Assembly: GCF_900105355.1 (NCBI RefSeq)
Contig: NZ_FNSC01000001.1
Span: forward strand, 62,001-126,000
Origin: Pseudomonas anguilliseptica
Lineage (GTDB): Bacteria > Pseudomonadota > Gammaproteobacteria > Pseudomonadales > Pseudomonadaceae
Direction: 5' to 3'
Length of the DNA stretch: 64,000 nucleotides
The notes beneath the pieces were generated by a model, which saw nothing but the letters and a program-made list of their open reading frames with translations, was not told the DNA's origin and did not search any database. Position numbers and translations under genes: made by a program. Numbering within the stretch: position 1 is the stretch's first letter; the number at the start of each line of letters is the position of its first letter. Below, piece by piece: positions 1 through 64,000 of this stretch.

Positions 1-274
1 GCGGGCCGACTCTGCTGCGAAACCAGGCGGGCTTGAGCTCGGGATACCCACTGATGGAGTACTCGATGCTCTGCGCGCAATGGTTGAACACTTCGGCCGG
101 GCTCCAGCCTTTAAGGCTCAACAGCGGTTGATCGACCAAGCCGGCCAGCACCTGCTGCGCGCCCTCCAGGCTCAAGGCAGCGGGAGCCTCGCCGCTGGGC
201 AATGCCCAGAAACCGGCACCCAGAGCCACCACACCACCGAGGGCGGCACCTTTCAGGACTGTGCGTCGTTGCAT
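1..274 (-). CDS. DUF1569-like Tat-exported protein, 3' part cut by window edge
   Basis: The reverse strand reads a start at 274 followed by MQRRTVLKGAALGGVVALG, a twin-arginine (RR) signal with a hydrophobic core, then a stretch containing PLLSLKGWSPAEVFNHCAQS and ending in the window edge. The 'W-ev-.HCaqSiE.S..GyP..K' pattern resembles the DUF1569 family. The start overlaps the stop of the upstream hydrolase by about 22 bases, so the two genes are probably co-transcribed. Only about 91 residues are visible. Function unknown; family assignment is by recognition only. Confidence 0.7.
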   Translation of the reverse strand, partial: MQRRTVLKGAALGGVVALGAGFWALPSGEAPAALSLEGAQQVLAGLVDQPLLSLKGWSPAEVFNHCAQSIEYSISGYPELKPAWFRSRVGP

Positions 275-1158
275 CGTTTGGCCTCCAGCCGTTGACGAAA
301 TTGCAGGTAATGCGTCAGCACCTGATCCGGTGCCTCGGTCTGCGGATAATGGCCAATGCCCTCCAGCAGCACAGTGTCTGGCTTGGCAATCAGCTCACGG
401 TAACGCGCCACCATATGCGCCCCGGAAATTGGGTCGACTGCACCGTCGATCACTCGCATCGGCACCGCCGTAGCCTGCATCGCCGCCACCCAACGGTCAC
501 GGTTGACCCGGCGCTCGGGCATATAGCGGATCAAGCGATGCATCACCGCCGGACCGTTATTCGCGGCAATCAGGCTCCAGAAGTCATCCAGCTCACCGGC
601 GCTCGGTTGAGTGTGCGGGCCAAACACCTTGGCAAAACTCTGCGCCAGCTTCTGCCGGCTGAACAACCGGCCAACCAGCGGGCCGATGGGGCTGAGCAGC
701 AGCTTCTGCACCAATACCGGATGGTGCGTTTCCGGAAACAGCCCGCCATTGAGAAACACGCAACTGGCGAGCTGCACGCGTCCGTCCTGATGCCGCGCCA
801 GCAGCTCTTGCGCCACGCTGTCGCCATAGTCATGGGCCAGTACATGCAGCGGTTTATCCACGCCCAGGTGCGCCAGCAGCGCCTGTTGCAGATCGGCCTG
901 CTCCAGCAGGCTGTAGGCATGCCCACGCGGTTTGGCCGAGTCGCCAAAGCCGAGCATGTCACAGGCTATCACCTGATAGCGCTCCGCCAGCGCGGCCCAC
1001 AGGTAGTGCCAATCCCAACTGGCGGTGGGAAAACCATGAATCAGCAACAGCGGCTCGCCCTGCCCGGCCGTCCAGTAGCGGATGGCATGGCCGTTAAAGC
1101 TGAAGGTCTGCCCCGCGCTGCGCCAATCCGCCAGGGCAACCCCTGGCAGCGCCGTCAT
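253..1158 (-). CDS. alpha/beta hydrolase (haloalkane dehalogenase/epoxide hydrolase-like)
   Basis: A 301-residue alpha/beta hydrolase. It has the oxyanion-hole motif LLIHGFPTASWDW near residue 40. The nucleophile elbow reads AHDYGDS, with Asp at the nucleophile position as in dehalogenases and epoxide hydrolases rather than Ser. A late catalytic-type His lies in EGIGHYPQTEAP. The start at 1158 (MTALPGV) is preferred over a longer in-frame start because ATG overlaps the stop of the upstream aldolase gene as ATGA, a translational-coupling arrangement. The 3' end overlaps the DUF1569-like gene. Substrate cannot be told from sequence. Confidence 0.85.
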   Translation of the reverse strand: MTALPGVALADWRSAGQTFSFNGHAIRYWTAGQGEPLLLIHGFPTASWDWHYLWAALAERYQVIACDMLGFGDSAKPRGHAYSLLEQADLQQALLAHLGVDKPLHVLAHDYGDSVAQELLARHQDGRVQLASCVFLNGGLFPETHHPVLVQKLLLSPIGPLVGRLFSRQKLAQSFAKVFGPHTQPSAGELDDFWSLIAANNGPAVMHRLIRYMPERRVNRDRWVAAMQATAVPMRVIDGAVDPISGAHMVARYRELIAKPDTVLLEGIGHYPQTEAPDQVLTHYLQFRQRLEAKRCNDAQS

Positions 1159-1937
1159 GCTGCGTAACCTGGCATCTGTTGATCCAGTTTGCGCAGCAGT
1201 GCCGGCCACGGCAGTGCGCCGCCCATGCCCTGCGGGCTTTTCATCACGCCGGCGATCATCGCCCGGGCGCCATCAAGAATCTGTTGCGGGATATGGATCA
1301 GCTCTGCCCCGCCGCTCTGCGCCATCACCTGAATCTCGCAGGCGCGCTGCAGGGTGAACATGCCGAGGAAGGCATCGGCGATGCTGCCGAAGGCGGTGAG
1401 CAGGCCGTGGTTAGGCAGGATCATGAAATTCTTGTCGCCCAGATCCGCCTGCAGGCGCGACTTCTCGTCATGGTTCAGCGCCACGCCTTCATAGCCGTGG
1501 TAGGCCAGGCTGGCGAGAACGAACAGCGACTGCTGCGACAGCGGCAACAAACCCTGCTTCTGCGCCGATACAGCGATCCCCGCTGGGGTGTGGATATGCA
1601 ACACGCAACCAACGTCGTGACGCACTTCGTGCACGGCACTGTGGATGGTGTAGCCGGCCGGGTTGATATCGAACGGGCTGTCCATCAGCTTTTTACCGGA
1701 GAGGTCGATCTTCACCAGGCTGGAGGCGGTGATCTCATGGAACATCAGGCCATAGGGGTTGATCAGGAAATCTTCAGTGCCGGGAATCTTCGCCGAGATA
1801 TGGGTGAAGATCAGATCATCCCAGCCATACAGGGCAATCAGTCGGTAGCAGGCGGCCAGGTCCACCCGCGTCTGCCATTCGGCAGCGGAAACCTGATCCT
1901 TGAGGCTGACAACAGGCAGTGCGTGGGCAACGGTCAT
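1155..1937 (-). CDS. class II aldolase/adducin family protein
   Basis: A 260-residue class II aldolase/adducin domain protein. The metal-site histidine cluster is visible as CVLHIHTPAG around residue 115 and a further His in FMILPNHGLLT around 175. Such proteins cleave or dehydrate phosphorylated sugars, but many family members have no assigned substrate. It is the first gene of a reverse-strand group with the coupled hydrolase and the DUF1569-like gene. Start at 1937 gives MTVAHALPVVSLKD with a GGAGTCC-like ribosome site just upstream. Confidence 0.85.
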   Translation of the reverse strand: MTVAHALPVVSLKDQVSAAEWQTRVDLAACYRLIALYGWDDLIFTHISAKIPGTEDFLINPYGLMFHEITASSLVKIDLSGKKLMDSPFDINPAGYTIHSAVHEVRHDVGCVLHIHTPAGIAVSAQKQGLLPLSQQSLFVLASLAYHGYEGVALNHDEKSRLQADLGDKNFMILPNHGLLTAFGSIADAFLGMFTLQRACEIQVMAQSGGAELIHIPQQILDGARAMIAGVMKSPQGMGGALPWPALLRKLDQQMPGYAA

Positions 1938-2036
1938 GGTGGACTCCTCGGCTTTTGTTATTAAAGTGCCCAGGAGTCTAGCGAGGGATGCCGCAAAGGT
2001 GAGTCGCTCTGGCGGCCAGCGTGGTGGCCTTGCAGG

Positions 2037-2504
2037 TCAAACCAGCTCGGGATGCAGCTGCGCCAGCAGGGGCCAGTCGCGCTGGGCCTCAAGTTCATCA
2101 CTGAGCAGCGGGAAGCCGGCAAAGTCGAAACCCGGCGTAACCGTGCAACCCACCAGGGTAAACGCCCCGGTGCTGCGTGCCGCCTGCCAGGCATGCGCCG
2201 GCGCCAGGCGCTGCGGTAGCTGCCCAATCGCCACCGGCCCCAGGCGCGCGCAACGCACCGCATCGGGCTGCTCGGCGATCAGCAGCTCCAGCGGCGCGCC
2301 CTCATAGAAGTGCCAAAGCTCGTCGGCATCCACCCGGTGCCAGCGGCTGACCGCGCCAGCTGGGAGCAGAAAGATAATCGCCGTACCGCACAGGCGGCCG
2401 CCGTCCAGCTGCGCTGACGACTCATACAGACGACGGTAATAACCACCTTCCGGATGCGTCTGCAGTTGCAGCGCCGTGATCAGCTCCTGCGCGCGCGGGT
2501 GCAT
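2037..2504 (-). CDS. cupin domain protein (DUF985 / cupin_5)
   Basis: A 155-residue cupin of the DUF985 type, recognised by HPEGGYYRRLYES near the start, then SRWHRVDADELWHFYEGAP (the two-His cupin motif) and GCTVTPGFDFAGFPLL near the end. The fold is a single-domain beta-barrel; enzymatic role is not established for the family. Its ATG overlaps the stop codon of the upstream flavodoxin gene (ATGA at 2501-2506), so the pair is translationally coupled. Confidence 0.85.
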   Translation of the reverse strand: MHPRAQELITALQLQTHPEGGYYRRLYESSAQLDGGRLCGTAIIFLLPAGAVSRWHRVDADELWHFYEGAPLELLIAEQPDAVRCARLGPVAIGQLPQRLAPAHAWQAARSTGAFTLVGCTVTPGFDFAGFPLLSDELEAQRDWPLLAQLHPELV

Positions 2505-2956
2505 CAGCCTTGCAACGCCACGATAAAGTCCGCCAGCCAGGGCTCGGCGTCGGTTTCCGGGGTCACGCTTTCGCTGCTGTCCAGGCGCAGCATCGGCTGC
2601 ACTTCACGAATGCCCAGCTCGGCATACAGCTCGCGCACCAGCTCGCCGCCGCCGCAGAAGGTATCGCCGTAGCTGGAGTCGCCGAGGGCAATCACCCCAC
2701 CCGGCAAGCCGTTCCAGGCCGGCAGATGATCACGGATGGCGTAGTACAGTGGCTGCAGGTTATCCGGCAATTCGCCCATGCCGGTGGTCGAGGTCACCGC
2801 CAGAAAGGCTTCGGGCGCAAAGGCCTGAATATCTGCCAGGCTGGCGCGCGGGTTGTGCCAGGCCTCATGGCCGGCGGCCTTGAGCAGACGCTCGGCGTGG
2901 CGGGCAACTTCCTCGGCGGTGCCGTACACCGAGCCGGAAAGAATGGCGATTTTCAT
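2504..2956 (-). CDS. flavodoxin (MioC-like short-chain flavodoxin)
   Basis: A 150-residue flavodoxin. The FMN phosphate loop is SGSVYGTAEEVA at residues 7-18, and the isoalloxazine-contacting loops TSTTGMGELPDN and GDSSYGDTFCGGG follow. The start is placed at MKIAILSGS (2956) because the ordinary flavodoxin N-terminus begins there; the upstream in-frame extension is unlike the family. First gene of a two-gene unit with the DUF985 cupin. It diverges from the LOV gene at 3069, leaving a 112-bp shared promoter region. Confidence 0.88.
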   Translation of the reverse strand: MKIAILSGSVYGTAEEVARHAERLLKAAGHEAWHNPRASLADIQAFAPEAFLAVTSTTGMGELPDNLQPLYYAIRDHLPAWNGLPGGVIALGDSSYGDTFCGGGELVRELYAELGIREVQPMLRLDSSESVTPETDAEPWLADFIVALQG

Positions 2957-3068
2957 GCAGAACTCCGAAACAGTCAGAACCAAATCGATAAGCCCGGCAT
3001 TATGCCGCAAGTAGACAGCCCGCCCGGATGTTTTAGAATGCAGCCGACATAGCCTGGGAAATCGCCTC

Positions 3069-3530
3069 ATGATCAACGCCAAACTGCTGCAACTGGTGAT
3101 CAACGCCTCCAACGACGGCATCGTGGTGGCCGAACAGGAAGGCGACGACAACATCCTGATCTATGCCAATCCCGCCTTCGAAAAGCTCACCGGCTACACC
3201 AGTGAAGACATCCTCTATCAGGATTGCCGCTTCCTCCAGGCCGACGACCGCGACCAGCCGGGCCTGGCCGCCATCCGCGAAGCGGTGAAGAACCATCGCC
3301 CGTGCCGGCAGATCATCCGCAACTACCGCAAGGACGGCAGCCCGTTCTGGAACGAGCTGTCGATCACCCCGGTGGTCAATGACGCCGACCAGCTGACCTA
3401 CTACATCGGCATCCAGAAGAACGTCACCGAGCAAGTCGAAGCGCAGGAGCGGGTCAAGCAACTGGAAGCCGAACTGGCCACCCTCAAGGCTGAACTCGCA
3501 CGCTTGCAGGCGACGACCGGCAGTAACTAA
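3069..3530 (+). CDS. short LOV-domain blue-light photoreceptor
   Basis: A 153-residue protein consisting of one PAS/LOV domain and a C-terminal coiled-coil helix (VEAQERVKQLEAELATLKAE). It carries the photoactive motif as YQDCRFLQADDRDQPG; the Cys in DCRFLQ is the residue that forms the flavin adduct in LOV domains. NYRKDGSPFWNELSITPV and YFIGIQKN-type (YYIGIQKNVTEQ) stretches are also present. It closely matches the 'short LOV' proteins of Pseudomonas such as PpSB1-LOV of P. putida, which lack an effector domain. It lies 4 kb from a LitR-type MerR regulator, its likely partner. Confidence 0.92.
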   Translation: MINAKLLQLVINASNDGIVVAEQEGDDNILIYANPAFEKLTGYTSEDILYQDCRFLQADDRDQPGLAAIREAVKNHRPCRQIIRNYRKDGSPFWNELSITPVVNDADQLTYYIGIQKNVTEQVEAQERVKQLEAELATLKAELARLQATTGSN

Positions 3531-3997
3531 TCCTCAAAGCAGCGGTCACAACAGCTCCAGAGCCCGATGTAGACCGCTTCCATGCAAGAACAGGCACTTC
3601 TGACCCAGGCAGAACTGGCGTTTATCCGCCAGCTGCATCAGCCCGGCCCAACCGAACAGCGCAGCCAACCGCACCTGTCGATGGACATTGCCAAGCAGCT
3701 CAGCGAACTGCTCTCGCACTACACCGCCAATGAGCCGCTGAGCCTGCACGCGCATATCGCCAATCAGCACCTGACCTTCGACCTGCACCTCAGCCAGGAT
3801 GAGCAGAACACGCCCTATTTGCAGCTCAGCGCCCCGCAGATTTTCGATGAAGGCGAGATCAACCGCGCCTGGCGCTCGCCCCTGCCTGAGCCGTTACCGC
3901 TGCACACGCCAAGTGCGCAGCCGAGCGATCTGTGGATTCATCAGCTGTCGATGAATGGTGCGTTGATCGAACATCGGGCACGGCGCAAAGCCCCCAA

Positions 3998-5189
3998 GGA
4001 TGGTCTGAAAAAGACTTCCTGATTTTGGCAAAATATCCGCACTCCACCCGCCGAGTTTTCCGATGAAGCAGATGACCTTCGCCGACGCCGAGTATGCCGG
4101 CAAGCGCAAGCAGACCCGCAAAGAATTGTTCCTGATCGAGATGGATCGGGTAGTGCCATGGAAAGGGTTGATCGCTTTGATCGAGCCGCATTATCCAAAG
4201 GGTGAAGGCGGCCGACCGTCCTATCCGCTGATGGCGATGCTGCGAGTGCATCTGATGCAAAACTGGTTCGGTTACAGCGATCCGGCGATGGAAGAGGCGC
4301 TGTACGAGACCACCATCCTACGCCAGTTTGCCGGGCTGACTCTGGAGCGCATTCCTGACGAAACCACCATCCTCAACTTCCGCCGCTTGCTGGAAAAACA
4401 CGAACTGGCTGCCGGCATCCTGGCCGTGATCAATGGCTACCTGGGTGACCGTGGTTTGTCGCTGCGCCAAGGCACCATCGTCGATGCCACGCTGATCAAC
4501 GCGCCGAGTTCAACCAAGAACAAGAACGGTAAGCGTGACCCTGAGATGCACTCAACCAAGAAAGGCAATCAGTATTACTTCGGCATGAAGGCGCACATCG
4601 GGGTGGATGACGAGTCTGGCTTGGTGCACAGCGTGGTGGGTACTGCCGCCAACGTGGCGGATGTCACCCAGGTCGATAAGCTGCTGCACGGCGAGGAAAA
4701 CATGGTGGGGGCCGATGCCGGATATACCGGTGTCGAGAAGCGCCCCGAGCATGAGGGCCGTCAAGTGATCTGGCAGGTTGCAGCACGGCGTAGCACTTAC
4801 AAGAAACTCGGTAAGCGCAGCGCGCTGTACAAAGCCAAGCGCAAAATCGAGAAGGCCAAGGCCCAAGTGCGAGCCAAGGTCGAGCATCCGTTTCGGGTGA
4901 TCAAGCGTCAGTTCGGTTATGTGAAGACGCGCTTCCGTGGCCTGGTCAAAAACACGGCGCAACTGGTGACTTTATTCGCGCTGTCAAATCTGTGGATGGC
5001 GCGCCGACATTTACTGACGAATGCAGGAGAGGTGCGCCCGTAATGCTGGAAATGGCTGCCGCGAGGTGCTCGCGGCGGCTAAAAACACAGAAATGAGCCG
5101 GTAATCTGATCGTTTTTGATCGATTTATCACTTTCGAAATCAGCAGAGGCTGACGTCAGCCAGAAATGCATGGCTACTTCAGAGGATCC
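3998..5189 (+). mobile_element. IS5-family insertion sequence, copy 1 (1192 bp)
   Basis: Ends were set by comparing the copies: left end GGATGGTCTGAAAAAG, right end CTACTTCAGAGGATCC, imperfect inverted repeats. The flanks carry a 4-bp direct repeat CCAA (3994-3997 and 5190-5193). Four-base target duplications resembling YTAR are typical of the IS5 group. The element holds one transposase gene and a roughly 150-bp 3' non-coding tail containing a short G/C hairpin. It splits a PilZ-like gene. Confidence 0.95.
4063..5043 (+). CDS. IS5-family transposase, copy 1
   Basis: A 326-residue DDE transposase. The catalytic triad can be placed at D141 (TIVDATLINAP), D218 (GADAGYTGVEKR) and E274 (VEHPFRVIKRQFGY), and the N-terminal dimer/DNA-binding part contains MQNWFGYSDPAMEEALYE. 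This is the full length for the IS5 group and no lesion is visible, so it is probably active. Copies 3 and 4 encode the same protein and copy 2 differs by one residue. Confidence 0.95.
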   Translation: MKQMTFADAEYAGKRKQTRKELFLIEMDRVVPWKGLIALIEPHYPKGEGGRPSYPLMAMLRVHLMQNWFGYSDPAMEEALYETTILRQFAGLTLERIPDETTILNFRRLLEKHELAAGILAVINGYLGDRGLSLRQGTIVDATLINAPSSTKNKNGKRDPEMHSTKKGNQYYFGMKAHIGVDDESGLVHSVVGTAANVADVTQVDKLLHGEENMVGADAGYTGVEKRPEHEGRQVIWQVAARRSTYKKLGKRSALYKAKRKIEKAKAQVRAKVEHPFRVIKRQFGYVKTRFRGLVKNTAQLVTLFALSNLWMARRHLLTNAGEVRP

Positions 5190-5421
5190 CCAAGCGCTTT
5201 CATCTGGTATTGCCAGTAGACGAGCACACGCCGATTGCCTTGACCGGGGTTTTCGTCCGTAAAACCGAAGGCGGCCTGCTGGCCTACCAGCTGCACACCC
5301 TCGACCGGCGTAGCGACGAGCAGTAGCGCCAGTTCATCTACCAGCAACACCTGCAGCAGGAACAACGACTGCATGCTGGACGCCGCTAAGGCCAGCGACA
5401 GACGCCTAGTAAATCCCGGTC

Positions 5422-5449
5422 AAAAAAAGACCCGCATTCAGGCGGGCCT
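5422..5449 (-). terminator. rho-independent terminator of the acyl-CoA dehydrogenase gene
   Basis: On the reverse strand a CCCGC/GCGGG stem with a CTGAAT-like loop is followed by TCTTTTTTT. It sits about 90 bp downstream of the reverse-strand dehydrogenase reading frame. Confidence 0.8.
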
Positions 5450-5538
5450 AAAGTGCAGGCAAAACGCCTGCAGCAGGGATAAAAAATCCGATAACCGAAA
5501 ATGGGCGAAACTTGTGGCTATCGGATTGCGCAGTCGTT

Positions 5539-7317
5539 TTAGGCAGCAAATTCCTCATCACTGAAAGCCATCAGGGTGGCTTTGCCGGCCTTGACCTCAG
5601 CCAGCAGGCTGTCGGTTTCAGTCAGAATGCGCGCCATAAAGAAGTCGGCAGACTTCAGCTTGGCGCCGTAGAACAGGGTTTCCGTGCTGCCGGCCGCCAA
5701 CTTGGCCTTGGCTACCGCAGCCATGCGCGCCCACATCCAGGCCAGACTGGCCAGGGCAAACAGGCGCAGATACGGCGTTGCAGCCGCACCGGCCTGCTCG
5801 GGGTCTTTCATCCCCTCGCTAGCGATCCACAGCGTGGCCTGCTGCAACTGCTTGAGCGCAGCAGCTACTGCAGCCACATGCTCAGCCTCGGCGCTGGCCT
5901 TGAGCCAATCTTCAATCAGGGCAAAGTAACTACGCACTGCACGTCCGCCACCCAGACCCAGCTTGCGGCCGACTAGGTCAAGCGCCTGAATACCATTAGT
6001 GCCTTCGTAGATACGGGTAATCCGTGAATCACGTACCAGCTGCTCAATGCCCCAGTCTTCGGTGAAGCCGGAACCGCCGAGCACCTGCAAACCTTCATTG
6101 GCGCAGTTGAAGCCTTAGTCAGTGAGGAACGACTTCACCACTGGCGTCAGCAACTGCACCAGATCATCCGCTTGCTCGCGTACCGCAGGGTCTTCGTGAT
6201 CATGGGCAACGTCCTCATGCAGACCGGTGAAATAGGCCAGCGCGCGGCAACCTTCGATCATCACCTTCTGCCGTAGCAACATGCGCCGTACATCCGGGTG
6301 CACGATGATCGGATCAGCCGGCTTGTCCGCCGCTTTCGGGCCGGACAGCGAGCGGCTTTGCAGCCGCTCTTTGGCGAATCCCAGGCTGACCTGATAAGCG
6401 CTTTCGGCAATACCGAGGCCCTGCATGCCAACCATCAGGCGCGCCGAGTTCATCATGGTGAACATGCACTTGAGGCCTTTGTTCGGCTCACCAATCAGCC
6501 AGCCCTGGGCGCCTTCGAAATTCATCACACAGGTGGCCGACCCCTTGATGCCCATCTTGTGCTCCAGGCCGCCGCAGAACGCAGGGTTACGACTGCCGCC
6601 TGCAAGGAACTTGGGCACCAGGAACAGCGAAATACCTTTTACGCTGTCCGGTGCATCGGGCAGCTTGGCCAGTACCAGATGCAGGATGTTGTCAGCCAGG
6701 TCATGCTCACCACCGGTAATCCAGATTTTGGTACCGCTGATGGCATAACTACCGTCAGCCTGCGCTACGGCACGGGTGCGGATCAGGCCCAGGTCGGTGC
6801 CACACTGCGGCTCGGTCAGGCACATGGTGCCTGTCCATTCACCACCGATCAGTTTCGGCAGATAGCGCTCTTGCAACTCACGAGCACCGTGAGCGGTCAA
6901 CGCGTTGATCGCGCCGTGGGTCAGCCCCGGATACATGCCCAGCGACAGGTTCGCCGAGCAAACCATCTCCTCAACCATCATGTTCAGCACATGAGGCAAG
7001 CCCTGACCGCCGAACTCAGGCGAGCACGCCAGTGCGGTCCAGCCGCCTTCGGCGAATTGCTGATAGGCAGCACGAAACCCATCAGGGGTTTTTACCGACT
7101 TGCTCTGCGGGTCATACGCGCAGCCTTGCTTGTCGCCTGACCCATTCAACGGGGCTAGCACGTTTTCCGCCAGCTTGGCGGCTTCTTCCAGAATGGCGCC
7201 ACCGAGGTCGTCTCCGAACTCGCGCTGACTAGGCAGCGACTGCAGGGTGGCATAAGCGTCGAGCACCTCGTCAAAAACGAAACGCATGTCACGAAGGGGT
7301 GCGCGGTATTGGGTCAT
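5539..7317 (-). pseudogene. acyl-CoA dehydrogenase (FadE-type), interrupted by an in-frame TAA
   Basis: Two parts lie in one frame: residues 1-400 (7317-6118) and the remainder (6114-5539), separated only by a TAA codon at 6117-6115. Read through, it gives a 592-residue enzyme, the size of the large bacterial acyl-CoA dehydrogenases of beta-oxidation. Visible motifs are MCLTEPQCGTDLG (flavin/substrate site), KIWITGGEHDL, and after the stop QVLGGSGFTEDWG.EQLVRD, which holds the flavin-binding and nearby catalytic region. The residue replaced is in FLTD-stop-GFNCANEG, where relatives have Lys or a similar residue. If the stop is real the 400-residue product lacks essential C-terminal parts. The promoter region carries several TGTACA/TATACA sites. 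Confidence 0.85.
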
Positions 7318-7335
7318 ATTGCTCAGTCCTCAAGC

Positions 7336-7433
7336 TGTACAAGCGAATTAAAGCTATACACAAACAATCAATATATAGGTTTTGTATAGCCTAAACATCC
7401 AGATAGCAAGCAATTTTCTGTACAAGCTGTACA
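7336..7433. promoter_or_regulatory. cluster of TGTACA/TATACA sites upstream of the acyl-CoA dehydrogenase
   Basis: TGTACA occurs at 7336, 7419 and 7428, TATACA at 7355, and the longer TATAGGTTTTGTATA at 7374-7388. The last, read on the reverse strand, is TATACAAAACCTATA, almost the same as TGTACAAAACCTATACA in the litR/DCC intergenic region. The cluster lies between the end of litR and the start of the dehydrogenase and is a likely binding region for the LitR-type regulator (inference). Confidence 0.6.
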
Positions 7434-7468
7434 ACTAATCGGAATCAGCAACAAATTGCAGGCAGGCG

Positions 7469-7500
7469 AAAGCGCAGTTGCCATGACGGCGACTGCGCTT
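7469..7500 (-). terminator. hairpin downstream of litR-like gene
   Basis: AAGCGCAGT and ACTGCGCTT form a stem around a GCC/GGC inner pairing, ending 25 bp past the litR-like stop codon. On the reverse strand the second arm runs into only a short T tract (CTTTC), so this is a weak or partial terminator call. Confidence 0.5.
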
Positions 7501-7525
7501 ATTCAGGCGTGCTTAATAGAAGAAA

Positions 7526-8479
7526 TCAGGTATCCAGGTGACCCGCCAGAAACTGCTGCAGACGGCGCTGCATCAGGCGACCTTCGTTGCCCAGGCAGGC
7601 AATCGGCGAACCGCTGAGGCTTTCCTCGGCCAGATCGGCACCATCGCCAGCCATCACCAGCGGGCAATCCAGCGCTAGCGCCAGACGCGAGAGCACCTTG
7701 GGCAAGTCATCGCTGGGCGGCTGATTGGAGAACAGCACCAGTGCCTGGGGCTGCATTTTTTCACAGATCAGGGTCAGCTCTTCCAGTGGCTGGCCTAGCC
7801 CGAGCACGCTGACAGCGGTGTCGGCACTGCTCAGCAGCAATCCGGCAACCAGCAGTTCCAGTTCGCGGCAATGACCCGGCAAGGCCGCCAGTAGTACACG
7901 TTCCTCAACCTGGGCGCGCAGCACCTGCAGGCGCTGCAAGGTACGAGCACGCAGAAAGGTATCGAGAAACAGCCACTCGCTAGCCTGGCCGTATTCGTCC
8001 TGACGCAGCAGCAGTTCCTGCCACAGCGGCATGAGGATGTCCTGGAACACCACCGGCAGCGGGTAGCTGGAGAAAATCTGGCCGTACAGACGATCCAGGC
8101 GCAACTCGTCGAAGGCACCGATGGCGCGGCGCAGCTGGGCTTGCCACTCGCCCCACTCGCTGGCGCTGACCTCTTCATAAACCGGTGAACTGGCAGATTT
8201 GATCGAGCTGCTTTTGGCCAGAATCTTGCCAACCTTGCTCACGGCCACACCACGCTCGATCCACGCCAGAATGCTGCGCACCGACTCGATATCCACCTGC
8301 GAATACAGGCGATGACCGCTGTCAGTGCGGGTTGGCTGGATCAGCCCATAGCGCCGTTCCCAGGCCCGCAGGGTGACTGGATTGACGCCGGTCAGGCGCG
8401 CCACTTCACGAATAGGAAAGAGCTCTTCCTGCTTGAGGGCACTCGAAACGAGGGACGCAGTACCAACGTGATCGGACAT
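7526..8479 (-). CDS. MerR-family regulator, class II LitR/CarH-like (PplR-type)
   Basis: About 317 residues. The N-terminal MerR winged helix is clear: LFPIREVARLTGVNPVTLRAWERRYGLIQPTRT...HRLYSQVDIESV. The C-terminal half resembles the cobalamin-binding fold of LitR/CarH, but the B12-ligating ExxHxxG segment is degenerate (around LPGHCRELELL), as in class II LitR proteins that do not bind B12. In P. putida such regulators repress light-inducible genes and act together with a short LOV protein; here a LOV gene lies 4 kb away. ATG 8479 is chosen; an upstream in-frame GTG at 8494 is possible. Divergent from the DCC gene across a TGTACA/TATACA operator, suggesting autoregulation. Confidence 0.85.
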   Translation of the reverse strand: MSDHVGTASLVSSALKQEELFPIREVARLTGVNPVTLRAWERRYGLIQPTRTDSGHRLYSQVDIESVRSILAWIERGVAVSKVGKILAKSSSIKSASSPVYEEVSASEWGEWQAQLRRAIGAFDELRLDRLYGQIFSSYPLPVVFQDILMPLWQELLLRQDEYGQASEWLFLDTFLRARTLQRLQVLRAQVEERVLLAALPGHCRELELLVAGLLLSSADTAVSVLGLGQPLEELTLICEKMQPQALVLFSNQPPSDDLPKVLSRLALALDCPLVMAGDGADLAEESLSGSPIACLGNEGRLMQRRLQQFLAGHLDT

Positions 8480-8530
8480 GGGCGCAGGTATCACAGAAAA
8501 AATGTTGCCCGCATTGTAACTCAGCTATTT

Positions 8531-8560
8531 TTGGCATACTTTGTACAAAACCTATACAAA
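8531..8560 (+). promoter_or_regulatory. litR/DCC divergent promoter with TGTACA-N5-TATACA operator
   Basis: A -35-like TTGGCA (8531-8536), a 16-bp spacer and a -10-like TATACA (8553-8558) point to the DCC gene. TGTACAAAACCTATACA spans 8542-8558, so a bound repressor would cover the spacer and -10. The same core recurs at 7374-7388. Confidence 0.6.
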
Positions 8561-8570
8561 GAGTTAGACC

Positions 8571-9215
8571 ATGAACAAGCAACCGCACTGGCTTACCCTC
8601 TACTACGATGGCGATTGCCCACTGTGTGCGCGCGAAATCCAACTGCTGCGCCAGCGTGCCGATGTGCAGCGTCTGTGCCTGGTCGATATCGGCCTCGATG
8701 ACTTTCATCCCGAATCCGTCGGCCACAGCCGAGAAACCCTGCAGAACCGCCTGCATGCACGCTTCGCCGATGGCCAATGGGTGACCGGCCTGGATGCCAC
8801 GCTATGGAGCTGGCGCGCAGCCGGCCTTGAGCGCTGGGCCACACCACTGACCTGGCCGGCACTACGACCGCTGCTGGAACTGGGTTACCGACTGTTCTGC
8901 CGGCTCCGCCCGCACCTCGACTGGCTACCTCATCCGGACGCCAGCCGGCGCTGCAGAAACGCCGCCTGCACTGCCAGCAGAAAGTCTGCGATAAGCCATC
9001 AGTACAGCTTGATCCACAGCCCCGGATCAGGCTCAAGCAACGCGGGGCGAGCAATAATTTCATCGTGGCTTTCCGGCTGCAGCACCAACATCTGCCGCAC
9101 TCCGCAACGGCGCAGGCGCGCCTTGAGTAATGCCAATCCAGGCCACAGCGCACGCCCCGACGCATGCTCCAGCGTGCGCACGTCGCCAGCCTTGCTGACC
9201 ACCTGCACCTTGTAG
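8571..9215 (+). CDS. DCC-family thiol-disulfide oxidoreductase-like protein (DUF393), 3' end probably frameshifted
   Basis: The first 130 residues are a typical DCC domain: LTLYYDGDCPLCAREIQLLRQR carries the DGDCPLC motif, and LRPHLDWLPHPDASRRCRN matches the usual C-terminus. DCC proteins normally end about there, but this frame runs a further 80 residues, all antisense to the reverse-strand gene ending at 8999, so the natural stop was probably lost by a small indel near 8950-8990. Function in the family is poorly known. Promoter shared with the litR-like gene, so probably under its control. Confidence 0.75.
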   Translation: MNKQPHWLTLYYDGDCPLCAREIQLLRQRADVQRLCLVDIGLDDFHPESVGHSRETLQNRLHARFADGQWVTGLDATLWSWRAAGLERWATPLTWPALRPLLELGYRLFCRLRPHLDWLPHPDASRRCRNAACTASRKSAISHQYSLIHSPGSGSSNAGRAIISSWLSGCSTNICRTPQRRRRALSNANPGHSARPDACSSVRTSPALLTTCTL

Positions 9216-9295
9216 CCACTGCAGCGCAGGGTGAGCACCTCAACATGGCGCACCTGCCCACACAGCACTGCAATGCTCAACTGCCAAGGCTTCAT
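8999..9295 (-). CDS. small conserved protein, DUF6482-like
   Basis: About 98 residues beginning MKPWQLSIAVLCGQVRHVEV, with a C-terminal QPESHDEIIARPALLEPDPG. The 'short beta strands then sHDEiiG/R' layout resembles DUF6482 proteins of Pseudomonas; no function is known. The start at 9295 is preferred over an upstream in-frame codon at 9343 because the intervening stretch contains TGTACA promoter sites. It is convergent with, and overlaps, the extended end of the DCC reading frame. Confidence 0.6.
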   Translation of the reverse strand: MKPWQLSIAVLCGQVRHVEVLTLRCSGYKVQVVSKAGDVRTLEHASGRALWPGLALLKARLRRCGVRQMLVLQPESHDEIIARPALLEPDPGLWIKLY

Positions 9296-9306
9296 AACGG
9301 CACACT

Positions 9307-9331
9307 TGTACAATAAAACCAATTTCGTACA
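9307..9331 (-). promoter_or_regulatory. TGTACA/CGTACA site pair upstream of DUF6482-like gene
   Basis: TGTACA at 9307-9312 and CGTACA at 9326-9331 sit 12-36 bp upstream of the start at 9295, inside an AT-rich segment suited to a promoter. Sequence and placement match the other putative LitR sites. Confidence 0.5.
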
Positions 9332-9439
9332 TGATAAAAACAATTTTATTAAGCCCGCCTGTAGAAAAAATACCGATACAGCTCAATGAAATAGGCTAAA
9401 TGACATGAAACAGACCAGTACCCTCACGGGGCGCATGGT

Positions 9440-9465
9440 TGTACAAAAATTGTTGCTGGTATAAC
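9440..9465 (+). promoter_or_regulatory. promoter with TGTACA site upstream of folM-folE-folX
   Basis: TTGTACAAAAATTG (9439-9452) is followed by TATAAC at 9460-9465 as a likely -10, about 95 bp before folM. The TGTACAAAA core matches the litR/DCC operator, suggesting the pterin genes belong to the same regulon. Confidence 0.5.
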
Positions 9466-9558
9466 TTTACCCCTGATTCAGTCGAGGTCACGCCCTACTG
9501 GTCACGTAACCCGGCGCAGCGTCGCTGAACCCACCCTTTTCTTTCTGCCGAGTCGAGT

Positions 9559-10269
9559 ATGAGCGCTAGCGCCGCCCCCATCCTGATAACCGGAGCCAGC
9601 CAGCGCATTGGCCTGTACTGCGCCGAACGCCTGCTAGATGACGGTCATGCAGTGATCATCACCTACCGCAGCGAGCGCGATGGCATCGAGGCACTCAGGC
9701 AACGCGGCGCGCTGGCCCTACAGGCGGACTTTGCCAGCGAAGCCGGCATTCTGGCGTTTATCGAGCAACTCAAAGCACACACCGACTGCCTGCGCGCCAT
9801 CGTGCACAACGCCTCCGACTGGCTGGTGGAAACACCTGGCGAGGAAGCCGCAGCCTTTCAACAGCTGTTCAGCGTGCACATGCTCGCGCCTTACCTGATC
9901 AACCTGCATTGCCAGCCGCTGCTGGCGCGCTCAATCCCAGCCGATATCGTGCATATCAGCGATGACGTGGCGCGTAAAGGCAGTGCCAACCGGCCGGCCT
10001 ACTGTGCCAGCAAGGCCGGGCTGGACAGTTTGACGCTGTCGTTTGCCGCGCGTTTCGCCCCACAGATCAAGGTCAACGGTATCGCCCCGGCGCTGATCCT
10101 GTTCAACCCGGACGACGACGCCGACTACCGTAATAAAACCCTGAATAAATCGGCACTGGGCATTGAGCCCGGGCCCCAAGTGATCTACCAGAGCTTGCGC
10201 TATCTGCTCGACAACCCTTACGTCACCGGTACCACACTGACCGTCAACGGCGGCCGCCACCTCAAATGA
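9559..10269 (+). CDS. folM: dihydromonapterin reductase, SDR family
   Basis: A 236-residue short-chain dehydrogenase with [19 protein letters not shown] (the TGxxxxIG cofactor loop near residue 10), an NAS-type strand (VHNASDWL), the catalytic YCASKAGLD (YxxxK) and a C-terminal [11 protein letters not shown]. Length and motifs match FolM, which reduces dihydromonapterin to tetrahydromonapterin. It heads the folM-folE-folX unit, an arrangement typical of Pseudomonas where these genes make monapterin, the cofactor of phenylalanine hydroxylase. Confidence 0.9.
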
Positions 10270-10291
10270 GCCTGGCCGCGAGGACCTTGCA

Positions 10292-10852
10292 ATGACTCCA
10301 GAACTGCCCAACCACTACCGCGAGATCCTGCTCGGCGTTGGTGAAAACCCCGAACGCGAAGGCCTGCTGGACACACCAAAGCGTGCTGCCAAGGCCATGC
10401 AGTACCTGTGCAACGGCTACCACAAGAGCCTGGAAGACGTGGTCAACGGCGCGCTGTTCGAGTCGGATAACGACGAGATGGTGATCGTCCGTGATATCGA
10501 GCTGTACTCACTGTGCGAACACCACATGCTGCCGTTTATCGGCAAGGCTCATGTGGCCTATATCCCCACCGGCAAGGTACTCGGCCTGTCGAAGGTCGCG
10601 CGCATCGTCGACATGTTCGCCCGGCGCCTGCAGATCCAGGAAAACCTCACCAAGCAGATCGCCGACGCGATCCAGCAGGTTACCAACGCCGCTGGCGTGG
10701 CCGTGGTGATCGAAGCCAAGCATATGTGCATGATGATGCGCGGCGTGGAGAAGCAGAACTCGGTAATGACCTCTTCGGTGATGCTTGGAGCCTTCCGTGA
10801 ATCCTGCAACACTCGCCACGAATTCCTGCAACTGATCGGACGGAGCAAGTAA
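10292..10852 (+). CDS. folE: GTP cyclohydrolase I
   Basis: A 186-residue GTP cyclohydrolase I, which converts GTP to 7,8-dihydroneopterin triphosphate. The zinc and active-site motif [20 protein letters not shown] lies near residues 72-91, followed by [20 protein letters not shown] and [11 protein letters not shown] with the second metal Cys region. Starts 22 bp after folM and its stop overlaps the folX start (TAATG), so the three are an operon. Confidence 0.95.
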
Positions 10853-11223
10853 TGCCGCGACTGGAACCTGGGATGGCGCGCATCCGCGTCAAAGACCTGC
10901 GCCTGCGCACCTACATCGGCATCAAGGAAGAGGAGATCAACAACAAGCAGGATGTGTTGATCAACCTGACCATCCTCTATCCCGCAGTGGAAGCGGTGCG
11001 TGATAACGATATCGACCACGCCCTCAACTACCGCACCATCACCAAGGCAGTGATTCGCCACGTCGAAGAAAACCGCTTCGCCCTGCTGGAACGCATGACC
11101 CAGGAGATTCTCGACCTGGTAATGGCCAACCCGGACGTGCGCTACGCCGAAGTTGAAGTCGACAAACTGCACGCCCTGCGCTTTGCCGAGTCGGTCTCGA
11201 TCACCCTCGCCGGGCACCGTTAG
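10852..11223 (+). CDS. folX: dihydroneopterin triphosphate 2'-epimerase
   Basis: A 123-residue tunnelling-fold protein of the FolB/FolX family. [24 protein letters not shown] and [18 protein letters not shown] are characteristic, and the context after folM and folE favours the epimerase FolX over the aldolase FolB. It epimerises dihydroneopterin triphosphate to the monapterin form, feeding FolM after dephosphorylation. Translationally coupled to folE. Confidence 0.9.
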
Positions 11224-11322
11224 TCGATTCCCGGTGTGCCCTGCGCCGGGTCGTTGCCGCCAGACGGGCATGCTCTTATCATCGCCGCCACGCACTCCCG
11301 CCTGCCTTTAGAGAGCATTGCC

Positions 11323-11613
11323 ATGACCGAGCAAGAACGCCTCGAACTTGAAGCCGCCGCCTTTCGCAGCCTGGTGCAACACCTGCGTTCGCGCCCCGAT
11401 GTGCAGAACATCGACATGATGAATCTCGCCGGTTTCTGCCATAACTGCCTGTCCAAATGGTTCAAAGCCGCCGCCGACGATATCGGTGTGGCCATCACCC
11501 CGGATGAGGCCCGCGAAGAGGTCTACGGCATGCCGTATGCCGAGTGGAAAGCCAAATACCAGAAGGAAGCCAGCGCCGAGCAGCAGGCAGCCTTCAGCAA
11601 AGGGAAAAAGTAA
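11323..11613 (+). CDS. DUF1244 family protein
   Basis: A 96-residue protein with the DUF1244 signature NLAGFCHNCLSKWFKAAAD and EEVYGMPYAEWKAKYQ. The family is a small helical fold of unknown function. The start at 11323 (MTEQERLELEAAAF) is chosen from the family N-terminus. Its TAA overlaps the ATG of the next gene (TAATG), coupling it to the HopJ-like gene. Confidence 0.85.
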   Translation: MTEQERLELEAAAFRSLVQHLRSRPDVQNIDMMNLAGFCHNCLSKWFKAAADDIGVAITPDEAREEVYGMPYAEWKAKYQKEASAEQQAAFSKGKK

Positions 11614-11957
11614 TGAGCGACCTCAACGACTTTCGCGCCAAGCTGCGCAGCGAACACTTCACCTTCGCCGAAACCCTGGCGTTTATCGCCGAGCACTACC
11701 AGTACCAGCCCAGCGCCTTCAGCAATGGCACCGTGCACAACCCTACTGGGCAGAACGAAGGCTCATGCAAAACCCTCGGCCTGGCCCTGCTCGAAGGTCT
11801 AAGCCTGGAAGAAACCCTGCTGTGCTTTGGCGAGCACTATCGCAGCGTATTGGCCACCCCGAGCGGCAGTGATCACGGCAATATCCGCGCACTGATGGAC
11901 ACCGGCCTGGCTGGCGTACGTTTCGAGCAGCCGTCGCTGCAGCGCAACAACCTGTAA
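11613..11957 (+). CDS. HopJ-family protein (annotated 'type III effector HopJ' in relatives)
   Basis: A 114-residue protein with the HopJ signature: FTFAETLAFIAEHYQYQPSA, FSNGTVHNPTGQNEGSCK, and LCFGEHYRSVL followed by PSGSDHGNIRAL. Despite the name, the family is widespread in bacteria without type III secretion and is usually chromosomal beside DUF1244, as here, so a secreted-effector role should not be assumed. Confidence 0.88.
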   Translation: MSDLNDFRAKLRSEHFTFAETLAFIAEHYQYQPSAFSNGTVHNPTGQNEGSCKTLGLALLEGLSLEETLLCFGEHYRSVLATPSGSDHGNIRALMDTGLAGVRFEQPSLQRNNL

Positions 11958-12142
11958 TCACACGCTTGAGCTAACGAGCAAGAACTTGCGCAACTGTCGG
12001 CAAAAGCTGACAGACATCACATTTAAATCCCCCTATGCTGCGCGCCATTACTTGAACGAGAACACTAGGGAAGGTGCTCCGTGCTGCGTCATAGCCGCGC
12101 TTCCCCGGTTTCTCCAACCTTACCTGGCTTGGAGTCGCTTAG

Positions 12143-12730
12143 ATGCAGCAGACCTTGGTCTGGAAACCATGGCACAACCCCGGCGTGGAAAACCTGCGCC
12201 TGAACATCGATGAACACGGCATCAACGCCACCAGTCATCTGATGCAGAGTCTGCAGGGCCACAGCATCGCCGCCACCTACGTGCTCAACTGCGACCCACG
12301 CTGGCGCTTTCGCCGCCTATGGCTGAAGGTCGACAACCATGGCCAACGCAGCCTCAACCTCAAGCGCGATATCCGTGGCAACTGGTTCCACAACGGCGAA
12401 CCACGCCCGGACCTCAGCGAATGCCAGCAGGTGATGCTCTCCGAATCGCCCTTCACCCACACTCCTGCTCTGCAGCGTTGCGCCCTGGAAACCGGGCAGA
12501 GCGAACTGCTGCAAGTCGCCTATGTCGACCTGCTGACGCTCAAGGTGGAAGCACGCAGCCAGCGCTACCAGCGCCTGCGCGAAGAAGGCGGCAGAACCCT
12601 GTACCGCAGCGAAGCGCAAGGCAAAAAGAGCAGCGAACTGACCGTCGATGAACACGCTCTGCTGGTCAAAGCCAGCGATCAGTTTCTGCGCATGAGTTCG
12701 CGGGATTTGAAGTTGAATACCTGGGTCTAA
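12143..12730 (+). CDS. putative glycolipid-binding family protein (DUF1089)
   Basis: A 195-residue protein matching the putative glycolipid-binding family by W..WHNPGVENLRL at the start, LKVDNHGQRSLNLKRDIRGNW in the middle and VAYVDLLTLKVEARSQRYQRL near the end. No signal peptide, so cytoplasmic. Function is otherwise unknown. Preceded by 185 bp without a gene and followed by a strong bidirectional terminator. Confidence 0.8.
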   Translation: MQQTLVWKPWHNPGVENLRLNIDEHGINATSHLMQSLQGHSIAATYVLNCDPRWRFRRLWLKVDNHGQRSLNLKRDIRGNWFHNGEPRPDLSECQQVMLSESPFTHTPALQRCALETGQSELLQVAYVDLLTLKVEARSQRYQRLREEGGRTLYRSEAQGKKSSELTVDEHALLVKASDQFLRMSSRDLKLNTWV

Positions 12731-12740
12731 GCAGACCGCA

Positions 12741-12781
12741 GAATGCAAAAAGCCTCGATTCAATCGAGGCTTTTTGCATTC
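12741..12781. terminator. bidirectional rho-independent terminator
   Basis: A near-perfect inverted repeat: AGCCTCGATT and AATCGAGGCT pair, extended by AAAAA/TTTTT and GAATGC/GCATTC. It serves both the forward DUF1089 gene and the reverse trxB gene. Confidence 0.92.
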
Positions 12782-12787
12782 TCAGGC

Positions 12788-13789
<1,002 letters not shown>

Positions 13790-13886
13790 CTAGGGGAAGG
13801 CAGTAAGGTCAGAAGCCCCGCAAAGGGATGACGCGCAGCCTATGCCCGCCCCGTGCATGGCGGAAATATGCTTTGCCAATGCCTTG

Positions 13887-15078
13887 GGATGGTCTGAAAA
13901 AGACTTCCTGATTTTGGCAAAATATCCGCACTCCACCCGCCGAGTTTTCCGATGAAGCAGATGACCTTCGCCGACGCCGAGTATGCCGGCAAGCGCAAGC
14001 AGACCCGCAAAGAATTGTTCCTGATCGAGATGGATCGGGTAGTGCCATGGAAAGGGTTGATCGCTTTGATCGAGCCGCATTATCCAAAGGGTGAAGGCGG
14101 CCGACCGTCCTATCCGCTGATGGCGATGCTGCGAGTGCATCTGATGCAAAACTGGTTCGGTTACAGCGATCCGGCGATGGAAGAGGCGCTGTACGAGACC
14201 ACCATCCTACGCCAGTTTGCCGGGCTGACTCTGGAGCGCATTCCTGACGAAACCACCATCCTCAACTTCCGCCGCTTGCTGGAAACACACGAACTGGCTG
14301 CCGGCATCCTGGCCGTGATCAATGGCTACCTGGGTGACCGTGGTTTGTCGCTGCGCCAAGGCACCATCGTCGATGCCACGCTGATCAACGCGCCGAGTTC
14401 AACCAAGAACAAGAACGGTAAGCGTGACCCTGAGATGCACTCAACCAAGAAAGGCAATCAGTATTACTTCGGCATGAAGGCGCACATCGGGGTGGATGAC
14501 GAGTCTGGCTTGGTGCACAGCGTGGTGGGTACTGCCGCCAACGTGGCGGATGTCACCCAGGTCGATAAGCTGCTGCACGGCGAGGAAAACATGGTGGGGG
14601 CCGATGCCGGATATACCGGTGTCGAGAAGCGCCCCGAGCATGAGGGCCGTCAAGTGATCTGGCAGGTTGCAGCACGGCGTAGCACTTACAAGAAACTCGG
14701 TAAGCGCAGCGCGCTGTACAAAGCCAAGCGCAAAATCGAGAAGGCCAAGGCCCAAGTGCGAGCCAAGGTCGAGCATCCGTTTCGGGTGATCAAGCGTCAG
14801 TTCGGTTATGTGAAGACGCGCTTCCGTGGCCTGGTCAAAAACACGGCGCAACTGGTGACTTTATTCGCGCTGTCAAATCTGTGGATGGCGCGCCGACATT
14901 TACTGACGAATGCAGGAGAGGTGCGCCCGTAATGCTGGAAATGGCTGCCGCGAGGTGCTCGCGGCGGCTAAAAACACAGAAATGAGCCGGTAATCTGATC
15001 GTTTTTGATCGATTTATCACTTTCGAAATCAGCAGAGGCTGACGTCAGCCAGAAATGCATGGCTACTTCAGAGGATCC
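13887..15078 (+). mobile_element. IS5-family insertion sequence, copy 2 (1192 bp)
   Basis: Same ends as copy 1, flanked by CTTG direct repeats (13883-13886 and 15079-15082). It lies between the divergent trxB and cysZ genes and breaks no reading frame. It may separate either gene from upstream regulatory DNA. Confidence 0.95.
13952..14932 (+). CDS. IS5-family transposase, copy 2
   Basis: Same 326-residue protein as copy 1 apart from Lys112 to Thr (LLETHELAAG). The DDE residues are intact, so it is probably functional unless position 112 matters. Confidence 0.95.
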   Translation: MKQMTFADAEYAGKRKQTRKELFLIEMDRVVPWKGLIALIEPHYPKGEGGRPSYPLMAMLRVHLMQNWFGYSDPAMEEALYETTILRQFAGLTLERIPDETTILNFRRLLETHELAAGILAVINGYLGDRGLSLRQGTIVDATLINAPSSTKNKNGKRDPEMHSTKKGNQYYFGMKAHIGVDDESGLVHSVVGTAANVADVTQVDKLLHGEENMVGADAGYTGVEKRPEHEGRQVIWQVAARRSTYKKLGKRSALYKAKRKIEKAKAQVRAKVEHPFRVIKRQFGYVKTRFRGLVKNTAQLVTLFALSNLWMARRHLLTNAGEVRP

Positions 15079-15199
15079 CTTGCATAGGCAAGCGCTATAA
15101 CACCGACCGACAATCGTTAGCGCCCGTTGCAGAGGCTTTCACCTGCCACACAAAGCCGGTAAGGTCGGCGCGACTTCAACCTCGCGGAGACTCCCACCC

Positions 15200-15952
15200 A
15201 TGCCTGCTCCCGTACTGACCGGCCCGCAATACCTCAGCGAAGGCCTGAAACTGGTCCTGAGCCCCGGCCTGCGGCTGTTTGTGCTGCTGCCCCTGACGAT
15301 CAATTTGATCCTTTTCATTGGCCTGATTTACCTGGCCATGCAGCAGTTCGGCGGCTGGGTCGACACCTTTATGCCCAGCCTGCCGAGCTGGCTGGGCTTT
15401 CTTGAATACGTACTGTGGCCACTGTTTGTAGTGCTGGTACTGCTGATGGTGTTCTTCACCTTCACCCTGCTGGCCAATATCATCGCGGCGCCGTTTAACG
15501 GCTTTCTCGCGGAGAAGGTCGAAGTGGTGGTACGCGGGCAGGATGATTTTCCGCCGTTCAGCTGGGCCAAGCTGATGGCCATGGTGCCGCGCACCATGGG
15601 CCGCGAGCTGCGCAAGCTGGGCTACTTTCTGCCGCGCGCCATTGGCCTGCTGATCCTCAGTTTTATCCCGGTAGTCAATCTGATCGCCGCACCGCTGTGG
15701 TTGCTGTTTGGCGTGTGGATGATGGCGATTCAGTACATCGACTACCCGGCGGACAACAACAAGATGAGCTGGCAGGACATGCTCGCCTGGCTGCGTGAAA
15801 AGCGCTGGCAGAGCCTGGGCTTTGGCGGTATCACCTACGCGGCCTTGCTGGTGCCGGGGCTGAATATCCTGATGATGCCGGCAGCCGTGGCCGGCGCCAC
15901 GGTGTTCTGGGTGCGTGAACGCCAGGAGCAGGTGCTCACGTCCACGTCCTAA
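15200..15952 (+). CDS. cysZ: sulfate transporter CysZ
   Basis: A 250-residue inner-membrane protein of the CysZ/EI24 family, which brings sulfate into the cytoplasm for cysteine synthesis. It begins with [20 protein letters not shown] and has hydrophobic segments near residues 27-45, 70-100, 145-175 and 205-235; the [11 protein letters not shown] stretch is typical. Preceded by a CGGAGACTCCC ribosome-site region. The 3' end is almost contiguous with the reverse-strand hydroxylase gene (5-bp gap, convergent). Confidence 0.9.
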
Positions 15953-15956
15953 GTCA

Positions 15957-17078
15957 TCACCCCGCAGGCTGGCTGCACTCAAGCACCGCGCGCAGCGCCT
16001 GCATCGAGGCCAGGGATTCGCGCTCGATGCGCCGGCTTAGCAGCAGGCGGTTGGCCAGACGCATCAGCACACCGTCGAAACCGTATTCCAGGGTGCGGAC
16101 AAACTCGCAACCGCCCTCCACTTCCAGGCACTCGTAGGCCAGCAGCAGCCCCAGGCCGTGATCGCCACGGGCGCTGGCTTGCCAGCGGCGTGCCGGTTGA
16201 TAGTCGAGCACATCCCAGCGCAGATGGCCGGCGCGGCCACCAGCGTGGATATCTTCCTCAAACACGTCACCCGCAAGCAGTACACCATCGCGGCCGTAGA
16301 TATGTAACGACGACGGATGCCACTCGGGCCAATGCGCCGGGGCGGCGGCATAACTCAGCACCTCGTCCGCAGGGCGGGCGATATGCACGCGATGCTGCTG
16401 GCGGTTCTGCTGACAGGTCGGCTCAGGTTCCCAGTGCAGGGTGCCGTACAGCCAGTCCATCAGCGGATGAACGATGCCGAAGTTGCGCGAATGCATCAGC
16501 TCACGGCGATGGTGCAGCGCATGCAAACGGCGCATCTGACGAATCCACGGCAGGCGCGAAACCGGGTGTTTATCTGGCAGATGCTCGCACGCGTGCACCA
16601 CCTCGTAACTCATATACCCCAGCAGCATGCTGCCGGCGAATAGCGCGGCGAGGTTGCCGTCGAGGTGTGCCAGCACCCACCAGATGCCCAGCAGCGGCAC
16701 GCTGTAGAGCACGATCAGCCAGGCCGGAAAGAGGATCACCCGCCAGTCACGCGGCGTCTCGTAACGCATCTGACCTTCGACGAAAAAGCTGTGGTGATCA
16801 CCTGTGTGGCGCTTGTAGAACAGCTGGCCAAAGCGCGTCTTGTTGTGCCCCAGGCGCTTGTGCACCTGGTACTCGCCCCAGCTGAAGAACACCAGAGTCA
16901 GCGGTACCAGCAACCACTGCCAGAGTGCCACCGCATCCAGGGTGCGCCACAGCAGGCTGATGCAGGTCAGGCCGTAGGCCAGCACAAAGCCGGCATGCAG
17001 CCAGGGGTTGTACAGCGGGTGGATGGCATCCCGATAACGTGTGCGGAAAGCCTGGGCATTGTCGTTTTTATAGGCCAC
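15957..17078 (-). CDS. fatty acid hydroxylase/sterol desaturase fused to an SRPBCC domain
   Basis: A 373-residue two-domain protein. Residues 1-215 are a membrane di-iron hydroxylase, with four transmembrane stretches and the His clusters HKRLGH, HTGDHH, HACEH and LHALHHRRELMH. Residues 225-370 look like an SRPBCC (START-like) lipid-binding domain: VHIARPADEVLSYAAAPAHWPEWHPSSL, with GLGLLLAYECLEVEGG further on. The combination suggests a hydroxylase that presents or receives a hydrophobic substrate through the attached pocket. Divergent from a LysR gene that probably regulates it. Substrate unknown. Confidence 0.82.
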   Translation of the reverse strand: MAYKNDNAQAFRTRYRDAIHPLYNPWLHAGFVLAYGLTCISLLWRTLDAVALWQWLLVPLTLVFFSWGEYQVHKRLGHNKTRFGQLFYKRHTGDHHSFFVEGQMRYETPRDWRVILFPAWLIVLYSVPLLGIWWVLAHLDGNLAALFAGSMLLGYMSYEVVHACEHLPDKHPVSRLPWIRQMRRLHALHHRRELMHSRNFGIVHPLMDWLYGTLHWEPEPTCQQNRQQHRVHIARPADEVLSYAAAPAHWPEWHPSSLHIYGRDGVLLAGDVFEEDIHAGGRAGHLRWDVLDYQPARRWQASARGDHGLGLLLAYECLEVEGGCEFVRTLEYGFDGVLMRLANRLLLSRRIERESLASMQALRAVLECSQPAG

Positions 17079-17160
17079 GGCATGACTCCTGTGCGGATTG
17101 ACAGCAGTCTAGGCGCGGCCAGATCATTCGAATAATGGATATTTGAAAAGAGCATTATTC

Positions 17161-18063
17161 TTGATTACGAATTTGCGCCAACTCGACCTCAACCTGCTGC
17201 TGGTCTTCGATGCGCTGATGCAGGAGGGCAACCTGACCCGCGCCGCCGAGCGCCTGCACCTGAGCCAGTCGACGGTGAGCAACGCCCTGGCCCGCCTGCG
17301 CCAGCAACTGGGCGAAGAGCTGTTCCTGCGTACCGCCCGCGGCATGACGCCCACCGCCCGCGCCCAGGCCCTGTATGTGCCAGTACGTCAGGCGCTGCGC
17401 CTGCTGCAGACCGGCCTGGGCCCGGCCGAGCCGTTTGATCCGCAAACCCCGTACGCCTTCAGCCTGTCGCTTAACGACTACGCGCAAGCCGCGCTGCTGC
17501 CCATGTTGCAGGCGCATCTGGCGCGCAGCGCCGCGCAGGTCGAGTTGCTGGTGCAAGCCGATGATGCCGACAGCCTGGTGCAGCGCCTGGAAAGCGGTGC
17601 GCTGGATCTGGCCATCGATTACCTGCACTTCGACTCACCCGACCTGCATTACGCGCCGCTGCGCGAAGAGCCGCTGGTGGCCATCGGCCGCGCCGGACAC
17701 CCGGCCTTCGCCGGCGGGCTGAGCCTGGAGGGTTACCAACAGGCGCGGCATATCACGGTAACGCCGCGCGCCGGGCGTGGTTCGCCACTGGAAATCGTCC
17801 TCGGCTCGGCCAGGGTGCGCCGGCAGGCAGCGCTGCATCTGCCCAACTACCTGCCGATCCCGGCCATCGTTGCTCAGACCGACCTGCTCGGCACCGTGCC
17901 CGCGCGCCTGGCCGAAGCCTTCGCTCCGGTGCATGCGCTGGAAATCGCGCCGCTGCCCTTCGACATGCCGCCGGTGCAGGTCAGCCTGATCTGGCATCAG
18001 CAGCAGCACCTCGACCCGGCGCATGCCTGGCTGCGTCAGCAGTTGATCGAACTGCTCGACTGA
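17161..18063 (+). CDS. LysR-family transcriptional regulator
   Basis: About 300 residues. The N-terminal helix-turn-helix is LRQLDLNLLLVFDALMQEGNLTRAAERLHLSQSTVSNALARLR, followed by a substrate-binding domain. No ATG start is visible: TTG 17161 (MITNLRQLDLN) or TTG 17143 are the candidates, and 17161 fits the family length better. It is transcribed divergently from the hydroxylase-SRPBCC gene with an 80-bp gap, the usual layout for a LysR regulator and its target. Confidence 0.85.
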   Translation: MITNLRQLDLNLLLVFDALMQEGNLTRAAERLHLSQSTVSNALARLRQQLGEELFLRTARGMTPTARAQALYVPVRQALRLLQTGLGPAEPFDPQTPYAFSLSLNDYAQAALLPMLQAHLARSAAQVELLVQADDADSLVQRLESGALDLAIDYLHFDSPDLHYAPLREEPLVAIGRAGHPAFAGGLSLEGYQQARHITVTPRAGRGSPLEIVLGSARVRRQAALHLPNYLPIPAIVAQTDLLGTVPARLAEAFAPVHALEIAPLPFDMPPVQVSLIWHQQQHLDPAHAWLRQQLIELLD

Positions 18064-18121
18064 AATACACACGCAATCAAAGCGTCACAGTCATTACATA
18101 GCGGCAGCGGACACTGCTGCC

Positions 18122-19300
18122 ATGAGCACAGCTTCCCTGCATATCGCGCTGATCAGCGAAACCTTCGCGCCGGAAATCAACGGCGTGGCCAATACCCTCG
18201 GGCGCATGGTCGACGGCTTGCGCGGCCGTGGCCATCGCGTGCAACTGGTGCGCCCGCGACAAAACGTCGACCCGCGCGGCGCGGTCGATCAGGATTTATT
18301 GCTGACCCGCGGCTGGCCGCTGCCCGGTTACCCCGGTTTGCAGTGGGGTCAGTCGTCGATGCACAAACTGCTGCGCAACTGGCAACGGCAGCGCCCGGAT
18401 GTGTTGTATATCGCCACCGAAGGCCCGCTGGGCCTGTCCGCCCTGCGCGCCGCGCGCCGTTTGCAGATCCCGGTGGTCAGCGGTTTTCACACCAACTTCC
18501 AGCAATACACCGGGCATTACGGCTTTGGCCTGCTAACCCGCCTGCTGACCAATTACCTGCGCTGGTTCCATAACCGCTCGCAGATGACCCTGGTGCCCAG
18601 CGTCAGCCAGCAGATCGAACTGCAACGCCGTGGCTTCGACAATCTGGAACTGCTCTCGCGGGGCGTCGACAGCCAGCTGTTCCACCCAGCCAAACGCAGC
18701 GCGGCTTTGCGCGAGCGCTGGGGCCTGGCGGAACAGGACATCGCCATCCTGCATGTCGGCCGCCTGGCCGCAGAAAAGAACCTGGCCCTACTTAGCAAGA
18801 GCTTTCAGGCGCTGCAACAGGCGCACCCGCAACGGCGGCTGAAACTGATTCTGGTCGGCGATGGCCCGCAGCGCGCCAACCTCCAGCAGCAACTGCCGGA
18901 GGCGGTGTTCTGCGGCCTGCAGCGCGGTGAAGAACTGGCCGCGCATTACGCTTCGGGCGACCTGTTTGTGTTTCCCAGCCTGTCGGAAACCTTCGGCAAT
19001 GTGGTGCTCGAAGCCCTGGCCTCAGGGCTTGGCGTGGTGGCGTTTGATCAAGCGGCAGCGGCGCAGCATATCCGCCACGGGCATAACGGCGCGTTGGCGG
19101 TGGCTGAGGACGAACAAGGCTTTATCGACGCCGCCAGTTGGCTGCTCACCGACCACGAGGGCCTGCGCCGGGTGCGCCTGAATGCCCGGTTGCATGCTTC
19201 ACGCCAAGGCTGGCCGGCGATTGTCGAGCTGTTTGAGCAGCACCTGCGCAACGCCATGCAGCCCGCAGCGGAGTTACCGGCCGGCAGAACCCAGCATTGA
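18122..19300 (+). CDS. GT4-family glycosyltransferase (MgtA/PimB-like)
   Basis: A 392-residue family 4 glycosyltransferase with the GT-B fold. The acceptor side begins IALISETFAPEINGVANTLGRMV; the donor side holds ILHVGRLAAEKNLALL and the ExxxxxxxE signature in FPSLSETFGNVVLEALASG. It resembles bacterial alpha-mannosyltransferases acting on diacylglycerol or phosphatidylinositol acceptors, but donor and acceptor are not determinable here. Stands alone between the LysR gene and a non-coding repeat. Confidence 0.85.
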   Translation: MSTASLHIALISETFAPEINGVANTLGRMVDGLRGRGHRVQLVRPRQNVDPRGAVDQDLLLTRGWPLPGYPGLQWGQSSMHKLLRNWQRQRPDVLYIATEGPLGLSALRAARRLQIPVVSGFHTNFQQYTGHYGFGLLTRLLTNYLRWFHNRSQMTLVPSVSQQIELQRRGFDNLELLSRGVDSQLFHPAKRSAALRERWGLAEQDIAILHVGRLAAEKNLALLSKSFQALQQAHPQRRLKLILVGDGPQRANLQQQLPEAVFCGLQRGEELAAHYASGDLFVFPSLSETFGNVVLEALASGLGVVAFDQAAAAQHIRHGHNGALAVAEDEQGFIDAASWLLTDHEGLRRVRLNARLHASRQGWPAIVELFEQHLRNAMQPAAELPAGRTQH

Positions 19301-19377
19301 GCGAACCGTTGCGGGAGGCGTTTTAGCGGCGAGCTTTACCGCTAGTGTCGCGACTGCGACTGCATGGAGGCCAGAGC

Positions 19378-19478
19378 GTAGGTTGGGTCGGGCGGCGCTC
19401 CGTTGAGGAGCAACGCGACAAAGCCCAACGCAGCCTGCCTGCACCTGTTGGGCTTCGCTACGCTCAACACCAACCTAC
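19378..19478. repeat. GTAGGTTGG-ended inverted repeat element (about 100 bp)
   Basis: The segment begins GTAGGTTGGGT and ends ACCAACCTAC, with internal GTTGGGCTTCG and AAGCCCAACG arms. It lies within the 252-bp gap between the glycosyltransferase and sfsA. Intergenic repeats with these ends are common in Pseudomonas and Azotobacter-type genomes. The rest of the gap shows no gene. Confidence 0.65.
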
Positions 19479-19552
19479 CTAACATGCACTTGGTCATCTG
19501 GAACAATCGCGGGATTACTCTCCGCCCCTGCAACACATTATTGAAGCAAAGC

Positions 19553-20260
19553 CTACAGCAGCACCTCCAAACGCTTGACCAGCTGTACGCCCTGCGCGCT
19601 GATGGCTGCGCCATAGGCCAACACTTCAACACCCGCGCTCACCGCCTCACGCAACGCAGCGGCGTAGGCCGGGTCGATTTCTTCGGCCGGGCGCACGGCA
19701 TCAATGTCCGTCAGGTTCACGCAGTAAAGCTGCACCGCGCGAATGCCCTCACGGGCCAGTGCCGCCAGTTCACGCAGGTGTTTGCTGCCACGCTCGGTGC
19801 GCGCATCGGGAAAGGCAGCGACACGGCTATCGGCAAACCCCAGGGTTACGCTCTTGACCTCGACAAACGCCACGCCTGTGAGGTAGTCCAGACGGAAATC
19901 GATCCGGCTGCGCTCCTGGCCGTACGGCACTTCGCGCTTGAGGCTGGTAAAACCGTTCAGCTCACTGATCAGCCCGGCGCGCAACGCTTCCTCCACCAGG
20001 ACATTGGCGCGCCCTGTGTTGATCACCGCCAGACGGCCGTGTGGCGTTTCGCCGATCTCCCAGCTGCCCGGCAGCTTGCGCTTGGGGTCGTTACTGCGAC
20101 TGAACCAGATGCGCGCACCCTCGCTCATGCAGTTGAGCATCGAGCCGGTATTGGCGCAGTGGATGGTCAGCCGCTCGCCGCTGGCCGTCTCGATATCGGC
20201 GAGAAAGCGCTTGTAGCGACGCAGCAGACGCCCTTCTTCCAGCGGCGGCTCAAACTGCAT
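19553..20260 (-). CDS. sfsA: DNA/RNA nuclease SfsA
   Basis: A 235-residue SfsA protein (sugar fermentation stimulation protein, now described as a nuclease). Recognised from [16 protein letters not shown] opening, [40 protein letters not shown] and [21 protein letters not shown] with its PD-(D/E)xK-like acidic/lysine residues. Its start overlaps the end of the aminotransferase gene by about 11 bp, indicating an operon. Confidence 0.92.
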
Positions 20261-21431
20261 GGAACTGCCAGCTGATCAGGCCACGCTTGATCCGCTCCAC
20301 CGCCTGCTGCAAACGCGGCAAGTCCTGGGTGTAGGCAAAGCGCACATGCTGCGCGGCCTGGTAGCGGCCGAAATCCAGGCCGGGAGTAAAGGCCACATGC
20401 TCGGTTTCCAGAAAGTGCTGGCAAAAGGCAAAGGCATCACCGCCGAAGGCGCTGATATCGGCATATAAATAGAAGGCGCCTTCCGGCTCCACAGCGATCT
20501 TGAAGCCCAGCTCACGCAGCGCCGGCAGGAGGAAGTCGCGGCGGCGCTGAAACGCGTGGCGGCGCTGTTCGAGAACCTCCAGGGTCTGCGGCTGAAAACA
20601 GGCCAGCGCGGCATGCTGAGCCATGCTCGGCGCGCTGATATAGAGATTCTGCGCCAGCTTCTCCAACTCCGGCACCGCAGCCGGTGGCGCCACCAGCCAG
20701 CCCAGACGCCAGCCAGTCATGCCGAAATACTTGGAAAAACTGTTGAGCACGAAAGCCTCGTCGTCCACTTCCAGCACGCTGGCAGCGTCCACGCCATAGG
20801 TCAGGCCGTGGTAGATCTCATCCACCACCAGATGCCCGCCGCGCGCTTTCAGCGCCTGGGACAGCCCGCCCAGCTCGTCGCGGCTGAGCAAGGTGCCGGT
20901 CGGGTTGGCCGGGGATGCCACCAACGCACCAACGCTATCCTGGTCCCAATAGCGCTCTATCAGCTCGGGCGTCAGCTGATAACGCACATCCGGGCCAACC
21001 GGAACCAGCTGCGCCGCGCCTTCGACCAGGCGCAAAAAGTGGCGATTGCAAGGGTAGCCGGGGTCGGCCAGCAGCCAGTGTTTGCCGGGGTCGACCAACA
21101 GGCTGGTGGCCAGCAGCAAGGCGCCCGAGCCGCCCGGGGTGATCAGAATGCGCTGCGGGTCGATATCAAGACCGTAACGCTGGCCATAAAAGCTGGAAAT
21201 CGCCTCACGCAGGGCCGGCAGGCCGCGTGCGGCGGTGTAGCGGGTGTGACCATCGGCCAGGGCCGCCTGCCCGGCGGCGACAATCGGCGCGGCAGTGGTG
21301 AAGTCCGGCTCGCCGATTTCCAGGTGGATCACATCATGGCCGTCAGCCTGCAGCTGATTGGCGCGGGCCAGCAGAGCCATCACGTGAAAAGGTTCTATGG
21401 CGCGGCTGCGCGCACTGTAGGACTGGGCCAT
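20250..21431 (-). CDS. PLP-dependent aminotransferase (class I/II)
   Basis: A 393-residue fold-type I aminotransferase. Visible are HLEIGEPDF near residue 35, [27 protein letters not shown], and [15 protein letters not shown] with the PLP-binding Lys in SFSKYF. FRYTQ-like [10 protein letters not shown] closes the fold. The position beside dksA and sfsA is conserved in Pseudomonas. The amino-acid substrate is not assigned; alanine/aspartate-type activity is likely. Confidence 0.88.
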
Positions 21432-21627
21432 GGGACTGCCTTGGTCTGGATTAAGCCGCGGATTCTAAAGCATACCCGGCGCAGCTTCGACAACCGGGAG
21501 TGGCGCAGGCCGAGTTGTTCTGGTAAGTTCGCCCGCTTGCAGCCGCAGGGCCGCTTCTACCCAAGGTAGGATCGGCAAGGGACACCGTCCTGCGCAGTGG
21601 ATTAGAGAGAGTGAGAGGCGGTCATCC

Positions 21628-22071
21628 ATGCCCACCAAAGCAAAAGCAAAAAGCAGCCAACTGACTCGTGGTTTTGAGCCCTATAAAGAAACAAAGGGCG
21701 AGGAATACATGGGTGAGCCGATGCGCGCCCACTTCACCGGCATCCTCAACAAGTGGAAGCTGGAATTGATGCAGGAAGTTGATCGTACTGTGCACCACAT
21801 GCAGGACGAAGCAGCCAACTTCCCCGATCCAGCGGACCGCGCCAGCCAGGAAGAAGAGTTCAGCCTGGAACTGCGTGCCCGTGATCGCGAGCGCAAGCTG
21901 ATCAAGAAGATCGACAAAACCCTGCAACTGATCGAAGACAACGACTACGGCTGGTGCGATTCCTGTGGCGTCGAAATCGGCATCCGCCGACTGGAAGCCC
22001 GCCCAACCGCCACCCTGTGCATCGATTGCAAGACGCTGGCGGAAATCAAGGAAAAGCAGATCGGTTCCTGA
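21628..22071 (+). CDS. dksA: RNA polymerase-binding transcription factor DksA
   Basis: A 147-residue DksA. The coiled-coil part contains [23 protein letters not shown] with the acidic tip region before it, and the zinc finger is CDSCGVEIG...ATLCIDC (four Cys). DksA works with ppGpp in the RNA polymerase secondary channel to reset rRNA and biosynthetic promoters. Followed by a clear terminator. Confidence 0.96.
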
Positions 22072-22079
22072 TCTGACCC

Positions 22080-22110
22080 AGAGGGTGCTTCGGCACCCTC
22101 TGTTGTTTCT
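22080..22110 (+). terminator. dksA terminator
   Basis: AGAGGGTGC - TTCG - GCACCCTCT, a 9-bp perfect stem with a UUCG tetraloop, followed by GTTGTTTCTG, starting about 9 bp after the dksA stop. Confidence 0.9.
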
Positions 22111-22129
22111 GTCTCTGCATATGTATCCG

Positions 22130-22326
22130 CAACAGGTTTTGAAAACGTAGGCGAGGCAGGCGAGACAAGGCAGAAATGACCGAGAAAGCGGAGTTTACTG
22201 GTGTAAATGAGCATTACTCGTTTCACTCGCCCTTCGGGCCGCGCTTAAGCGCGTTAGCCGCAAGCGGCTTGTTGAGGTCATTTCTAACGCAGTATCGACC
22301 ACGCAGGTAGTTTTCAAAGCCTGTTG
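22130..22326. repeat. 197-bp element with terminal inverted repeats
   Basis: Left end CAACAGGTTTTGAAAAC, right end GTTTTCAAAGCCTGTTG (reverse complement CAACAGGCTTTGAAAAC; one mismatch in 17). Inner arms AGAAATGACC and GGTCATTTCT also pair. It fills most of the dksA-gluQ gap and has no coding potential, so it looks like a MITE or long hairpin repeat. Confidence 0.7.
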
Positions 22327-22336
22327 ACCCGCACGT

Positions 22337-23224
22337 ATGAACACACCCGCCTACATCGGCCGCTTCGCCCCCACCCCTAGCGGTTATCTGCACTTCGGCT
22401 CACTGGTCGCCGCCCTGGCGTCGTATCTGGACGCGCGCGCGGTAAACGGCCGCTGGCTGCTGCGTATGGAAGACCTCGACCCACCACGCGAAGTCGCCGG
22501 CGCCCAGGCCGGGATTCTCAGCACCCTGGAAAGCTATGGCTTCGAATGGGATGGCGAGCTGGTACGCCAGAGTGAGCGTCACGGCGAGTACGCCGCCCTG
22601 GTCGAACGCCTGCTCAGCCAGGGCCTGGCCTACGCCTGCACCTGCTCACGCAAGCAGCTGGAAGGCACTCAAGGCATCTACCCCGGCACCTGCCGCAATG
22701 CCGGCCACGGCTTTACAGATGCCGCCATTCGCCTGCGCGTGCCGGAGCTGAGCTACCACTTTGTCGACCGCGTGCAGGGTGATTACCGCCAGCACCTGGG
22801 CCGCGAGGTCGGCGACTTTGTGATTCGCCGCCGCGATGGCCTGTATGCCTACCAACTGACGGTGGTGCTCGACGATGCCTGGCAGGGCGTGACCGATGTG
22901 GTACGTGGCGCCGACCTGCTCGACTCCACCCCGCGCCAGCTGTATCTGCAGGAGCTGCTCGGCCTCTCGCAACCGCGCTACCTGCATGTGCCGCTGATCA
23001 TCCAGCCGGATGGTCACAAGCTGGGCAAATCCTACCGCTCGCCACCGCTACCAGCCGACCAGGCCACTCCACTGCTGATTCGCGCCCTGCGTGCGCTTGG
23101 CCAGCAGTTGCCGGACGGCGCCAGCCATGGCCAGCCTGCTGAACTGCTGCGCTGGGCCAGTCAGCACTGGGACGCTACACGTATTCCGCACAGCCTGACC
23201 CTGGCCGAAGCGCAATTGCGCTGA
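22337..23224 (+). CDS. gluQ: glutamyl-Q tRNA(Asp) synthetase
   Basis: A 295-residue truncated glutamyl-tRNA synthetase paralogue that attaches glutamate to queuosine in tRNA-Asp. The catalytic HIGH-like motif is in RFAPTPSGYLHFGSLV, the zinc site is CTCSRKQLEG...YPGTCRN, and the KMSKS-like loop is GHKLGKSYRSPPL. The anticodon-binding domain of true GluRS is missing, as expected for GluQRS. Follows dksA, the common gene order in gammaproteobacteria. Confidence 0.94.
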   Translation: MNTPAYIGRFAPTPSGYLHFGSLVAALASYLDARAVNGRWLLRMEDLDPPREVAGAQAGILSTLESYGFEWDGELVRQSERHGEYAALVERLLSQGLAYACTCSRKQLEGTQGIYPGTCRNAGHGFTDAAIRLRVPELSYHFVDRVQGDYRQHLGREVGDFVIRRRDGLYAYQLTVVLDDAWQGVTDVVRGADLLDSTPRQLYLQELLGLSQPRYLHVPLIIQPDGHKLGKSYRSPPLPADQATPLLIRALRALGQQLPDGASHGQPAELLRWASQHWDATRIPHSLTLAEAQLR

Positions 23225-23257
23225 TCAGCCAGTACTCGATAATCACCGTGATCGGGT

Positions 23258-23626
23258 TCAGCTGTCAGTTGGCGGGGCATCAGCCAAAAAATCGGCCAAC
23301 TCATCGCAACCACCCTGCACCGCCGCCAGCGCCTGCGCGCAGAGCGCCCGATAGCGCTGCAGAACCTGTTCACCGGTTTCAGTCAATTGCGTGCCGCCAC
23401 CGTGTTTGCCGCCGGCCAGTGTGCTGACCAGCGGCTGACGGAAACTGCGGTTCATGGTTTCCACCAAGAGCCATGCGCGCCGATAGGACATGCCCATGGC
23501 GCGCGCAGCGCCGCTAATCGAGCCGTGCAGAGCAATCGCCTCAAGCAGATCCGCCTTGCCAGGCCCAAGCGCGATGTCAGTGCCGTTATGCAGCCGAATT
23601 TTCAGATCGAGGCGATACATAGGCAT
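23258..23626 (-). CDS. ModE-like winged-helix regulator (N-terminal domain only)
   Basis: About 122 residues: a LysR-type winged helix of the ModE N-terminal class, with GPGKADLLEAIALHGSISGAARAMGMSYRRAW and LAGGKHGGGTQLTETG. The molybdate-binding domains of full ModE are absent, a common short form. The start at 23626 (MPMYRLDLKIRLHNG) matches the family; the longer frame overlaps pgm. Target unknown; molybdenum or formate-dehydrogenase genes are usual but none is nearby. Confidence 0.8.
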   Translation of the reverse strand: MPMYRLDLKIRLHNGTDIALGPGKADLLEAIALHGSISGAARAMGMSYRRAWLLVETMNRSFRQPLVSTLAGGKHGGGTQLTETGEQVLQRYRALCAQALAAVQGGCDELADFLADAPPTDS

Positions 23627-23636
23627 GCTCACGGGG

Positions 23637-25289
23637 TTATGGCGCAACCAAGGCCGCATCGACGATCTGCTGCGCCTCACTGAAGATGCGCTGCAGATGT
23701 ACCTCATCACGGTAGCTCTCGGCGTAGATCTTGTAGATATCCTCGGTGCCGGATGGCCGCGCGGCGAACCAGCCGCCTTCGCTGATCACCTTGATGCCGC
23801 CAATCGCCGAGCCATTGCCAGGGGCCTTGTCGAGCACCTGAGTGATGGCGTCGCCAGCCAGTTCACGGTTACTGATCTGTGCAGGAGACAGTTTGCCTAA
23901 GGCCTTCTTCTGCGCCGCTGTAGCCGGCGCATCGACGCGGTCGGCATAGATGGCGCCGAACTCGTTGCTCAGGCCCTGATACAGCTCGCCGGGATCACGC
24001 CCGCTTACGGCGGTCATCTCTGCGGCCAGGAGGGCCAGGGCGACACCGTCCTTATCGGTGGTCCAAACTCGGCCATCACGGCGCAGAAAGGTCGCCCCAG
24101 CGCTCTCCTCGCCGCCGAAACCCAGAGAGCCGTCGAACAGGCCGCCAGCAAACCATTTGAAGCCCACCGGCACTTCCTGCAACGGCCGGCCCAGGCGCGC
24201 GGCGACGCGATCAATCATTGCGCTGCTGACCAGGGTTTTGCCCACCGCTGCTGTGGCGCTCCACTGCGGGCGATGCTGGAACAGGTAATCGATGGCCACA
24301 CTGAGGAAGTGGTTGGCCGGCAGCAGGCCGACGCTTGGCGCGACGACGCCGTGGCGGTCGTAGTCGGTGTCGCAGGCAAAGGCGATGTCGTAGCCGTTCT
24401 TCAGGCCGATCAGGCGCTGCATGGCATGACTGGAGGACGGATCCATGCGGATCTGCCCGTCCCAGTCCAGGCTCATAAAGGCGAACTGCGGGTCGATGAC
24501 CTGGCTCACCACGTCCAGATTGAGGCCGTACTGCTCGGCGATGCGCCCCCAGTAATGCACCCCGGCTCCGCCCAACGGATCGACGCCCAGGCGCAGTCCA
24601 GCGGCGCGGATCGGCGCGAAGTCGATGACATTGTCCAGGTCATTCACATAGCTGACGAGGTAATCGTATGCCTGCACATTGGCCGCCTGCCGCGCCTGCG
24701 CCAGAGGCATGCGCTTGACCTCACGCAGGCCGCCTTCGAGCAGCGCATTGGCGCGGTTCTGCACCCAGGTGGTGATATCGCTGTCGGCCGGGCCGCCGTT
24801 GCTGGGGTTGTACTTGAAGCCGCCGCAGTCCGGCGGGTTGTGCGACGGGGTGATGACGATGCCGTCGGCCAGACCCGAACTGCGGCCCTGGTTGTGCACC
24901 AGAATGGCCTGACTGACCGCCGGCGTCGGGGTGAATTCGCCGCCCGCGGAGATCAGAGTCTGCACGCCATTGGCCGCCAGCACATCAATCGCGCTGTCCA
25001 GCGCCGGCGCCGACAACGCATGGGTATCGGCACCGATAAACAGTGGGCCGCTGATGCCTTGACTGCTGCGGTAATCACAGATCGCCTGGCTGATCGCCAG
25101 CACATGAGCCTGGTTGAAGCTGTGCGCCAGGGAACTGCCACGGTGCCCGGAGGTGCCGAACGCCACCCGCTGGCTGGCTACGCGGGGATCCGGCTGCAGG
25201 TCGTAATAGGCCGCCAGCAGCGCGGCGATGTCGGTCAACTGGGAAACAGGAGCCGACTGACCGGCCAGGGGGTGGACATGTGCGCTCAC
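23637..25289 (-). CDS. pgm: phosphoglucomutase (alpha-D-glucose-specific)
   Basis: A 550-residue phosphohexomutase interconverting glucose 1- and 6-phosphate. Motifs: [14 protein letters not shown] near residue 40, the phosphoserine loop [16 protein letters not shown] near 145, metal-binding DTDYDRHGV, the sugar loop FGGEESAGA, and the phosphate-binding [15 protein letters not shown] at the end. The start is GTG 25289, with CCAGGAG 5 bp upstream and a family-like N-terminus ([10 protein letters not shown]); the longer frame to 25418 is not supported. Confidence 0.93.
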
Positions 25290-25417
25290 AAAAACTCCTG
25301 GAAGATGGAACCCAGTAAAAGTGCGCAAGCTTAACAGGCCATGCCGCGTAAACGCAGCGCGACACGGCCATTTCCGGCTATCCTTGCCGGCCTCTTTTAT
25401 GCCGCAGGATGACCCCA

Positions 25418-25948
25418 ATGAAAGCCCAGCTCGAAGAATTGATCAGCAAAATAAGCTCGGGCTGCATGCTGCCGGAAGAGGTCGCGCGCATCGCCGATGA
25501 GGCCGCCCAGGCCTACGCCGACCCGCAGGCGTTTCTCGTAGCCAACCCGGACATCAATTTCGACGACAGTTTCCCGATTCCGCTGGGCGAATGGGTGGTG
25601 ATCGGCAGCCTGCCGGAAACCGTGCTGTTCCAGGCAGACAGCTATGACGAACTGTTCCAGCAGATCACCGAGTCGTTTGGCCCTGAGGTGAGCTTTGTGC
25701 TCAAACCCAAGCAACTGGTGAAAGTCGAGCCACTGAAAGCGCTGAACCGCATACAGGTGCAACTGTCCAGCCTGTCACCGGAAACCAAGGGTTATGTCTT
25801 GCTGGATTTCAGCGAGCCGCTGGATGACGAGCTGCAAGCCGTGCTGGTGTACAGCACTGACCTGCCACGCGTGATGGAGTTGGCAGTGGAAGTCGGCATC
25901 TACGCGGCCCCAGCTTATGAAACCCTGAAAGCCGCGCAAAGCGAATAG
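25418..25948 (+). CDS. conserved hypothetical protein
   Basis: A 176-residue soluble, acidic protein beginning [29 protein letters not shown]. No signal peptide, membrane segment or known catalytic motif is seen. The C-terminal half ([20 protein letters not shown]...[13 protein letters not shown]) has mixed alpha/beta character. ATG 25418 is preferred over 25409 because GCAGGA lies 8 bp before it. It diverges from pgm. I do not recognise a function. Confidence 0.7.
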
Positions 25949-25970
25949 AGGTAATCAGACAGCAGTAGAT

Positions 25971-26204
25971 TCAGTGCTGCTGCCGTCGCAATTCGGCAAG
26001 TTTGCTCGCCAGCTCATCAAGCTCTGGGCTCTGCCCTCGCGGTAGCCGTCGCAGCACTGCCTGACTCAAGCGCATTTGTTTGATAAAGCGCCGGCAATTC
26101 ACGCACATGGCCAAGTGCATGCGCACGGACAGGCGTTTGCGCAGGCCCAGGTGGCCATCAAGAAATTCACTGGAGTGGGCCACCAACTCCTTACAGCTCA
26201 ACAT
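25971..26204 (-). CDS. zf-HC2 anti-sigma factor
   Basis: A 77-residue protein with the zinc-binding HxxxCxxC motif (HLAMCVNCRRF) and an upstream Cys (MLSCKELVAHSSEFLDG), the ZAS/zf-HC2 anti-sigma fold. There is no transmembrane segment, so it is a soluble anti-sigma. Its start overlaps the stop of the ECF sigma gene by 7 bp, the standard sigma/anti-sigma arrangement; it probably holds that sigma inactive. Confidence 0.88.
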   Translation of the reverse strand: MLSCKELVAHSSEFLDGHLGLRKRLSVRMHLAMCVNCRRFIKQMRLSQAVLRRLPRGQSPELDELASKLAELRRQQH

Positions 26205-26809
26205 TGGCCGGTCTCCTCAAAATGCTCCAAGGTAGCAAAGACCTTGAGACGCGCGCGGTGCAGTAGCACCCGCACATTGGAGAGCGAGACCTGCAAAAGA
26301 TTACAGATCTCCTCCAACTCCAGCCCTTCGCGCTCACGCAGGTGCAGCACGCTGCCCTGCAGCTCGGACAGACTGGCCAGGGTTTTCTCCAGGCATTCGC
26401 GCAATTCGTCCTCGGTCAGCAAGGCTTCCGGGGAGTCGTGATGCCAGGCATGTGGCGCCAGCAGCCAATGGCCATCGCCACTGAAACGCTCATCACCGAT
26501 GCTGCCGTGAGGCGAGGGAATGTCGTCGAGCAGCACTTCACGGCGATTGCTCTTGAGGCGGGTTTTCGCGGTATTGGCGGTGATAGTCAGCAGCCAGGTC
26601 TTCAGGCTGGATCGCGCCTGAAAGCCATCGAGGCTGCGCACCACAGCCAGCCAGGCGTCCTGCACCACTTCATCGGCATTACGGCTGCCGACAATAGCAA
26701 AGGCCACCGCACGCATTGCCCCCTGATAGGTGGCAACCAGTTCGCGGTAGGCCTTCTGTTCACCTGCACGCAGACGCGTCAGCAGCGCCTGATCAGCTGG
26801 GTAATCCAT
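26198..26809 (-). CDS. ECF-type RNA polymerase sigma factor
   Basis: About 203 residues. Sigma region 2 reads YRELVATYQGAMRAVAFAIVGSRNADEVVQDAWLAVVRSL with LKTWLLTITANTAK; region 4 reads LSELQGSVLHLREREGLELEEICNLLQVSLSNVRVLLHRAR. ATG 26809 overlaps the KAS III stop (ATGA). It forms a three-gene unit KAS III - sigma - anti-sigma, matching the P. aeruginosa PA3286-PA3285-PA3284 order as I recall it. Confidence 0.92.
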   Translation of the reverse strand: MDYPADQALLTRLRAGEQKAYRELVATYQGAMRAVAFAIVGSRNADEVVQDAWLAVVRSLDGFQARSSLKTWLLTITANTAKTRLKSNRREVLLDDIPSPHGSIGDERFSGDGHWLLAPHAWHHDSPEALLTEDELRECLEKTLASLSELQGSVLHLREREGLELEEICNLLQVSLSNVRVLLHRARLKVFATLEHFEETGQC

Positions 26810-27936
26810 CAATGCTTCCGCAGGATCACGCTACCAATCGAGTAGCCCGCACCGAACGAGCTGAGCACACCCAGGGCGCCGCTCGGCAGGTCTTCCTGGT
26901 ATTTGTGCAGGGCGATGACCGAACCGGCCGAGCTGGTGTTGGCGTAGGTATCGAGAATCACCGGCGCTTCGCCTGGCTCGGCATCACGGCCGAGCAGCTT
27001 GCGCGCGATCAGCAGGTTCATGTTGAGGTTGGCCTGGTGCAGCCAGAAGCGCTTCACATCGCCGACGTTCAGTTTGTTTTCGGCTAGGTGTGCGGCAATC
27101 AGCTCGGCAACCATCGGGCAGACATCCTTGAACACCTTGCGGCCTTCCTGGACGAACAGCTTGTCACGTGCATCAACACCCTCTTCCGCACAGCGGTTGA
27201 GGAAGCCGAAGTTGTTGCGGATGTTGTTGCTGAACTGGGTGATCAGCTTGGTGCCGACGATATCGAACTGGCAGTTCGAAGTCGCCTGGTCGGCACGCTC
27301 GATGATCACCGCCGTGGCGGCGTCACCGAAGATAAAGTGGCTGTCGCGGTCACGGAAGTTCAGGTGGCCGGTGCAGATTTCCGGGTTGACCATCAGAATC
27401 GCGCGGGCCTGGCCCAGCTGCACGCTGTTTGCTGCAGCCTGGATGCCGAAGGTGGCCGAGGAACAGGCGACGTTCATGTCGTAACCGAAACCCTGGATGC
27501 CCAGCGCGGCCTGCACTTCAATCGCCACAGCCGGGTAGGCGCGCTGCAGGTTGGAGCAGGCCACGATCACCCCGTCGATATCGGCGGCGGTCTTGCCGGC
27601 GCGGGCCATAGCGTCCTTGGCGGCGCCGACGGCCATTTCGCAGAGGATGCCCCAGTCTTCATTGCTGCGTTCCGGCAGACGCGGCGCCATGCGCTTGGGA
27701 TCGAGGATGCCGGCCTTGTCCATGACAAAACGGCTCTTGATGCCCGAGGCTTTTTCGATAAAGCCGCTGCTCGACTCGCTCAGCGCTTCGACTTCACCGC
27801 TGGCGATGGCCGCGGCGTTGTCGGCATTGAATTGCTGAACGAAAGCGTTGAACGACTCGACCAACTCATCGTTGGAAATACTGTTTGCCGGGGTATAGAG
27901 GCCGGTACCACTGATCACGACGTTATGCACAGTCAT
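26809..27936 (-). CDS. beta-ketoacyl-ACP synthase III-like enzyme
   Basis: A 375-residue thiolase-fold enzyme. The catalytic Cys is in [15 protein letters not shown], the His in [12 protein letters not shown] and the Asn in [13 protein letters not shown]. It starts [19 protein letters not shown]; the frame extends 11 codons further upstream but without family similarity. Close relatives in P. aeruginosa condense medium-chain acyl-CoA (such as octanoyl-CoA) with malonyl-ACP, shunting beta-oxidation products into fatty-acid synthesis; that role is inferred here. Coupled to the downstream sigma gene. Confidence 0.88.
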
Positions 27937-28284
27937 TCCTCTTTGTTCTTCGCCGCAGGCAGCGGCCAATTAGGCAATACGCCCAGGGCAGGCTAGGCCA
28001 TGGGCAAAAAAACGGCTGACAGGCTCAGCAAACTCGATCCATGAAACGTCCTGTTACGAGCCACGGAGTTTGCCACAGCCTGGGGTGTTTCGTCCGCTCA
28101 GCACGTCAGGCCATGCACAACAAAGCTGCCGGCTATTGAGGCAAAGATGCTCATAACGTGGAGCAAGACACATCGCGCAAGCACCCGTGAACAGGCGACT
28201 GGGTGGCCTCACCCGTCCGGGTGATGGATGATTGTCGGACAATCTATATGCTCGCCTTTCCCTAATAACAAGAAAGGTTTCGCC
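27937..28284. other. 348-bp intergenic region with a perfect GATTGTC-G-GACAATC palindrome
   Basis: No gene is seen. At 28230-28244 there is a perfect 7-1-7 inverted repeat GATTGTCGGACAATC, 40 bp before the lipase-like start, placed where an operator would be. TTGTC/GACAA palindromes of this kind are often bound by GntR-family regulators (inference). The rest is featureless. Confidence 0.55.
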
Positions 28285-29358
28285 ATGCGCAAGCTGCTGC
28301 TATTGCCGGTGCTAAGTTTTACCTCCCTGAGCCAGGCTGCCGTGGGCGTGTTCCCCGATAGCACCTTCCAGAATCTCGACCACGGCCTGTATTGGTTCGG
28401 TTACGGCGACAGCTGGCAGAAAGCTGTGCCCGGCCAGAGCAATGCCTACTACGTGGCCAGCAGACCGACACTGATCTATATCCACGGCTGGCAGAATGGC
28501 TCGACGCAAAAGAAGAACCGCGAAACCTTCAACCGCAAGGATGCCGGCGGCCCGGATCTGGATCTGGCCCACGCTTGGCTGGCCGCCGGTTACAACGTCG
28601 GAGTGCTGTACTGGAACCAGTTCGCCGATGAAGGTGAAGTAAAGGATGCCGAGGCCAAGATCTGGACCTCCAGTGGTCCACGCACCATGCGCTGGCGCAA
28701 CAGCAGCGGCGTCTACAGCAATGGCCCAACTCAATCGGCCAGCGACCTGCTGTTCAACAGCTACAAAGCCAACCTCGCCGGCTACAGCGGCAGCAATATC
28801 CGCATCGCCGGGCACTCCCTGGGCAACCAGATGGCCATCGTGCTGACCAAGAAGATCAGCGATGCGGTCAGCGCCGGGACAGTGAACAGCAAGCTGCTGC
28901 CCAAACGCGTCGCTCTGCTCGACCCCTTCTACTCCAACAACGCGAAAAGCTACCTGGGCAACAAGTGGGTCGGCGAAGTCTGTCGCAGCTATGTCAGCGC
29001 GCTGAAAACCAAAGGGGTGATCTTCGAGACCTACCGCACCTCCGGGGCCAGCAGCACCGGCTTTATCGGTGATAGCAACAGCGGGCTGATGAACATGACC
29101 GCCTTCAGCGAACTCAAGCCCTGGTACTTCAACGCCACGCAACTGACCGAGAAGCACAATGCGGCGGTCTGGCACTACCTGTGGTCGTTCAGTAGCAACC
29201 CGCCACTGATCAGCGGCACCAGCAACCAGGCCGCTTCGGCGAAAACCAGTGATAGCCGCATCACTGCCCTGATGAATGGCAGCAAGAAACTGGTCCACGA
29301 CCAAGGCGCCTACACCAAGGAACCGTCCGACGATAACTTCAAAGAAGCCAACCGCTGA
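28285..29358 (+). CDS. secreted alpha/beta hydrolase, lipase-like
   Basis: A 357-residue protein with a Sec signal (MRKLLLLPVLSFTSLSQAA) and a Ser-hydrolase nucleophile elbow in IRIAGHSLGNQMAI around residue 175. An oxyanion-type LIYIHGWQNGSTQ lies near residue 65, and a Asp-containing ALLDPFYSN follows the elbow strand. This is the pancreatic-lipase/class 3-type arrangement; a late His (HNAAVWHYLWSF) could complete the triad. The start at 28285 has AAGAAAGG upstream; the longer frame is unsupported. Substrate unknown; a periplasmic or extracellular lipase or esterase is likely. Confidence 0.75.
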   Translation: MRKLLLLPVLSFTSLSQAAVGVFPDSTFQNLDHGLYWFGYGDSWQKAVPGQSNAYYVASRPTLIYIHGWQNGSTQKKNRETFNRKDAGGPDLDLAHAWLAAGYNVGVLYWNQFADEGEVKDAEAKIWTSSGPRTMRWRNSSGVYSNGPTQSASDLLFNSYKANLAGYSGSNIRIAGHSLGNQMAIVLTKKISDAVSAGTVNSKLLPKRVALLDPFYSNNAKSYLGNKWVGEVCRSYVSALKTKGVIFETYRTSGASSTGFIGDSNSGLMNMTAFSELKPWYFNATQLTEKHNAAVWHYLWSFSSNPPLISGTSNQAASAKTSDSRITALMNGSKKLVHDQGAYTKEPSDDNFKEANR

Positions 29359-29359
29359 T

Positions 29360-29393
29360 AACGACGGCCCTGCCTTCACCGGCAGGGTCGTTA
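29360..29393 (+). terminator. hairpin after the lipase-like gene
   Basis: AACGACGGCCCTGCC and GGCAGGGTCGTT pair with a one-base bulge around a TTCACC loop, directly after the stop codon. There is no T tract beyond a short TTACTT, so it may be a weak terminator or an mRNA-stabilising 3' hairpin. Confidence 0.5.
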
Positions 29394-29507
29394 CTTAGGC
29401 ATATCCGTAGCTGCGACCTAAGGCGGCTTGACTATCCAGTCACAGCATGAAAAAACAGAGGCACGCAGGCTCTGCTCTGCACTCTCCCGCTTCTGGATAC
29501 CTGTCTT

Positions 29508-30119
29508 ATGGCTCTGCACACCTGGCTGATCTTTCTTACGGCAGTATTGGGTCTGTCGCTGACGCCTGGCCCCAATGGCCTGCTCGCGCTCAGCCATGGC
29601 GCCTTGTACGGCCATCGCAAAACCCTGTTTACCGTCAGTGGCGGGGTGCTGGGTTTTACCCTGCTGATGGCCTTGTCGATGCTCGGTATCGGCACCCTAC
29701 TGCAATCCTCGGCGCAGGCTCTGACCATCCTCAAATGGCTCGGTGGCGTCTACCTGATCTGGCTCGGCATTCAACTCTGGCGCGCCCCGCCACTGCACCT
29801 TGCAATGCCCGAGAAAGCCAGCGAGACCAGCCCTTTCAAGCTGTTTCGCCAAGGCCTGCTGTCAGCCATTTCCAACCCAAAAGTGATCCTGTTTTTCGGC
29901 GCGTTTCTGCCGCAGTTTCTCGACCCGCGCGGTGACCTCTGGCTGCAGTTCGCCATCATGGCGCTGACCTTCGCGGTGGTCGAAGGCAGCGTCGAATACC
30001 TGCTGGCACGCATGGCCCACCGCGTTCGCCCCTGGCTACAGCGCACTGGCAAAGGCTTCAACCGCTGCTGCGGCGGAATGTTTGCACTGATGGGCGCCGC
30101 CCTGCCAATGACCCGCTGA
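29508..30119 (+). CDS. LysE-family amino-acid exporter (RhtB type)
   Basis: A 203-residue membrane protein with about six hydrophobic segments. The LysE/RhtB signature LTPGPNGLLALSHGALYGHRK occurs near residues 19-40, and GVYLIWLGIQLWRAPP near 85. Such proteins export amino acids, homoserine or lactones. Its specificity cannot be told. No obvious operon partner; the next gene starts 29 bp downstream and could be co-transcribed. Confidence 0.88.
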   Translation: MALHTWLIFLTAVLGLSLTPGPNGLLALSHGALYGHRKTLFTVSGGVLGFTLLMALSMLGIGTLLQSSAQALTILKWLGGVYLIWLGIQLWRAPPLHLAMPEKASETSPFKLFRQGLLSAISNPKVILFFGAFLPQFLDPRGDLWLQFAIMALTFAVVEGSVEYLLARMAHRVRPWLQRTGKGFNRCCGGMFALMGAALPMTR

Positions 30120-30148
30120 AGCGTCTACAACGCAAAGGATCTGCCCTG

Positions 30149-30877
30149 GTGTCCAAGCTGTTGCCTGCCCTGCTGTTGCTCACCCTGAGCAGCGCATCAC
30201 TTGCCACCGAGCGGGCGCTGCGCTTCTCGATCAATGACAGCTGGGCCATGCCCATGGTGCGTATCGAAGACGGCAAGGCAGTGGAAGGCATTCTGCTCGA
30301 CCTGCAACAGCGTATGGCCGCCAAGGTTGGGCGCAAGGCCGAACTGCTGGTGATGCCGCGCATGCGCGTGCAACAGGCGCTGGATACCGGAGAGATCGAT
30401 GTGCGTTGCTACGTCAGCCCGAACTGGGTCAACAGTGGCCACTATCGCTATATCTGGAGCCTGCCCTTTATGACCCAACGTGATGTGCTGGCAGTTGTCA
30501 CTCCCGAAAAACTGGAGCCTGAGCAACTGCTCAATGAGCGCCTGGGCACCGTTCTCGGCTTCACCTATCCGCGCCTGGAGCCGCTGTTCACCAGCGGCCA
30601 GATCCAGCGTGAAGACGCCCGTACACAGGATCAAGTCCTGCTCAAACTCAGCGCCCGGCGCTACCGCTACGCCATCAGCAACGAACTCTCGCTGCACTGG
30701 TTCAACCGCCACCAAGCGCCCGGGGAGAAACTGCACCACCTGAGCGAAGTGGCTGCCGATCCCATCGCCTGCATCGTCCGCGACGCACCGGATGTACCGA
30801 CCATGGTCCTGCTGCGCGCCATGGTGCAGATGAAACAGGCTGGCGAATTCGACTACATACTCGCCCGCTACCGCTGA
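30149..30877 (+). CDS. periplasmic solute-binding protein, family 3
   Basis: A 242-residue protein starting at GTG with a signal peptide (MSKLLPALLLLTLSSASLATE). The remainder is a SBP_bac_3-like fold: LRFSINDSWAMPMVRIEDGKAVEGILLDLQQRMA and MPRMRVQQALDTGEIDVRCYVSPNW. Such stand-alone binding proteins, with no ABC permease near, are common in Pseudomonas and may serve in sensing. A paralogue-like protein lies at 34196. Confidence 0.8.
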   Translation: MSKLLPALLLLTLSSASLATERALRFSINDSWAMPMVRIEDGKAVEGILLDLQQRMAAKVGRKAELLVMPRMRVQQALDTGEIDVRCYVSPNWVNSGHYRYIWSLPFMTQRDVLAVVTPEKLEPEQLLNERLGTVLGFTYPRLEPLFTSGQIQREDARTQDQVLLKLSARRYRYAISNELSLHWFNRHQAPGEKLHHLSEVAADPIACIVRDAPDVPTMVLLRAMVQMKQAGEFDYILARYR

Positions 30878-30933
30878 CCTCAAGCCCATGCGCGCCAACG
30901 CCGATTGGCACCGAGCTTGCCACGCTCTAAATA

Positions 30934-30948
30934 GTTAGTTAGCCTAAC
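30934..30948 (+). promoter_or_regulatory. MarR operator candidate GTTAG-N5-CTAAC
   Basis: A perfect 5-5-5 inverted repeat (GTTAGTTAGCCTAAC) 22 bp upstream of the marR start. A TTGCCA at 30917-30922 could be the -35, placing the -10 inside the palindrome. Autoregulation of the marR-MATE unit is the natural reading. Confidence 0.55.
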
Positions 30949-30969
30949 GAAATATAACGGAGAGCCAGC

Positions 30970-31395
30970 ATGCCGATCACCGACAGTCTGAAGCGCCTTG
31001 AGTGGCACATGTGGCACCACTGGCGGCAGTACGCCCAGCACAGCGGCAGTATGGAGCTGAGCAACAGCGAGCTGGACTACCTGTATGCCCTGATGTCCGC
31101 CGAAAACGGCCTGCGCCTGACCGAACTGGCCGAGCGCATGAACGTCAGCAAGGCCAGCGCCAGTGCCATGGCCAGCAAACTGGAAGCCCGCGGTTACCTG
31201 CAACGCTTGCCCTGCAGTGAAGACGGCCGCGCCATGCGTCTACTGGCCACGGCCAAATCCAACGCACTGGAGCAGGAAGAGCGCGATGTCTACGTGCAAA
31301 CCGCCGCCAGCCTTGAACAAAACCTCAGCCGTGAAGAAATGCAGCAGCTGAGCCAGTTGCTGGCCAAAGCCTGCCAGCCCCTCGAAATCGGCTGA
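30970..31395 (+). CDS. MarR-family transcriptional regulator
   Basis: A 141-residue winged-helix protein: LSNSELDYLYALMSAENGLRLTELAERMNVSKASASAMASKLEARGYLQRLPCSEDGRAMR shows the recognition helix and the wing with its DGR-type tip. It is followed 34 bp later by a MATE efflux gene and preceded by a palindromic operator, so it probably represses the pump in response to a small molecule. Confidence 0.88.
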   Translation: MPITDSLKRLEWHMWHHWRQYAQHSGSMELSNSELDYLYALMSAENGLRLTELAERMNVSKASASAMASKLEARGYLQRLPCSEDGRAMRLLATAKSNALEQEERDVYVQTAASLEQNLSREEMQQLSQLLAKACQPLEIG

Positions 31396-31429
31396 GCCAA
31401 ACGCGCAGCCTTTCCCCTGTGAATTTTTT

Positions 31430-32749
31430 ATGAACAGTCAAAGCATCACCCGCACCTTCTGGCGCTACAGCATTCCGGCCATCGCCGCCTTGATGATCAG
31501 CGGCCTGTACATGGTCGTCGACGGCATCTTAATCGGTCACGCAATGGGGGCCACCGGTTTGTCGGCGATCAACATGGCCTGGCCGCTGTCCGGGCCGATG
31601 CTGGCCATCGGCATGATGATCGGCATGGGCGGCGGCGCTCAATGTTCACTGGCCCAGGGCGCCGCGCAGTGGCCAGAAACACGCAGCTACCTGGCCCAGG
31701 CCCTCTGGCTGCTGGTTCTTTTAGGCATACCTACAGGCGTGTTGGTGGTACTGAGTGGCCCGGCGTTTATGGCCATGCAAGGCGCCGAGGGCAACCTGGC
31801 GCAACTGGGTAACGACTACCTGCAGGTGATCGGCTGGGCCGCGCCTTTGGTATTCGGTTCCATCGCCCTGCCCCTGCTGGTACGCAACCTCGGCGCACCG
31901 CGCCTGGCGACCTTGGCCATGCTGGTGGGCGCGCTGACCAACGTGGCACTCGACTACCTGTTTATCATCGTCTGGCAATGGGGCCTGCACGGCGCGGCCC
32001 TGGCCACGGTGATCGGCGAGAGCCTGTCGGTACTCATCTGCCTGGGCTTTATCTGCAGCCGTCACAACCCGCTGCAGATGCCCCTGGCCGCCTGCACGCT
32101 GAACCTGCGCAAGAGCCTGGACATCCTCACCACCGGTTTCTCCAGCATGCTGATGTACCTCTACATGAGCCTGGTGGTGGTGCTGCACAACCTGCTGTTT
32201 ATGCACTACGGCAGCCCGCTGCAGGTGGCCGCCTATGCCATCGCCGGTTACCTGATGGCGTTCTACTACATGTTTGCCGAAGGCGTCTGCGGCGGCATGC
32301 AGCCCTTGGTCAGCTACTTCTACGGGGCCCGCGAGCCGGACAAAGTGCGCCGCGTGCTGCGCCTGGGCGTGCTCACGGCGGTCGGCAGTGGCCTGCTGAT
32401 GACGGCAGCCCTGCTGCTGTTGCCCAAAGCCTTTGCCAGCATATTCAGTGGCAGCGATGCGGCCCTGCTCGACGCCAGCGCCAGCGGTATTCGCCTGCAC
32501 CTGTTCGCCATGTTTCTGGATGGTTTTATCGTCCTGGCCGCCAGCTTTTTCCAAGCCATGGACCAGGCGCGTTACGCCACACTGGTGACGGTGGGCAACA
32601 TGCTGATCCAACTGCCGTTCCTGGCCATCCTACCGCTGATATGGGGCCTCAACGGCGTCTGGCTGGCGCTGCCACTGTCCAACGTCTGCCTGAGTGTGGT
32701 GGTGATCTGGATGCTCTGGCGTCAGTTGCAGCAGCTAAGGATGGTCTGA
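31430..32749 (+). CDS. MATE-family efflux transporter, C-terminus replaced by IS sequence
   Basis: A 439-residue MATE (Na+- or H+-driven drug/multidrug) transporter with 12 hydrophobic segments; FWRYSIPAIAALMISGLYMVVDGILIGHAMG opens the first half and AEGVCGGMQPLVSYFYGAREPDKV lies mid-protein. IS copy 3 entered at the CTA codon near the end: the protein now ends RMV and a stop supplied by the element. The original frame, joined past the element, runs 22 more residues (TTLDSTPINPIQEQPLRPQH + NK) to a TAA at 34000. That tail is polar and probably dispensable, so the pump may still work. Confidence 0.88.
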   Translation: MNSQSITRTFWRYSIPAIAALMISGLYMVVDGILIGHAMGATGLSAINMAWPLSGPMLAIGMMIGMGGGAQCSLAQGAAQWPETRSYLAQALWLLVLLGIPTGVLVVLSGPAFMAMQGAEGNLAQLGNDYLQVIGWAAPLVFGSIALPLLVRNLGAPRLATLAMLVGALTNVALDYLFIIVWQWGLHGAALATVIGESLSVLICLGFICSRHNPLQMPLAACTLNLRKSLDILTTGFSSMLMYLYMSLVVVLHNLLFMHYGSPLQVAAYAIAGYLMAFYYMFAEGVCGGMQPLVSYFYGAREPDKVRRVLRLGVLTAVGSGLLMTAALLLLPKAFASIFSGSDAALLDASASGIRLHLFAMFLDGFIVLAASFFQAMDQARYATLVTVGNMLIQLPFLAILPLIWGLNGVWLALPLSNVCLSVVVIWMLWRQLQQLRMV

Positions 32750-33930
32750 AAAAGACTTCCTGATTTTGGCAAAATATCCGCACTCCACCCGCCGAGTTTT
32801 CCGATGAAGCAGATGACCTTCGCCGACGCCGAGTACGCCGGCAAGCGCAAGCAGACCCGCAAAGAATTGTTCCTGATCGAGATGGATCGGGTAGTGCCAT
32901 GGAAAGGGTTGATCGCTTTGATCGAGCCGCATTATCCAAAGGGTGAAGGCGGCCGACCGTCCTATCCGCTGATGGCGATGCTGCGAGTGCATCTGATGCA
33001 AAACTGGTTCGGTTACAGCGATCCGGCGATGGAAGAGGCGCTGTACGAGACCACCATCCTACGCCAGTTTGCCGGGCTGACTCTGGAGCGCATTCCTGAC
33101 GAAACCACCATCCTCAACTTCCGCCGCTTGCTGGAAAAACACGAACTGGCTGCCGGCATCCTGGCCGTGATCAATGGCTACCTGGGTGACCGTGGTTTGT
33201 CGCTGCGCCAAGGCACCATCGTCGATGCCACGCTGATCAACGCGCCGAGTTCAACCAAGAACAAGAACGGTAAGCGTGACCCTGAGATGCACTCAACCAA
33301 GAAAGGCAATCAGTATTACTTCGGCATGAAGGCGCACATCGGGGTGGATGACGAGTCTGGCTTGGTGCACAGCGTGGTGGGTACTGCCGCCAACGTGGCG
33401 GATGTCACCCAGGTCGATAAGCTGCTGCACGGCGAGGAAAACATGGTGGGGGCCGATGCCGGATATACCGGTGTCGAGAAGCGCCCCGAGCATGAGGGCC
33501 GTCAAGTGATCTGGCAGGTTGCAGCACGGCGTAGCACTTACAAGAAACTCGGTAAGCGCAGCGCGCTGTACAAAGCCAAGCGCAAAATCGAGAAGGCCAA
33601 GGCCCAAGTGCGAGCCAAGGTCGAGCATCCGTTTCGGGTGATCAAGCGTCAGTTCGGTTATGTGAAGACGCGCTTCCGTGGCCTGGTCAAAAACACGGCG
33701 CAACTGGTGACTTTATTCGCGCTGTCAAATCTGTGGATGGCGCGCCGACATTTACTGACGAATGCAGGAGAGGTGCGCCCGTAATGCTGGAAATGGCTGC
33801 CGCGAGGTGCTCGCGGCGGCTAAAAACACAGAAATGAGCCGGTAATCTGATCGTTTTTGATCGATTTATCACTTTCGAAATCAGCAGAGGCTGACGTCAG
33901 CCAGAAATGCATAGCTACTTCAGAGGATCC
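32739..33930 (+). mobile_element. IS5-family insertion sequence, copy 3 (1192 bp)
   Basis: Same ends as copies 1 and 2, with CTAA direct repeats at 32735-32738 and 33931-33934. A few single-base differences from copy 1 are visible (GAGTAC for GAGTAT near the transposase start; ATGCATAG for ATGCATGG near the right end). Inserted in the last codons of the MATE gene. Confidence 0.95.
32804..33784 (+). CDS. IS5-family transposase, copy 3
   Basis: Identical in protein sequence to copy 1 (326 residues, D141/D218/E274 intact). Probably functional. Confidence 0.95.
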   Translation: MKQMTFADAEYAGKRKQTRKELFLIEMDRVVPWKGLIALIEPHYPKGEGGRPSYPLMAMLRVHLMQNWFGYSDPAMEEALYETTILRQFAGLTLERIPDETTILNFRRLLEKHELAAGILAVINGYLGDRGLSLRQGTIVDATLINAPSSTKNKNGKRDPEMHSTKKGNQYYFGMKAHIGVDDESGLVHSVVGTAANVADVTQVDKLLHGEENMVGADAGYTGVEKRPEHEGRQVIWQVAARRSTYKKLGKRSALYKAKRKIEKAKAQVRAKVEHPFRVIKRQFGYVKTRFRGLVKNTAQLVTLFALSNLWMARRHLLTNAGEVRP

Positions 33931-34195
33931 CTAACAACACTCGACAGCACACCTATCAATCCTATCCAGGAACAACCGTTAAGACCGCAGCACAACAAGT
34001 AACTCTTGGCGGATATCAATAACGCACTGCACCTGCACTACTTCGCACAGTTGCACCAAGGCGAGGCAGAGGTGGCCAGACGCGTCGCGAACAACCAGAA
34101 CGCCCTGGCCCGAAACTGTAAAAGGCGATGCTCACGACACACCTCGGCTACGCTGATAGCACTCCAATCGCCGTCAGCAGCATGGGAGGTCTTAC

Positions 34196-34978
34196 ATGCG
34201 TATTAGCCTGGCACTGCTTGCCCTTAGCGTCGCCATCAACGCCCACGCCACACAACCACCGGTGCAAATCTGCCTGGGCGACAGCTACGAGTGGCCGCCC
34301 TACAGCTTCTGGGAGCGGGTCAACGGCGAACCTGAGCAAAGCCGGCTGACCGGCTACTCGGCCACCCTGGTGCTCAAGGCGCTGGAAAGCCTCGGACTGG
34401 ATTACCGCATCCACTACATGCCATGGGCTCGCGCGCAACAGGAGCTGGCTGACTTCGCCAGCAAAGGCCGCTGCGAAATGACCTGGGACGCCAGCTTCAA
34501 CAGCACCCGCGCGGGCCTTCTCTATTACCGCGTGCCGCTCTACAAAACCCGCCTGGGACTGTTCTACTCACGCAAACGCTTTGCCGAGCCGCCGCAACTG
34601 ACGCTGCCCGATGACTTGCGCCAACTCAAGGTCTGCGGCGTGATCGGTTTCAATTACCAGCCCTACGGCATCGACTGGCCCCTGGAACGACTGCCAACCA
34701 TTCAGCAGAACCTCGAAATGCTCGACCGCCAGCGCTGCGACTTCTTCCCCAGCGAGATCGAACCCCTGCTCGGCGGCATTACCATCGGCACCTACAGCGA
34801 CCCGGGGCAGCTCACGCCTCTGCCGCTACCGCAACAGAAGACCTTCTACCTGATGATCAGCAAAGGCTCACCCCGCGCCCACGAGCTGATCAACCGACTT
34901 AACCAGATCATCATCGAGCAACAGGAAAATGGTGAGGCGCAGCGTCTGCTGGAGCGTTTTTTGCCGGGGATGCAGTAA
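34196..34978 (+). CDS. periplasmic solute-binding protein, family 3
   Basis: A 260-residue protein with a signal peptide (MRISLALLALSVAINAHA) followed by QPPVQICLGDSYEWPPYSFWE, GYSATLVLKALESLGLDYRIHYMPWARAQQELA and GRCEMTWDASFNSTRAGLLYY, the extracellular solute-binding family 3 pattern. No transporter genes adjoin it. It follows the IS-interrupted MATE gene but its 190-bp upstream gap suggests its own promoter. Confidence 0.82.
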   Translation: MRISLALLALSVAINAHATQPPVQICLGDSYEWPPYSFWERVNGEPEQSRLTGYSATLVLKALESLGLDYRIHYMPWARAQQELADFASKGRCEMTWDASFNSTRAGLLYYRVPLYKTRLGLFYSRKRFAEPPQLTLPDDLRQLKVCGVIGFNYQPYGIDWPLERLPTIQQNLEMLDRQRCDFFPSEIEPLLGGITIGTYSDPGQLTPLPLPQQKTFYLMISKGSPRAHELINRLNQIIIEQQENGEAQRLLERFLPGMQ

Positions 34979-34997
34979 ACACTCAACTAGCCTGGAC

Positions 34998-36032
34998 TTA
35001 ACGTTGCGCAGCCAAATACTCCAACACTTGCTTGACGCGCTGCGAAAGCGAGCCACTTAGCCGCGTGTAGGCCCAACCTCGGCGTTGCAGCTCGTCCTCG
35101 TACCAGCAGTTCTGTCGATGGCGGAATGACTCGCCCTGGCGCGTACCGTCCTGGACGAAGGGAAAATCGTCGGCGCAAAGAAATAGATGCGTGTAGCGGC
35201 GCTCTGCCAAGCTCTCCAACTCGGCCTCAGCCCCCCCAAACAGTTCGCGAGAATAAAAAAGAGTAGTCAACGGCGTGGTATCACAGACCAAATAATGTCG
35301 ACACTGTGCAGCCAACGCATGCTCACGCGCAACCTGGCTACGACCGATATGCAGCAGGTCGTCGTAGGCCAAATCGCCACCGCGAATCTCCCACAGTTCA
35401 CGGCCAAATTCAGCGGCATAAAGGGTCTGCAGAGACTCAGCCAGGGCCTGGGCGAGACTGCTTTTGCCGGTTGACTCGCCGCCTAATAGGCCAATGTGCT
35501 CGACAAAGTCGCCGTACACCTCAGGCGCCAGATAATGGCGTAAGCCGTGCACATCGGCGCGCAGACGCGAGGCCGAGATCGGCACCCGCTGGCGCGCTCG
35601 GTCCAGTTCCACATGCCGGACTGGGCGACCAAAACAACTTGTCAGGTGCGCGGCAAAACCATCGCCATAAGCCTCGCTGGTAAATACCGCCTCAACCGGC
35701 TCGCGCAGCACCTGCAAACAAAAATCAGCCACGAACTGACGCTGATGTGTCTCAGGCTCATTGTTGTACGGCAAAGACGGCAGCTGCAGCCCCTCGCTCT
35801 GCCAGTCAGCTACCCGCTCAGGCGTCAACACCCAACAGGACAATTCAGGAAAACGCACATGCAACCAGCGCTCGCGGCGAGCGGCTGCACAACCGTCGAA
35901 CTCCGGCAGTGACCAACTGAGCAGATAAAGGCGCTCGCACTGCGCCTGAGCCTGCTGAATCAGCCACTCATGCCTAAGATGCAGAGGGGCGAACTTGCCC
36001 ACCACCAAGCCACTGGCAAACGTCTTGGCCAT
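34998..36032 (-). CDS. NadR-like bifunctional NMN adenylyltransferase / ribosylnicotinamide kinase
   Basis: A 344-residue two-domain protein. The nucleotidyltransferase domain starts ASGLVVGKFAPLHLRHEWLIQQA, with the HxxH-type motif in HLRH, and continues with VFTSEAYGDGFAAHL. The kinase domain has the P-loop LLGGESTGKSSLAQALAE near residue 183, then RELWEIRGG and VCDTTPLTTLFYS. NadR's N-terminal DNA-binding domain is absent. It would convert nicotinamide riboside to NMN and NAD. The pnuC-like gene directly upstream (2-bp gap) supplies the riboside, if functional. Confidence 0.85.
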   Translation of the reverse strand: MAKTFASGLVVGKFAPLHLRHEWLIQQAQAQCERLYLLSWSLPEFDGCAAARRERWLHVRFPELSCWVLTPERVADWQSEGLQLPSLPYNNEPETHQRQFVADFCLQVLREPVEAVFTSEAYGDGFAAHLTSCFGRPVRHVELDRARQRVPISASRLRADVHGLRHYLAPEVYGDFVEHIGLLGGESTGKSSLAQALAESLQTLYAAEFGRELWEIRGGDLAYDDLLHIGRSQVAREHALAAQCRHYLVCDTTPLTTLFYSRELFGGAEAELESLAERRYTHLFLCADDFPFVQDGTRQGESFRHRQNCWYEDELQRRGWAYTRLSGSLSQRVKQVLEYLAAQR

Positions 36033-36034
36033 AC

Positions 36035-36624
36035 TCAGGCTCGCTGCCCGGCAGTAGCTGTTGAAGAATCCAGCGCGGACAACTCGCGCTGCCAGCGGTA
36101 CAAGCCATACCAGGCGTTACACCAGAACAGGCCATAGATAAAGGCCGTCAGATAGAGTTCACGAGAGGCGAACAACGGCACAGCAAGGCTGTTGACCAAT
36201 AGCCAGCAGTACCAGTTTTCTAGTTTGCGGCGCATTAACAACAACTGCGCTAGCACGCTGAACGTCAGCACCAGAGAGTCGATAAAGGGCGCATAGGCAT
36301 TGGTGAAGTAATGCAGAAGCGCTCCGTAGCCCATCGCGACCAGTAGCGCGATCAACATGGTCAGCAGCAGCCCGAACCAAGGCGTACGACTGATTGATAA
36401 AGCAGCACCGTTCTGCCCATGCAGCCAGCCCCACCAGCCAAGCAGACTGGTCGCGATGAAAAAAATCTGCAGGGTTACATCTGCATATAACTGCACGTCG
36501 AAGAACAACCAACCGAACAGCAAACAACCGACCAATCCGACCATGTGTGGACTGAGTTGCGCGCCGCAAGCAGCACGGCAACTAGGTAAAACAAATTGGC
36601 AAATATCTCCAACGATGACGGCAT
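36035..36624 (-). pseudogene. pnuC: PnuC-type nicotinamide riboside transporter with a frameshift near its N-terminus
   Basis: From 36624 the frame reads MPSSLEIFANLFYLVAVLL + AARNSVHTW and then leaves the PnuC pattern; the rest of the protein (VGLVGCLLFGWLFFDVQLYA, GWWGWLHGQNG, WCNAWYGLYRW) continues in another frame open from 36544. Relatives read an extra W and V at the junction, so a 4-base deletion within TGGTGGGTCGG (now TGGTCGG) would explain it. The 169-residue downstream frame could start at ATG 36544, but would lack the first membrane helix. Companion of the NadR-like gene. Confidence 0.75.
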
Positions 36625-36790
36625 GTACGCATCCTTATGAACATGGATTCAGCCAGCACAGCCTACCAGCCGGGCCAGCTGTGATCCACGCCACAGCTGC
36701 CATGGCCGCGCCTGGCAACCGGCCATCATCCGTGATCTGATACACGCGTTTGCGCGACTTACCTCTATTCCAAAGGACTGGATCATTGCC

Positions 36791-37552
36791 ATGCCCGTAC
36801 TCGCCCTGCTCGTTATCGCCTGCCAAGTAACCTGTGGTCTGCACGTAGTGCGCAGTGGGCAGGAGCGCTACTGGATCTACCTGATCATCGCCCTACCTGG
36901 CCTCGGCTGCCTGATCTACTTCCTCGGCATCATGCTGCCCGACATGCTCGGCAGCCACCGTGGACGTCGAGCCATTAACCGCTTGCACGACAGCATCGAC
37001 CCCGATCGCCATCTGCGTGCCCTTCGTGATGAGTTGGAGATTCGTGACACCCGTGACACCCGTGACACCCGCGTCAACCTGGCCGATGAACTGTTGCGTA
37101 TGGACCAGGCCGAAGAAGCGGCCAAGCACTATCAGATAGCCTTGCGGGGGATTCACAACGACGCGCCGGATATTCTTCTCGGCTTGGCCAGGGCCCGCTT
37201 TGCACACAGCGATTTCTCAGGCTGCCGCGAAAGCCTAGAGCAGTTGATCAACAAGAACCCCGACTTCCGCTCCTCCGACGGTCACTTGCTCTATGCCCGC
37301 ACGCTCGAAGCCTTGGGCGAAACCCTCAAGGCTGAAGAGGAATACAAAGCGCTGAGTAGCTACTACGCCGGCCCCGAAGCCGCCTATCGCTACGCTGTAC
37401 TGCTGCGCATCCTGGGCCGCCAACGTGAAGCGCGTGAAATGCAGCAACAGATCCAGACCTACGCCCGCCGCGCTGCCAAGCACTACCGCATATTGCACAA
37501 GAAATGGCTGGAGCTCAGCCAGCAGGAGCTACGCAGCCTGCAACAGGACTGA
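36791..37552 (+). CDS. membrane-anchored TPR protein
   Basis: A 253-residue protein with two N-terminal hydrophobic segments (residues 1-18 and 28-50), then about five tetratricopeptide-like helical pairs such as VNLADELLRMDQAEEAAKHYQIAL and GHLLYARTLEALGETLKAEE. Between anchor and TPRs is a charged linker with a threefold RDT repeat encoded by a 9-bp tandem repeat (about 37043-37072). Probably an inner-membrane scaffold; no partner is evident. A good ribosome site (AAAGGA) precedes the start. Confidence 0.75.
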   Translation: MPVLALLVIACQVTCGLHVVRSGQERYWIYLIIALPGLGCLIYFLGIMLPDMLGSHRGRRAINRLHDSIDPDRHLRALRDELEIRDTRDTRDTRVNLADELLRMDQAEEAAKHYQIALRGIHNDAPDILLGLARARFAHSDFSGCRESLEQLINKNPDFRSSDGHLLYARTLEALGETLKAEEEYKALSSYYAGPEAAYRYAVLLRILGRQREAREMQQQIQTYARRAAKHYRILHKKWLELSQQELRSLQQD

Positions 37553-37564
37553 CAACTCAAACCG

Positions 37565-38902
37565 CTAAACCTTGTGCAGAGCGAGCTCACGCTTTTCGTA
37601 CCTTGCTGGTACTCCCTCGCCCTGCGCCTGTTCCCCGCTCCACGCATGCAGTGCGCACTTTTCAGCGTTTGACCACAACCAACCACTGCGCCCACCCACC
37701 AGAGTGCTGACCGCATGCGCACGGCCAAATGGATTGTGCCGCGCCAGCAACAGCACGCTGTCACGCAGCCAGGCCAGGCTGCGGCTGTGGGATTGGAACA
37801 GCGGGGTAAGCAGGCGACTGGCTTGGCGGTAATAACGCAGGTGATCACGCCGGCTGCTGGCATAGGCAGCGAATACCGCAGACCAGTCGCAGTCCGTTGG
37901 TGTGCTCTGTGCGGTAACAGCTGCGGATAAAGCAGCCGCATCCACCAGGGCCATATTCGCGCCCTGGCCCAGTTGCGGGCTCATGGCATGAGCGCAGTCG
38001 CCGATGGCGATCACCCGGCCGTCGTGCCACTGCTGCATGCGCACATCGGCATACACCGCCTGGCTCAGTTGTTCGGGGCGTTCGATCAGTTCAACAAAGG
38101 GCTCAGCAGCGCTGCCGGCCAGTTGCAGCACCTGGGTTTTCCAGGCAGCCAAGCCGGCTTCACGCCAGGCGTCAAACTGCGCCACCGGCAGGCTCCAGAA
38201 CAGGCTGCTCAGGGCTTGCTCGCGGTTCAAGTGGGTACGCCCGGTGGGCATGATGCCGAACATCTGCGCACAGTCGCGGTACCACTGACGCAGGTCCGTG
38301 GCCTCCGGCGCGTTTGGCGATGAAGCCGGGGTCGGCACAATGCTCCACAGCGCGCCCCAGGGGTAAGGCTGCAGCCACTGTTTGACCTGCATCTGCCCAC
38401 GCAAGGCCGAACGCACACCATCGGCAAGCACCAGCGCGGCGAACTCGCCGAATGGCTGCTCGACGCCCTGTTCGTCCTGGCGATACAACTGCACATGGCT
38501 GCCGTACTGGCTGAAACGGCTGATATGCACGCCGGTTTCGATCTGTACCCCAGCTTGCCGTGCCGCGTTGAGCAGAGCCGTGAGCAACACGCTGCGATGA
38601 ATGCCCATGCCGAAACTGCCGGGTTGCCAATGCACATAACGGGTATCGAGGATCACCCAGCCATTGGCCGAGGTGCCGAACAGGCGGCTGACCGCCGCCC
38701 CCAGGCCACTGCATTCGGCAAACAGTCCCAGTTGCTGCAACACCGCCAGCCCCGAAGGTTGCAACAACACCCCGGCACCCACTGGCTGCAGTTCCGGCAC
38801 TCGCTCCAGCAGGCGCACGCTGAAACCTTGGCGAGCGAGGAACAGCGCCGTGGCCAAACCCGCCGTACCGGCCCCGACAATGGCAATCGGCAATCCCTTC
38901 AC
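37565..38902 (-). CDS. FAD-dependent monooxygenase (salicylate hydroxylase-like)
   Basis: A 445-residue flavoprotein aromatic-ring hydroxylase. The Rossmann FAD loop is IAIVGAGTAGLATALFLARQG; the DG-type motif is VLADGVRSALRGQ; the second FAD motif is VIAIGDCAHAMSPQLGQGANMALVDAAAL. This family hydroxylates aromatic rings using NAD(P)H and O2; the substrate is unknown. The C-terminal 60 residues (VSTLVGGRSGWLWSNAEKC) extend beyond the usual domain end. Convergent with the TPR gene. Confidence 0.87.
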   Translation of the reverse strand: MKGLPIAIVGAGTAGLATALFLARQGFSVRLLERVPELQPVGAGVLLQPSGLAVLQQLGLFAECSGLGAAVSRLFGTSANGWVILDTRYVHWQPGSFGMGIHRSVLLTALLNAARQAGVQIETGVHISRFSQYGSHVQLYRQDEQGVEQPFGEFAALVLADGVRSALRGQMQVKQWLQPYPWGALWSIVPTPASSPNAPEATDLRQWYRDCAQMFGIMPTGRTHLNREQALSSLFWSLPVAQFDAWREAGLAAWKTQVLQLAGSAAEPFVELIERPEQLSQAVYADVRMQQWHDGRVIAIGDCAHAMSPQLGQGANMALVDAAALSAAVTAQSTPTDCDWSAVFAAYASSRRDHLRYYRQASRLLTPLFQSHSRSLAWLRDSVLLLARHNPFGRAHAVSTLVGGRSGWLWSNAEKCALHAWSGEQAQGEGVPARYEKRELALHKV

Positions 38903-38984
38903 GATCCGTCTCCGTTGTTAAAACGAGCGGATTCTACGCCTCTGCCAGATAAACGCAGCCAGCCCCATCACAGGATGAACAGCG

Positions 38985-39742
38985 TCAAAGGAACATGCCG
39001 CCCGAGGCTTCAATCCGCTGCCCGGTAATCCAGCGGCTACCGTCGCTTAGCAGCATGGCAATCGCGCCGTCAATATCGTCCGGCAGGCCCACCCGGCCCA
39101 GAGCCGTGTTAGCGGCGATAAAAGCGTTGACCTGGCTGTTGTCGCGCACCACGCCGCCCCCAAAGTCGGTCTCGATAGCGCCAGGGGCCAGCACGTTGAC
39201 ACTGATACCACGCAGTCCCAGCTCCTTGGCCAGGTAGCGCGTCCACACCTCGATGCCACCCTTCATCGCCGCATAGGCGGCATAACCCGGCAGGCTGAAA
39301 CGCGCCAGACCGGTGGAAATATTGACGATGCGGCCCTGCTCGGCGATCAGCGGCAGCAGCTGCTGAGTAAGGAAAACGGCCCCTTGAGCTGGATATTCAC
39401 CAGTTGATCAAACTGCGCCTCAGTGGTTTCGGCAAAGCTGGCGTGGATGCCGATACCGGCGTTGTTGATCAGAAAGTCGAAATCATAGCGACCGAAGGTG
39501 CCCTGCAACCCGGCCGCCACTGCGTCGGCAAACGCGGCAAAGCTGCTGCTCTGGCTGACATCCAGCTGCAGCATCAACGCACGTGCGCCGAGTTGTTCGA
39601 TCTCAGCTGCCAGACTCTGCGCATCAGCCGCCTGGCTGTGATAAGTGCCGATGATGTCGATACCCTGGGCCGCCAGATGCAGAGCGGTGTTGCGCCCCAG
39701 GCCGCGGCTTGCGCCAGTGATCAATGCGATTTTACGAGTCAT
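38985..39742 (-). pseudogene. SDR-family oxidoreductase with a frameshift
   Basis: The first part (39742-39347) reads MTRKIALITGASRGLGRNTA with the TGxxxGxG cofactor motif and FDFLINNAGIGIHASFAE. The frame is lost at a run of four T (39373-39376 on this strand); adding one T restores KGPFFLTQQLLPLIAEQGRI and then the catalytic GYAAYAAMKGG (YxxxK), reaching the C-terminal frame from 39266 that ends RWITGQRIEASGGMFL. The intact protein would be about 252 residues. Divergent from a LysR gene. A single-base homopolymer loss could be an assembly error. Confidence 0.85.
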
Positions 39743-39882
39743 GTGCGTGCTCCTTCAGTTGACTAACAGTGCAGTGCTTGCAATCAGTGAGCACAGGTTA
39801 TTGCTCGTATTGAGCTGGATAAACGCAGCGAAATTGAAAACACTGATCATCAATCACGAACAATTCAATGGAGCGCCCGCCC

Positions 39883-40785
39883 ATGAACACCCTGGAACTG
39901 CTGCGCACCTTTGTCCGCGTCAGCGAGCTGGCCAGCTTTACCCAGGCCGCCGACAGCCTTGGCCTGCCCAGGTCGAGCGTGTCGCAGCAGGTGCAGAGCC
40001 TGGAAGCCTTGCTCGGCACACGTTTGCTGCACCGCACCACGCGCAAGGTGCAGCCAACCCAGGATGGCCTGGCGCTGTATGAACGCAGCAAGGACATGCT
40101 GGCCAATATGGAAGAGTTGGAAAGCCTGTTCCGCCAGGACGGCGCGCAGCTTAGCGGTCGCCTGCGCATCGACATGCCCACTGGCCTGGCGCGGCGCTTG
40201 GTGGCACCGCGGCTGGGAGAATTTACCGCGCAGCATCCCGGCATCGAACTGGAGATCAGCAGCAGTGATCGACGCGTAGACCTGGTGCGTGAAGGCTTCG
40301 ACTGCGTGCTGCGTATCGGTGTGGTCAACGAACCCAATCTGATCGTCCGCCCGCTCGGCCAGTTGTCCATGGTCAACTGCGCCAGCAGCGCCTACCTGGC
40401 GCGCTACGGCACCCCGCAGAGCCTCGATGACTTGGCTGAACATCGACTGATCCACTACGTGCCGGTACTCGGCAGCCGCTCAAGCGGTTTTGAATACCTG
40501 GCCGACGGCGCGCTGCAACAGCTGCCGATGGCGGGGAATGTCACGGTAAATAACGTCGATGCCTATGAAGGCGCGTGCCTGGGCGGGCTGGGAATTATCC
40601 AGGCTCCACTGCTCGGCGTTAGCGAGTTGCTGGCCAGCGGGCAGCTGCACAGCCTGTTGCCGGATTACCTGCCGCCGCCCATGCCGATCAGCCTGCTCTA
40701 CGCCCAGCGCCGTCATCAGCCGCAGCGGGTGCGGGTATTTATGCAGTGGCTGGAAGCGTTGCTGAGCGAGCACACCGGCGCCTGA
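39883..40785 (+). CDS. LysR-family transcriptional regulator
   Basis: About 300 residues with LLRTFVRVSELASFTQAADSLGLPRSSVSQQVQSLEALLGTRLLHRTTR at the N-terminus and a CrgA-type effector domain (GRLRIDMPTGLARRLVAPRL). ATG 39883 has GGAG 10 bp upstream; an ATG at 39868 is possible. It faces away from the broken SDR gene, its probable target. Confidence 0.88.
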   Translation: MNTLELLRTFVRVSELASFTQAADSLGLPRSSVSQQVQSLEALLGTRLLHRTTRKVQPTQDGLALYERSKDMLANMEELESLFRQDGAQLSGRLRIDMPTGLARRLVAPRLGEFTAQHPGIELEISSSDRRVDLVREGFDCVLRIGVVNEPNLIVRPLGQLSMVNCASSAYLARYGTPQSLDDLAEHRLIHYVPVLGSRSSGFEYLADGALQQLPMAGNVTVNNVDAYEGACLGGLGIIQAPLLGVSELLASGQLHSLLPDYLPPPMPISLLYAQRRHQPQRVRVFMQWLEALLSEHTGA

Positions 40786-40810
40786 CGAGCAGGCACCGGT
40801 TTCTTGCGCG

Positions 40811-41245
40811 TTACTGAGTCACCGGGAGGATGTCGAAACCTTTGCGGTTATCGCTGACGATACGGAAGTTCTGCTGCGAGCCCGGCTCAACCTTCACCGC
40901 CAGCTCACGGCGCAGGCGGCCCATGCCGCACAGGGTGTCGTCCATCTCGTCGATACCGATGCTCAGCACCCGCGTGCCAACCGGCACCTGAAAACGCACC
41001 TGCTCACCCACGCCGATGCGCGCGGCCACCTTGCGGTCGACCAGCACAGCCACATAGCAGCCGCCGCCCATGCCGCCGAAGTCGCGATTGACCTGCAACT
41101 CTCCACCCTGCCCCAGCGGCGCCTGATAGCCCAGCAAACGGTCCGCCGGCACAGGTTTGACATCCTCTGGCGCGGGCTTCCAGGACGAACAGCCGGCCAA
41201 CAGCAACAGCGGTAAAACGGCACAAGTCAATCGCATATGACGCAT
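40811..41245 (-). CDS. small lipoprotein of unknown function
   Basis: A 144-residue protein with a lipobox: MRHMRLTCAVLPLLLLAGCS, Cys being the predicted lipidation site. The mature part contains GGMGGGCYVAVLVDRKVAAR and RVLSIGIDEMDDTLCGMGRL, with two Cys that may pair. ATG 41245 has a GGAGGG site; the longer frame to 41518 has none. Family not recognised with certainty. Confidence 0.75.
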   Translation of the reverse strand: MRHMRLTCAVLPLLLLAGCSSWKPAPEDVKPVPADRLLGYQAPLGQGGELQVNRDFGGMGGGCYVAVLVDRKVAARIGVGEQVRFQVPVGTRVLSIGIDEMDDTLCGMGRLRRELAVKVEPGSQQNFRIVSDNRKGFDILPVTQ

Positions 41246-41363
41246 GGAAGCCCTCCATGGGCGCAGAAAACAGCAAAGGGAAACAGCCAAAACGGCTTGA
41301 GTATTGCCCCTGGCGCGGCCGGCCTCAAGTACAGACTGATGCGCCGCCGCAACCTGGCATTGA

Positions 41364-41801
41364 TCAACCGGCGATACGTTTGAGCAAACGCGTCTGCAAC
41401 GCCGCCAGCTCTTCCGGGGTCGCCTTGCCACCGGCATGTACGCTGAGCGCTTCGCCGGCGTAGCGCGGCACGATATGCATATGAATGTGGAACACCGTCT
41501 GCCCGGCTGGTGCGCCATTGAACTGCGCCACCTGCACCCCGGCAGGCTCCAGCTCGTCGACGATCACCCCAGTCAGCTTCTGCACCACGGCCATCACCTT
41601 GCTCAGGCTGTCGCTGTCGATTTCCAGAATATTGCGCGCCGCCGAGCGCTTGGGGATCACCAGGGTATGGCCAAAGGACTGCGGAAACACATCGAGGAAG
41701 GCCAGCACATCCTCATCCTCGTAGAGCTTGTAGCAAGGGGCTTCGCCGCGGATGATCTGGGCAAAGATATTCTGGTTGTCGTATTCGCCGTGCAGGCTCA
41801 T
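41364..41801 (-). CDS. HIT-family nucleotide hydrolase
   Basis: A 145-residue HIT protein: IFAQIIRGEAPCYKLYEDED at the start and the histidine triad VFHIHMHIVPRY near residue 100. HIT proteins hydrolyse nucleoside phosphoramidates, AMP-linked conjugates or dinucleoside polyphosphates. The start at 41801 matches the family; the frame's longer N-terminus does not. Confidence 0.92.
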   Translation of the reverse strand: MSLHGEYDNQNIFAQIIRGEAPCYKLYEDEDVLAFLDVFPQSFGHTLVIPKRSAARNILEIDSDSLSKVMAVVQKLTGVIVDELEPAGVQVAQFNGAPAGQTVFHIHMHIVPRYAGEALSVHAGGKATPEELAALQTRLLKRIAG

Positions 41802-41936
41802 CAATGTTCTCCAGTGAGCTGGGGTTGAGATGGCCCCAACCATACCGATTTCTGCGCGCGGGGAAAAACCTGCAACCTGACCAAATGGCCAATCACCGTT
41901 ACCCTGCGCCTTTCGCCACCTTAATCCGGAGCGCTC

Positions 41937-42641
41937 ATGTCAGATCTTTCCGTTTACCCAATTACGCAAAAATGGCCTGCCCAGCACCCAGAGCGCCTGC
42001 AGCTCTATTCGCTGCCCACGCCCAACGGCGTGAAAGCCTCGATCATGCTGGAAGAGATTGGCCTGGCCTATGAGCCGCACCTGGTCAGCTTCGACACCAA
42101 CGATCAGCTCAGCGAAGAATTCCTCTCGCTCAACCCGAACAACAAAATCCCGGCGATCCTCGACCCCAACGGCCCGGGCGGTAAACCGCTGGCGTTGTTC
42201 GAGTCCGGGGCGATACTGATCTACCTGGCAGAAAAGACCGGCCAGCTCTTGGCCGAAGACGCCGCCACGCGTTACGAAACCCTGCAGTGGCTGATGTGGC
42301 AGATGGGCGGCATCGGCCCGATGTTCGGCCAGCTGGGCTTCTTCCATAAATTCGCCGGCAAGGACTACCCGGACAAACGCCCGCGCGACCGTTACGTCGC
42401 CGAATCCCAGCGCCTGCTCGGCGTTATCGAACAACGCCTGCAAGGCCGCAGCTGGATCATGGGCGAGGACTACAGCATCGCCGATATCGCCGTGTTCCCC
42501 TGGGTGCGAAACCTGGTGGGTTTCTACGAAGCCGGTGAACTGGTGGAATTCGAGCGTTTCAGCAATGTGCAGCGGGTGCTGCAAGCCTTTGTCGCTCGCC
42601 CGGCGGTGATCAAGGGCTTGGCCACCCCGGCACGCGGCTAA
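41937..42641 (+). CDS. glutathione S-transferase (YghU/Nu-class-like)
   Basis: A 234-residue GST. Thioredoxin-fold N-terminus LQLYSLPTPNGVKASIMLEE with ESGAILIYLAEKTG (glutathione site ES pair), and helical C-terminus with GRSWIMGEDYSIADIAVFPWVR. The TPNG segment and overall pattern resemble YfcG/YghU, which reduce disulfide bonds. Precedes the amidase gene by about 90 bp. Confidence 0.88.
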   Translation: MSDLSVYPITQKWPAQHPERLQLYSLPTPNGVKASIMLEEIGLAYEPHLVSFDTNDQLSEEFLSLNPNNKIPAILDPNGPGGKPLALFESGAILIYLAEKTGQLLAEDAATRYETLQWLMWQMGGIGPMFGQLGFFHKFAGKDYPDKRPRDRYVAESQRLLGVIEQRLQGRSWIMGEDYSIADIAVFPWVRNLVGFYEAGELVEFERFSNVQRVLQAFVARPAVIKGLATPARG

Positions 42642-42730
42642 AATAGACGCCAGCAACCTGTTCAACGCGTACACAACAGCGCCACGAGAACTGATATGAA
42701 CAATGCTCTTCAACAGCCAGCGGTGACAGC

Positions 42731-44440
42731 ATGATCGAGGTAACCGAGCTTTCCATTGCCGAACTGCGCGCCGCGCTCGAAGCCGGCCAGACCACGGCGG
42801 TCGAACTGGTACAGGCCTACCTCGCCCGCATCGATGCCTACGACGCTGCCAGCACGCCGACCCGACTCAATGCCGTGGTGGTGCGCAACCCCGACGCGCT
42901 CAAGGAAGCTCAGGCTGCCGATGAACGCCGCGCCCGTGGTGCAACACTTGGTCCGCTGGACGGCATTCCCTACACCGCCAAGGACAGCTACCTGGTCAAG
43001 GGCCTGACCGCCGCCTCCGGCAGCCCGGCCTTCAAGGACCTGGTCGCCTATCGCGATGCCTTTACCGTCGAGCGTCTGCGCGGCGCCGGAGCCATCTGCC
43101 TGGGTAAAACCAATATGCCGCCCATGGCCAACGGCGGCATGCAGCGCGGCGTCTATGGCCGCGCGGAAAGCCCGTACAACGCGGCCTACCTTACTGCGCC
43201 CTTCGCCTCGGGCTCATCCAACGGCGCCGGCACGGCCACTGCCGCCAGCTTTGCCGCTTTTGGCCTGGCCGAAGAAACCTGGTCCAGCGGTCGCGGCCCG
43301 GCCTCGAACAATGGCCTGTGCGCCTACACGCCGTCACGCGGGGTGATCTCGGTGCGCGGCAACTGGCCGCTGACACCGACCATGGACGTGGTCGTGCCCT
43401 ATGCCCGGACCATGGCCGACCTACTCGAAATACTCGACATCGTGGTCGCCGACGACCCGGACAACCGTGGCGACCTCTGGCGCCTGCAGCCCTGGGTAGC
43501 GATCCCGAAAGCCTCCGATATACGTCCAGCCGCCTATGCCGACCTGGCCGCCAAGGCCGATGCCCTGGCCGGCAAACGCTTTGGCGTGCCGCGTATGTTT
43601 ATCAACCAGGATGACGCCGCCGGCACCAGCGAAAACCCAGGCATCGACGGCCCGACCGGCCAGCGTATCCACACCCGCGCCTCGGTGATCGACCTGTGGG
43701 AAGCCGCACGCAAGGCGCTGGAAGCCGCTGGCGCCGAAGTCATCGAAGTCGACTTCCCGCTGGTGTCCAACTGCGAAGGCGACCGCCCAGGCGCGCCGAC
43801 CGTTTACAACCGTGGCATCGTCACCCCAGAGTTTTTGCATGACGAGCTGTGGGAGCTGAGCGGCTGGGCCTTTGACGACTTCCTGCGCGCCAACGGCGAT
43901 CCGAAGCTGAACACACTGGCCGACGTCGACGGCCCGCAGATTTTCCCCCACGACCCCGGCACCCTGCCCAATCGCGAAGGCGACCTGGCCGCCGGCATGG
44001 ACGAATACGTCAATATGGCCAAGCGCGGCCTGAAGAACTGGGACCAGATCGAAACCCTGCCCGATGGCCTGCGTGGCCTGGAACACACCCGCAAGCTCGA
44101 CCTGGAAGACTGGATGGACAACCTCGGCCTCGACGCCGTGCTGTTCCCCACCGTCGCCGACGTCGGCCCGGCGGATGCCGACGTCAATCCCGCGTCTGCG
44201 GATATCGCCTGGAGCAACGGCGTGTGGGTGGCCAACGGCAACCTGGCGATCCGTCATCTGGGCGTGCCCACCGTCACCGTGCCGATGGGCGTGATGGCCG
44301 ATATCGGCATGCCCGCCGGTCTGACCTTCGCCGGCCGCGCCTATGACGACTCCGCCCTGCTGCGCTTTGCCGCCGCCTTCGAGTCCACCGGTTCGAAGCG
44401 CCTGGTGCCGCCGCGTACGCCGCCGCTGTCGCGCGGTTAA
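42731..44440 (+). CDS. amidase (amidase signature family)
   Basis: A 569-residue amidase-signature hydrolase. The Ser-cisSer-Lys triad can be placed: Lys in LDGIPYTAKDSYLVKG, the Ser pair region in APFASGSSNGAGTATAA, and the later Ser in EETWSSGRGPAS. The canonical GGSSGG is changed to GSSNGAG, and the nucleophile segment reads WSSGRGPASNNG where GTDTGGSIR-like text is usual, a variation seen in one amidase subgroup. Substrate unknown. A strong terminator follows. Confidence 0.85.
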   Translation: MIEVTELSIAELRAALEAGQTTAVELVQAYLARIDAYDAASTPTRLNAVVVRNPDALKEAQAADERRARGATLGPLDGIPYTAKDSYLVKGLTAASGSPAFKDLVAYRDAFTVERLRGAGAICLGKTNMPPMANGGMQRGVYGRAESPYNAAYLTAPFASGSSNGAGTATAASFAAFGLAEETWSSGRGPASNNGLCAYTPSRGVISVRGNWPLTPTMDVVVPYARTMADLLEILDIVVADDPDNRGDLWRLQPWVAIPKASDIRPAAYADLAAKADALAGKRFGVPRMFINQDDAAGTSENPGIDGPTGQRIHTRASVIDLWEAARKALEAAGAEVIEVDFPLVSNCEGDRPGAPTVYNRGIVTPEFLHDELWELSGWAFDDFLRANGDPKLNTLADVDGPQIFPHDPGTLPNREGDLAAGMDEYVNMAKRGLKNWDQIETLPDGLRGLEHTRKLDLEDWMDNLGLDAVLFPTVADVGPADADVNPASADIAWSNGVWVANGNLAIRHLGVPTVTVPMGVMADIGMPAGLTFAGRAYDDSALLRFAAAFESTGSKRLVPPRTPPLSRG

Positions 44441-44447
44441 CAGCACG

Positions 44448-44490
44448 ACGGGATTGGCGCGCAAGGCGTCAATCCCGTTTTCGTTGTTTA
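44448..44490 (+). terminator. amidase terminator
   Basis: ACGGGATTG-GCGC...GCGTC-CAATCCCGT forms a long stem around a CGCAAGG-type loop, followed by TTTCGTTGTTT, just after the amidase stop. Confidence 0.88.
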
Positions 44491-44626
44491 GATAACAGCA
44501 TGGCAATCGCTGCGCTCAACCCATCCTACCTAGCCAGCCCCCACAACAGCAGGAAATGGCCAGGCCCTGCCTGTCTGCCCGATAAATAAATCTGCCCCCA
44601 TCTCTCCTGCCCGCAGCGCCGCCGGC

Positions 44627-45322
44627 TTACGCCAGCAGCTCAGTAATCCACTGCGTCTGTTGCGCGACCTTCTGCACCTTCTTCTCTGGCACCTCTTGCC
44701 GCGCCTGAGCGAAGTAGGCCAGGGTCTGCTGCTTCAGGCGCAGCAGGCGTTGCCACTTGGCCAGGAACGCCGGGCTGCGCGCCTGCATCTGCAGCGGGCC
44801 AAAGTACAACTCCTCGGCGCTATAGGTCACAGGTCCAGAACGTTCGGCCACGATAATTTCGTAGGCAAAGCGATTCTCCCGCAGCACTTCCTCACAGAGG
44901 ATGCGGTAGCCACTTTCCATCAGCCATTGCCGCAGCGGCTGCTCGCCGCCGTTGGGCTGCAGAATCAAACGCTCCTGACCACTCAGGCGCGCCTTACCGC
45001 TGTCGAGGATGTCGCGAATCCGCTCGCCGCCCATCCCGCAGATGCTGATCGCCGTGATGGCATCGCCCGCCTCAATCGCCGCCAAACCATCGGCCAGACG
45101 CACACTGATGCGTTGGCCCAGGTCGCTTTCACGCACGCTACGTTCAGCCGCGTGGAACGGCGTCAACGCCACCTCCCCCGCCACTGCAGCCTCGATAGCA
45201 CCACGGCGCATCAACGCCACCGGCAGATAGGCGTGATCCGAGCCAATATCAGCCAGGCGCGCCCCTGCCGGCACATGCGCCGCCACACGCTCCAGGCGCA
45301 TAGACAATGTCTGCTCGTTCAA
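44627..45322 (-). CDS. TrmK-family tRNA (adenine-N1) methyltransferase-like protein
   Basis: A 231-residue Rossmann-fold methyltransferase of the TrmK family: RLADIGSDHAYLPVALMRRG is the S-adenosylmethionine loop, AISICGMGGERIRDIL follows and LILQPNGGEQPLRQWLMESG holds the NPPY-position variant PNGG. TrmK methylates A22 of tRNA in Gram-positive bacteria; the role of proteobacterial homologues is less certain. ATG 45322 used; an ATG at 45301 would also fit. Confidence 0.85.
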   Translation of the reverse strand: MNEQTLSMRLERVAAHVPAGARLADIGSDHAYLPVALMRRGAIEAAVAGEVALTPFHAAERSVRESDLGQRISVRLADGLAAIEAGDAITAISICGMGGERIRDILDSGKARLSGQERLILQPNGGEQPLRQWLMESGYRILCEEVLRENRFAYEIIVAERSGPVTYSAEELYFGPLQMQARSPAFLAKWQRLLRLKQQTLAYFAQARQEVPEKKVQKVAQQTQWITELLA

Positions 45323-45691
45323 CCCCAGCCCCTTCTCAGCCTTGACGTCCGGCCATTAAGCCGAATCGGGGCGCGATTCTGTCGAGCAATGCCGTATATG
45401 GCAAATCGCGGCGACCAGCGCTCAGTGCCCGATCCGAGCCATTGAAGCAGGGAAGCATAAATAACGAAACTTACGTTATGGGCTGTTCACGACCCGTAGC
45501 GGCCACTGGCGAATGGCAAATACCGGCCAGAAGCGGACGGTCAGGCCCGCAGTGTGTCGCGATAGCCGGTCGCAGCGGCCTTGGCACTGGCTTTAGCGGA
45601 CACCACGACGCACTTGGCTTCATCCGGAAATACTTGCTAAGCCCATGTCACCGAGTGCGGCGAAGTTTGCGCATATAACGCCAGCTGGCCT
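45323..45691. other. 369-bp intergenic region, no gene seen
   Basis: I find no supported reading frame. It contains GGCCAGAAGCGGAC (about 45529-45542), the reverse complement of GTCCGCTTCTGGCC, the same short motif that appears at 47662 and, with changes, at 52780. The region looks like decayed sequence between the TrmK-like and NmrA-like genes. Confidence 0.5.
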
Positions 45692-46574
45692 TTATTGCTG
45701 ACGCTGTACCAGTTCGCCGATAACTCGTTCGAGCGGAGTTGTTCCTACCCATTCGACCGCGCGGGGATCGCTCTTGATGTCGATATGCGAGCAATTGAGG
45801 CCACGGGTCATTTCGGTGAATCCAGCAAGGGCGGCCTTTGAGAAATGGGCATCCGCCAGCGCTTCTGGCCACTCAGTTTCCGGCAGAACTGCAACGTCGA
45901 CAGGCTTCTCGAGCGTGGCTGAAACAATGGCAGCGACATCGTTCGGGGCATAGTCTTTGGGCCCCGCGAGAGTGACGGCGCAGGTCCCCGTCCTTTTTTC
46001 TTGCAGCAAAGCAGCTGCAGCACTACCGACATCCACAGTCGCCACCATCGGGAGAAGACGCTGCGGTGGTGCCAGAAACGTCGGCAGAGTGCCGCTGCGC
46101 ATGGCCTGCCCGACCATCGGCATCCAGTTCTCCATGAAATAGGCCGCGCGCAGGAAGACGGTGGACACTCCGGCATCGGTCAAACGCTGCTCGAACATGC
46201 GGTTCATCCTGATCCACCCTGTTCCGCTTTCACGGTCGGCACCCACCGAGGAAAGGGCCACAAGTCTGGGCACGTCCGCCGCAATTGCGGCGCGCGCCGT
46301 GATCTCGGCAATCAACTCTGCTCTCTCGAACAGGTCTTCACGGCTGTAGTGTTGCGGGCTGACGACATAGGCGCCTTGGACCTGACTGAGTGCCTGGGTC
46401 ATTGCGGCCAGATCAGTCAGGTCGGCCACGGCAACTTCTGCGCCACGTTCGGCCCAAGTCGCGCACCACGACGCGCACAGGCTGGCCGGAGCGCAAGAGA
46501 GCATCAGCGGTTGCGGCGCCGGTACGGCCGGACACGCCGAATACAGCATAAGGAAGGGGGGAATAAGCAGTCAT
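45692..46574 (-). pseudogene. NmrA/NAD(P)-binding family protein with a frameshift
   Basis: The N-terminus (from ATG 46574) reads YAVFGVSGRTGAATADALLR and VRVVVRD, a GxxGxxG cofactor loop, and then runs off frame at about 46458. The remainder, WAERGAEVAVADLTDLAAM to GTTPLERVIGELVQ, continues in the next frame. Relatives have a few residues between VRD and the W/ARGAEV segment, so a small deletion of 3n-1 bases is the simplest explanation. Intact it would be about 295 residues, an SDR-type quinone or NADPH sensor/reductase. Divergent from a LysR gene. Confidence 0.8.
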
Positions 46575-46653
46575 ACAACATCTCCTGTTTAGATGAACCA
46601 GGATGGTGGATGATTGCGCGACGTACATAAATGATATGGAAGTTATAGCTAAC

Positions 46654-47574
46654 ATGCGTCAAGTGGATTTATCTAGGGTCGACCTCAATCTGTTAAAGCT
46701 GTTCGAAGCACTCGTTCGGGAGCGAAGTGTTACGCAGGCGGGCCTCCGCCTGGGCTTGAGCCAACCGGCCGCCAGCCGCGCTCTGGGGCGATTGCGCACG
46801 ATGCTGGGTGATCGCCTGGTGGTTCGCGGCAAGCTCGGGCTGGAACTGACGCCACGCGGCGAAATGCTGGCAGCTCCAGTGGCTAAACTGCTGGACGATG
46901 CCAGAGGCATCGTCTCGCCTGCCGTCTTCGACCCTGCCTCTGCAACGGGTCGAATCACGATTGCCGCGCACGACCATCTGAGCCTGACGGTCCTTGCTGG
47001 TTTAATCGCCCGTTTCGAGCGCCATGCGCCGGCGCTAAGTCTCCATATCGCGCAACCTGTTGGGGATAACGTGCGGCTTGTCGAACAGGGGGACGTAGAT
47101 CTAGCACTGGGTATTTTCGAGACACTACCCGGCAGTCTCCATCGACGCCGCCTTTACGCTGATAGCTTGGTGTGCGTAGTGAGGTCCGATCACCCCTATG
47201 TAACAGACGGACTCAGCCTGGAGCGTTATGTGACCTTGCGCCACATCACCGTGACCATTTCCGGAGTGGGAGAGAGCGCGGTCGAAGTCGCGCTCTCGAC
47301 GCTGGGGCTCACTCGCCAAGTCGCGCTGCGAGTTCCCCACTTTCTTGCTGGTGCGATGCTGGTGGCGGACAGCGACATGATTCTCACGTTGCCCAGCCGT
47401 TTGGCGCGCCTGCTTGCGAAAAGGCTCCCACTTGCGCTCCTAGATCTGCCGCTAAAGGTTGCGCCCCTGTCACCAGCCATGATCTGGAATGAACGCTTTC
47501 ACGGCGACCCCGCCCATGTTTGGGTCAGGCAACAGCTTGTCGACGTCGTCGCATCGTTCAATACGGCCGGATAA
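46654..47574 (+). CDS. LysR-family transcriptional regulator
   Basis: About 306 residues: MRQVDLSRVDLNLLKLFEAL opens the helix-turn-helix (VTQAGLRLGLSQPAASRALGRLR), and the effector domain has ASATGRITIAAHDHLSLTVLAGL. ATG 46654 is preferred because GGAAG lies 10 bp upstream; ATG 46636 is also in frame. It is divergent from the NmrA-like pseudogene. The 3' side is 130 bp from the IS1182-family element. Confidence 0.87.
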   Translation: MRQVDLSRVDLNLLKLFEALVRERSVTQAGLRLGLSQPAASRALGRLRTMLGDRLVVRGKLGLELTPRGEMLAAPVAKLLDDARGIVSPAVFDPASATGRITIAAHDHLSLTVLAGLIARFERHAPALSLHIAQPVGDNVRLVEQGDVDLALGIFETLPGSLHRRRLYADSLVCVVRSDHPYVTDGLSLERYVTLRHITVTISGVGESAVEVALSTLGLTRQVALRVPHFLAGAMLVADSDMILTLPSRLARLLAKRLPLALLDLPLKVAPLSPAMIWNERFHGDPAHVWVRQQLVDVVASFNTAG

Positions 47575-47706
47575 ATGCCGCCGCCCTCGATCTATAAAAT
47601 GGTGATTCCCCAAATTATTATTAGTCTCGGATCCTTAATATTCTCAGCGGCTGTCTCAGGATGTCCGCTTCTGGCCGCGAGTTGCCCGTCGCAACAGGCT
47701 GGAGTC

Positions 47707-49349
47707 GGCCCAGGCTGTGTAAAAACGTTGGCATCGACCTTGCTGTGATTTGATGGATTCAAATCAGCGGGGGATGCCGATGAAGCGTTTTATCCAAGGA
47801 GAGCATCGAGGCCAAAGCGCGCTGCTTCCCGAGAGCCTGGATGACTACGTGGCGGACACCAACCCGGTGCGGGTGGTCGATGTTTTCGTCGATGAACTCG
47901 ACCTTGTCCAGCTGGGTTTCGACGGTGTCGTCCCGGCGGAAACAGGTCGGCCCGCCTACCATCCTGCCGATCTCCTGAAGATCTATATCTACGGTTACCT
48001 CAACCGCATCCAGTCCAGTCGCCGTCTCGAACGCGAGGCTCAGCGCAACGTTGAGTTGATGTGGCTGACCGGACGGTTGATGCCGGACTTCAAGACCATC
48101 GCCAACTTTCGCAAGGATAACGGCAAGGCAATCCGCGGTGTCTGTCGGCAGTTCGTGGTGCTGTGCCAGCAGCTTGGCCTGTTCTCTGAAGCGCTTGTGG
48201 CCATCGATGGCAGCAAGTTCAAGGCGGTCAACAACCGCGACCGCAACTTCACCAGTGCCAAGCTTCAGCGGCGAATGGAGGAAATCGAGTCCAGCATCAA
48301 CCGTTACCTGACTGCACTGGATACCGCTGATCGCCAGGAACCTGCCGTGGCGCAGGTCAAAGCAGAACGCCTCCACGAAAAGATCGCGACCTTGAAAACT
48401 AAGCTGAAGGAACTCAAGGAAATCGAAGTACAGCTCAACGAAACATCGGACAAACAGATCTCCCTGACCGATCCCGATGCCCGCTCAATGAAGACTCGTG
48501 GCACCGGCATGGTCGGCTACAACGTGCAGGCGGCGGTCGACGCGAAGCACCACCTGATCGTGACGCATGAGGTCACGAACGACGGAGTCGATCGAGACCA
48601 ACTGAGCGCCATGGCCAAACAGGCGCGAGAGGCCATGGGTGTTGAGAAGCTATCGGCGGTCGCAGACAGAGGGTATTTCAAAGGCGAAGAAATCCTTGCG
48701 TGCCATGAGGCTGGCATCACCGTTTTCGTACCCAAGACGCTGACCTCGGGAGCGACAGCGGCTGGCCGCTTCGGCAAAGGTGATTTCATCTATGACGCAG
48801 CCAAGAACGAGTACCGATGCCCGGCAGGGGAAAACCTGATCTGGCGGTACTCAAGCGTCGAGAAAGGACTGAAGTTGCACCGCTACTGGAGTTCGCACTG
48901 CCAGGGTTGTGCGCTGAAAGAGCACTGTACGCCGAGTCCACAGCGCCGGGTGAGCCGCTGGGAGCATGAGGCTGTACTTGAGGCGATGCAGACCCGCCTG
49001 GATCAAGCGCCCGAGATGATGCGGATCCGTCGCCAAACGGTCGAGCACCCATTTCCTCACCAGAACGCTCGACCGGGTGAGCACAGAGATGAGCCTGCAT
49101 GTGCTCGCCTACAACCTCAAGCGCGTGTTGAGCTTGCTGGGCAGCGGTGCCCTAATGGCCGCGATGAAGGCCTGAGACCTGTTTTACGAGTCCTGCCGTC
49201 CTCCAGCAGGCGCACCGAAGCCTAAAGTGCCACACAACCAGGAATCACCGAATACGCCTGATTGGTGCCTCCGGCGGCCTTCTGGACACTTAGAAAATCC
49301 CCCGGCAGTTGATTGCCATTGCTTGCTGCGTTTTTACACGGTCTGGGCC
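47707..49349 (+). mobile_element. IS1182-family insertion sequence, copy A (1643 bp)
   Basis: Ends GGCCCAGGCTGTGTAAAAAC at the left and GTTTTTACACGGTCTGGGCC at the right, nearly perfect 20-bp inverted repeats; the same ends bound copy B. No target duplication is evident. The 3' non-coding part (after 49225) is matched by copy B on both sides of its nested element. Carries one transposase gene with a shared lesion. Confidence 0.92.
47774..49225 (+). CDS. IS1182-family transposase, copy A, C-terminus altered by an internal deletion
   Basis: A DDE transposase: MKRFIQGEHRGQSALLPESL opens the DUF772-type domain; catalytic-type Asp residues lie in VAIDGSKFKAVNNRD and VADRGYFKGEE and the Glu in RRQTVEHP. 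After VEHP the usual FGTLKxWMGAT is missing and the frame changes; the lost frame can be read on as HFLTRTLDRVSTEMSLHVLA to a TGA at 49173. The protein instead ends in about 55 unrelated residues. The same lesion is in copy B. Probably inactive. An in-frame ATG at 47750 exists upstream. Confidence 0.88.
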   Translation: MPMKRFIQGEHRGQSALLPESLDDYVADTNPVRVVDVFVDELDLVQLGFDGVVPAETGRPAYHPADLLKIYIYGYLNRIQSSRRLEREAQRNVELMWLTGRLMPDFKTIANFRKDNGKAIRGVCRQFVVLCQQLGLFSEALVAIDGSKFKAVNNRDRNFTSAKLQRRMEEIESSINRYLTALDTADRQEPAVAQVKAERLHEKIATLKTKLKELKEIEVQLNETSDKQISLTDPDARSMKTRGTGMVGYNVQAAVDAKHHLIVTHEVTNDGVDRDQLSAMAKQAREAMGVEKLSAVADRGYFKGEEILACHEAGITVFVPKTLTSGATAAGRFGKGDFIYDAAKNEYRCPAGENLIWRYSSVEKGLKLHRYWSSHCQGCALKEHCTPSPQRRVSRWEHEAVLEAMQTRLDQAPEMMRIRRQTVEHPFPHQNARPGEHRDEPACARLQPQARVELAGQRCPNGRDEGLRPVLRVLPSSSRRTEA

Positions 49350-49431
49350 AATAGCGGCCATTCGGGTGTGTCTAGAAAATCGGGGGCGATTCAGACTGCG
49401 AGTGGCACCTGGTCTTGAGCTTGTGTGGTGC

Positions 49432-49689
49432 TCAATGGCAGCAGCAACCCCTACTTTTCGTCTTGATCGGCGTGGAGAAAGCTTCCTCGGCCGTTTTTGC
49501 GATAGGGGAGTATCCCGCTTTCACAATTGCATGGCTGAGTTCAGCTTCGGCGCTTACCGACTCAATCTGGACTCGGTGAGAAGATAGGTCTATTTGCACC
49601 TTGGCGGTTGGGTCCACGGTCAGTACAGCCTGGGTAATGGTTTTTATACAGTGTCCACAGGTCATGTCTTTTACTTCGAAGGTCGTCAT
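49432..49689 (-). CDS. heavy-metal-associated domain protein (CopZ-like copper chaperone)
   Basis: An 85-residue protein. FEVKDMTCGHCIKTITQAV has the metal-binding CxxC (MTCGHC) of the HMA fold, with VQIDLSSHRVQIE the second strand. A C-terminal tail (KTKSRGCCCH) adds three Cys and a His beyond the standard 65-70-residue CopZ, which may increase metal binding. A CueR-type promoter lies 45-68 bp upstream, so copper or another soft metal probably induces it. The cueR gene is not in the window. Confidence 0.88.
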   Translation of the reverse strand: MTTFEVKDMTCGHCIKTITQAVLTVDPTAKVQIDLSSHRVQIESVSAEAELSHAIVKAGYSPIAKTAEEAFSTPIKTKSRGCCCH

Positions 49690-49733
49690 CGCTCGCTCCT
49701 ACTAGGGGTGGTGTTTGATGATTCGACTTTCCT

Positions 49734-49757
49734 CCTTACCATCGTGGCAAGGTCAAG
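49734..49757 (-). promoter_or_regulatory. CueR-type MerR-family promoter of the CopZ-like gene
   Basis: On the reverse strand: TTGACCTTGCCACGATGGTAAGG, a -35 TTGACC running into the inverted repeat CCTTGCC-ACGAT-GGTAAGG. This is the classic layout of promoters activated by CueR/MerR-type sensors with an overlong spacer. It points at the CopZ-like gene. Confidence 0.8.
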
Positions 49758-49866
49758 CAAAAAACGCAGCGCCGTAATCTTTCTCATGAAAAGCAAAGCC
49801 AAGACCTGTTTCCGGCAGGTCAGTTGCACGATGGAACGGAACCCGGGAAGAAGAGGAATATGCTGA

Positions 49867-49903
49867 TTGTCACGTACAAGTAACGGCTCCTTACACGTGA
49901 CAA
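49867..49903. repeat. 9-bp inverted repeat TTGTCACGT ... ACGTGACAA
   Basis: Perfect arms at 49867-49875 and 49895-49903 separated by 19 bp, located 17 bp beyond the small lipoprotein stop. It could be a transcription end hairpin for the reverse-strand metal operon or a regulator site; there is no T tract. Confidence 0.5.
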
Positions 49904-49919
49904 CACAGCGCTTCAGTTC

Positions 49920-50051
49920 TTAGTCGTGAGAGTGGCCGTGGCTTTCGACTTCAGACTGGGTTTCCGGCTCACCGCCACCGCAGGCCGACAGCAGGCCAAG
50001 CAGACATACCAGCAGCAGGGAGCGACTCAGGGTAGTTGTGGTTTTCATCAT
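49920..50051 (-). CDS. 43-residue lipoprotein with His-rich tail
   Basis: MMKTTTTLSRSLLLVCLLGL is a lipoprotein signal, and LLSACGGG the lipobox (Cys lipidated). The mature peptide is only about 20 residues, GGGEPETQSEVESHGHSHD, ending with a HGHSHD metal-binding-type tail. It is the last gene of the reverse-strand set after the membrane-anchored protein (66 bp downstream), so probably part of the same metal-related operon. Start at 50051 or 50048. Confidence 0.7.
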   Translation of the reverse strand: MMKTTTTLSRSLLLVCLLGLLSACGGGEPETQSEVESHGHSHD

Positions 50052-50117
50052 GTAATCCTTTCTGTTTCGATCAGGGATGTAGAAGCCCCAGCGCCTGATG
50101 ACGCAGGGGCTTTTGCC

Positions 50118-50780
50118 TTAGATAACGCGTTTGACGCTCAGGTACTCGCCCTTGGTCTTGAGCGTGATGGTCACGTCTTGGTTGCTGCGGTTGCGCCAGA
50201 ACCAGCCGTGGGTGCCGTCGAAGATGGCAGTGAACTCGCCTTTGTCTCCCGTGATCTGCTTGGCCTTGCTGTAGCTGTGGTAGTAGCCCTTGGGGCCGTT
50301 GTAGGGCTCGCCATGGGTGTCGTGGTTGACCGGCACACCATCGGTTGTCCACTCGTAGCTGACAGTGGCCTTGTCCAGCATCTCCAGTTTGATTTCACTG
50401 GCCTCGCCCGGCTTCAGCGTGACGGTCACTTCATCTGACTTCAGGGCTGGCTCAGGCTCAGCTACGGGTTCGGCCACAGGTGCTGCTGCAACAGGCTCTT
50501 GCACTACCGGCTGAACAGGCGCGGGAGCTTGAGCGACTGGAGCCGCAGCTGGCTGAACCGCTGCATCCGCAGCCGCTTCTTCGGCCAGGGTTTTCTTCAT
50601 TTCGCCCATCTGGGTCAGGCCGAGTAAGCGGCCAACGCCCGTTGGGTCGATGGCGTACTCCGAAGGCATCACCATGGTAACCAGCAAGGCAGCGGCAACA
50701 GCCACGGCGATTACGGTGGAGCGCAACAGTTGGCGGCTGGTAGGCAATTCGCTTTGGGTCGGGAGCTTGGTATTGAACAT
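50118..50780 (-). CDS. membrane-anchored periplasmic protein of the HupE-associated cassette
   Basis: A 220-residue protein. A single transmembrane helix lies at residues 22-40 (VIAVAVAAALLVTMVM). A Pro/Ala/Glu-rich spacer covers about 70-112. The C-terminal domain (113-220) is beta-rich: VTVTLKPGEASEIKLEML, HGEPYNGPKGYYHSYSKAK, and GTHGWFWRNRSNQDVTITLK, resembling a GOLD/emp24-like or carbohydrate-binding beta sandwich. The GYYHSYSKAK and HDTHG segments contain possible metal ligands. Homologues are generically called 'transmembrane anchor protein' next to HupE. Function unknown. Starts 12 bp after HupE. Confidence 0.7.
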   Translation of the reverse strand: MFNTKLPTQSELPTSRQLLRSTVIAVAVAAALLVTMVMPSEYAIDPTGVGRLLGLTQMGEMKKTLAEEAAADAAVQPAAAPVAQAPAPVQPVVQEPVAAAPVAEPVAEPEPALKSDEVTVTLKPGEASEIKLEMLDKATVSYEWTTDGVPVNHDTHGEPYNGPKGYYHSYSKAKQITGDKGEFTAIFDGTHGWFWRNRSNQDVTITLKTKGEYLSVKRVI

Positions 50781-50792
50781 GCTGAGAATTCC

Positions 50793-51527
50793 TTACTGAG
50801 AGACGATCAGGCCGGTGAGTTGGTAACCCATCAAGAGGAAACCGGCGCTCATCATGGCGACGTTGGCGGTGTAGGCATGGCGCCAGAAACTGGCGGTGCG
50901 TCGCCAGTAGCCCATGACGATCAGGATGGCGCTCAGGGCCAGGAGCTGGCCGATTTCCACGCCGACGTTGAAGGCGATCAGGTTGGTGATCAGGCCGTCT
51001 GCCGAGATCTCGTACTCCTGAATCTTGGTCGCCAGACCAAAGCCATGCAGCAAGCCAAAGATCAGCGTGGCCGCTTTGGTGTTCGGCTGGTGGCCGAACC
51101 AGCGCTGGAATGCGCCCAGGTTATCCAGCGCCTTGTACACCACCGAGAAACCGATGATGGCGTCGATCACGTAGGAGCTGATGTTGATTTCCGCCAGTAC
51201 GCCCAGCAGCAGCGTCACGGTGTGACCCACGGCGAACAGCGTGACGTAGAGCCCCACGTCCTTCAGGCGGTAGAGAAAGAAGATCACCCCGAAGAGGAAC
51301 AGCAGATGGTCGTAGCCGGTGATCATGTGCTTAGCGCCCATGTAGATAAACGGTAGCACCATCACCCCGGAGCTTTCCTGGATAAAGCCCTTGTCGCCCT
51401 CGGCAACAGCGTGGGCCAGTGCGTCAGGCATGCCGAGAAACAGCAGCGCCATAAACAACAGCAGCAGTAACGAGCGATTCGGGCGCACGAGAGATGCGTC
51501 TATTGCGCCCATAGATAGCGAATGCAT
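50793..51527 (-). CDS. HupE/UreJ-family membrane protein
   Basis: A 244-residue membrane protein with about six to seven hydrophobic segments and the HupE/UreJ histidine motifs: ITGYDHLLFLFGVIFFLYR, LFAVGHTVTLLLGV and FGLLHGFGLATKIQ. HupE/UreJ proteins are linked to nickel or cobalt uptake. Here the context is a His-rich periplasmic protein and a CsoR/RcnR-type regulator rather than urease or hydrogenase, so the ion is uncertain. Start 51527 (MHSLSMGAIDASL) chosen; a longer frame to 51563 exists. Confidence 0.85.
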   Translation of the reverse strand: MHSLSMGAIDASLVRPNRSLLLLLFMALLFLGMPDALAHAVAEGDKGFIQESSGVMVLPFIYMGAKHMITGYDHLLFLFGVIFFLYRLKDVGLYVTLFAVGHTVTLLLGVLAEINISSYVIDAIIGFSVVYKALDNLGAFQRWFGHQPNTKAATLIFGLLHGFGLATKIQEYEISADGLITNLIAFNVGVEIGQLLALSAILIVMGYWRRTASFWRHAYTANVAMMSAGFLLMGYQLTGLIVSQ

Positions 51528-51574
51528 GGTTGAGTCCTGAATTAAAGGGGTCTTGGGCCGCACAGCGGCCTGTG

Positions 51575-51934
51575 TCAGAGCACGAATGTGGCCCGCGGTG
51601 GCCGCTCGATCAGGAAGATCGGGCTTGGAGGAATGGAGTAGCGAGGGGCGAGTATCGGCTGCGCACGTTCTGGCAGCGTGCTAATGATCAGCAGCGCGGT
51701 CAGATGCGGTGTTTCATGCACATGGTCGGCGGTCAGCGGCGAGTGGCAGTGATCCCCGTATGCAGCACAGACCAGCGTCTCGTCATCATGCGCATGCGAA
51801 TGAGCGCCGTCACTGCCACCCACGGCAGGCTGCCTCGACCCCATAAACAGCGCAGAGGTATGCCCAGCCCAAGCCATCAATATGGCGAGAGCAAGGGCAA
51901 AAATCACCTTGGTGCTGATGGGATTGCTGAGCAT
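51575..51934 (-). CDS. His-rich periplasmic protein (CzcI/DUF2946-like layout)
   Basis: A 119-residue protein with an N-terminal hydrophobic signal (VIFALALAILMAWAGHTSAL) and a metal-ligand-rich centre GAHSHAHDDETLVCAAYGDHCHSPLTADHVHETPH (written in parts: nine His and two Cys within about 40 residues). The C-terminal PPRATFVL recalls the conserved end of DUF2946/CzcI-like proteins. First gene of the reverse-strand cassette, 47 bp before hupE, and divergent from the CsoR-type regulator across a palindromic operator. Confidence 0.7.
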   Translation of the reverse strand: MLSNPISTKVIFALALAILMAWAGHTSALFMGSRQPAVGGSDGAHSHAHDDETLVCAAYGDHCHSPLTADHVHETPHLTALLIISTLPERAQPILAPRYSIPPSPIFLIERPPRATFVL

Positions 51935-51991
51935 GTTGAGGTTCTTTCGATGCCTGAGCGGGTGGCTTTTCTGGAGGGGGCGGTTTGACCA

Positions 51992-52010
51992 TATCCCCCC
52001 TGGGGGGATA
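51992..52010. promoter_or_regulatory. CsoR/RcnR-type operator: perfect G-tract palindrome
   Basis: TATCCCCCC-T-GGGGGGATA, a perfect 9-1-9 palindrome midway between the divergent His-rich protein (start 51934) and the CsoR-type regulator (start 52050). G/C-tract sites flanked by A/T are the known recognition type of the CsoR/RcnR family, so the regulator most likely binds here and controls both directions. Confidence 0.8.
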
Positions 52011-52049
52011 GCATGCGAGCGTAATTCATCGACGCACGAGACTCAAGGC

Positions 52050-52337
52050 ATGAGCGATCACGAACACGGCCACCAGCACCAAAGTCATGGCGACATCATC
52101 AAAAGGTTGAAGCGTGCGGAGGGCCACCTGCGCAGCATCGTCACCATGATCGAAGACAGCCGTGCCTGCGTCGACATCGCTCAGCAGCTGCATGCCGTGG
52201 AAAAAGCCGTCTGCCAGGCCAAGCGTGTGCTTATCCAAGACCATATCGACCACTGCCTGGAACACACCGTCGAAGCACTTGCGATAGGCGAGCGCGCATC
52301 ACTCAAAGATTTCAAGCAAATCACCAAGTACCTCTGA
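52050..52337 (+). CDS. CsoR/RcnR-family metal-sensing repressor
   Basis: A 95-residue all-helical regulator: DIIKRLKRAEGHLRSIVTMI and DSRACVDIAQQLHAVEKAV. Metal ligands of the CsoR type can be placed at Cys40, His65 and Cys69 (DHIDHCLEH), plus a His-rich N-terminus (SDHEHGHQHQSHG, six His or Glu/His) as in nickel sensors such as InrS. The C-H-C set suits Cu(I) or Ni(II); FrmR or RcnR sets differ. When metal-bound it would release the G-tract operator just upstream. Confidence 0.88.
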   Translation: MSDHEHGHQHQSHGDIIKRLKRAEGHLRSIVTMIEDSRACVDIAQQLHAVEKAVCQAKRVLIQDHIDHCLEHTVEALAIGERASLKDFKQITKYL

Positions 52338-52370
52338 GGCGGTTCAACACTAACGGCGAGGAGATGCAGG

Positions 52371-52721
52371 ATGGCATGGCTAATCAGCAAATATTTCCTG
52401 ACCGCAGTCGTGGTGGTCGTGGTCTCGGAAGTCGCGAAGCGTAGCGACAAATTTGGTGGCCTGATTGCGGCGTTACCTCTGATCACCGTACTGACACTTA
52501 TCTGGCTAAACGTTGAAAACCAGCCAACAGAAAAGATCGCTAACCATGCGTGGTACACCTTCTGGTACGTGTTGCCCACCTTGCCGATGCTACTCGCATT
52601 TCCCATGTTTTTGCCCCGCTTCGGCTTCTGGCCAGCTTTGCTGATCTACATCGTCGCCACCGCAGCTTGTTTCGGTTTGTTTGCCTTATGTGTCCGCCGT
52701 TTTGGCATCGAACTGCTATAA
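52371..52721 (+). CDS. DUF3147 family membrane protein
   Basis: A 116-residue protein with four hydrophobic segments: residues 8-22, 30-48, 63-83 and 90-108. LTAVVVVVVSEVAKRSDKFGGLIAALPLIT is the characteristic DUF3147 start. Function unknown; the family often lies beside metal-resistance genes. Starts 33 bp after the CsoR-type gene, so it is probably co-transcribed and metal-regulated. Confidence 0.82.
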   Translation: MAWLISKYFLTAVVVVVVSEVAKRSDKFGGLIAALPLITVLTLIWLNVENQPTEKIANHAWYTFWYVLPTLPMLLAFPMFLPRFGFWPALLIYIVATAACFGLFALCVRRFGIELL

Positions 52722-52852
52722 GGCCAAGCAAGTAGCTCGCCCATTGTCTGCGTATGCGTTACATGGCATGTGGCGCTGTAATGTCTGCTTTTGGCCCAGA
52801 CCGTGTAAAAACGCAGCAAGCAATGGCAATCAACTGCCGGGGGATTTTCTAA

Positions 52853-54044
52853 GGATCCTCTGAAGTAGCCATGCATTTCTGGCTGACGTCAGCCTCTGCT
52901 GATTTCGAAAGTGATAAATCGATCAAAAACGATCAGATTACCGGCTCATTTCTGTGTTTTTAGCCGCCGCGAGCACCTCGCGGCAGCCATTTCCAGCATT
53001 ACGGGCGCACCTCTCCTGCATTCGTCAGTAAATGTCGGCGCGCCATCCACAGATTTGACAGCGCGAATAAAGTCACCAGTTGCGCCGTGTTTTTGACCAG
53101 GCCACGGAAGCGCGTCTTCACATAACCGAACTGACGCTTGATCACCCGAAACGGATGCTCGACCTTGGCTCGCACTTGGGCCTTGGCCTTCTCGATTTTG
53201 CGCTTGGCTTTGTACAGCGCGCTGCGCTTACCGAGTTTCTTGTAAGTGCTACGCCGTGCTGCAACCTGCCAGATCACTTGACGGCCCTCATGCTCGGGGC
53301 GCTTCTCGACACCGGTATATCCGGCATCGGCCCCCACCATGTTTTCCTCGCCGTGCAGCAGCTTATCGACCTGGGTGACATCCGCCACGTTGGCGGCAGT
53401 ACCCACCACGCTGTGCACCAAGCCAGACTCGTCATCCACCCCGATGTGCGCCTTCATGCCGAAGTAATACTGATTGCCTTTCTTGGTTGAGTGCATCTCA
53501 GGGTCACGCTTACCGTTCTTGTTCTTGGTTGAACTCGGCGCGTTGATCAGCGTGGCATCGACGATGGTGCCTTGGCGCAGCGACAAACCACGGTCACCCA
53601 GGTAGCCATTGATCACGGCCAGGATGCCGGCAGCCAGTTCGTGTTTTTCCAGCAAGCGGCGGAAGTTGAGGATGGTGGTTTCGTCAGGAATGCGCTCCAG
53701 AGTCAGCCCGGCAAACTGGCGTAGGATGGTGGTCTCGTACAGCGCCTCTTCCATCGCCGGATCGCTGTAACCGAACCAGTTTTGCATCAGATGCACTCGC
53801 AGCATCGCCATCAGCGGATAGGACGGTCGGCCGCCTTCACCCTTTGGATAATGCGGCTCGATCAAAGCGATCAACCCTTTCCATGGCACTACCCGATCCA
53901 TCTCGATCAGGAACAATTCTTTGCGGGTCTGCTTGCGCTTGCCGGCATACTCGGCGTCGGCGAAGGTCATCTGCTTCATCGGAAAACTCGGCGGGTGGAG
54001 TGCGGATATTTTGCCAAAATCAGGAAGTCTTTTTCAGACCATCC
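52853..54044 (-). mobile_element. IS5-family insertion sequence, copy 4, nested in IS1182 copy B (1192 bp)
   Basis: Same ends as copies 1-3, with CTAA direct repeats at 52849-52852 and 54045-54048. The flanks match copy A's 3' non-coding region, where the uninterrupted CTTAGAAAATCC text is seen at about 49287-49298. It is therefore younger than copy B. Confidence 0.95.
52999..53979 (-). CDS. IS5-family transposase, copy 4
   Basis: Same 326-residue protein as copies 1 and 3; DDE residues intact. Reverse orientation. Confidence 0.95.
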   Translation of the reverse strand: MKQMTFADAEYAGKRKQTRKELFLIEMDRVVPWKGLIALIEPHYPKGEGGRPSYPLMAMLRVHLMQNWFGYSDPAMEEALYETTILRQFAGLTLERIPDETTILNFRRLLEKHELAAGILAVINGYLGDRGLSLRQGTIVDATLINAPSSTKNKNGKRDPEMHSTKKGNQYYFGMKAHIGVDDESGLVHSVVGTAANVADVTQVDKLLHGEENMVGADAGYTGVEKRPEHEGRQVIWQVAARRSTYKKLGKRSALYKAKRKIEKAKAQVRAKVEHPFRVIKRQFGYVKTRFRGLVKNTAQLVTLFALSNLWMARRHLLTNAGEVRP

Positions 54045-54112
54045 CTAAGTGTCCAGAAGGCCGCCGGAGGCACCAATCAGGCGTATTCGGTGATTCCTGG
54101 TTGTGTGGCACT

Positions 54113-55564
54113 TTAGGCTTCGGTGCGCCTGCTGGAGGACGGCAGGACTCGTAAAACAGGTCTCAGGCCTTCATCGCTGCCATTAGGGCACCGCTGCCCA
54201 GCAAGCTCAACACGCGCTTGAGGTTGTAGGCGAGCACATGCAGGCCCATCTCTGTGCTCACCCGGTCGAGCGTTCTGGTGAGGAAATGGGTGCTCGACCG
54301 TTTGGCGACGGATCCGCATCATCTCGGGAGCTTGATCCAGGCGGGTCTGCATCGCCTCAAGTACAGCCTCATGCTCCCAGCGGCTCACCCGGCGCTGTGG
54401 ACTCGGCGTACAGTGCTCTTTCAGCGCACAACCCTGGCAGTGCGAACTCCAGTAGCGGTGCAACTTCAGTCCTTTCTCGACGCTTGAGTACCGCCAGATC
54501 AGGTTTTCCCCTGCCGGGCATCGGTACTCGTTCTTGGCTGCGTCATAGATGAAATCACCTTTGCCGAAGCGGCCAGCCGCTGTCGCTCCCGAGGTCAGCG
54601 TCTTGGGTACGAAAACGGTGATGCCAGCCTCATGGCACGCAAGGGTTTCTTCGCCTTTGAAATACCCTCTGTCTGCGACCGCCGATAGCTTCTCAACACC
54701 CATGGCCTCTCGCGCCTGTTTGGCCATGGCGCTCAGTTGGTCTCGATCGACTCCGTCGTTCGTGACCTCATGCGTCACGATCAGGTGGTGCTTCGCGTCG
54801 ACCGCCGCCTGCACGTTGTAGCCGACCATGCCGGTGCCACGAGTCTTCATTGAGCGGGCATCGGGATCGGTCAGGGAGATCTGTTTGTCCGATGTTTCGT
54901 TGAGCTGTACTTCGATTTCCTTGAGTTCCTTCAGCTTAGTTTTCAAGGTCGCGATCTTTTCGTGGAGGCGTTCTGCTTTGACCTGCGCCACGGCAGGTTC
55001 CTGGCGATCAGCGGTATCCAGTGCAGTCAGGTAACGGTTGATGCTGGACTCGATTTCCTCCATTCGCCGCTGAAGCTTGGCACTGGTGAAGTTGCGGTCG
55101 CGGTTGTTGACCGCCTTGAACTTGCTGCCATCGATGGCCACAAGCGCTTCAGAGAACAGGCCAAGCTGCTGGCACAGCACCACGAACTGCCGACAGACAC
55201 CGCGGATTGCCTTGCCGTTATCCTTGCGAAAGTTGGCGATGGTCTTGAAGTCCGGCATCAACCGTCCGGTCAGCCACATCAACTCAACGTTGCGCTGAGC
55301 CTCGCGTTCGAGACGGCGACTGGACTGGATGCGGTTGAGGTAACCGTAGATATAGATCTTCAGGAGATCGGCAGGATGGTAGGCGGGCCGACCTGTTTCC
55401 GCCGGGACGACACCGTCGAAACCCAGCTGGACAAGGTCGAGTTCATCGACGAAAACATCGACCACCCGCACCGGGTTGGTGTCCGCCACGTAGTCATCCA
55501 GGCTCTCGGGAAGCAGCGCGCTTTGGCCTCGATGCTCTCCTTGGATAAAACGCTTCATCGGCAT
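54113..55564 (-). CDS. IS1182-family transposase, copy B, same internal deletion as copy A
   Basis: Near-identical to copy A, with differences such as GEETLACHEAG (copy A GEEILACHEAG) and HRDGPACARL (copy A HRDEPACARL). It carries the same loss after VEHP and the same unrelated C-terminal tail, so the deletion predates the duplication. Probably not active by itself. The upstream in-frame ATG is at 55588. Confidence 0.88.
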   Translation of the reverse strand: MPMKRFIQGEHRGQSALLPESLDDYVADTNPVRVVDVFVDELDLVQLGFDGVVPAETGRPAYHPADLLKIYIYGYLNRIQSSRRLEREAQRNVELMWLTGRLMPDFKTIANFRKDNGKAIRGVCRQFVVLCQQLGLFSEALVAIDGSKFKAVNNRDRNFTSAKLQRRMEEIESSINRYLTALDTADRQEPAVAQVKAERLHEKIATLKTKLKELKEIEVQLNETSDKQISLTDPDARSMKTRGTGMVGYNVQAAVDAKHHLIVTHEVTNDGVDRDQLSAMAKQAREAMGVEKLSAVADRGYFKGEETLACHEAGITVFVPKTLTSGATAAGRFGKGDFIYDAAKNEYRCPAGENLIWRYSSVEKGLKLHRYWSSHCQGCALKEHCTPSPQRRVSRWEHEAVLEAMQTRLDQAPEMMRIRRQTVEHPFPHQNARPGEHRDGPACARLQPQARVELAGQRCPNGSDEGLRPVLRVLPSSSRRTEA

Positions 55565-55729
55565 CCCCCGCTGATTTGAATCCATCAAATCACAGCAAGG
55601 TCGATGCCAACGTTTTTACACAGCCTGGGCCGTTTTCTGCCAGTCAATCGGTACAGCCTACTGGTCTGGACCAATGCAACTGACTGGTCAGTTGGGTGCA
55701 ATTACGCACAGACTTCAAAACGGCAAATG

Positions 55730-55750
55730 CGTTTTTACACAGCCTGGGCC
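55730..55750. repeat. orphan copy of the IS1182 terminal repeat
   Basis: CGTTTTTACACAGCCTGGGCC is identical in all 21 positions to the end of copy B at 55611-55631, 98 bp away, with the same orientation and the same GTT just outside. No transposase remains beside it, so it may be the relic of another element or part of the original target. Confidence 0.75.
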
Positions 55751-55844
55751 GTTACCGGTACGTGAGAAGGGCCGCACTCCAGACTGTCTGCCGACGCCCG
55801 ATTTATGGGTAAGCTAGCCCGCATACCAGCCAAGTGGGTGATCC

Positions 55845-56467
55845 ATGATCCTCTTTCTCGACGTGGACGGCGTTCTTCACCCCTTGCTTGCTCACAAGAG
55901 CAAGCCTATGTCCTGTCTGCCAAGGCTAGCCGCTGTCCTGTGGGACTTCCCCGAGGTGCAGGTAGTCATTACATCCACATGGCGACTCACGCGCAGCCTG
56001 GAAGACCTCCGTGCCCTATTTCCTGCTGATCTACGCAGTCGAGTTATCGGCGCAACAGCTGCACCAGGCTATGAGCCGCGCCCAGGTGCGCGGCAATATG
56101 AGGCCGTGCTTTGGCTTGATGGTTACGATCCTGCATCGCAATGGATTGCCCTTGACGACTACGCCCCCACTATTTTTCGTCATCTCGATTGGTGCTATGC
56201 GATAACACGACAGGTTTCGGCGAAGACGAAGAAAAGCAGTTGCGTGAGCGTCTGGTACATATTCGCCAGTTCGGTAACTGGGCTGATTACCAGGCGCGGG
56301 TCATCGCTTTTTTCGGCGCAGCAGACACAGCTGTCCACTGGTTGAACAAGCCCATGGCCCAGTTCAAAGGTGCATCCCTGCGCGACCTTTATGACACTGG
56401 ACGCCTACAGGAGCTGGATGATCTGCTAATCCGCGCGCATCACCATGACTGCAACTCGCTAACGTAG
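55845..56467 (+). pseudogene. HAD-like hydrolase with a frameshift, C-terminal end fused to a DUF2384-like segment
   Basis: The first frame begins MILFLDVDGVLHPLLAHKSK with the DxD nucleophile (LDVDG) and continues to QWIALDDYAPTIFRHLDW. HAD relatives then read LVLCDxxTGF; here that text (VLCDNTTGFGEDEEKQLRER) is in the next frame from about 56189. A 4-base loss of CTGG from TGGCTGGTGCTA would explain it. The second frame runs to 56467 and ends TAVHWLNKPMAQFKGAS, LRDLYDTGRLQELDDLL, which looks like the MbcA/ParS/Xre toxin-binding domain (DUF2384). Whether this is one fused gene or two is unclear. Confidence 0.65.
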
Positions 56468-56620
56468 CTGGTTTGTTCGCCTAAAATGAGCAACCTAAAA
56501 ACAGGCGTGTAAAGACCAGTCTTGGCCAGCAAGCAGCATCCCAGCCAGCTAATTGACATGGGAACCACTCCAGTGCCCCTCAGTGCCCGTTCATTGAACT
56601 GATGAATCGTGAATCGTCCG

Positions 56621-57094
56621 CTACGTCCCTTCGACTGATACCAAAAGCTCGTAAGTGTCATTAAATGCCGGACCGTGAACCGCGATTAGCAGCTGCGCAA
56701 CCTCGTTCCGATACATATCTCTAAGCCAGTCCAAAGACTGAACGTGGCACTCAAACTGCCGTAGTAGCAACCTGTGGCAATCATCAAGCTTCATCGTTAC
56801 ATGGTGTGGTGTCGGTTGTTCGAACCAGCTTTGTGGCCAATCACGCGCCAAAACCTCAGCACTCACTCCCGCACCAACCCGCCCCGCACATAGTCCTGCC
56901 GCCACATCAGCTAAGGGCATACTCCCAAACACATGCTCGATAAGCGCACGAAACCAGGCGGACCGGTTCGGTAGCTTTTCGCTGCCCGCGACAGCCCGTG
57001 CAGCACCAGCATCCATGATCCCAATGCAAACCTGATTTAGCTGGAGAGTAATGTACTTCCCGGCGGCATTAGGCCGACCTCTTCTGCCTGACAT
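56621..57094 (-). CDS. hypothetical protein, possibly a small DNA-binding protein
   Basis: A 157-residue protein beginning MSGRRGRPNAAGKYITLQLN, then a segment LPNRSAWFRALIEHVFGSM with a helix pattern reminiscent of ribbon-helix-helix proteins. The C-terminal half (PHHVTMKLDDCHRLLLRQFE) has no motif I recognise. It is divergent from the membrane gene at 57203, with an AT-rich perfect palindrome between them that it might bind. Base use is lower in GC than the core genes, suggesting acquired DNA. Confidence 0.55.
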   Translation of the reverse strand: MSGRRGRPNAAGKYITLQLNQVCIGIMDAGAARAVAGSEKLPNRSAWFRALIEHVFGSMPLADVAAGLCAGRVGAGVSAEVLARDWPQSWFEQPTPHHVTMKLDDCHRLLLRQFECHVQSLDWLRDMYRNEVAQLLIAVHGPAFNDTYELLVSVEGT

Positions 57095-57121
57095 GACTTT
57101 CCTTACAGCTAGAATAATATA

Positions 57122-57136
57122 GCAATATTATATTGC
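57122..57136. promoter_or_regulatory. perfect AT-rich palindrome GCAATAT-T-ATATTGC
   Basis: A 7-1-7 inverted repeat located 28 bp upstream of the reverse-strand gene start at 57094 and 67 bp upstream of the forward start at 57203. Position and symmetry suit an autoregulatory operator. Confidence 0.5.
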
Positions 57137-57826
57137 ACAACTTCTTGCGGGCATGTACTGTCGGCTCATCGGCCCCGCATGACTCATGCAAAGAGGCGCA
57201 CCATGTTTTCTCTGATTAAGAGCTTTTTCGGCGCTGGCTATAAACCATGCAACGAAGAAGCAGACATTTTGTTGACTGCATGTGCGGAGCGCCCCGTGAC
57301 AGAGATGGTGGCGGCCCCGTGGTTTCCCATCGGAACCGGGTTAAATGCAACAGGCCGACTAAGTGCTTTGGCTGCGATTGGAGCAGGCACCTTTGGCGTC
57401 GCCAAGCGAGGATCTGGTCGGCAAGCTCACTACAAATTCTATTATCGAAGGGAGCTCACCGGATTTTGGTTTGCGGAGGTGTGGCCTCGTGGAAATCAGC
57501 GTTGTATGCAGCCCCTCTCGTTATTCTAGCCATGGTGTTTTCAGCCTCACCGATGCGGAAGCTTGTTTTCGATAATGCGGCGGCTCCCGGAGACAGCCTC
57601 GGATGCTTCCTGCTGGGGCTTATCATGACATCAATGTTCTTGATCCGAGGCTGGCTCGGACTTGGCTGTCAGTACCAAGTAGCGCAAACCACCGGCAGAT
57701 CTTTTGCTGAGCCTGCGGGACTGATCAACCTTTCAGTCGGCCTATATGGGTTGAACCTTACTCTGCTTACGCTTTTCCAAGACTGGAGTATATCGGCGCT
57801 CGCTGGAGAAATATTTGATTCGCTAG

Positions 57827-59018
57827 GGAAACCCTGAAGAAGACTTCCTGAATTTGGCAAAATACCTGAACTCCACCCGCCGAGTTTTCCGATGAAGCAG
57901 ATGACCTTCGCCGACGCCGAGTACGCCGGCAAGCGCAAGCAAACCCGCAAAGAGCTGTTCCTGATCGAGATGGATCAGGTTGTGCCGTGGAAGGGTTTGA
58001 TTGCCTTGATCGAACCGCATTACCCCAAGGGTGAAGGCGGACGTCCAGCCTATCCGCTGATGGCGATGTTACGGGTTCATTTGATGCAGAACTGGTTCGG
58101 CTACAGCGACCCGGCGATGGAGGAGGCTCTGTACGAGACCACCATCCTGCGCCAGTTTGCGGGTCTGAGCCTGGAGCGCATTCCCGACGAAACCACCATC
58201 CTCAACTTCCGCCGATTGCTGGAGAAACACGAACTGGCTGCGGGCATCTTGGCCGTCATCAATGGCTATTTGGGTGACCGCGGTTTGTCATTGCGCCAAG
58301 GCACCATCGTCGATGCCACGCTGATCAATGCGCCGAGTTCGACCAAGAACAAGGACGGTAAGCGTGACCCGGAAATGCACCAGACCAAGAAGGGAAACCA
58401 GTATTACTTCGGCATGAAGGCGCACATCGGCGTCGATGACGAGTCGGGTTTAGTGCATAGCGTGATCGGCACGGCAGCCAATGTTGCAGACGTTACTCAG
58501 GTCGACAAGCTGCTACACGGCAAAGAAAACATGGTGGGTGCCGACGCGGGTTACACCGGCGTAGAGAAGCGGCCAGAACATGAAGGCCGTGAAGTGATCT
58601 GGCAGATCGCAGCCCGCCGCAGTACGTACAACACGTTGAGTAAGCGCAGCGCGCTGTACAAAGCCAAGCGCAAGATCGAGAAGGCCAAGGCGCAAGTTCG
58701 CGCCAAGGTCGAGCACCCGTTCCGGGTGATCAAGCGTCAGTTCGGTTATGTGAAGACGCGTTTCCGTGGCCTGGCCAAAAACACCGCACAACTGGTAACG
58801 CTGTTCGCCCTGTCGAACCTGTGGATGGCCCGTCGACATTTGCTGACGAATGCAGGAGAGGTGCGCCTGTAATGTGGGAAATGACCGCTGCGAGGTGCTC
58901 GCGGCGGCCAGAAACACCGAAATGAGCGGATGACTTGATCGTTTTTGATCAGTTTTCCGCTTTCAAAATCAGCGGAGGCTGAAGTTGACCGGAAATACAG
59001 GGCTACTTCAGACCATCC
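57827..59018 (+). mobile_element. IS5-family insertion sequence, copy 5 (1192 bp, diverged type)
   Basis: Ends GGAAACCCTGAAGAAGAC and GGCTACTTCAGACCATCC, with CTAG direct repeats at 57823-57826 and 59019-59022. Many synonymous differences from copies 1-4 and a different left end (GGAAACCC rather than GGATGGTC), so a related but older element. Confidence 0.93.
57892..58872 (+). CDS. IS5-family transposase, copy 5
   Basis: A 326-residue relative of the copy 1 protein, with about a dozen or more substitutions (for example MDQVVPW, GGRPAYPLM, KDGKRDPEMHQ, RRSTYNTLSKRS). D141, D218 and E274 are kept. Confidence 0.93.
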   Translation: MKQMTFADAEYAGKRKQTRKELFLIEMDQVVPWKGLIALIEPHYPKGEGGRPAYPLMAMLRVHLMQNWFGYSDPAMEEALYETTILRQFAGLSLERIPDETTILNFRRLLEKHELAAGILAVINGYLGDRGLSLRQGTIVDATLINAPSSTKNKDGKRDPEMHQTKKGNQYYFGMKAHIGVDDESGLVHSVIGTAANVADVTQVDKLLHGKENMVGADAGYTGVEKRPEHEGREVIWQIAARRSTYNTLSKRSALYKAKRKIEKAKAQVRAKVEHPFRVIKRQFGYVKTRFRGLAKNTAQLVTLFALSNLWMARRHLLTNAGEVRL

Positions 59019-59574
59019 CTAGCAGCCTTCGTGACGGGCAGTAATTCCGTCTATAGGGAGTCATTCTTTTTCAGGGTCTTCAGGCCAATCGCAATGATAG
59101 GGGTCATGGCCCTCATGATTTTGGCGGCCGCTGCAGGATTCTGGTACGTCTCGTTCCAGTACTACGGCGCACGACGTGCCGGCGAAGTAGTCTCCGCTGA
59201 GCTGCCACTCCGCACAGCAGTAATGGAAGCGCTCTACCCATACAGTTTTCAACAAGTGGCAACACATTTCCGGGCCCCTCAGATTGCATTTGGCGGTCTG
59301 GCCTATGTGGTTCTTGTCCTGGGGTTTGCGAATGCGCCCCTCCTCATCTGGTTGAAAAAATCTGTTCTAAAAACAGAACGTCACAGCAATGTGTGCACAT
59401 CTCTTCAGCGTGAATACTGCTCGATAGAACGCACAGCCCCCAGCAGCTCTTTATGCGCGGTCATGCCAACAGGCACCTCCCCCCAGGTCTGATCCTGAGC
59501 CATCCAGTGACGCCTGCGACTCTTAAAAGTGAGGTTACCCATGGTTATCTTTCTGAACGCAGTCTTTCTCACGT

Positions 59575-59592
59575 GGTGAAGAATTCTTCACC
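59575..59592. repeat. 18-bp perfect palindrome GGTGAAGAATTCTTCACC
   Basis: A perfect palindrome with an EcoRI-type core, 33 bp left of IS5-family copy 6 in otherwise empty sequence between 59493 and 59625. Could be an operator or hairpin remnant. Confidence 0.6.
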
Positions 59593-59625
59593 TGCAGGAC
59601 GGTCAAAGGCATACCGAGTACCTAT

Positions 59626-60816
59626 GGAAACTCTGAATAAGACTTCCTGATTTTGGCAAAATGCCCGGACGCCACCCGCCGAGTTTTCCGATGAAGCAAA
59701 TGACCTTCGCCGATGCCGAGTACGCCGGCAAACGCAAGCAGACCCGCAAAGAGTTGTTCCTGATCGAGATGGATCGGGTGGTGCCGTGGAAGGGTTTGAT
59801 CGCACTGATCGAACCGTATTACCCCAAGGGTGAAGGCGGTCGGCCGGCCTATCCGCTGATGGCGATGCTACGTGTGCACCTGATGCAGAACTGGTTCGGC
59901 TACAGCGACCCGGCGATGGAAGAAGCGCTGTACGAGACCACCATCCTGCGGCAGTTCGCCGGGCTGAGTCTGGAACGTATCCCCGACGAAACCACCATCC
60001 TCAACTTCCGTCGTCTGCTGGAGAAACATGAGTTGGCTGCCGGCATCCTGGCCGTCATCAATGGCTATCTTGGCGACCGTGGCCTGTCGTTGCGCCAAGG
60101 CACCATCGTCGATGCCACGCTGATCAATGCGCCGAGTTCGACCAAGAACAAGGACGGCAAACGCGACCCAGAGATGCACCAGGCCAAGAAGGGCAACCAA
60201 TACTACTTCGGCATGAAGGCGCACATTGGCGTGGATGACGAGTCGGGGCTGGTACACAGCGTGGTAGGCACGGCGGCCAACGTGGCGGATGTCACTCAGG
60301 TCGACAAGTTGCTGCACGGCGAGGAAAACGTGGTGTGCGCCGATGCGGGTTATACCGGCGTCGAAAAGCGCCCCGAACATGATGGGCGCGAGGTGATCTG
60401 GCAGGTTGCTGCCCGCCGCAGCACCTATAAGAAGCTGGGTAAGAGCAGCCCGCTGTACAAAGCCAAACGCAAGATCGAGAAGGCCAAGGCCCAGGTGCGC
60501 GCCAAGGTTGAGCACCCGTTCCGGGTGATCAAGCGTCAGTTCAGTTATGTAAAGACACGCTTCCGTGGCTTGGCCAAGAACACGGCGCAACTGGTGACGC
60601 TGTTCGCGCTGTCGAACCTGTGGATGGCACGCCGACATTTACTGACCAATGCAGGAGAGGTGCGCCTGTAATGCGGGAAATGGCTGCCGCGAGCTACTCG
60701 CGGCGGCTAAAAACACAGAAATGAATGGGTAATCTGATCGTTTTTGATCGATTTGCCGCTTTCAAAATCGGCGGGGCTGAAGTCAGCCAGAAATACATGG
60801 CTACTTCAGACCATCC
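59626..60816 (+). mobile_element. IS5-family insertion sequence, copy 6 (1191 bp, diverged type)
   Basis: Ends GGAAACTCTGAATAAGAC and GGCTACTTCAGACCATCC, with CTAT direct repeats at 59622-59625 and 60817-60820. Closer to copy 5 in its left end but distinct from it at many positions. Confidence 0.93.
59691..60671 (+). CDS. IS5-family transposase, copy 6
   Basis: A 326-residue transposase starting at MKQMTFADAEYAGKRKQTRK; an in-frame extension to 59661 is not conserved in the other copies. Differences from copy 1 include PYYPKGEGGRPAY, NVVCADAGYTG and LGKSSPLYKAK. DDE residues intact. Confidence 0.93.
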   Translation: MKQMTFADAEYAGKRKQTRKELFLIEMDRVVPWKGLIALIEPYYPKGEGGRPAYPLMAMLRVHLMQNWFGYSDPAMEEALYETTILRQFAGLSLERIPDETTILNFRRLLEKHELAAGILAVINGYLGDRGLSLRQGTIVDATLINAPSSTKNKDGKRDPEMHQAKKGNQYYFGMKAHIGVDDESGLVHSVVGTAANVADVTQVDKLLHGEENVVCADAGYTGVEKRPEHDGREVIWQVAARRSTYKKLGKSSPLYKAKRKIEKAKAQVRAKVEHPFRVIKRQFSYVKTRFRGLAKNTAQLVTLFALSNLWMARRHLLTNAGEVRL

Positions 60817-60905
60817 CTATAGATTATTGAACAATAAAAGATACTCATAGAGGTGCTCAATAAGCAAGGACTTGACTGGCCTCCCAGGCACCGGATGGCA
60901 TCAGA

Positions 60906-60940
60906 AAAAAACAAAAAGCCCCGCACAAAGCGGGGCTTTC
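60906..60940 (-). terminator. terminator downstream of tRNA-Thr
   Basis: On the reverse strand GCCCCGC-TTTGT-GCGGGGC is followed by TTTTTGTTTTTTT. It lies 55 bp past the tRNA 3' end. Confidence 0.88.
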
Positions 60941-60994
60941 ATAGGAATTTCACAGTCTCACGCAGTGCCAGGGAGAACCGCAAAATTATAGTAT

Positions 60995-61070
60995 TGGTGC
61001 CGGAGACAGGAATCGAACCTGCGACCTTCGCGTTACGAGTGCGCTGCTCTACCAACTGAGCTACACCGGC
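60995..61070 (-). tRNA. tRNA-Thr (anticodon CGT)
   Basis: On the reverse strand the 76-nt sequence begins GCCGGTGTAGCTCAGTTGG (acceptor and D arm), has the anticodon loop CTCGTAA (anticodon CGT), the T arm GGTTCGATTCC, and ends CCGGCACCA with encoded CCA. The 3' end faces the IS-rich region, but I find no repeat of its 3' end to the left that would mark an integrated island. Confidence 0.96.
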
Positions 61071-61204
61071 AAAATGCTCATTGAGTCGCGTAATACGCCA
61101 CCTGCAACGCGACTCAAGCTGACATCTCAAGCCTAGCAAGCCAACTACAGAACGTACGACTCACTACTGGCGCAATACCGTGAGCCGTAAACGCGGGGTG
61201 CTGC

Positions 61205-62047
61205 TTACTTGCTTGGCAGTTCGATACGGTCTTCGTGGATCACGATGCGACCCTGCTTGTACAAACCACCAATGGCTTTCTTGAAGTTGCCCTTGCTGAC
61301 CCGAAACAGCCCGGCAATTTCTTCAGGCGAACTCTTGTCATTCACCTTGAGTACACCATCGTGCTCGCGCAGTTTGGCCAGAATCTGTTCACCAAGGCTG
61401 CTGGCCGCTTCCTGACCTACTGGCTGCAGGCTCAGGCTGATTTTGCCGTCGGCGCGCACTTCCTTGATAAAGCCTTTTTCCTGCATGCCACTGCGCACAA
61501 ACTTGAACAGTTCGTTCTTGTGGATCAGGCCCCAGTGCTTGCCATTGATAATGGCCTTGAAGCCCATATCAGTGGACTCGGCGACCAACAGGTCGACTTC
61601 CTCGCCCATCGTGTAGTTGGCCGGCACGTTATCCAGGTAACGATCCAGGCGTGCAGTGGCGGTGATGCGCTTGCTGCGTTTATCGAGGAATACATGCACC
61701 ACGCAGTAATCACCGATCTGCAATGGGCGTTTTTCTTCGGAGTGCGGCAGCAACAAGTCTTTTGGCAAACCCCAATTAAGGAATAGGCCCACACGATTTA
61801 TATCCACAACTTTCAAACTGGCAAATTCGCCCACCTGAACTTTTGGTTTTTCCGTGGTGGCAATCAATTTGTCTTCACTGTCCAAGTAAATAAAGACGTT
61901 CAACCAGTCTTCCACTTCACTTGGGGTATCGCTTGGGATATAGCGTTTGGGCAATAGAATTTCGCCATCCGCGCCGCCATCCAGATACAGGCCGAAGTCG
62001 GTGTGCTTCACGACCTGCAAACTATTCATTCGTCCAATTACCGCCAT
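61205..62047 (-). CDS. S1 RNA-binding domain protein, CvfB/YitL family
   Basis: A 280-residue protein with several S1-like OB folds and a C-terminal winged helix. Typical text: VVKHTDFGLYLDGGADGEILLP, EFASLKVVDINRVGLFLNWG, ESTDMGFKAIINGKHWGLIH, and SPEEIAGLFRVSKGNFKKAIGGLYKQGRI. CvfB-type proteins bind RNA and affect virulence-gene expression in Gram-positive bacteria; the Pseudomonas role is not established. Confidence 0.9.
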   Translation of the reverse strand: MAVIGRMNSLQVVKHTDFGLYLDGGADGEILLPKRYIPSDTPSEVEDWLNVFIYLDSEDKLIATTEKPKVQVGEFASLKVVDINRVGLFLNWGLPKDLLLPHSEEKRPLQIGDYCVVHVFLDKRSKRITATARLDRYLDNVPANYTMGEEVDLLVAESTDMGFKAIINGKHWGLIHKNELFKFVRSGMQEKGFIKEVRADGKISLSLQPVGQEAASSLGEQILAKLREHDGVLKVNDKSSPEEIAGLFRVSKGNFKKAIGGLYKQGRIVIHEDRIELPSK

Positions 62048-62360
62048 GATGCCCTACCCTCATTACCAGGCCGGCATTCTAGCCGACTCGCCTGGTAATT
62101 TCTCGGCCTACCGGCCATCGCCCTGCACCAGCCTGATGGCCGTGCAGGGCAATCCGACCGATGGAGCAAACCGCGAGGCACGGTTTCAGTAAGAAATATC
62201 TATTCTTATTAAAACAATCACTTACTGACATACTCGCTAATTATTCGAACTATTCGCAGAATAATTTCACGGCATATCGCTACATCCGACCTTTATTTGC
62301 CAAGCAATTGTCAAGTATTTCGAGTATCATGCGCGGCCAAATTAATTTTTAAATAGGTTA
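62048..62360. other. 313-bp intergenic region, AT-rich on its right half
   Basis: No gene seen. The left part is GC-rich with ACCAGGCG...CGCCTGGTAA arms (62067-62097). The right 160 bp is markedly AT-rich (TTATTAAAAC, TAATTATTCG, AATAATTTC) and probably holds the promoter of the small gene at 62361. Confidence 0.5.
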
Positions 62361-62549
62361 ATGGCCGTCATGCGCGTAAAAGCATCCAACAGCAAACCCA
62401 AGCCGGCTCCAGCCGTGGAAACCAGCGCTTCGATCGACGCACAGATCGAAGCCTTCCTGAAATCCGGCGGGGAAATTCAGCAAATTGCCAAAGGCGTCAG
62501 CGGCCAGGTGTACGGCACCACCAAGCAGATCACCATAGGTAAAAAGTAA
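62361..62549 (+). CDS. small conserved hypothetical protein (62 residues)
   Basis: MAVMRVKASNSKPKPAPAVE is a basic, Pro-rich start, followed by SIDAQIEAFLKSGGEIQQIA and KGVSGQVYGTTKQITIGKK. Single domain, no membrane segment. It resembles small conserved Pseudomonas proteins of unknown function. ATG 62361 taken; ATG 62370 is in frame. Its AT-rich upstream region suggests strong expression. Confidence 0.65.
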   Translation: MAVMRVKASNSKPKPAPAVETSASIDAQIEAFLKSGGEIQQIAKGVSGQVYGTTKQITIGKK

Positions 62550-62777
62550 CGTTTTCTGGCCATGCAGCGCTTTGCTCGCAATGACAAGGCGCTGGCCAGT
62601 GCATAACTCCACCCAGTCCCTCGCTTCCTTCCTCAGCACAACATCAGTTGTTTTGCCCTTTTGCGCTCCGCCCACTGGCGCTTAACACAGCCTTGTTTCA
62701 GAATCATGTCAGCCCGCATTTTGCGGCTGTTTCGGCATTGCCATTGCTGAACGATGGCAATCGCCCCAGGAGTACCC

Positions 62778-64000
62778 GTGCGCGTTACCTGCAATTGGCT
62801 GCGACAGCCTTCCAGCACCCTGCTTGCCCTCGGTTTGTTAATATTCGCCCTGCCGTTGCTTAGCCGCTACACGCTGGGCTGGTCGCATGCTTATGGCTAT
62901 CTGTCTGACCTGGCGATCGGCAGCTTACTGCTGGTAGTTCTGCACCAACGCTCCTGGCTGCTGAACATTGCTCTGCTGCTGACCTGGTGCGTCTTTACCT
63001 TGAGCACCGCCGAGTTGGTCAATGCGGTGGGGCGCATGCCAGAGCCGGCCGACCTGCAATACCTGGGCGATGCGCAGTTCGTCAGCCATTCGACCCAGGG
63101 CAGCGGCTTGAGCCAGCCACTACTGGCGTTGGCCATGGCCGTGCTGATGGCGCTATACCTGGGCCTGCGCAGCTTACAAACACCGCGCCGCGCCGAGCCG
63201 CTTGCACGCGCCTGGCTGCTGCTACCGCTGGCACTGTTTGCCCTGCATACAGCCGGCCAGCAATTCAAACCCAGCGAAGCTGACCAGTGGTTGCAGTTCA
63301 ACCTGCCGCACAAGCTGCTGGCGGAAAGTACCAATGGCGCCCAGCAACACCTGGCCGACTGGTTGGCGGGTGATGAACCGAGCAGCCCACCCGACATCAG
63401 CGGCCTGAATCAGCTCAACCTGCACGGTACGCCGCTGCTCAAGCAAGCCGGCAGCGCCCGCAACGTACTGATCATTACTCTGGAAGGCGTGACCGGCGCC
63501 TACCTGCAAGCCAGTCGCCAGGCCATTGCTAGCAGTTACGCGCAAGACCCGATGCCGCGTCTGAGCCAGTGGGCCGAGCGCGGCATGCTCACGACCGATT
63601 ACGTGCTGCACGGTCATCAGACCATCCGCGGCCTCTATGCGATGCTCTGCGGCGATTACAACAAACTCGACTCCGGCACCCCGAAAGGCGTCGAACTACT
63701 CAACAATCCAGCGCGCAGCGAGCAATGCCTGCCGGCACAACTGCGCGAGCGCGGCCTTAGCACGCATTTCCTGCAGGGGGCTGGGCTGCGCTTTATGGCC
63801 AAAGACCAGATCATGCCGCAGATGGGCTTCGACAAGACCCTGGGCCGCGACTGGTTCAAGAACAAGCCCTATATCGAGTTCCCCTGGGGCATGGACGACA
63901 AGGCCTACTTCGAGGGCGCGCTGGGTTACGTGCAACAGTTGCGCAAAAAGCGTCAGCCCTGGATGCTCACCCTGCTGACCGTGGGCACTCACCAGCCCTA
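62778..64000 (+). CDS. LTA synthase-like sulfatase/phosphoglycerol transferase, cut by window edge
   Basis: At least 407 residues, open at the right edge. It starts at GTG 62778 with AGGAG 5 bp upstream. N-terminal hydrophobic segments (STLLALGLLIFALPLLSR, IGSLLLVVLHQ, IALLLTWCVFTL, LLALAMAVLMALYLGL) anchor it in the inner membrane. The periplasmic domain begins VLIITLEGVTGAYLQAS with the metal/nucleophile region, and continues TDYVLHGHQTIRGLYAMLCG with the Thr of the alkaline-phosphatase fold nucleophile position, and LLTVGTHQPY. Likely transfers phosphoglycerol or phosphoethanolamine onto periplasmic glycans or lipids. A hairpin (ATTGCCAT/ATGGCAAT, 62737-62761) sits just before the ribosome site. 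Confidence 0.85.
   Translation, partial: MRVTCNWLRQPSSTLLALGLLIFALPLLSRYTLGWSHAYGYLSDLAIGSLLLVVLHQRSWLLNIALLLTWCVFTLSTAELVNAVGRMPEPADLQYLGDAQFVSHSTQGSGLSQPLLALAMAVLMALYLGLRSLQTPRRAEPLARAWLLLPLALFALHTAGQQFKPSEADQWLQFNLPHKLLAESTNGAQQHLADWLAGDEPSSPPDISGLNQLNLHGTPLLKQAGSARNVLIITLEGVTGAYLQASRQAIASSYAQDPMPRLSQWAERGMLTTDYVLHGHQTIRGLYAMLCGDYNKLDSGTPKGVELLNNPARSEQCLPAQLRERGLSTHFLQGAGLRFMAKDQIMPQMGFDKTLGRDWFKNKPYIEFPWGMDDKAYFEGALGYVQQLRKKRQPWMLTLLTVGTHQP

Follow-up and report, generated by a model that had tools for sequence, protein, structure and literature searches.

A conserved gene module that joins a HupE-family permease and its membrane-anchored partner to a CsoR-type repressor in Pseudomonas anguilliseptica

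Does a HupE-type permease encoded beside a metal-sensing repressor bring metal into the cell or take it out, and which of the genes around it belong with it? The question is raised by a gene set in a window of 64,000 nucleotides, the whole stretch analyzed here, from Pseudomonas anguilliseptica contig NZ_FNSC01000001.1 (62,001 to 126,000, forward strand); all coordinates below are positions in this window. The initial annotation had described six small genes between two IS1182-family copies. All of its gene positions were verified, and the number of genes is seven:

47707-49351, plus strand: IS1182-family copy 1 (NF033551, 425 bits)
49432-49689, minus strand: copZ-like HMA protein (PF00403, 42.5 bits), a neighbor judged to lie outside the module
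49734-49752, minus strand: CueR-like box CCTTGCCACGATGGTAAGG, a pattern match 5' of copZ
49920-50051, minus strand: lipoprotein of 43 aa with lipobox, HxH and C-terminus ESHGHSHD, in a conserved position after the anchor gene
50118-50780, minus strand: transmembrane anchor protein with a TM helix, a linker and a predicted GOLD-like beta domain (residues 112-219)
50793-51527, minus strand: hupE, HupE_UreJ_2 permease (PF13795), with an ATG start and the ORF readable from 51563
51575-51934, minus strand: hisR (name used here), a His-rich, probably periplasmic protein, conserved in the loci compared
51992-52010, no strand: operator palindrome TATCCCCCCTGGGGGGATA in the divergent promoter region
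52050-52337, plus strand: mreA, CsoR/RcnR-family metal-sensing repressor (PF02583), placed by its identity to pWW0 MreA
52371-52721, plus strand: DUF3147 small membrane protein (PRK09272), in the slot often occupied by mrdH
52791..55631, minus strand: IS1182-family copy 2, in parts 55631..54045 and 52853..52791, with an IS5-family insert at about 52853-54044

The DUF3147 protein matches the PRK09272 family, and its name is taken from the annotation of a homologue. Rfam at the gathering score gave no RNA element between 45500 and 56500.

To see which of these genes recur together, we used the anchor protein to fetch 80 loci, 68 of which had room around the anchor gene. In 67 of these 68, hupE, the His-rich gene and a CsoR-type mreA lie in the same layout. 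In 50 of the 80 loci the gene after the anchor encodes a short protein with a lipobox and HxH. A loose C-tract/G-tract form of the operator is present in 68 of 73 stretches, and the other five have it in slightly altered form. Because of these counts, the expectation that HupE, anchor, lipoprotein and His-rich genes would be found as a neighborhood elsewhere was borne out, and by sequence comparison the genes for HupE, anchor, His-rich protein and repressor are a module of wide distribution. Of the 26 anchor matches that exceed 250 bits in 149 genomes of the same genus, 25 adjoin a HupE match above 130 bits, and 25 of 27 HupE matches above 130 bits have an anchor gene alongside. The module is also common on plasmids, where the anchor was matched by 391 of 72,556 records.

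The window HupE scores 188.2 bits against PF13795 (HupE_UreJ_2; cut-off 24.5) and has no match to the classical family PF04955 at E <= 0.01; a fused relative scores 19.1 against PF04955, below the cut-off of 23. Where the classical HupE/UreJ signature is HPxxGxDH (given in the accessible text of PMC7689651), the window protein has HMITGYDH, in which H, G, D and H are retained and Met replaces Pro. Among 75 full-length relatives the form HxxxGYDH is present in all, and each of four HupE motifs is retained in 74-75; no solved structure is related to HupE by sequence at E <= 1. The anchor has no Pfam match at E <= 0.01 and its best PDB sequence match reaches only E 0.19, so that its beta domain belongs to no sequence family recognizable by these searches. 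An AlphaFold2 model compared by VIA-align predicts that residues 112-219 form a GOLD-type beta sandwich, and GOLD domains mediate protein contacts elsewhere. In 20 opened regions of other gammaproteobacteria, HupE and the GOLD-like domain are encoded as one fused protein in 10 and as separate adjoining genes in eight. For one fused protein, 119 of the 120 relatives listed contain both the HupE motif and the anchor-domain motif. A structure model of the fusion was too weak to show the domain arrangement (mean pLDDT 66.8). Since the two are fused in half of the opened regions, HupE and the anchor very likely act as a single unit.

The module is apparently switched on by excess metal. MreA scores 77.4 bits against PF02583 (cut-off 22.8), placing it in the CsoR/RcnR family, and is identical to pWW0 MreA at 91 of 95 positions. 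Its best PDB match is 5fmn, named INRS, with which it shares alignment columns for a His-rich start, Cys, His and Cys. We take InrS to be a nickel sensor and these H-C-H-C positions to be its metal ligands. The palindrome TATCCCCCCTGGGGGGATA at 51992-52010 is the single match to TATCCCCCN{1,4}GGGGGATA in the 5.2 Mb genome. The initial annotation had described it as a perfect operator for the CsoR-type repressor, and MreA is predicted to act at this site. According to the accessible text of PMC11978298, the CsoR protein of P. putida, which is MreA, binds Cu, Ni and Zn, copper best of all, and metal releases it from copA-I promoter DNA; deletion of mreA in KT2440 shifted the tested copper genes only about 1.3-fold and left growth in copper unaltered. 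MreA's own operator is absent from the KT2440 targets named in that text.

Like the anchor, the His-rich protein and the lipoprotein have no Pfam match at E <= 0.01, and an assignment of the His-rich protein to DUF2946 was rejected on that ground for the window protein; the product of a His-rich gene located two positions ahead of a fused hupE reaches 23.3 against DUF2946, slightly below the cut-off of 23.7. An alignment of 18 rows shows DHxHE in 15 of them; PPR, close to the C terminus, recurs in 16. The HGHSHD tail first read in the window lipoprotein proved correct, and of the 50 lipobox proteins 49 terminate in HGH[SA]H[DE], as do 28 of 30 database relatives. Among the 30 loci that fail the lipoprotein rule, L055, L094 and L122 carry altered versions, and L074, L075 and L118, from one strain, encode a longer His-tailed protein lacking the lipobox Cys; inspection by eye of the remainder revealed no lipoprotein within 900 bases. 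A plasmid search with the lipoprotein gave a single partial match, the length of the 43-aa query limiting the search. A periplasmic hand-over of metal next to the permease would agree with the conservation of the His tails and with the fusion of HupE and anchor.

Two inverted IS1182 copies surround this cargo, as in a composite transposon. It is very improbable, however, that the whole set including copZ is one copper cassette mobile in that form. In favor of this idea are the CueR-like box and HMA chaperone inside the frame and the copper preference reported for P. putida MreA (PMC11978298, accessible text). The annotated CueR-type promoter does exist as a box 5' of copZ, but the box count is equalled in 5 of 100 shuffles, so its support is modest, and it lies outside the module. 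A copZ match occurs within 10 kb in only 2 of the 68 loci, both at 34% identity, and 49352-49900 has no plasmid DNA match; copZ was therefore rejected as a module member, and on these comparisons copZ and its box are an unrelated neighbor. The opened relatives of the module lack the IS1182-copZ junction, and the best plasmid match spans only 49854-52770. Movement of the pair as a unit is unlikely: no outer target repeat was seen, the words shared by the outer flanks having at most 5 bases, though some IS1182-family members leave no target-site duplication. Copy 2 is itself split by the IS5-family element, with CTAA on either side of it. Overall the frame looks particular to this strain: the two inverted copies do bound the set as initially annotated, but the boundaries are incidental.

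We slightly favor, over all other explanations together, a mobile metal-response module in which HupE and the anchor form an inner-membrane unit with periplasmic His-rich helpers, most likely for detoxification; a role in detoxifying is more likely than one in feeding. MreA would occupy the operator between the two divergent transcripts and leave it when bound by excess metal (Ni, Co, Zn, Cd or Cu), derepressing the genes for the His-rich protein, HupE, anchor and lipoprotein. HupE would be the pore and the GOLD-like domain the periplasmic face of the unit. Metal would leave the cytoplasm for the periplasm, where the His-rich protein and the HGHSH lipoprotein may bind it or hand it on, and the His-rich proteins would hold it or an RND pump remove it. 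In support of this reading, all 17 annotated plasmid stretches with HupE/anchor, chosen by hand and thus non-random, contain a metal efflux, resistance or sensing gene, and in some opened stretches a CzcA-type RND operon runs straight into the HupE/anchor pair or its His-rich gene. The nickel induction of a HupE/UreJ-domain gene in Sphingobium and the release of P. putida MreA from DNA by metal also speak for it. More doubtful, and offered tentatively, is the further proposal that HupE and a periplasmic domain of GOLD-like type, whether separate or fused, make up a kind of inner-membrane metal exporter not yet described; it would pass its metal on to HGHSH peptides in the periplasm and also to CzcA-type pumps where these exist. 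Against the detoxifying reading, characterized HupE proteins import metal (PMC7689651, a review seen in its accessible text, and a reference title). The copper preference of P. putida MreA also means that nickel fits poorly as the metal, and the slight effect of mreA deletion in KT2440 counts on the same side.

Import even in excess, as controlled uptake with His-rich storage (an accumulator) or as supply of a metalloenzyme, is a rather unlikely alternative that draws on the uptake of Ni or Co by HupE/UreJ proteins of known function and on the accumulator role proposed by the Sphingobium authors (PMC5557971, accessible text). A Nramp gene adjoins the module in Shinella; we count this neighbor and the accumulation view against the detoxifying reading. 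Against uptake stand the conserved position beside a CsoR-type repressor and close to efflux genes, the HupE/anchor genes at the 3' end of RND operons, and the membership of the window HupE in PF13795 rather than PF04955. Another exporter gene match (mrdH, MFS or dmeF) lies within 10 kb in 59 of the 68 loci, so HupE may be accessory; within 3.5 kb, mrdH is matched in 41 of 68 and DUF3147 in 10 of 68. That HupE and the anchor are a periplasmic metal-sensing or accessory unit tuning another exporter, and not an independent transporter, would also suit a domain type that makes protein contacts elsewhere. We regard this as improbable, given that HxxxGYDH is invariant in the full-length relatives and that some modules with repressor, His-rich gene, HupE and anchor lie in fetched stretches without any annotated metal exporter. 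The P. anguilliseptica genome itself gave no match to MrdH or an NreB-like MFS protein in a search run without a positive control, a point for the detoxifying reading. Together, the fused forms, the common operator region and such bare modules delimit a two-part unit with which the direction of transport can be settled.

The combination had been thought to match no described system, which did not hold: the repressor and His-rich genes are those of the mrdH-mreA locus, and on plasmids the HupE/anchor pair keeps company with efflux genes (nickel, RND, CDF). No account of the pair itself was found in the mainly open-access literature searched. The window HupE shares the HxxxGxDH motif and broad family of the HupE/UreJ nickel and cobalt permeases and differs from them in belonging to PF13795 instead of PF04955, in Met for Pro, in its GOLD-like partner domain and in the adjacent metal-excess repressor. 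In Sphingobium sp. ba1 the cluster IL54_0273-0283 similarly encodes a HupE/UreJ-domain protein, a CsoR-family repressor and a His-rich protein, but has an RND pump and NreB inside the cluster; its HupE/UreJ-domain gene is the top nickel-up-regulated gene, an induction by nickel excess that the authors, who favor accumulation, termed counterintuitive (PMC5557971, accessible text). On a Klebsiella plasmid, the nickel resistance genes ncrABC lie about 5 kb from a HupE/anchor pair. NcrB of ncrABC(Y) is a repressor of the CsoR family, and its Cys and His residues stand where those of MreA do; NcrC belongs to the NiCoT-type family PF03824 and NcrA is MFS-like, neither being a HupE. The nearest relative is the mrdH-mreA locus of P. 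putida (pWW0/KT2440; mrdH study, Haritha 2009, as represented in citing papers), in which the near-identical repressor, the His-rich gene and the operator region fall in one 90% match. The window differs in having DUF3147 directly after mreA, where pWW0 has mrdH. In the 16.9 kb pWW0 stretch mrdH is present and the first 26-27 codons of hupE remain, with no match to the remaining part of hupE, to the anchor or to the lipoprotein. The pWW0 locus thus looks like a shortened version of the module, and studies of mrdH-mreA would accordingly have missed half of its genes.

Seven genes lie between the two inverted IS1182-family copies in the window. The minus strand carries, in transcriptional order, the genes for the His-rich protein, HupE, the anchor (a transmembrane helix with a GOLD-like periplasmic domain) and the lipoprotein, followed after a gap by copZ with its own box; the CsoR-type repressor gene mreA and a gene for a DUF3147 membrane protein occupy the plus strand. 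An IS5-family element, with CTAA on either side, interrupts the second IS1182 copy, and a third copy, 98% identical, is present elsewhere in the genome (G000:C1:1343803-1345482). The sequence outside the IS1182 pair showed no target repeat, and hence nothing indicates that the block as a whole moved as a single unit. The window contains six IS5-type transposase genes (4063-5043, 13952-14932, 32804-33784, 52999-53979, 57892-58872 and 59661-60671), with a family test for the fourth; that all six starts read alike within 64 kb suggests a recent expansion. Because a CueR match over the cut-off and another HMA protein lie about 3 kb apart elsewhere in the genome (G000:C1:832762-832941 and 835732-836109), the window copZ (49432-49689), only 38% identical to that protein, is a second copy.

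Scanning public genomes with the anchor protein gave 139 confirmed loci, of which we kept the best 80 (73 with Pseudomonas or Stutzerimonas titles); since such a scan retains close relatives, the conservation described is that within a related set. hupE was found at 77 of the 80, and the His-rich gene and mreA at 72 each. Sixty-eight loci extend far enough around the anchor (more than 2.5 kb on its upstream and 200 bases on its downstream side); all three genes are in the expected places in 67 of them, and the sole exception (L107) holds the anchor gene end only. The surroundings of mreA vary across these 68: 41 have an mrdH match and 10 a DUF3147 match at up to 3.5 kb, 41 a YqaA-like match at up to 4.5 kb, and 26 an NreB-like MFS match at up to 10 kb. 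In the window's genus, the anchor has matches in 25 of 149 genomes, at 27 places or, leaving out one weak match (21 bits, G076), 26. A HupE match above 130 bits adjoins the anchor in 25 of the 26, and 25 of the 27 such HupE matches have an anchor beside them, the exceptions being one partial anchor (genome G093) and two HupE genes without one. The latter are strong HupE_UreJ_2 matches in long open frames (G021:C102:1586-2035 and G131:C13:12844-13293), perhaps of another subfamily.

Downstream of the anchor, 50 of the 80 loci encode a 32-48-residue protein that combines a lipobox with an HxH motif (some starts uncertain), and 49 of these end in HGH[SA]H[DE], the other (L051) in HGHSDD. The same ending was found in 28 of 30 database relatives at E <= 1. 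The lipoprotein is named hypothetical in an Aeromonas record, and the closest P. aeruginosa plasmid has no gene annotated at its site. Of 18 aligned rows of the His-rich protein, 15 keep DHxHE and 16 have PPR at the C-terminal end; the other-genus rows among them, which diverge strongly, were picked by position. Elsewhere, HupE is fused to the periplasmic domain, which occurs twice in 5 of the 120 proteins listed (P0123, P0134, P0135, P0137 and P0161). At one locus (L183, 8108-8422) the GOLD-like domain may have a second use: it is a separate, secreted-looking protein there, adjoining a gene for a PepSY-like membrane protein.

Of 73 stretches running from the His-rich gene to mreA (the window and the 72 loci with both genes), 68 contain a C-tract/G-tract palindrome by a loose pattern and 66 by a tighter one (TATCCCC to GGGG[AT]T); the five without the loose pattern have a slightly altered version. 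The form TATCCCCC-N(1-4)-GGGGGATA occurs once in the window's own genome. The nearest solved structure to the window MreA by sequence is InrS, a nickel sensor that has the same His/Cys columns. MreA is identical at 91 of 95 positions to that of pWW0, itself annotated as 100% identical to the reference MreA. In an eLife study of P. putida CsoR, also named MreA (PMC11978298), the protein is reported to bind Cu (Kd 5.5 uM), Ni (125 uM) and Zn (253 uM), whereas Co, Cd and Mg showed no apparent binding. Copper is the main metal that releases it from copA-I promoter DNA; Ni, Zn and Cd do so weakly. The study also cites Cd, Ni, Zn and Co as inducers of the gene, and reports that its deletion shifted the tested copper genes only ~1.3-fold.

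The anchor matched 391 and HupE 461 of 72,556 plasmid records. Twenty, a non-random set chosen by eye, were opened, and 17 were annotated and held the pair (L002-L004, L006, L126-L134, L191, L193-L195; anchor confirmed by blastp in L131, L191 and L195 and in L003, L193 and L194, where it is annotated hypothetical only); the others have a truncated hupE (L005), a different, longer HupE (L135) or no gene annotation (L192). All 17 stretches carry a metal efflux, resistance or sensing gene. A metal-sensing repressor is inside the cluster in nine (L002, L003, L004, L006, L128, L132, L134, L191 and L195), four (L127, L130, L131 and L194) have a CzcA-type RND gene immediately upstream of the pair or its His-rich gene, and ncrABC is nearby in L126. 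L191 and L195 are bare modules, made up of repressor, His-rich protein, HupE and anchor and with no annotated metal exporter within the fetched stretch; their small proteins are likewise His-rich, ending with RPPR-type motifs, and in L191 an Nramp gene adjoins. Chromate transporter genes were also observed: 29 of the 80 loci have a ChrA match no more than 10 kb away, and on several plasmids chrA is near the pair. The window's own genome has a CzcA-like RND match (G000:C1:3072108-3075200, L187; 32% identity, one internal TAG stop).

We place export-type detoxification slightly ahead of import, because the repressor belongs to a metal-excess family, efflux genes keep company with the pair, which is continuous with RND operons, bare modules exist, and a search of the own genome, run without a positive control, gave no match to MrdH or NreB-like proteins. 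Import through HupE, close behind, is favoured by the known HupE proteins (PMC7689651) and by the Sphingobium authors' suggestion of an accumulator role (PMC5557971).

HupE and MreA are already known, as is the His-rich gene, and strong nickel induction of a HupE/UreJ-like gene has been reported (PMC5557971); in the literature searched we found neither the HupE/anchor pair nor the fusion nor the lipoprotein described. Like the window, pWW0 has the His-rich gene and mreA, but it also has mrdH, and its match to the window ends within hupE, after 26-27 codons. The KT2440 locus, in which mrdH was studied, is recorded with Tn4652 and IS1246 on its flanks (PMC3056050). This mrdH-mreA locus looks like a version from which HupE, anchor and lipoprotein were lost, its KT2440 copy presumably cut as in pWW0.
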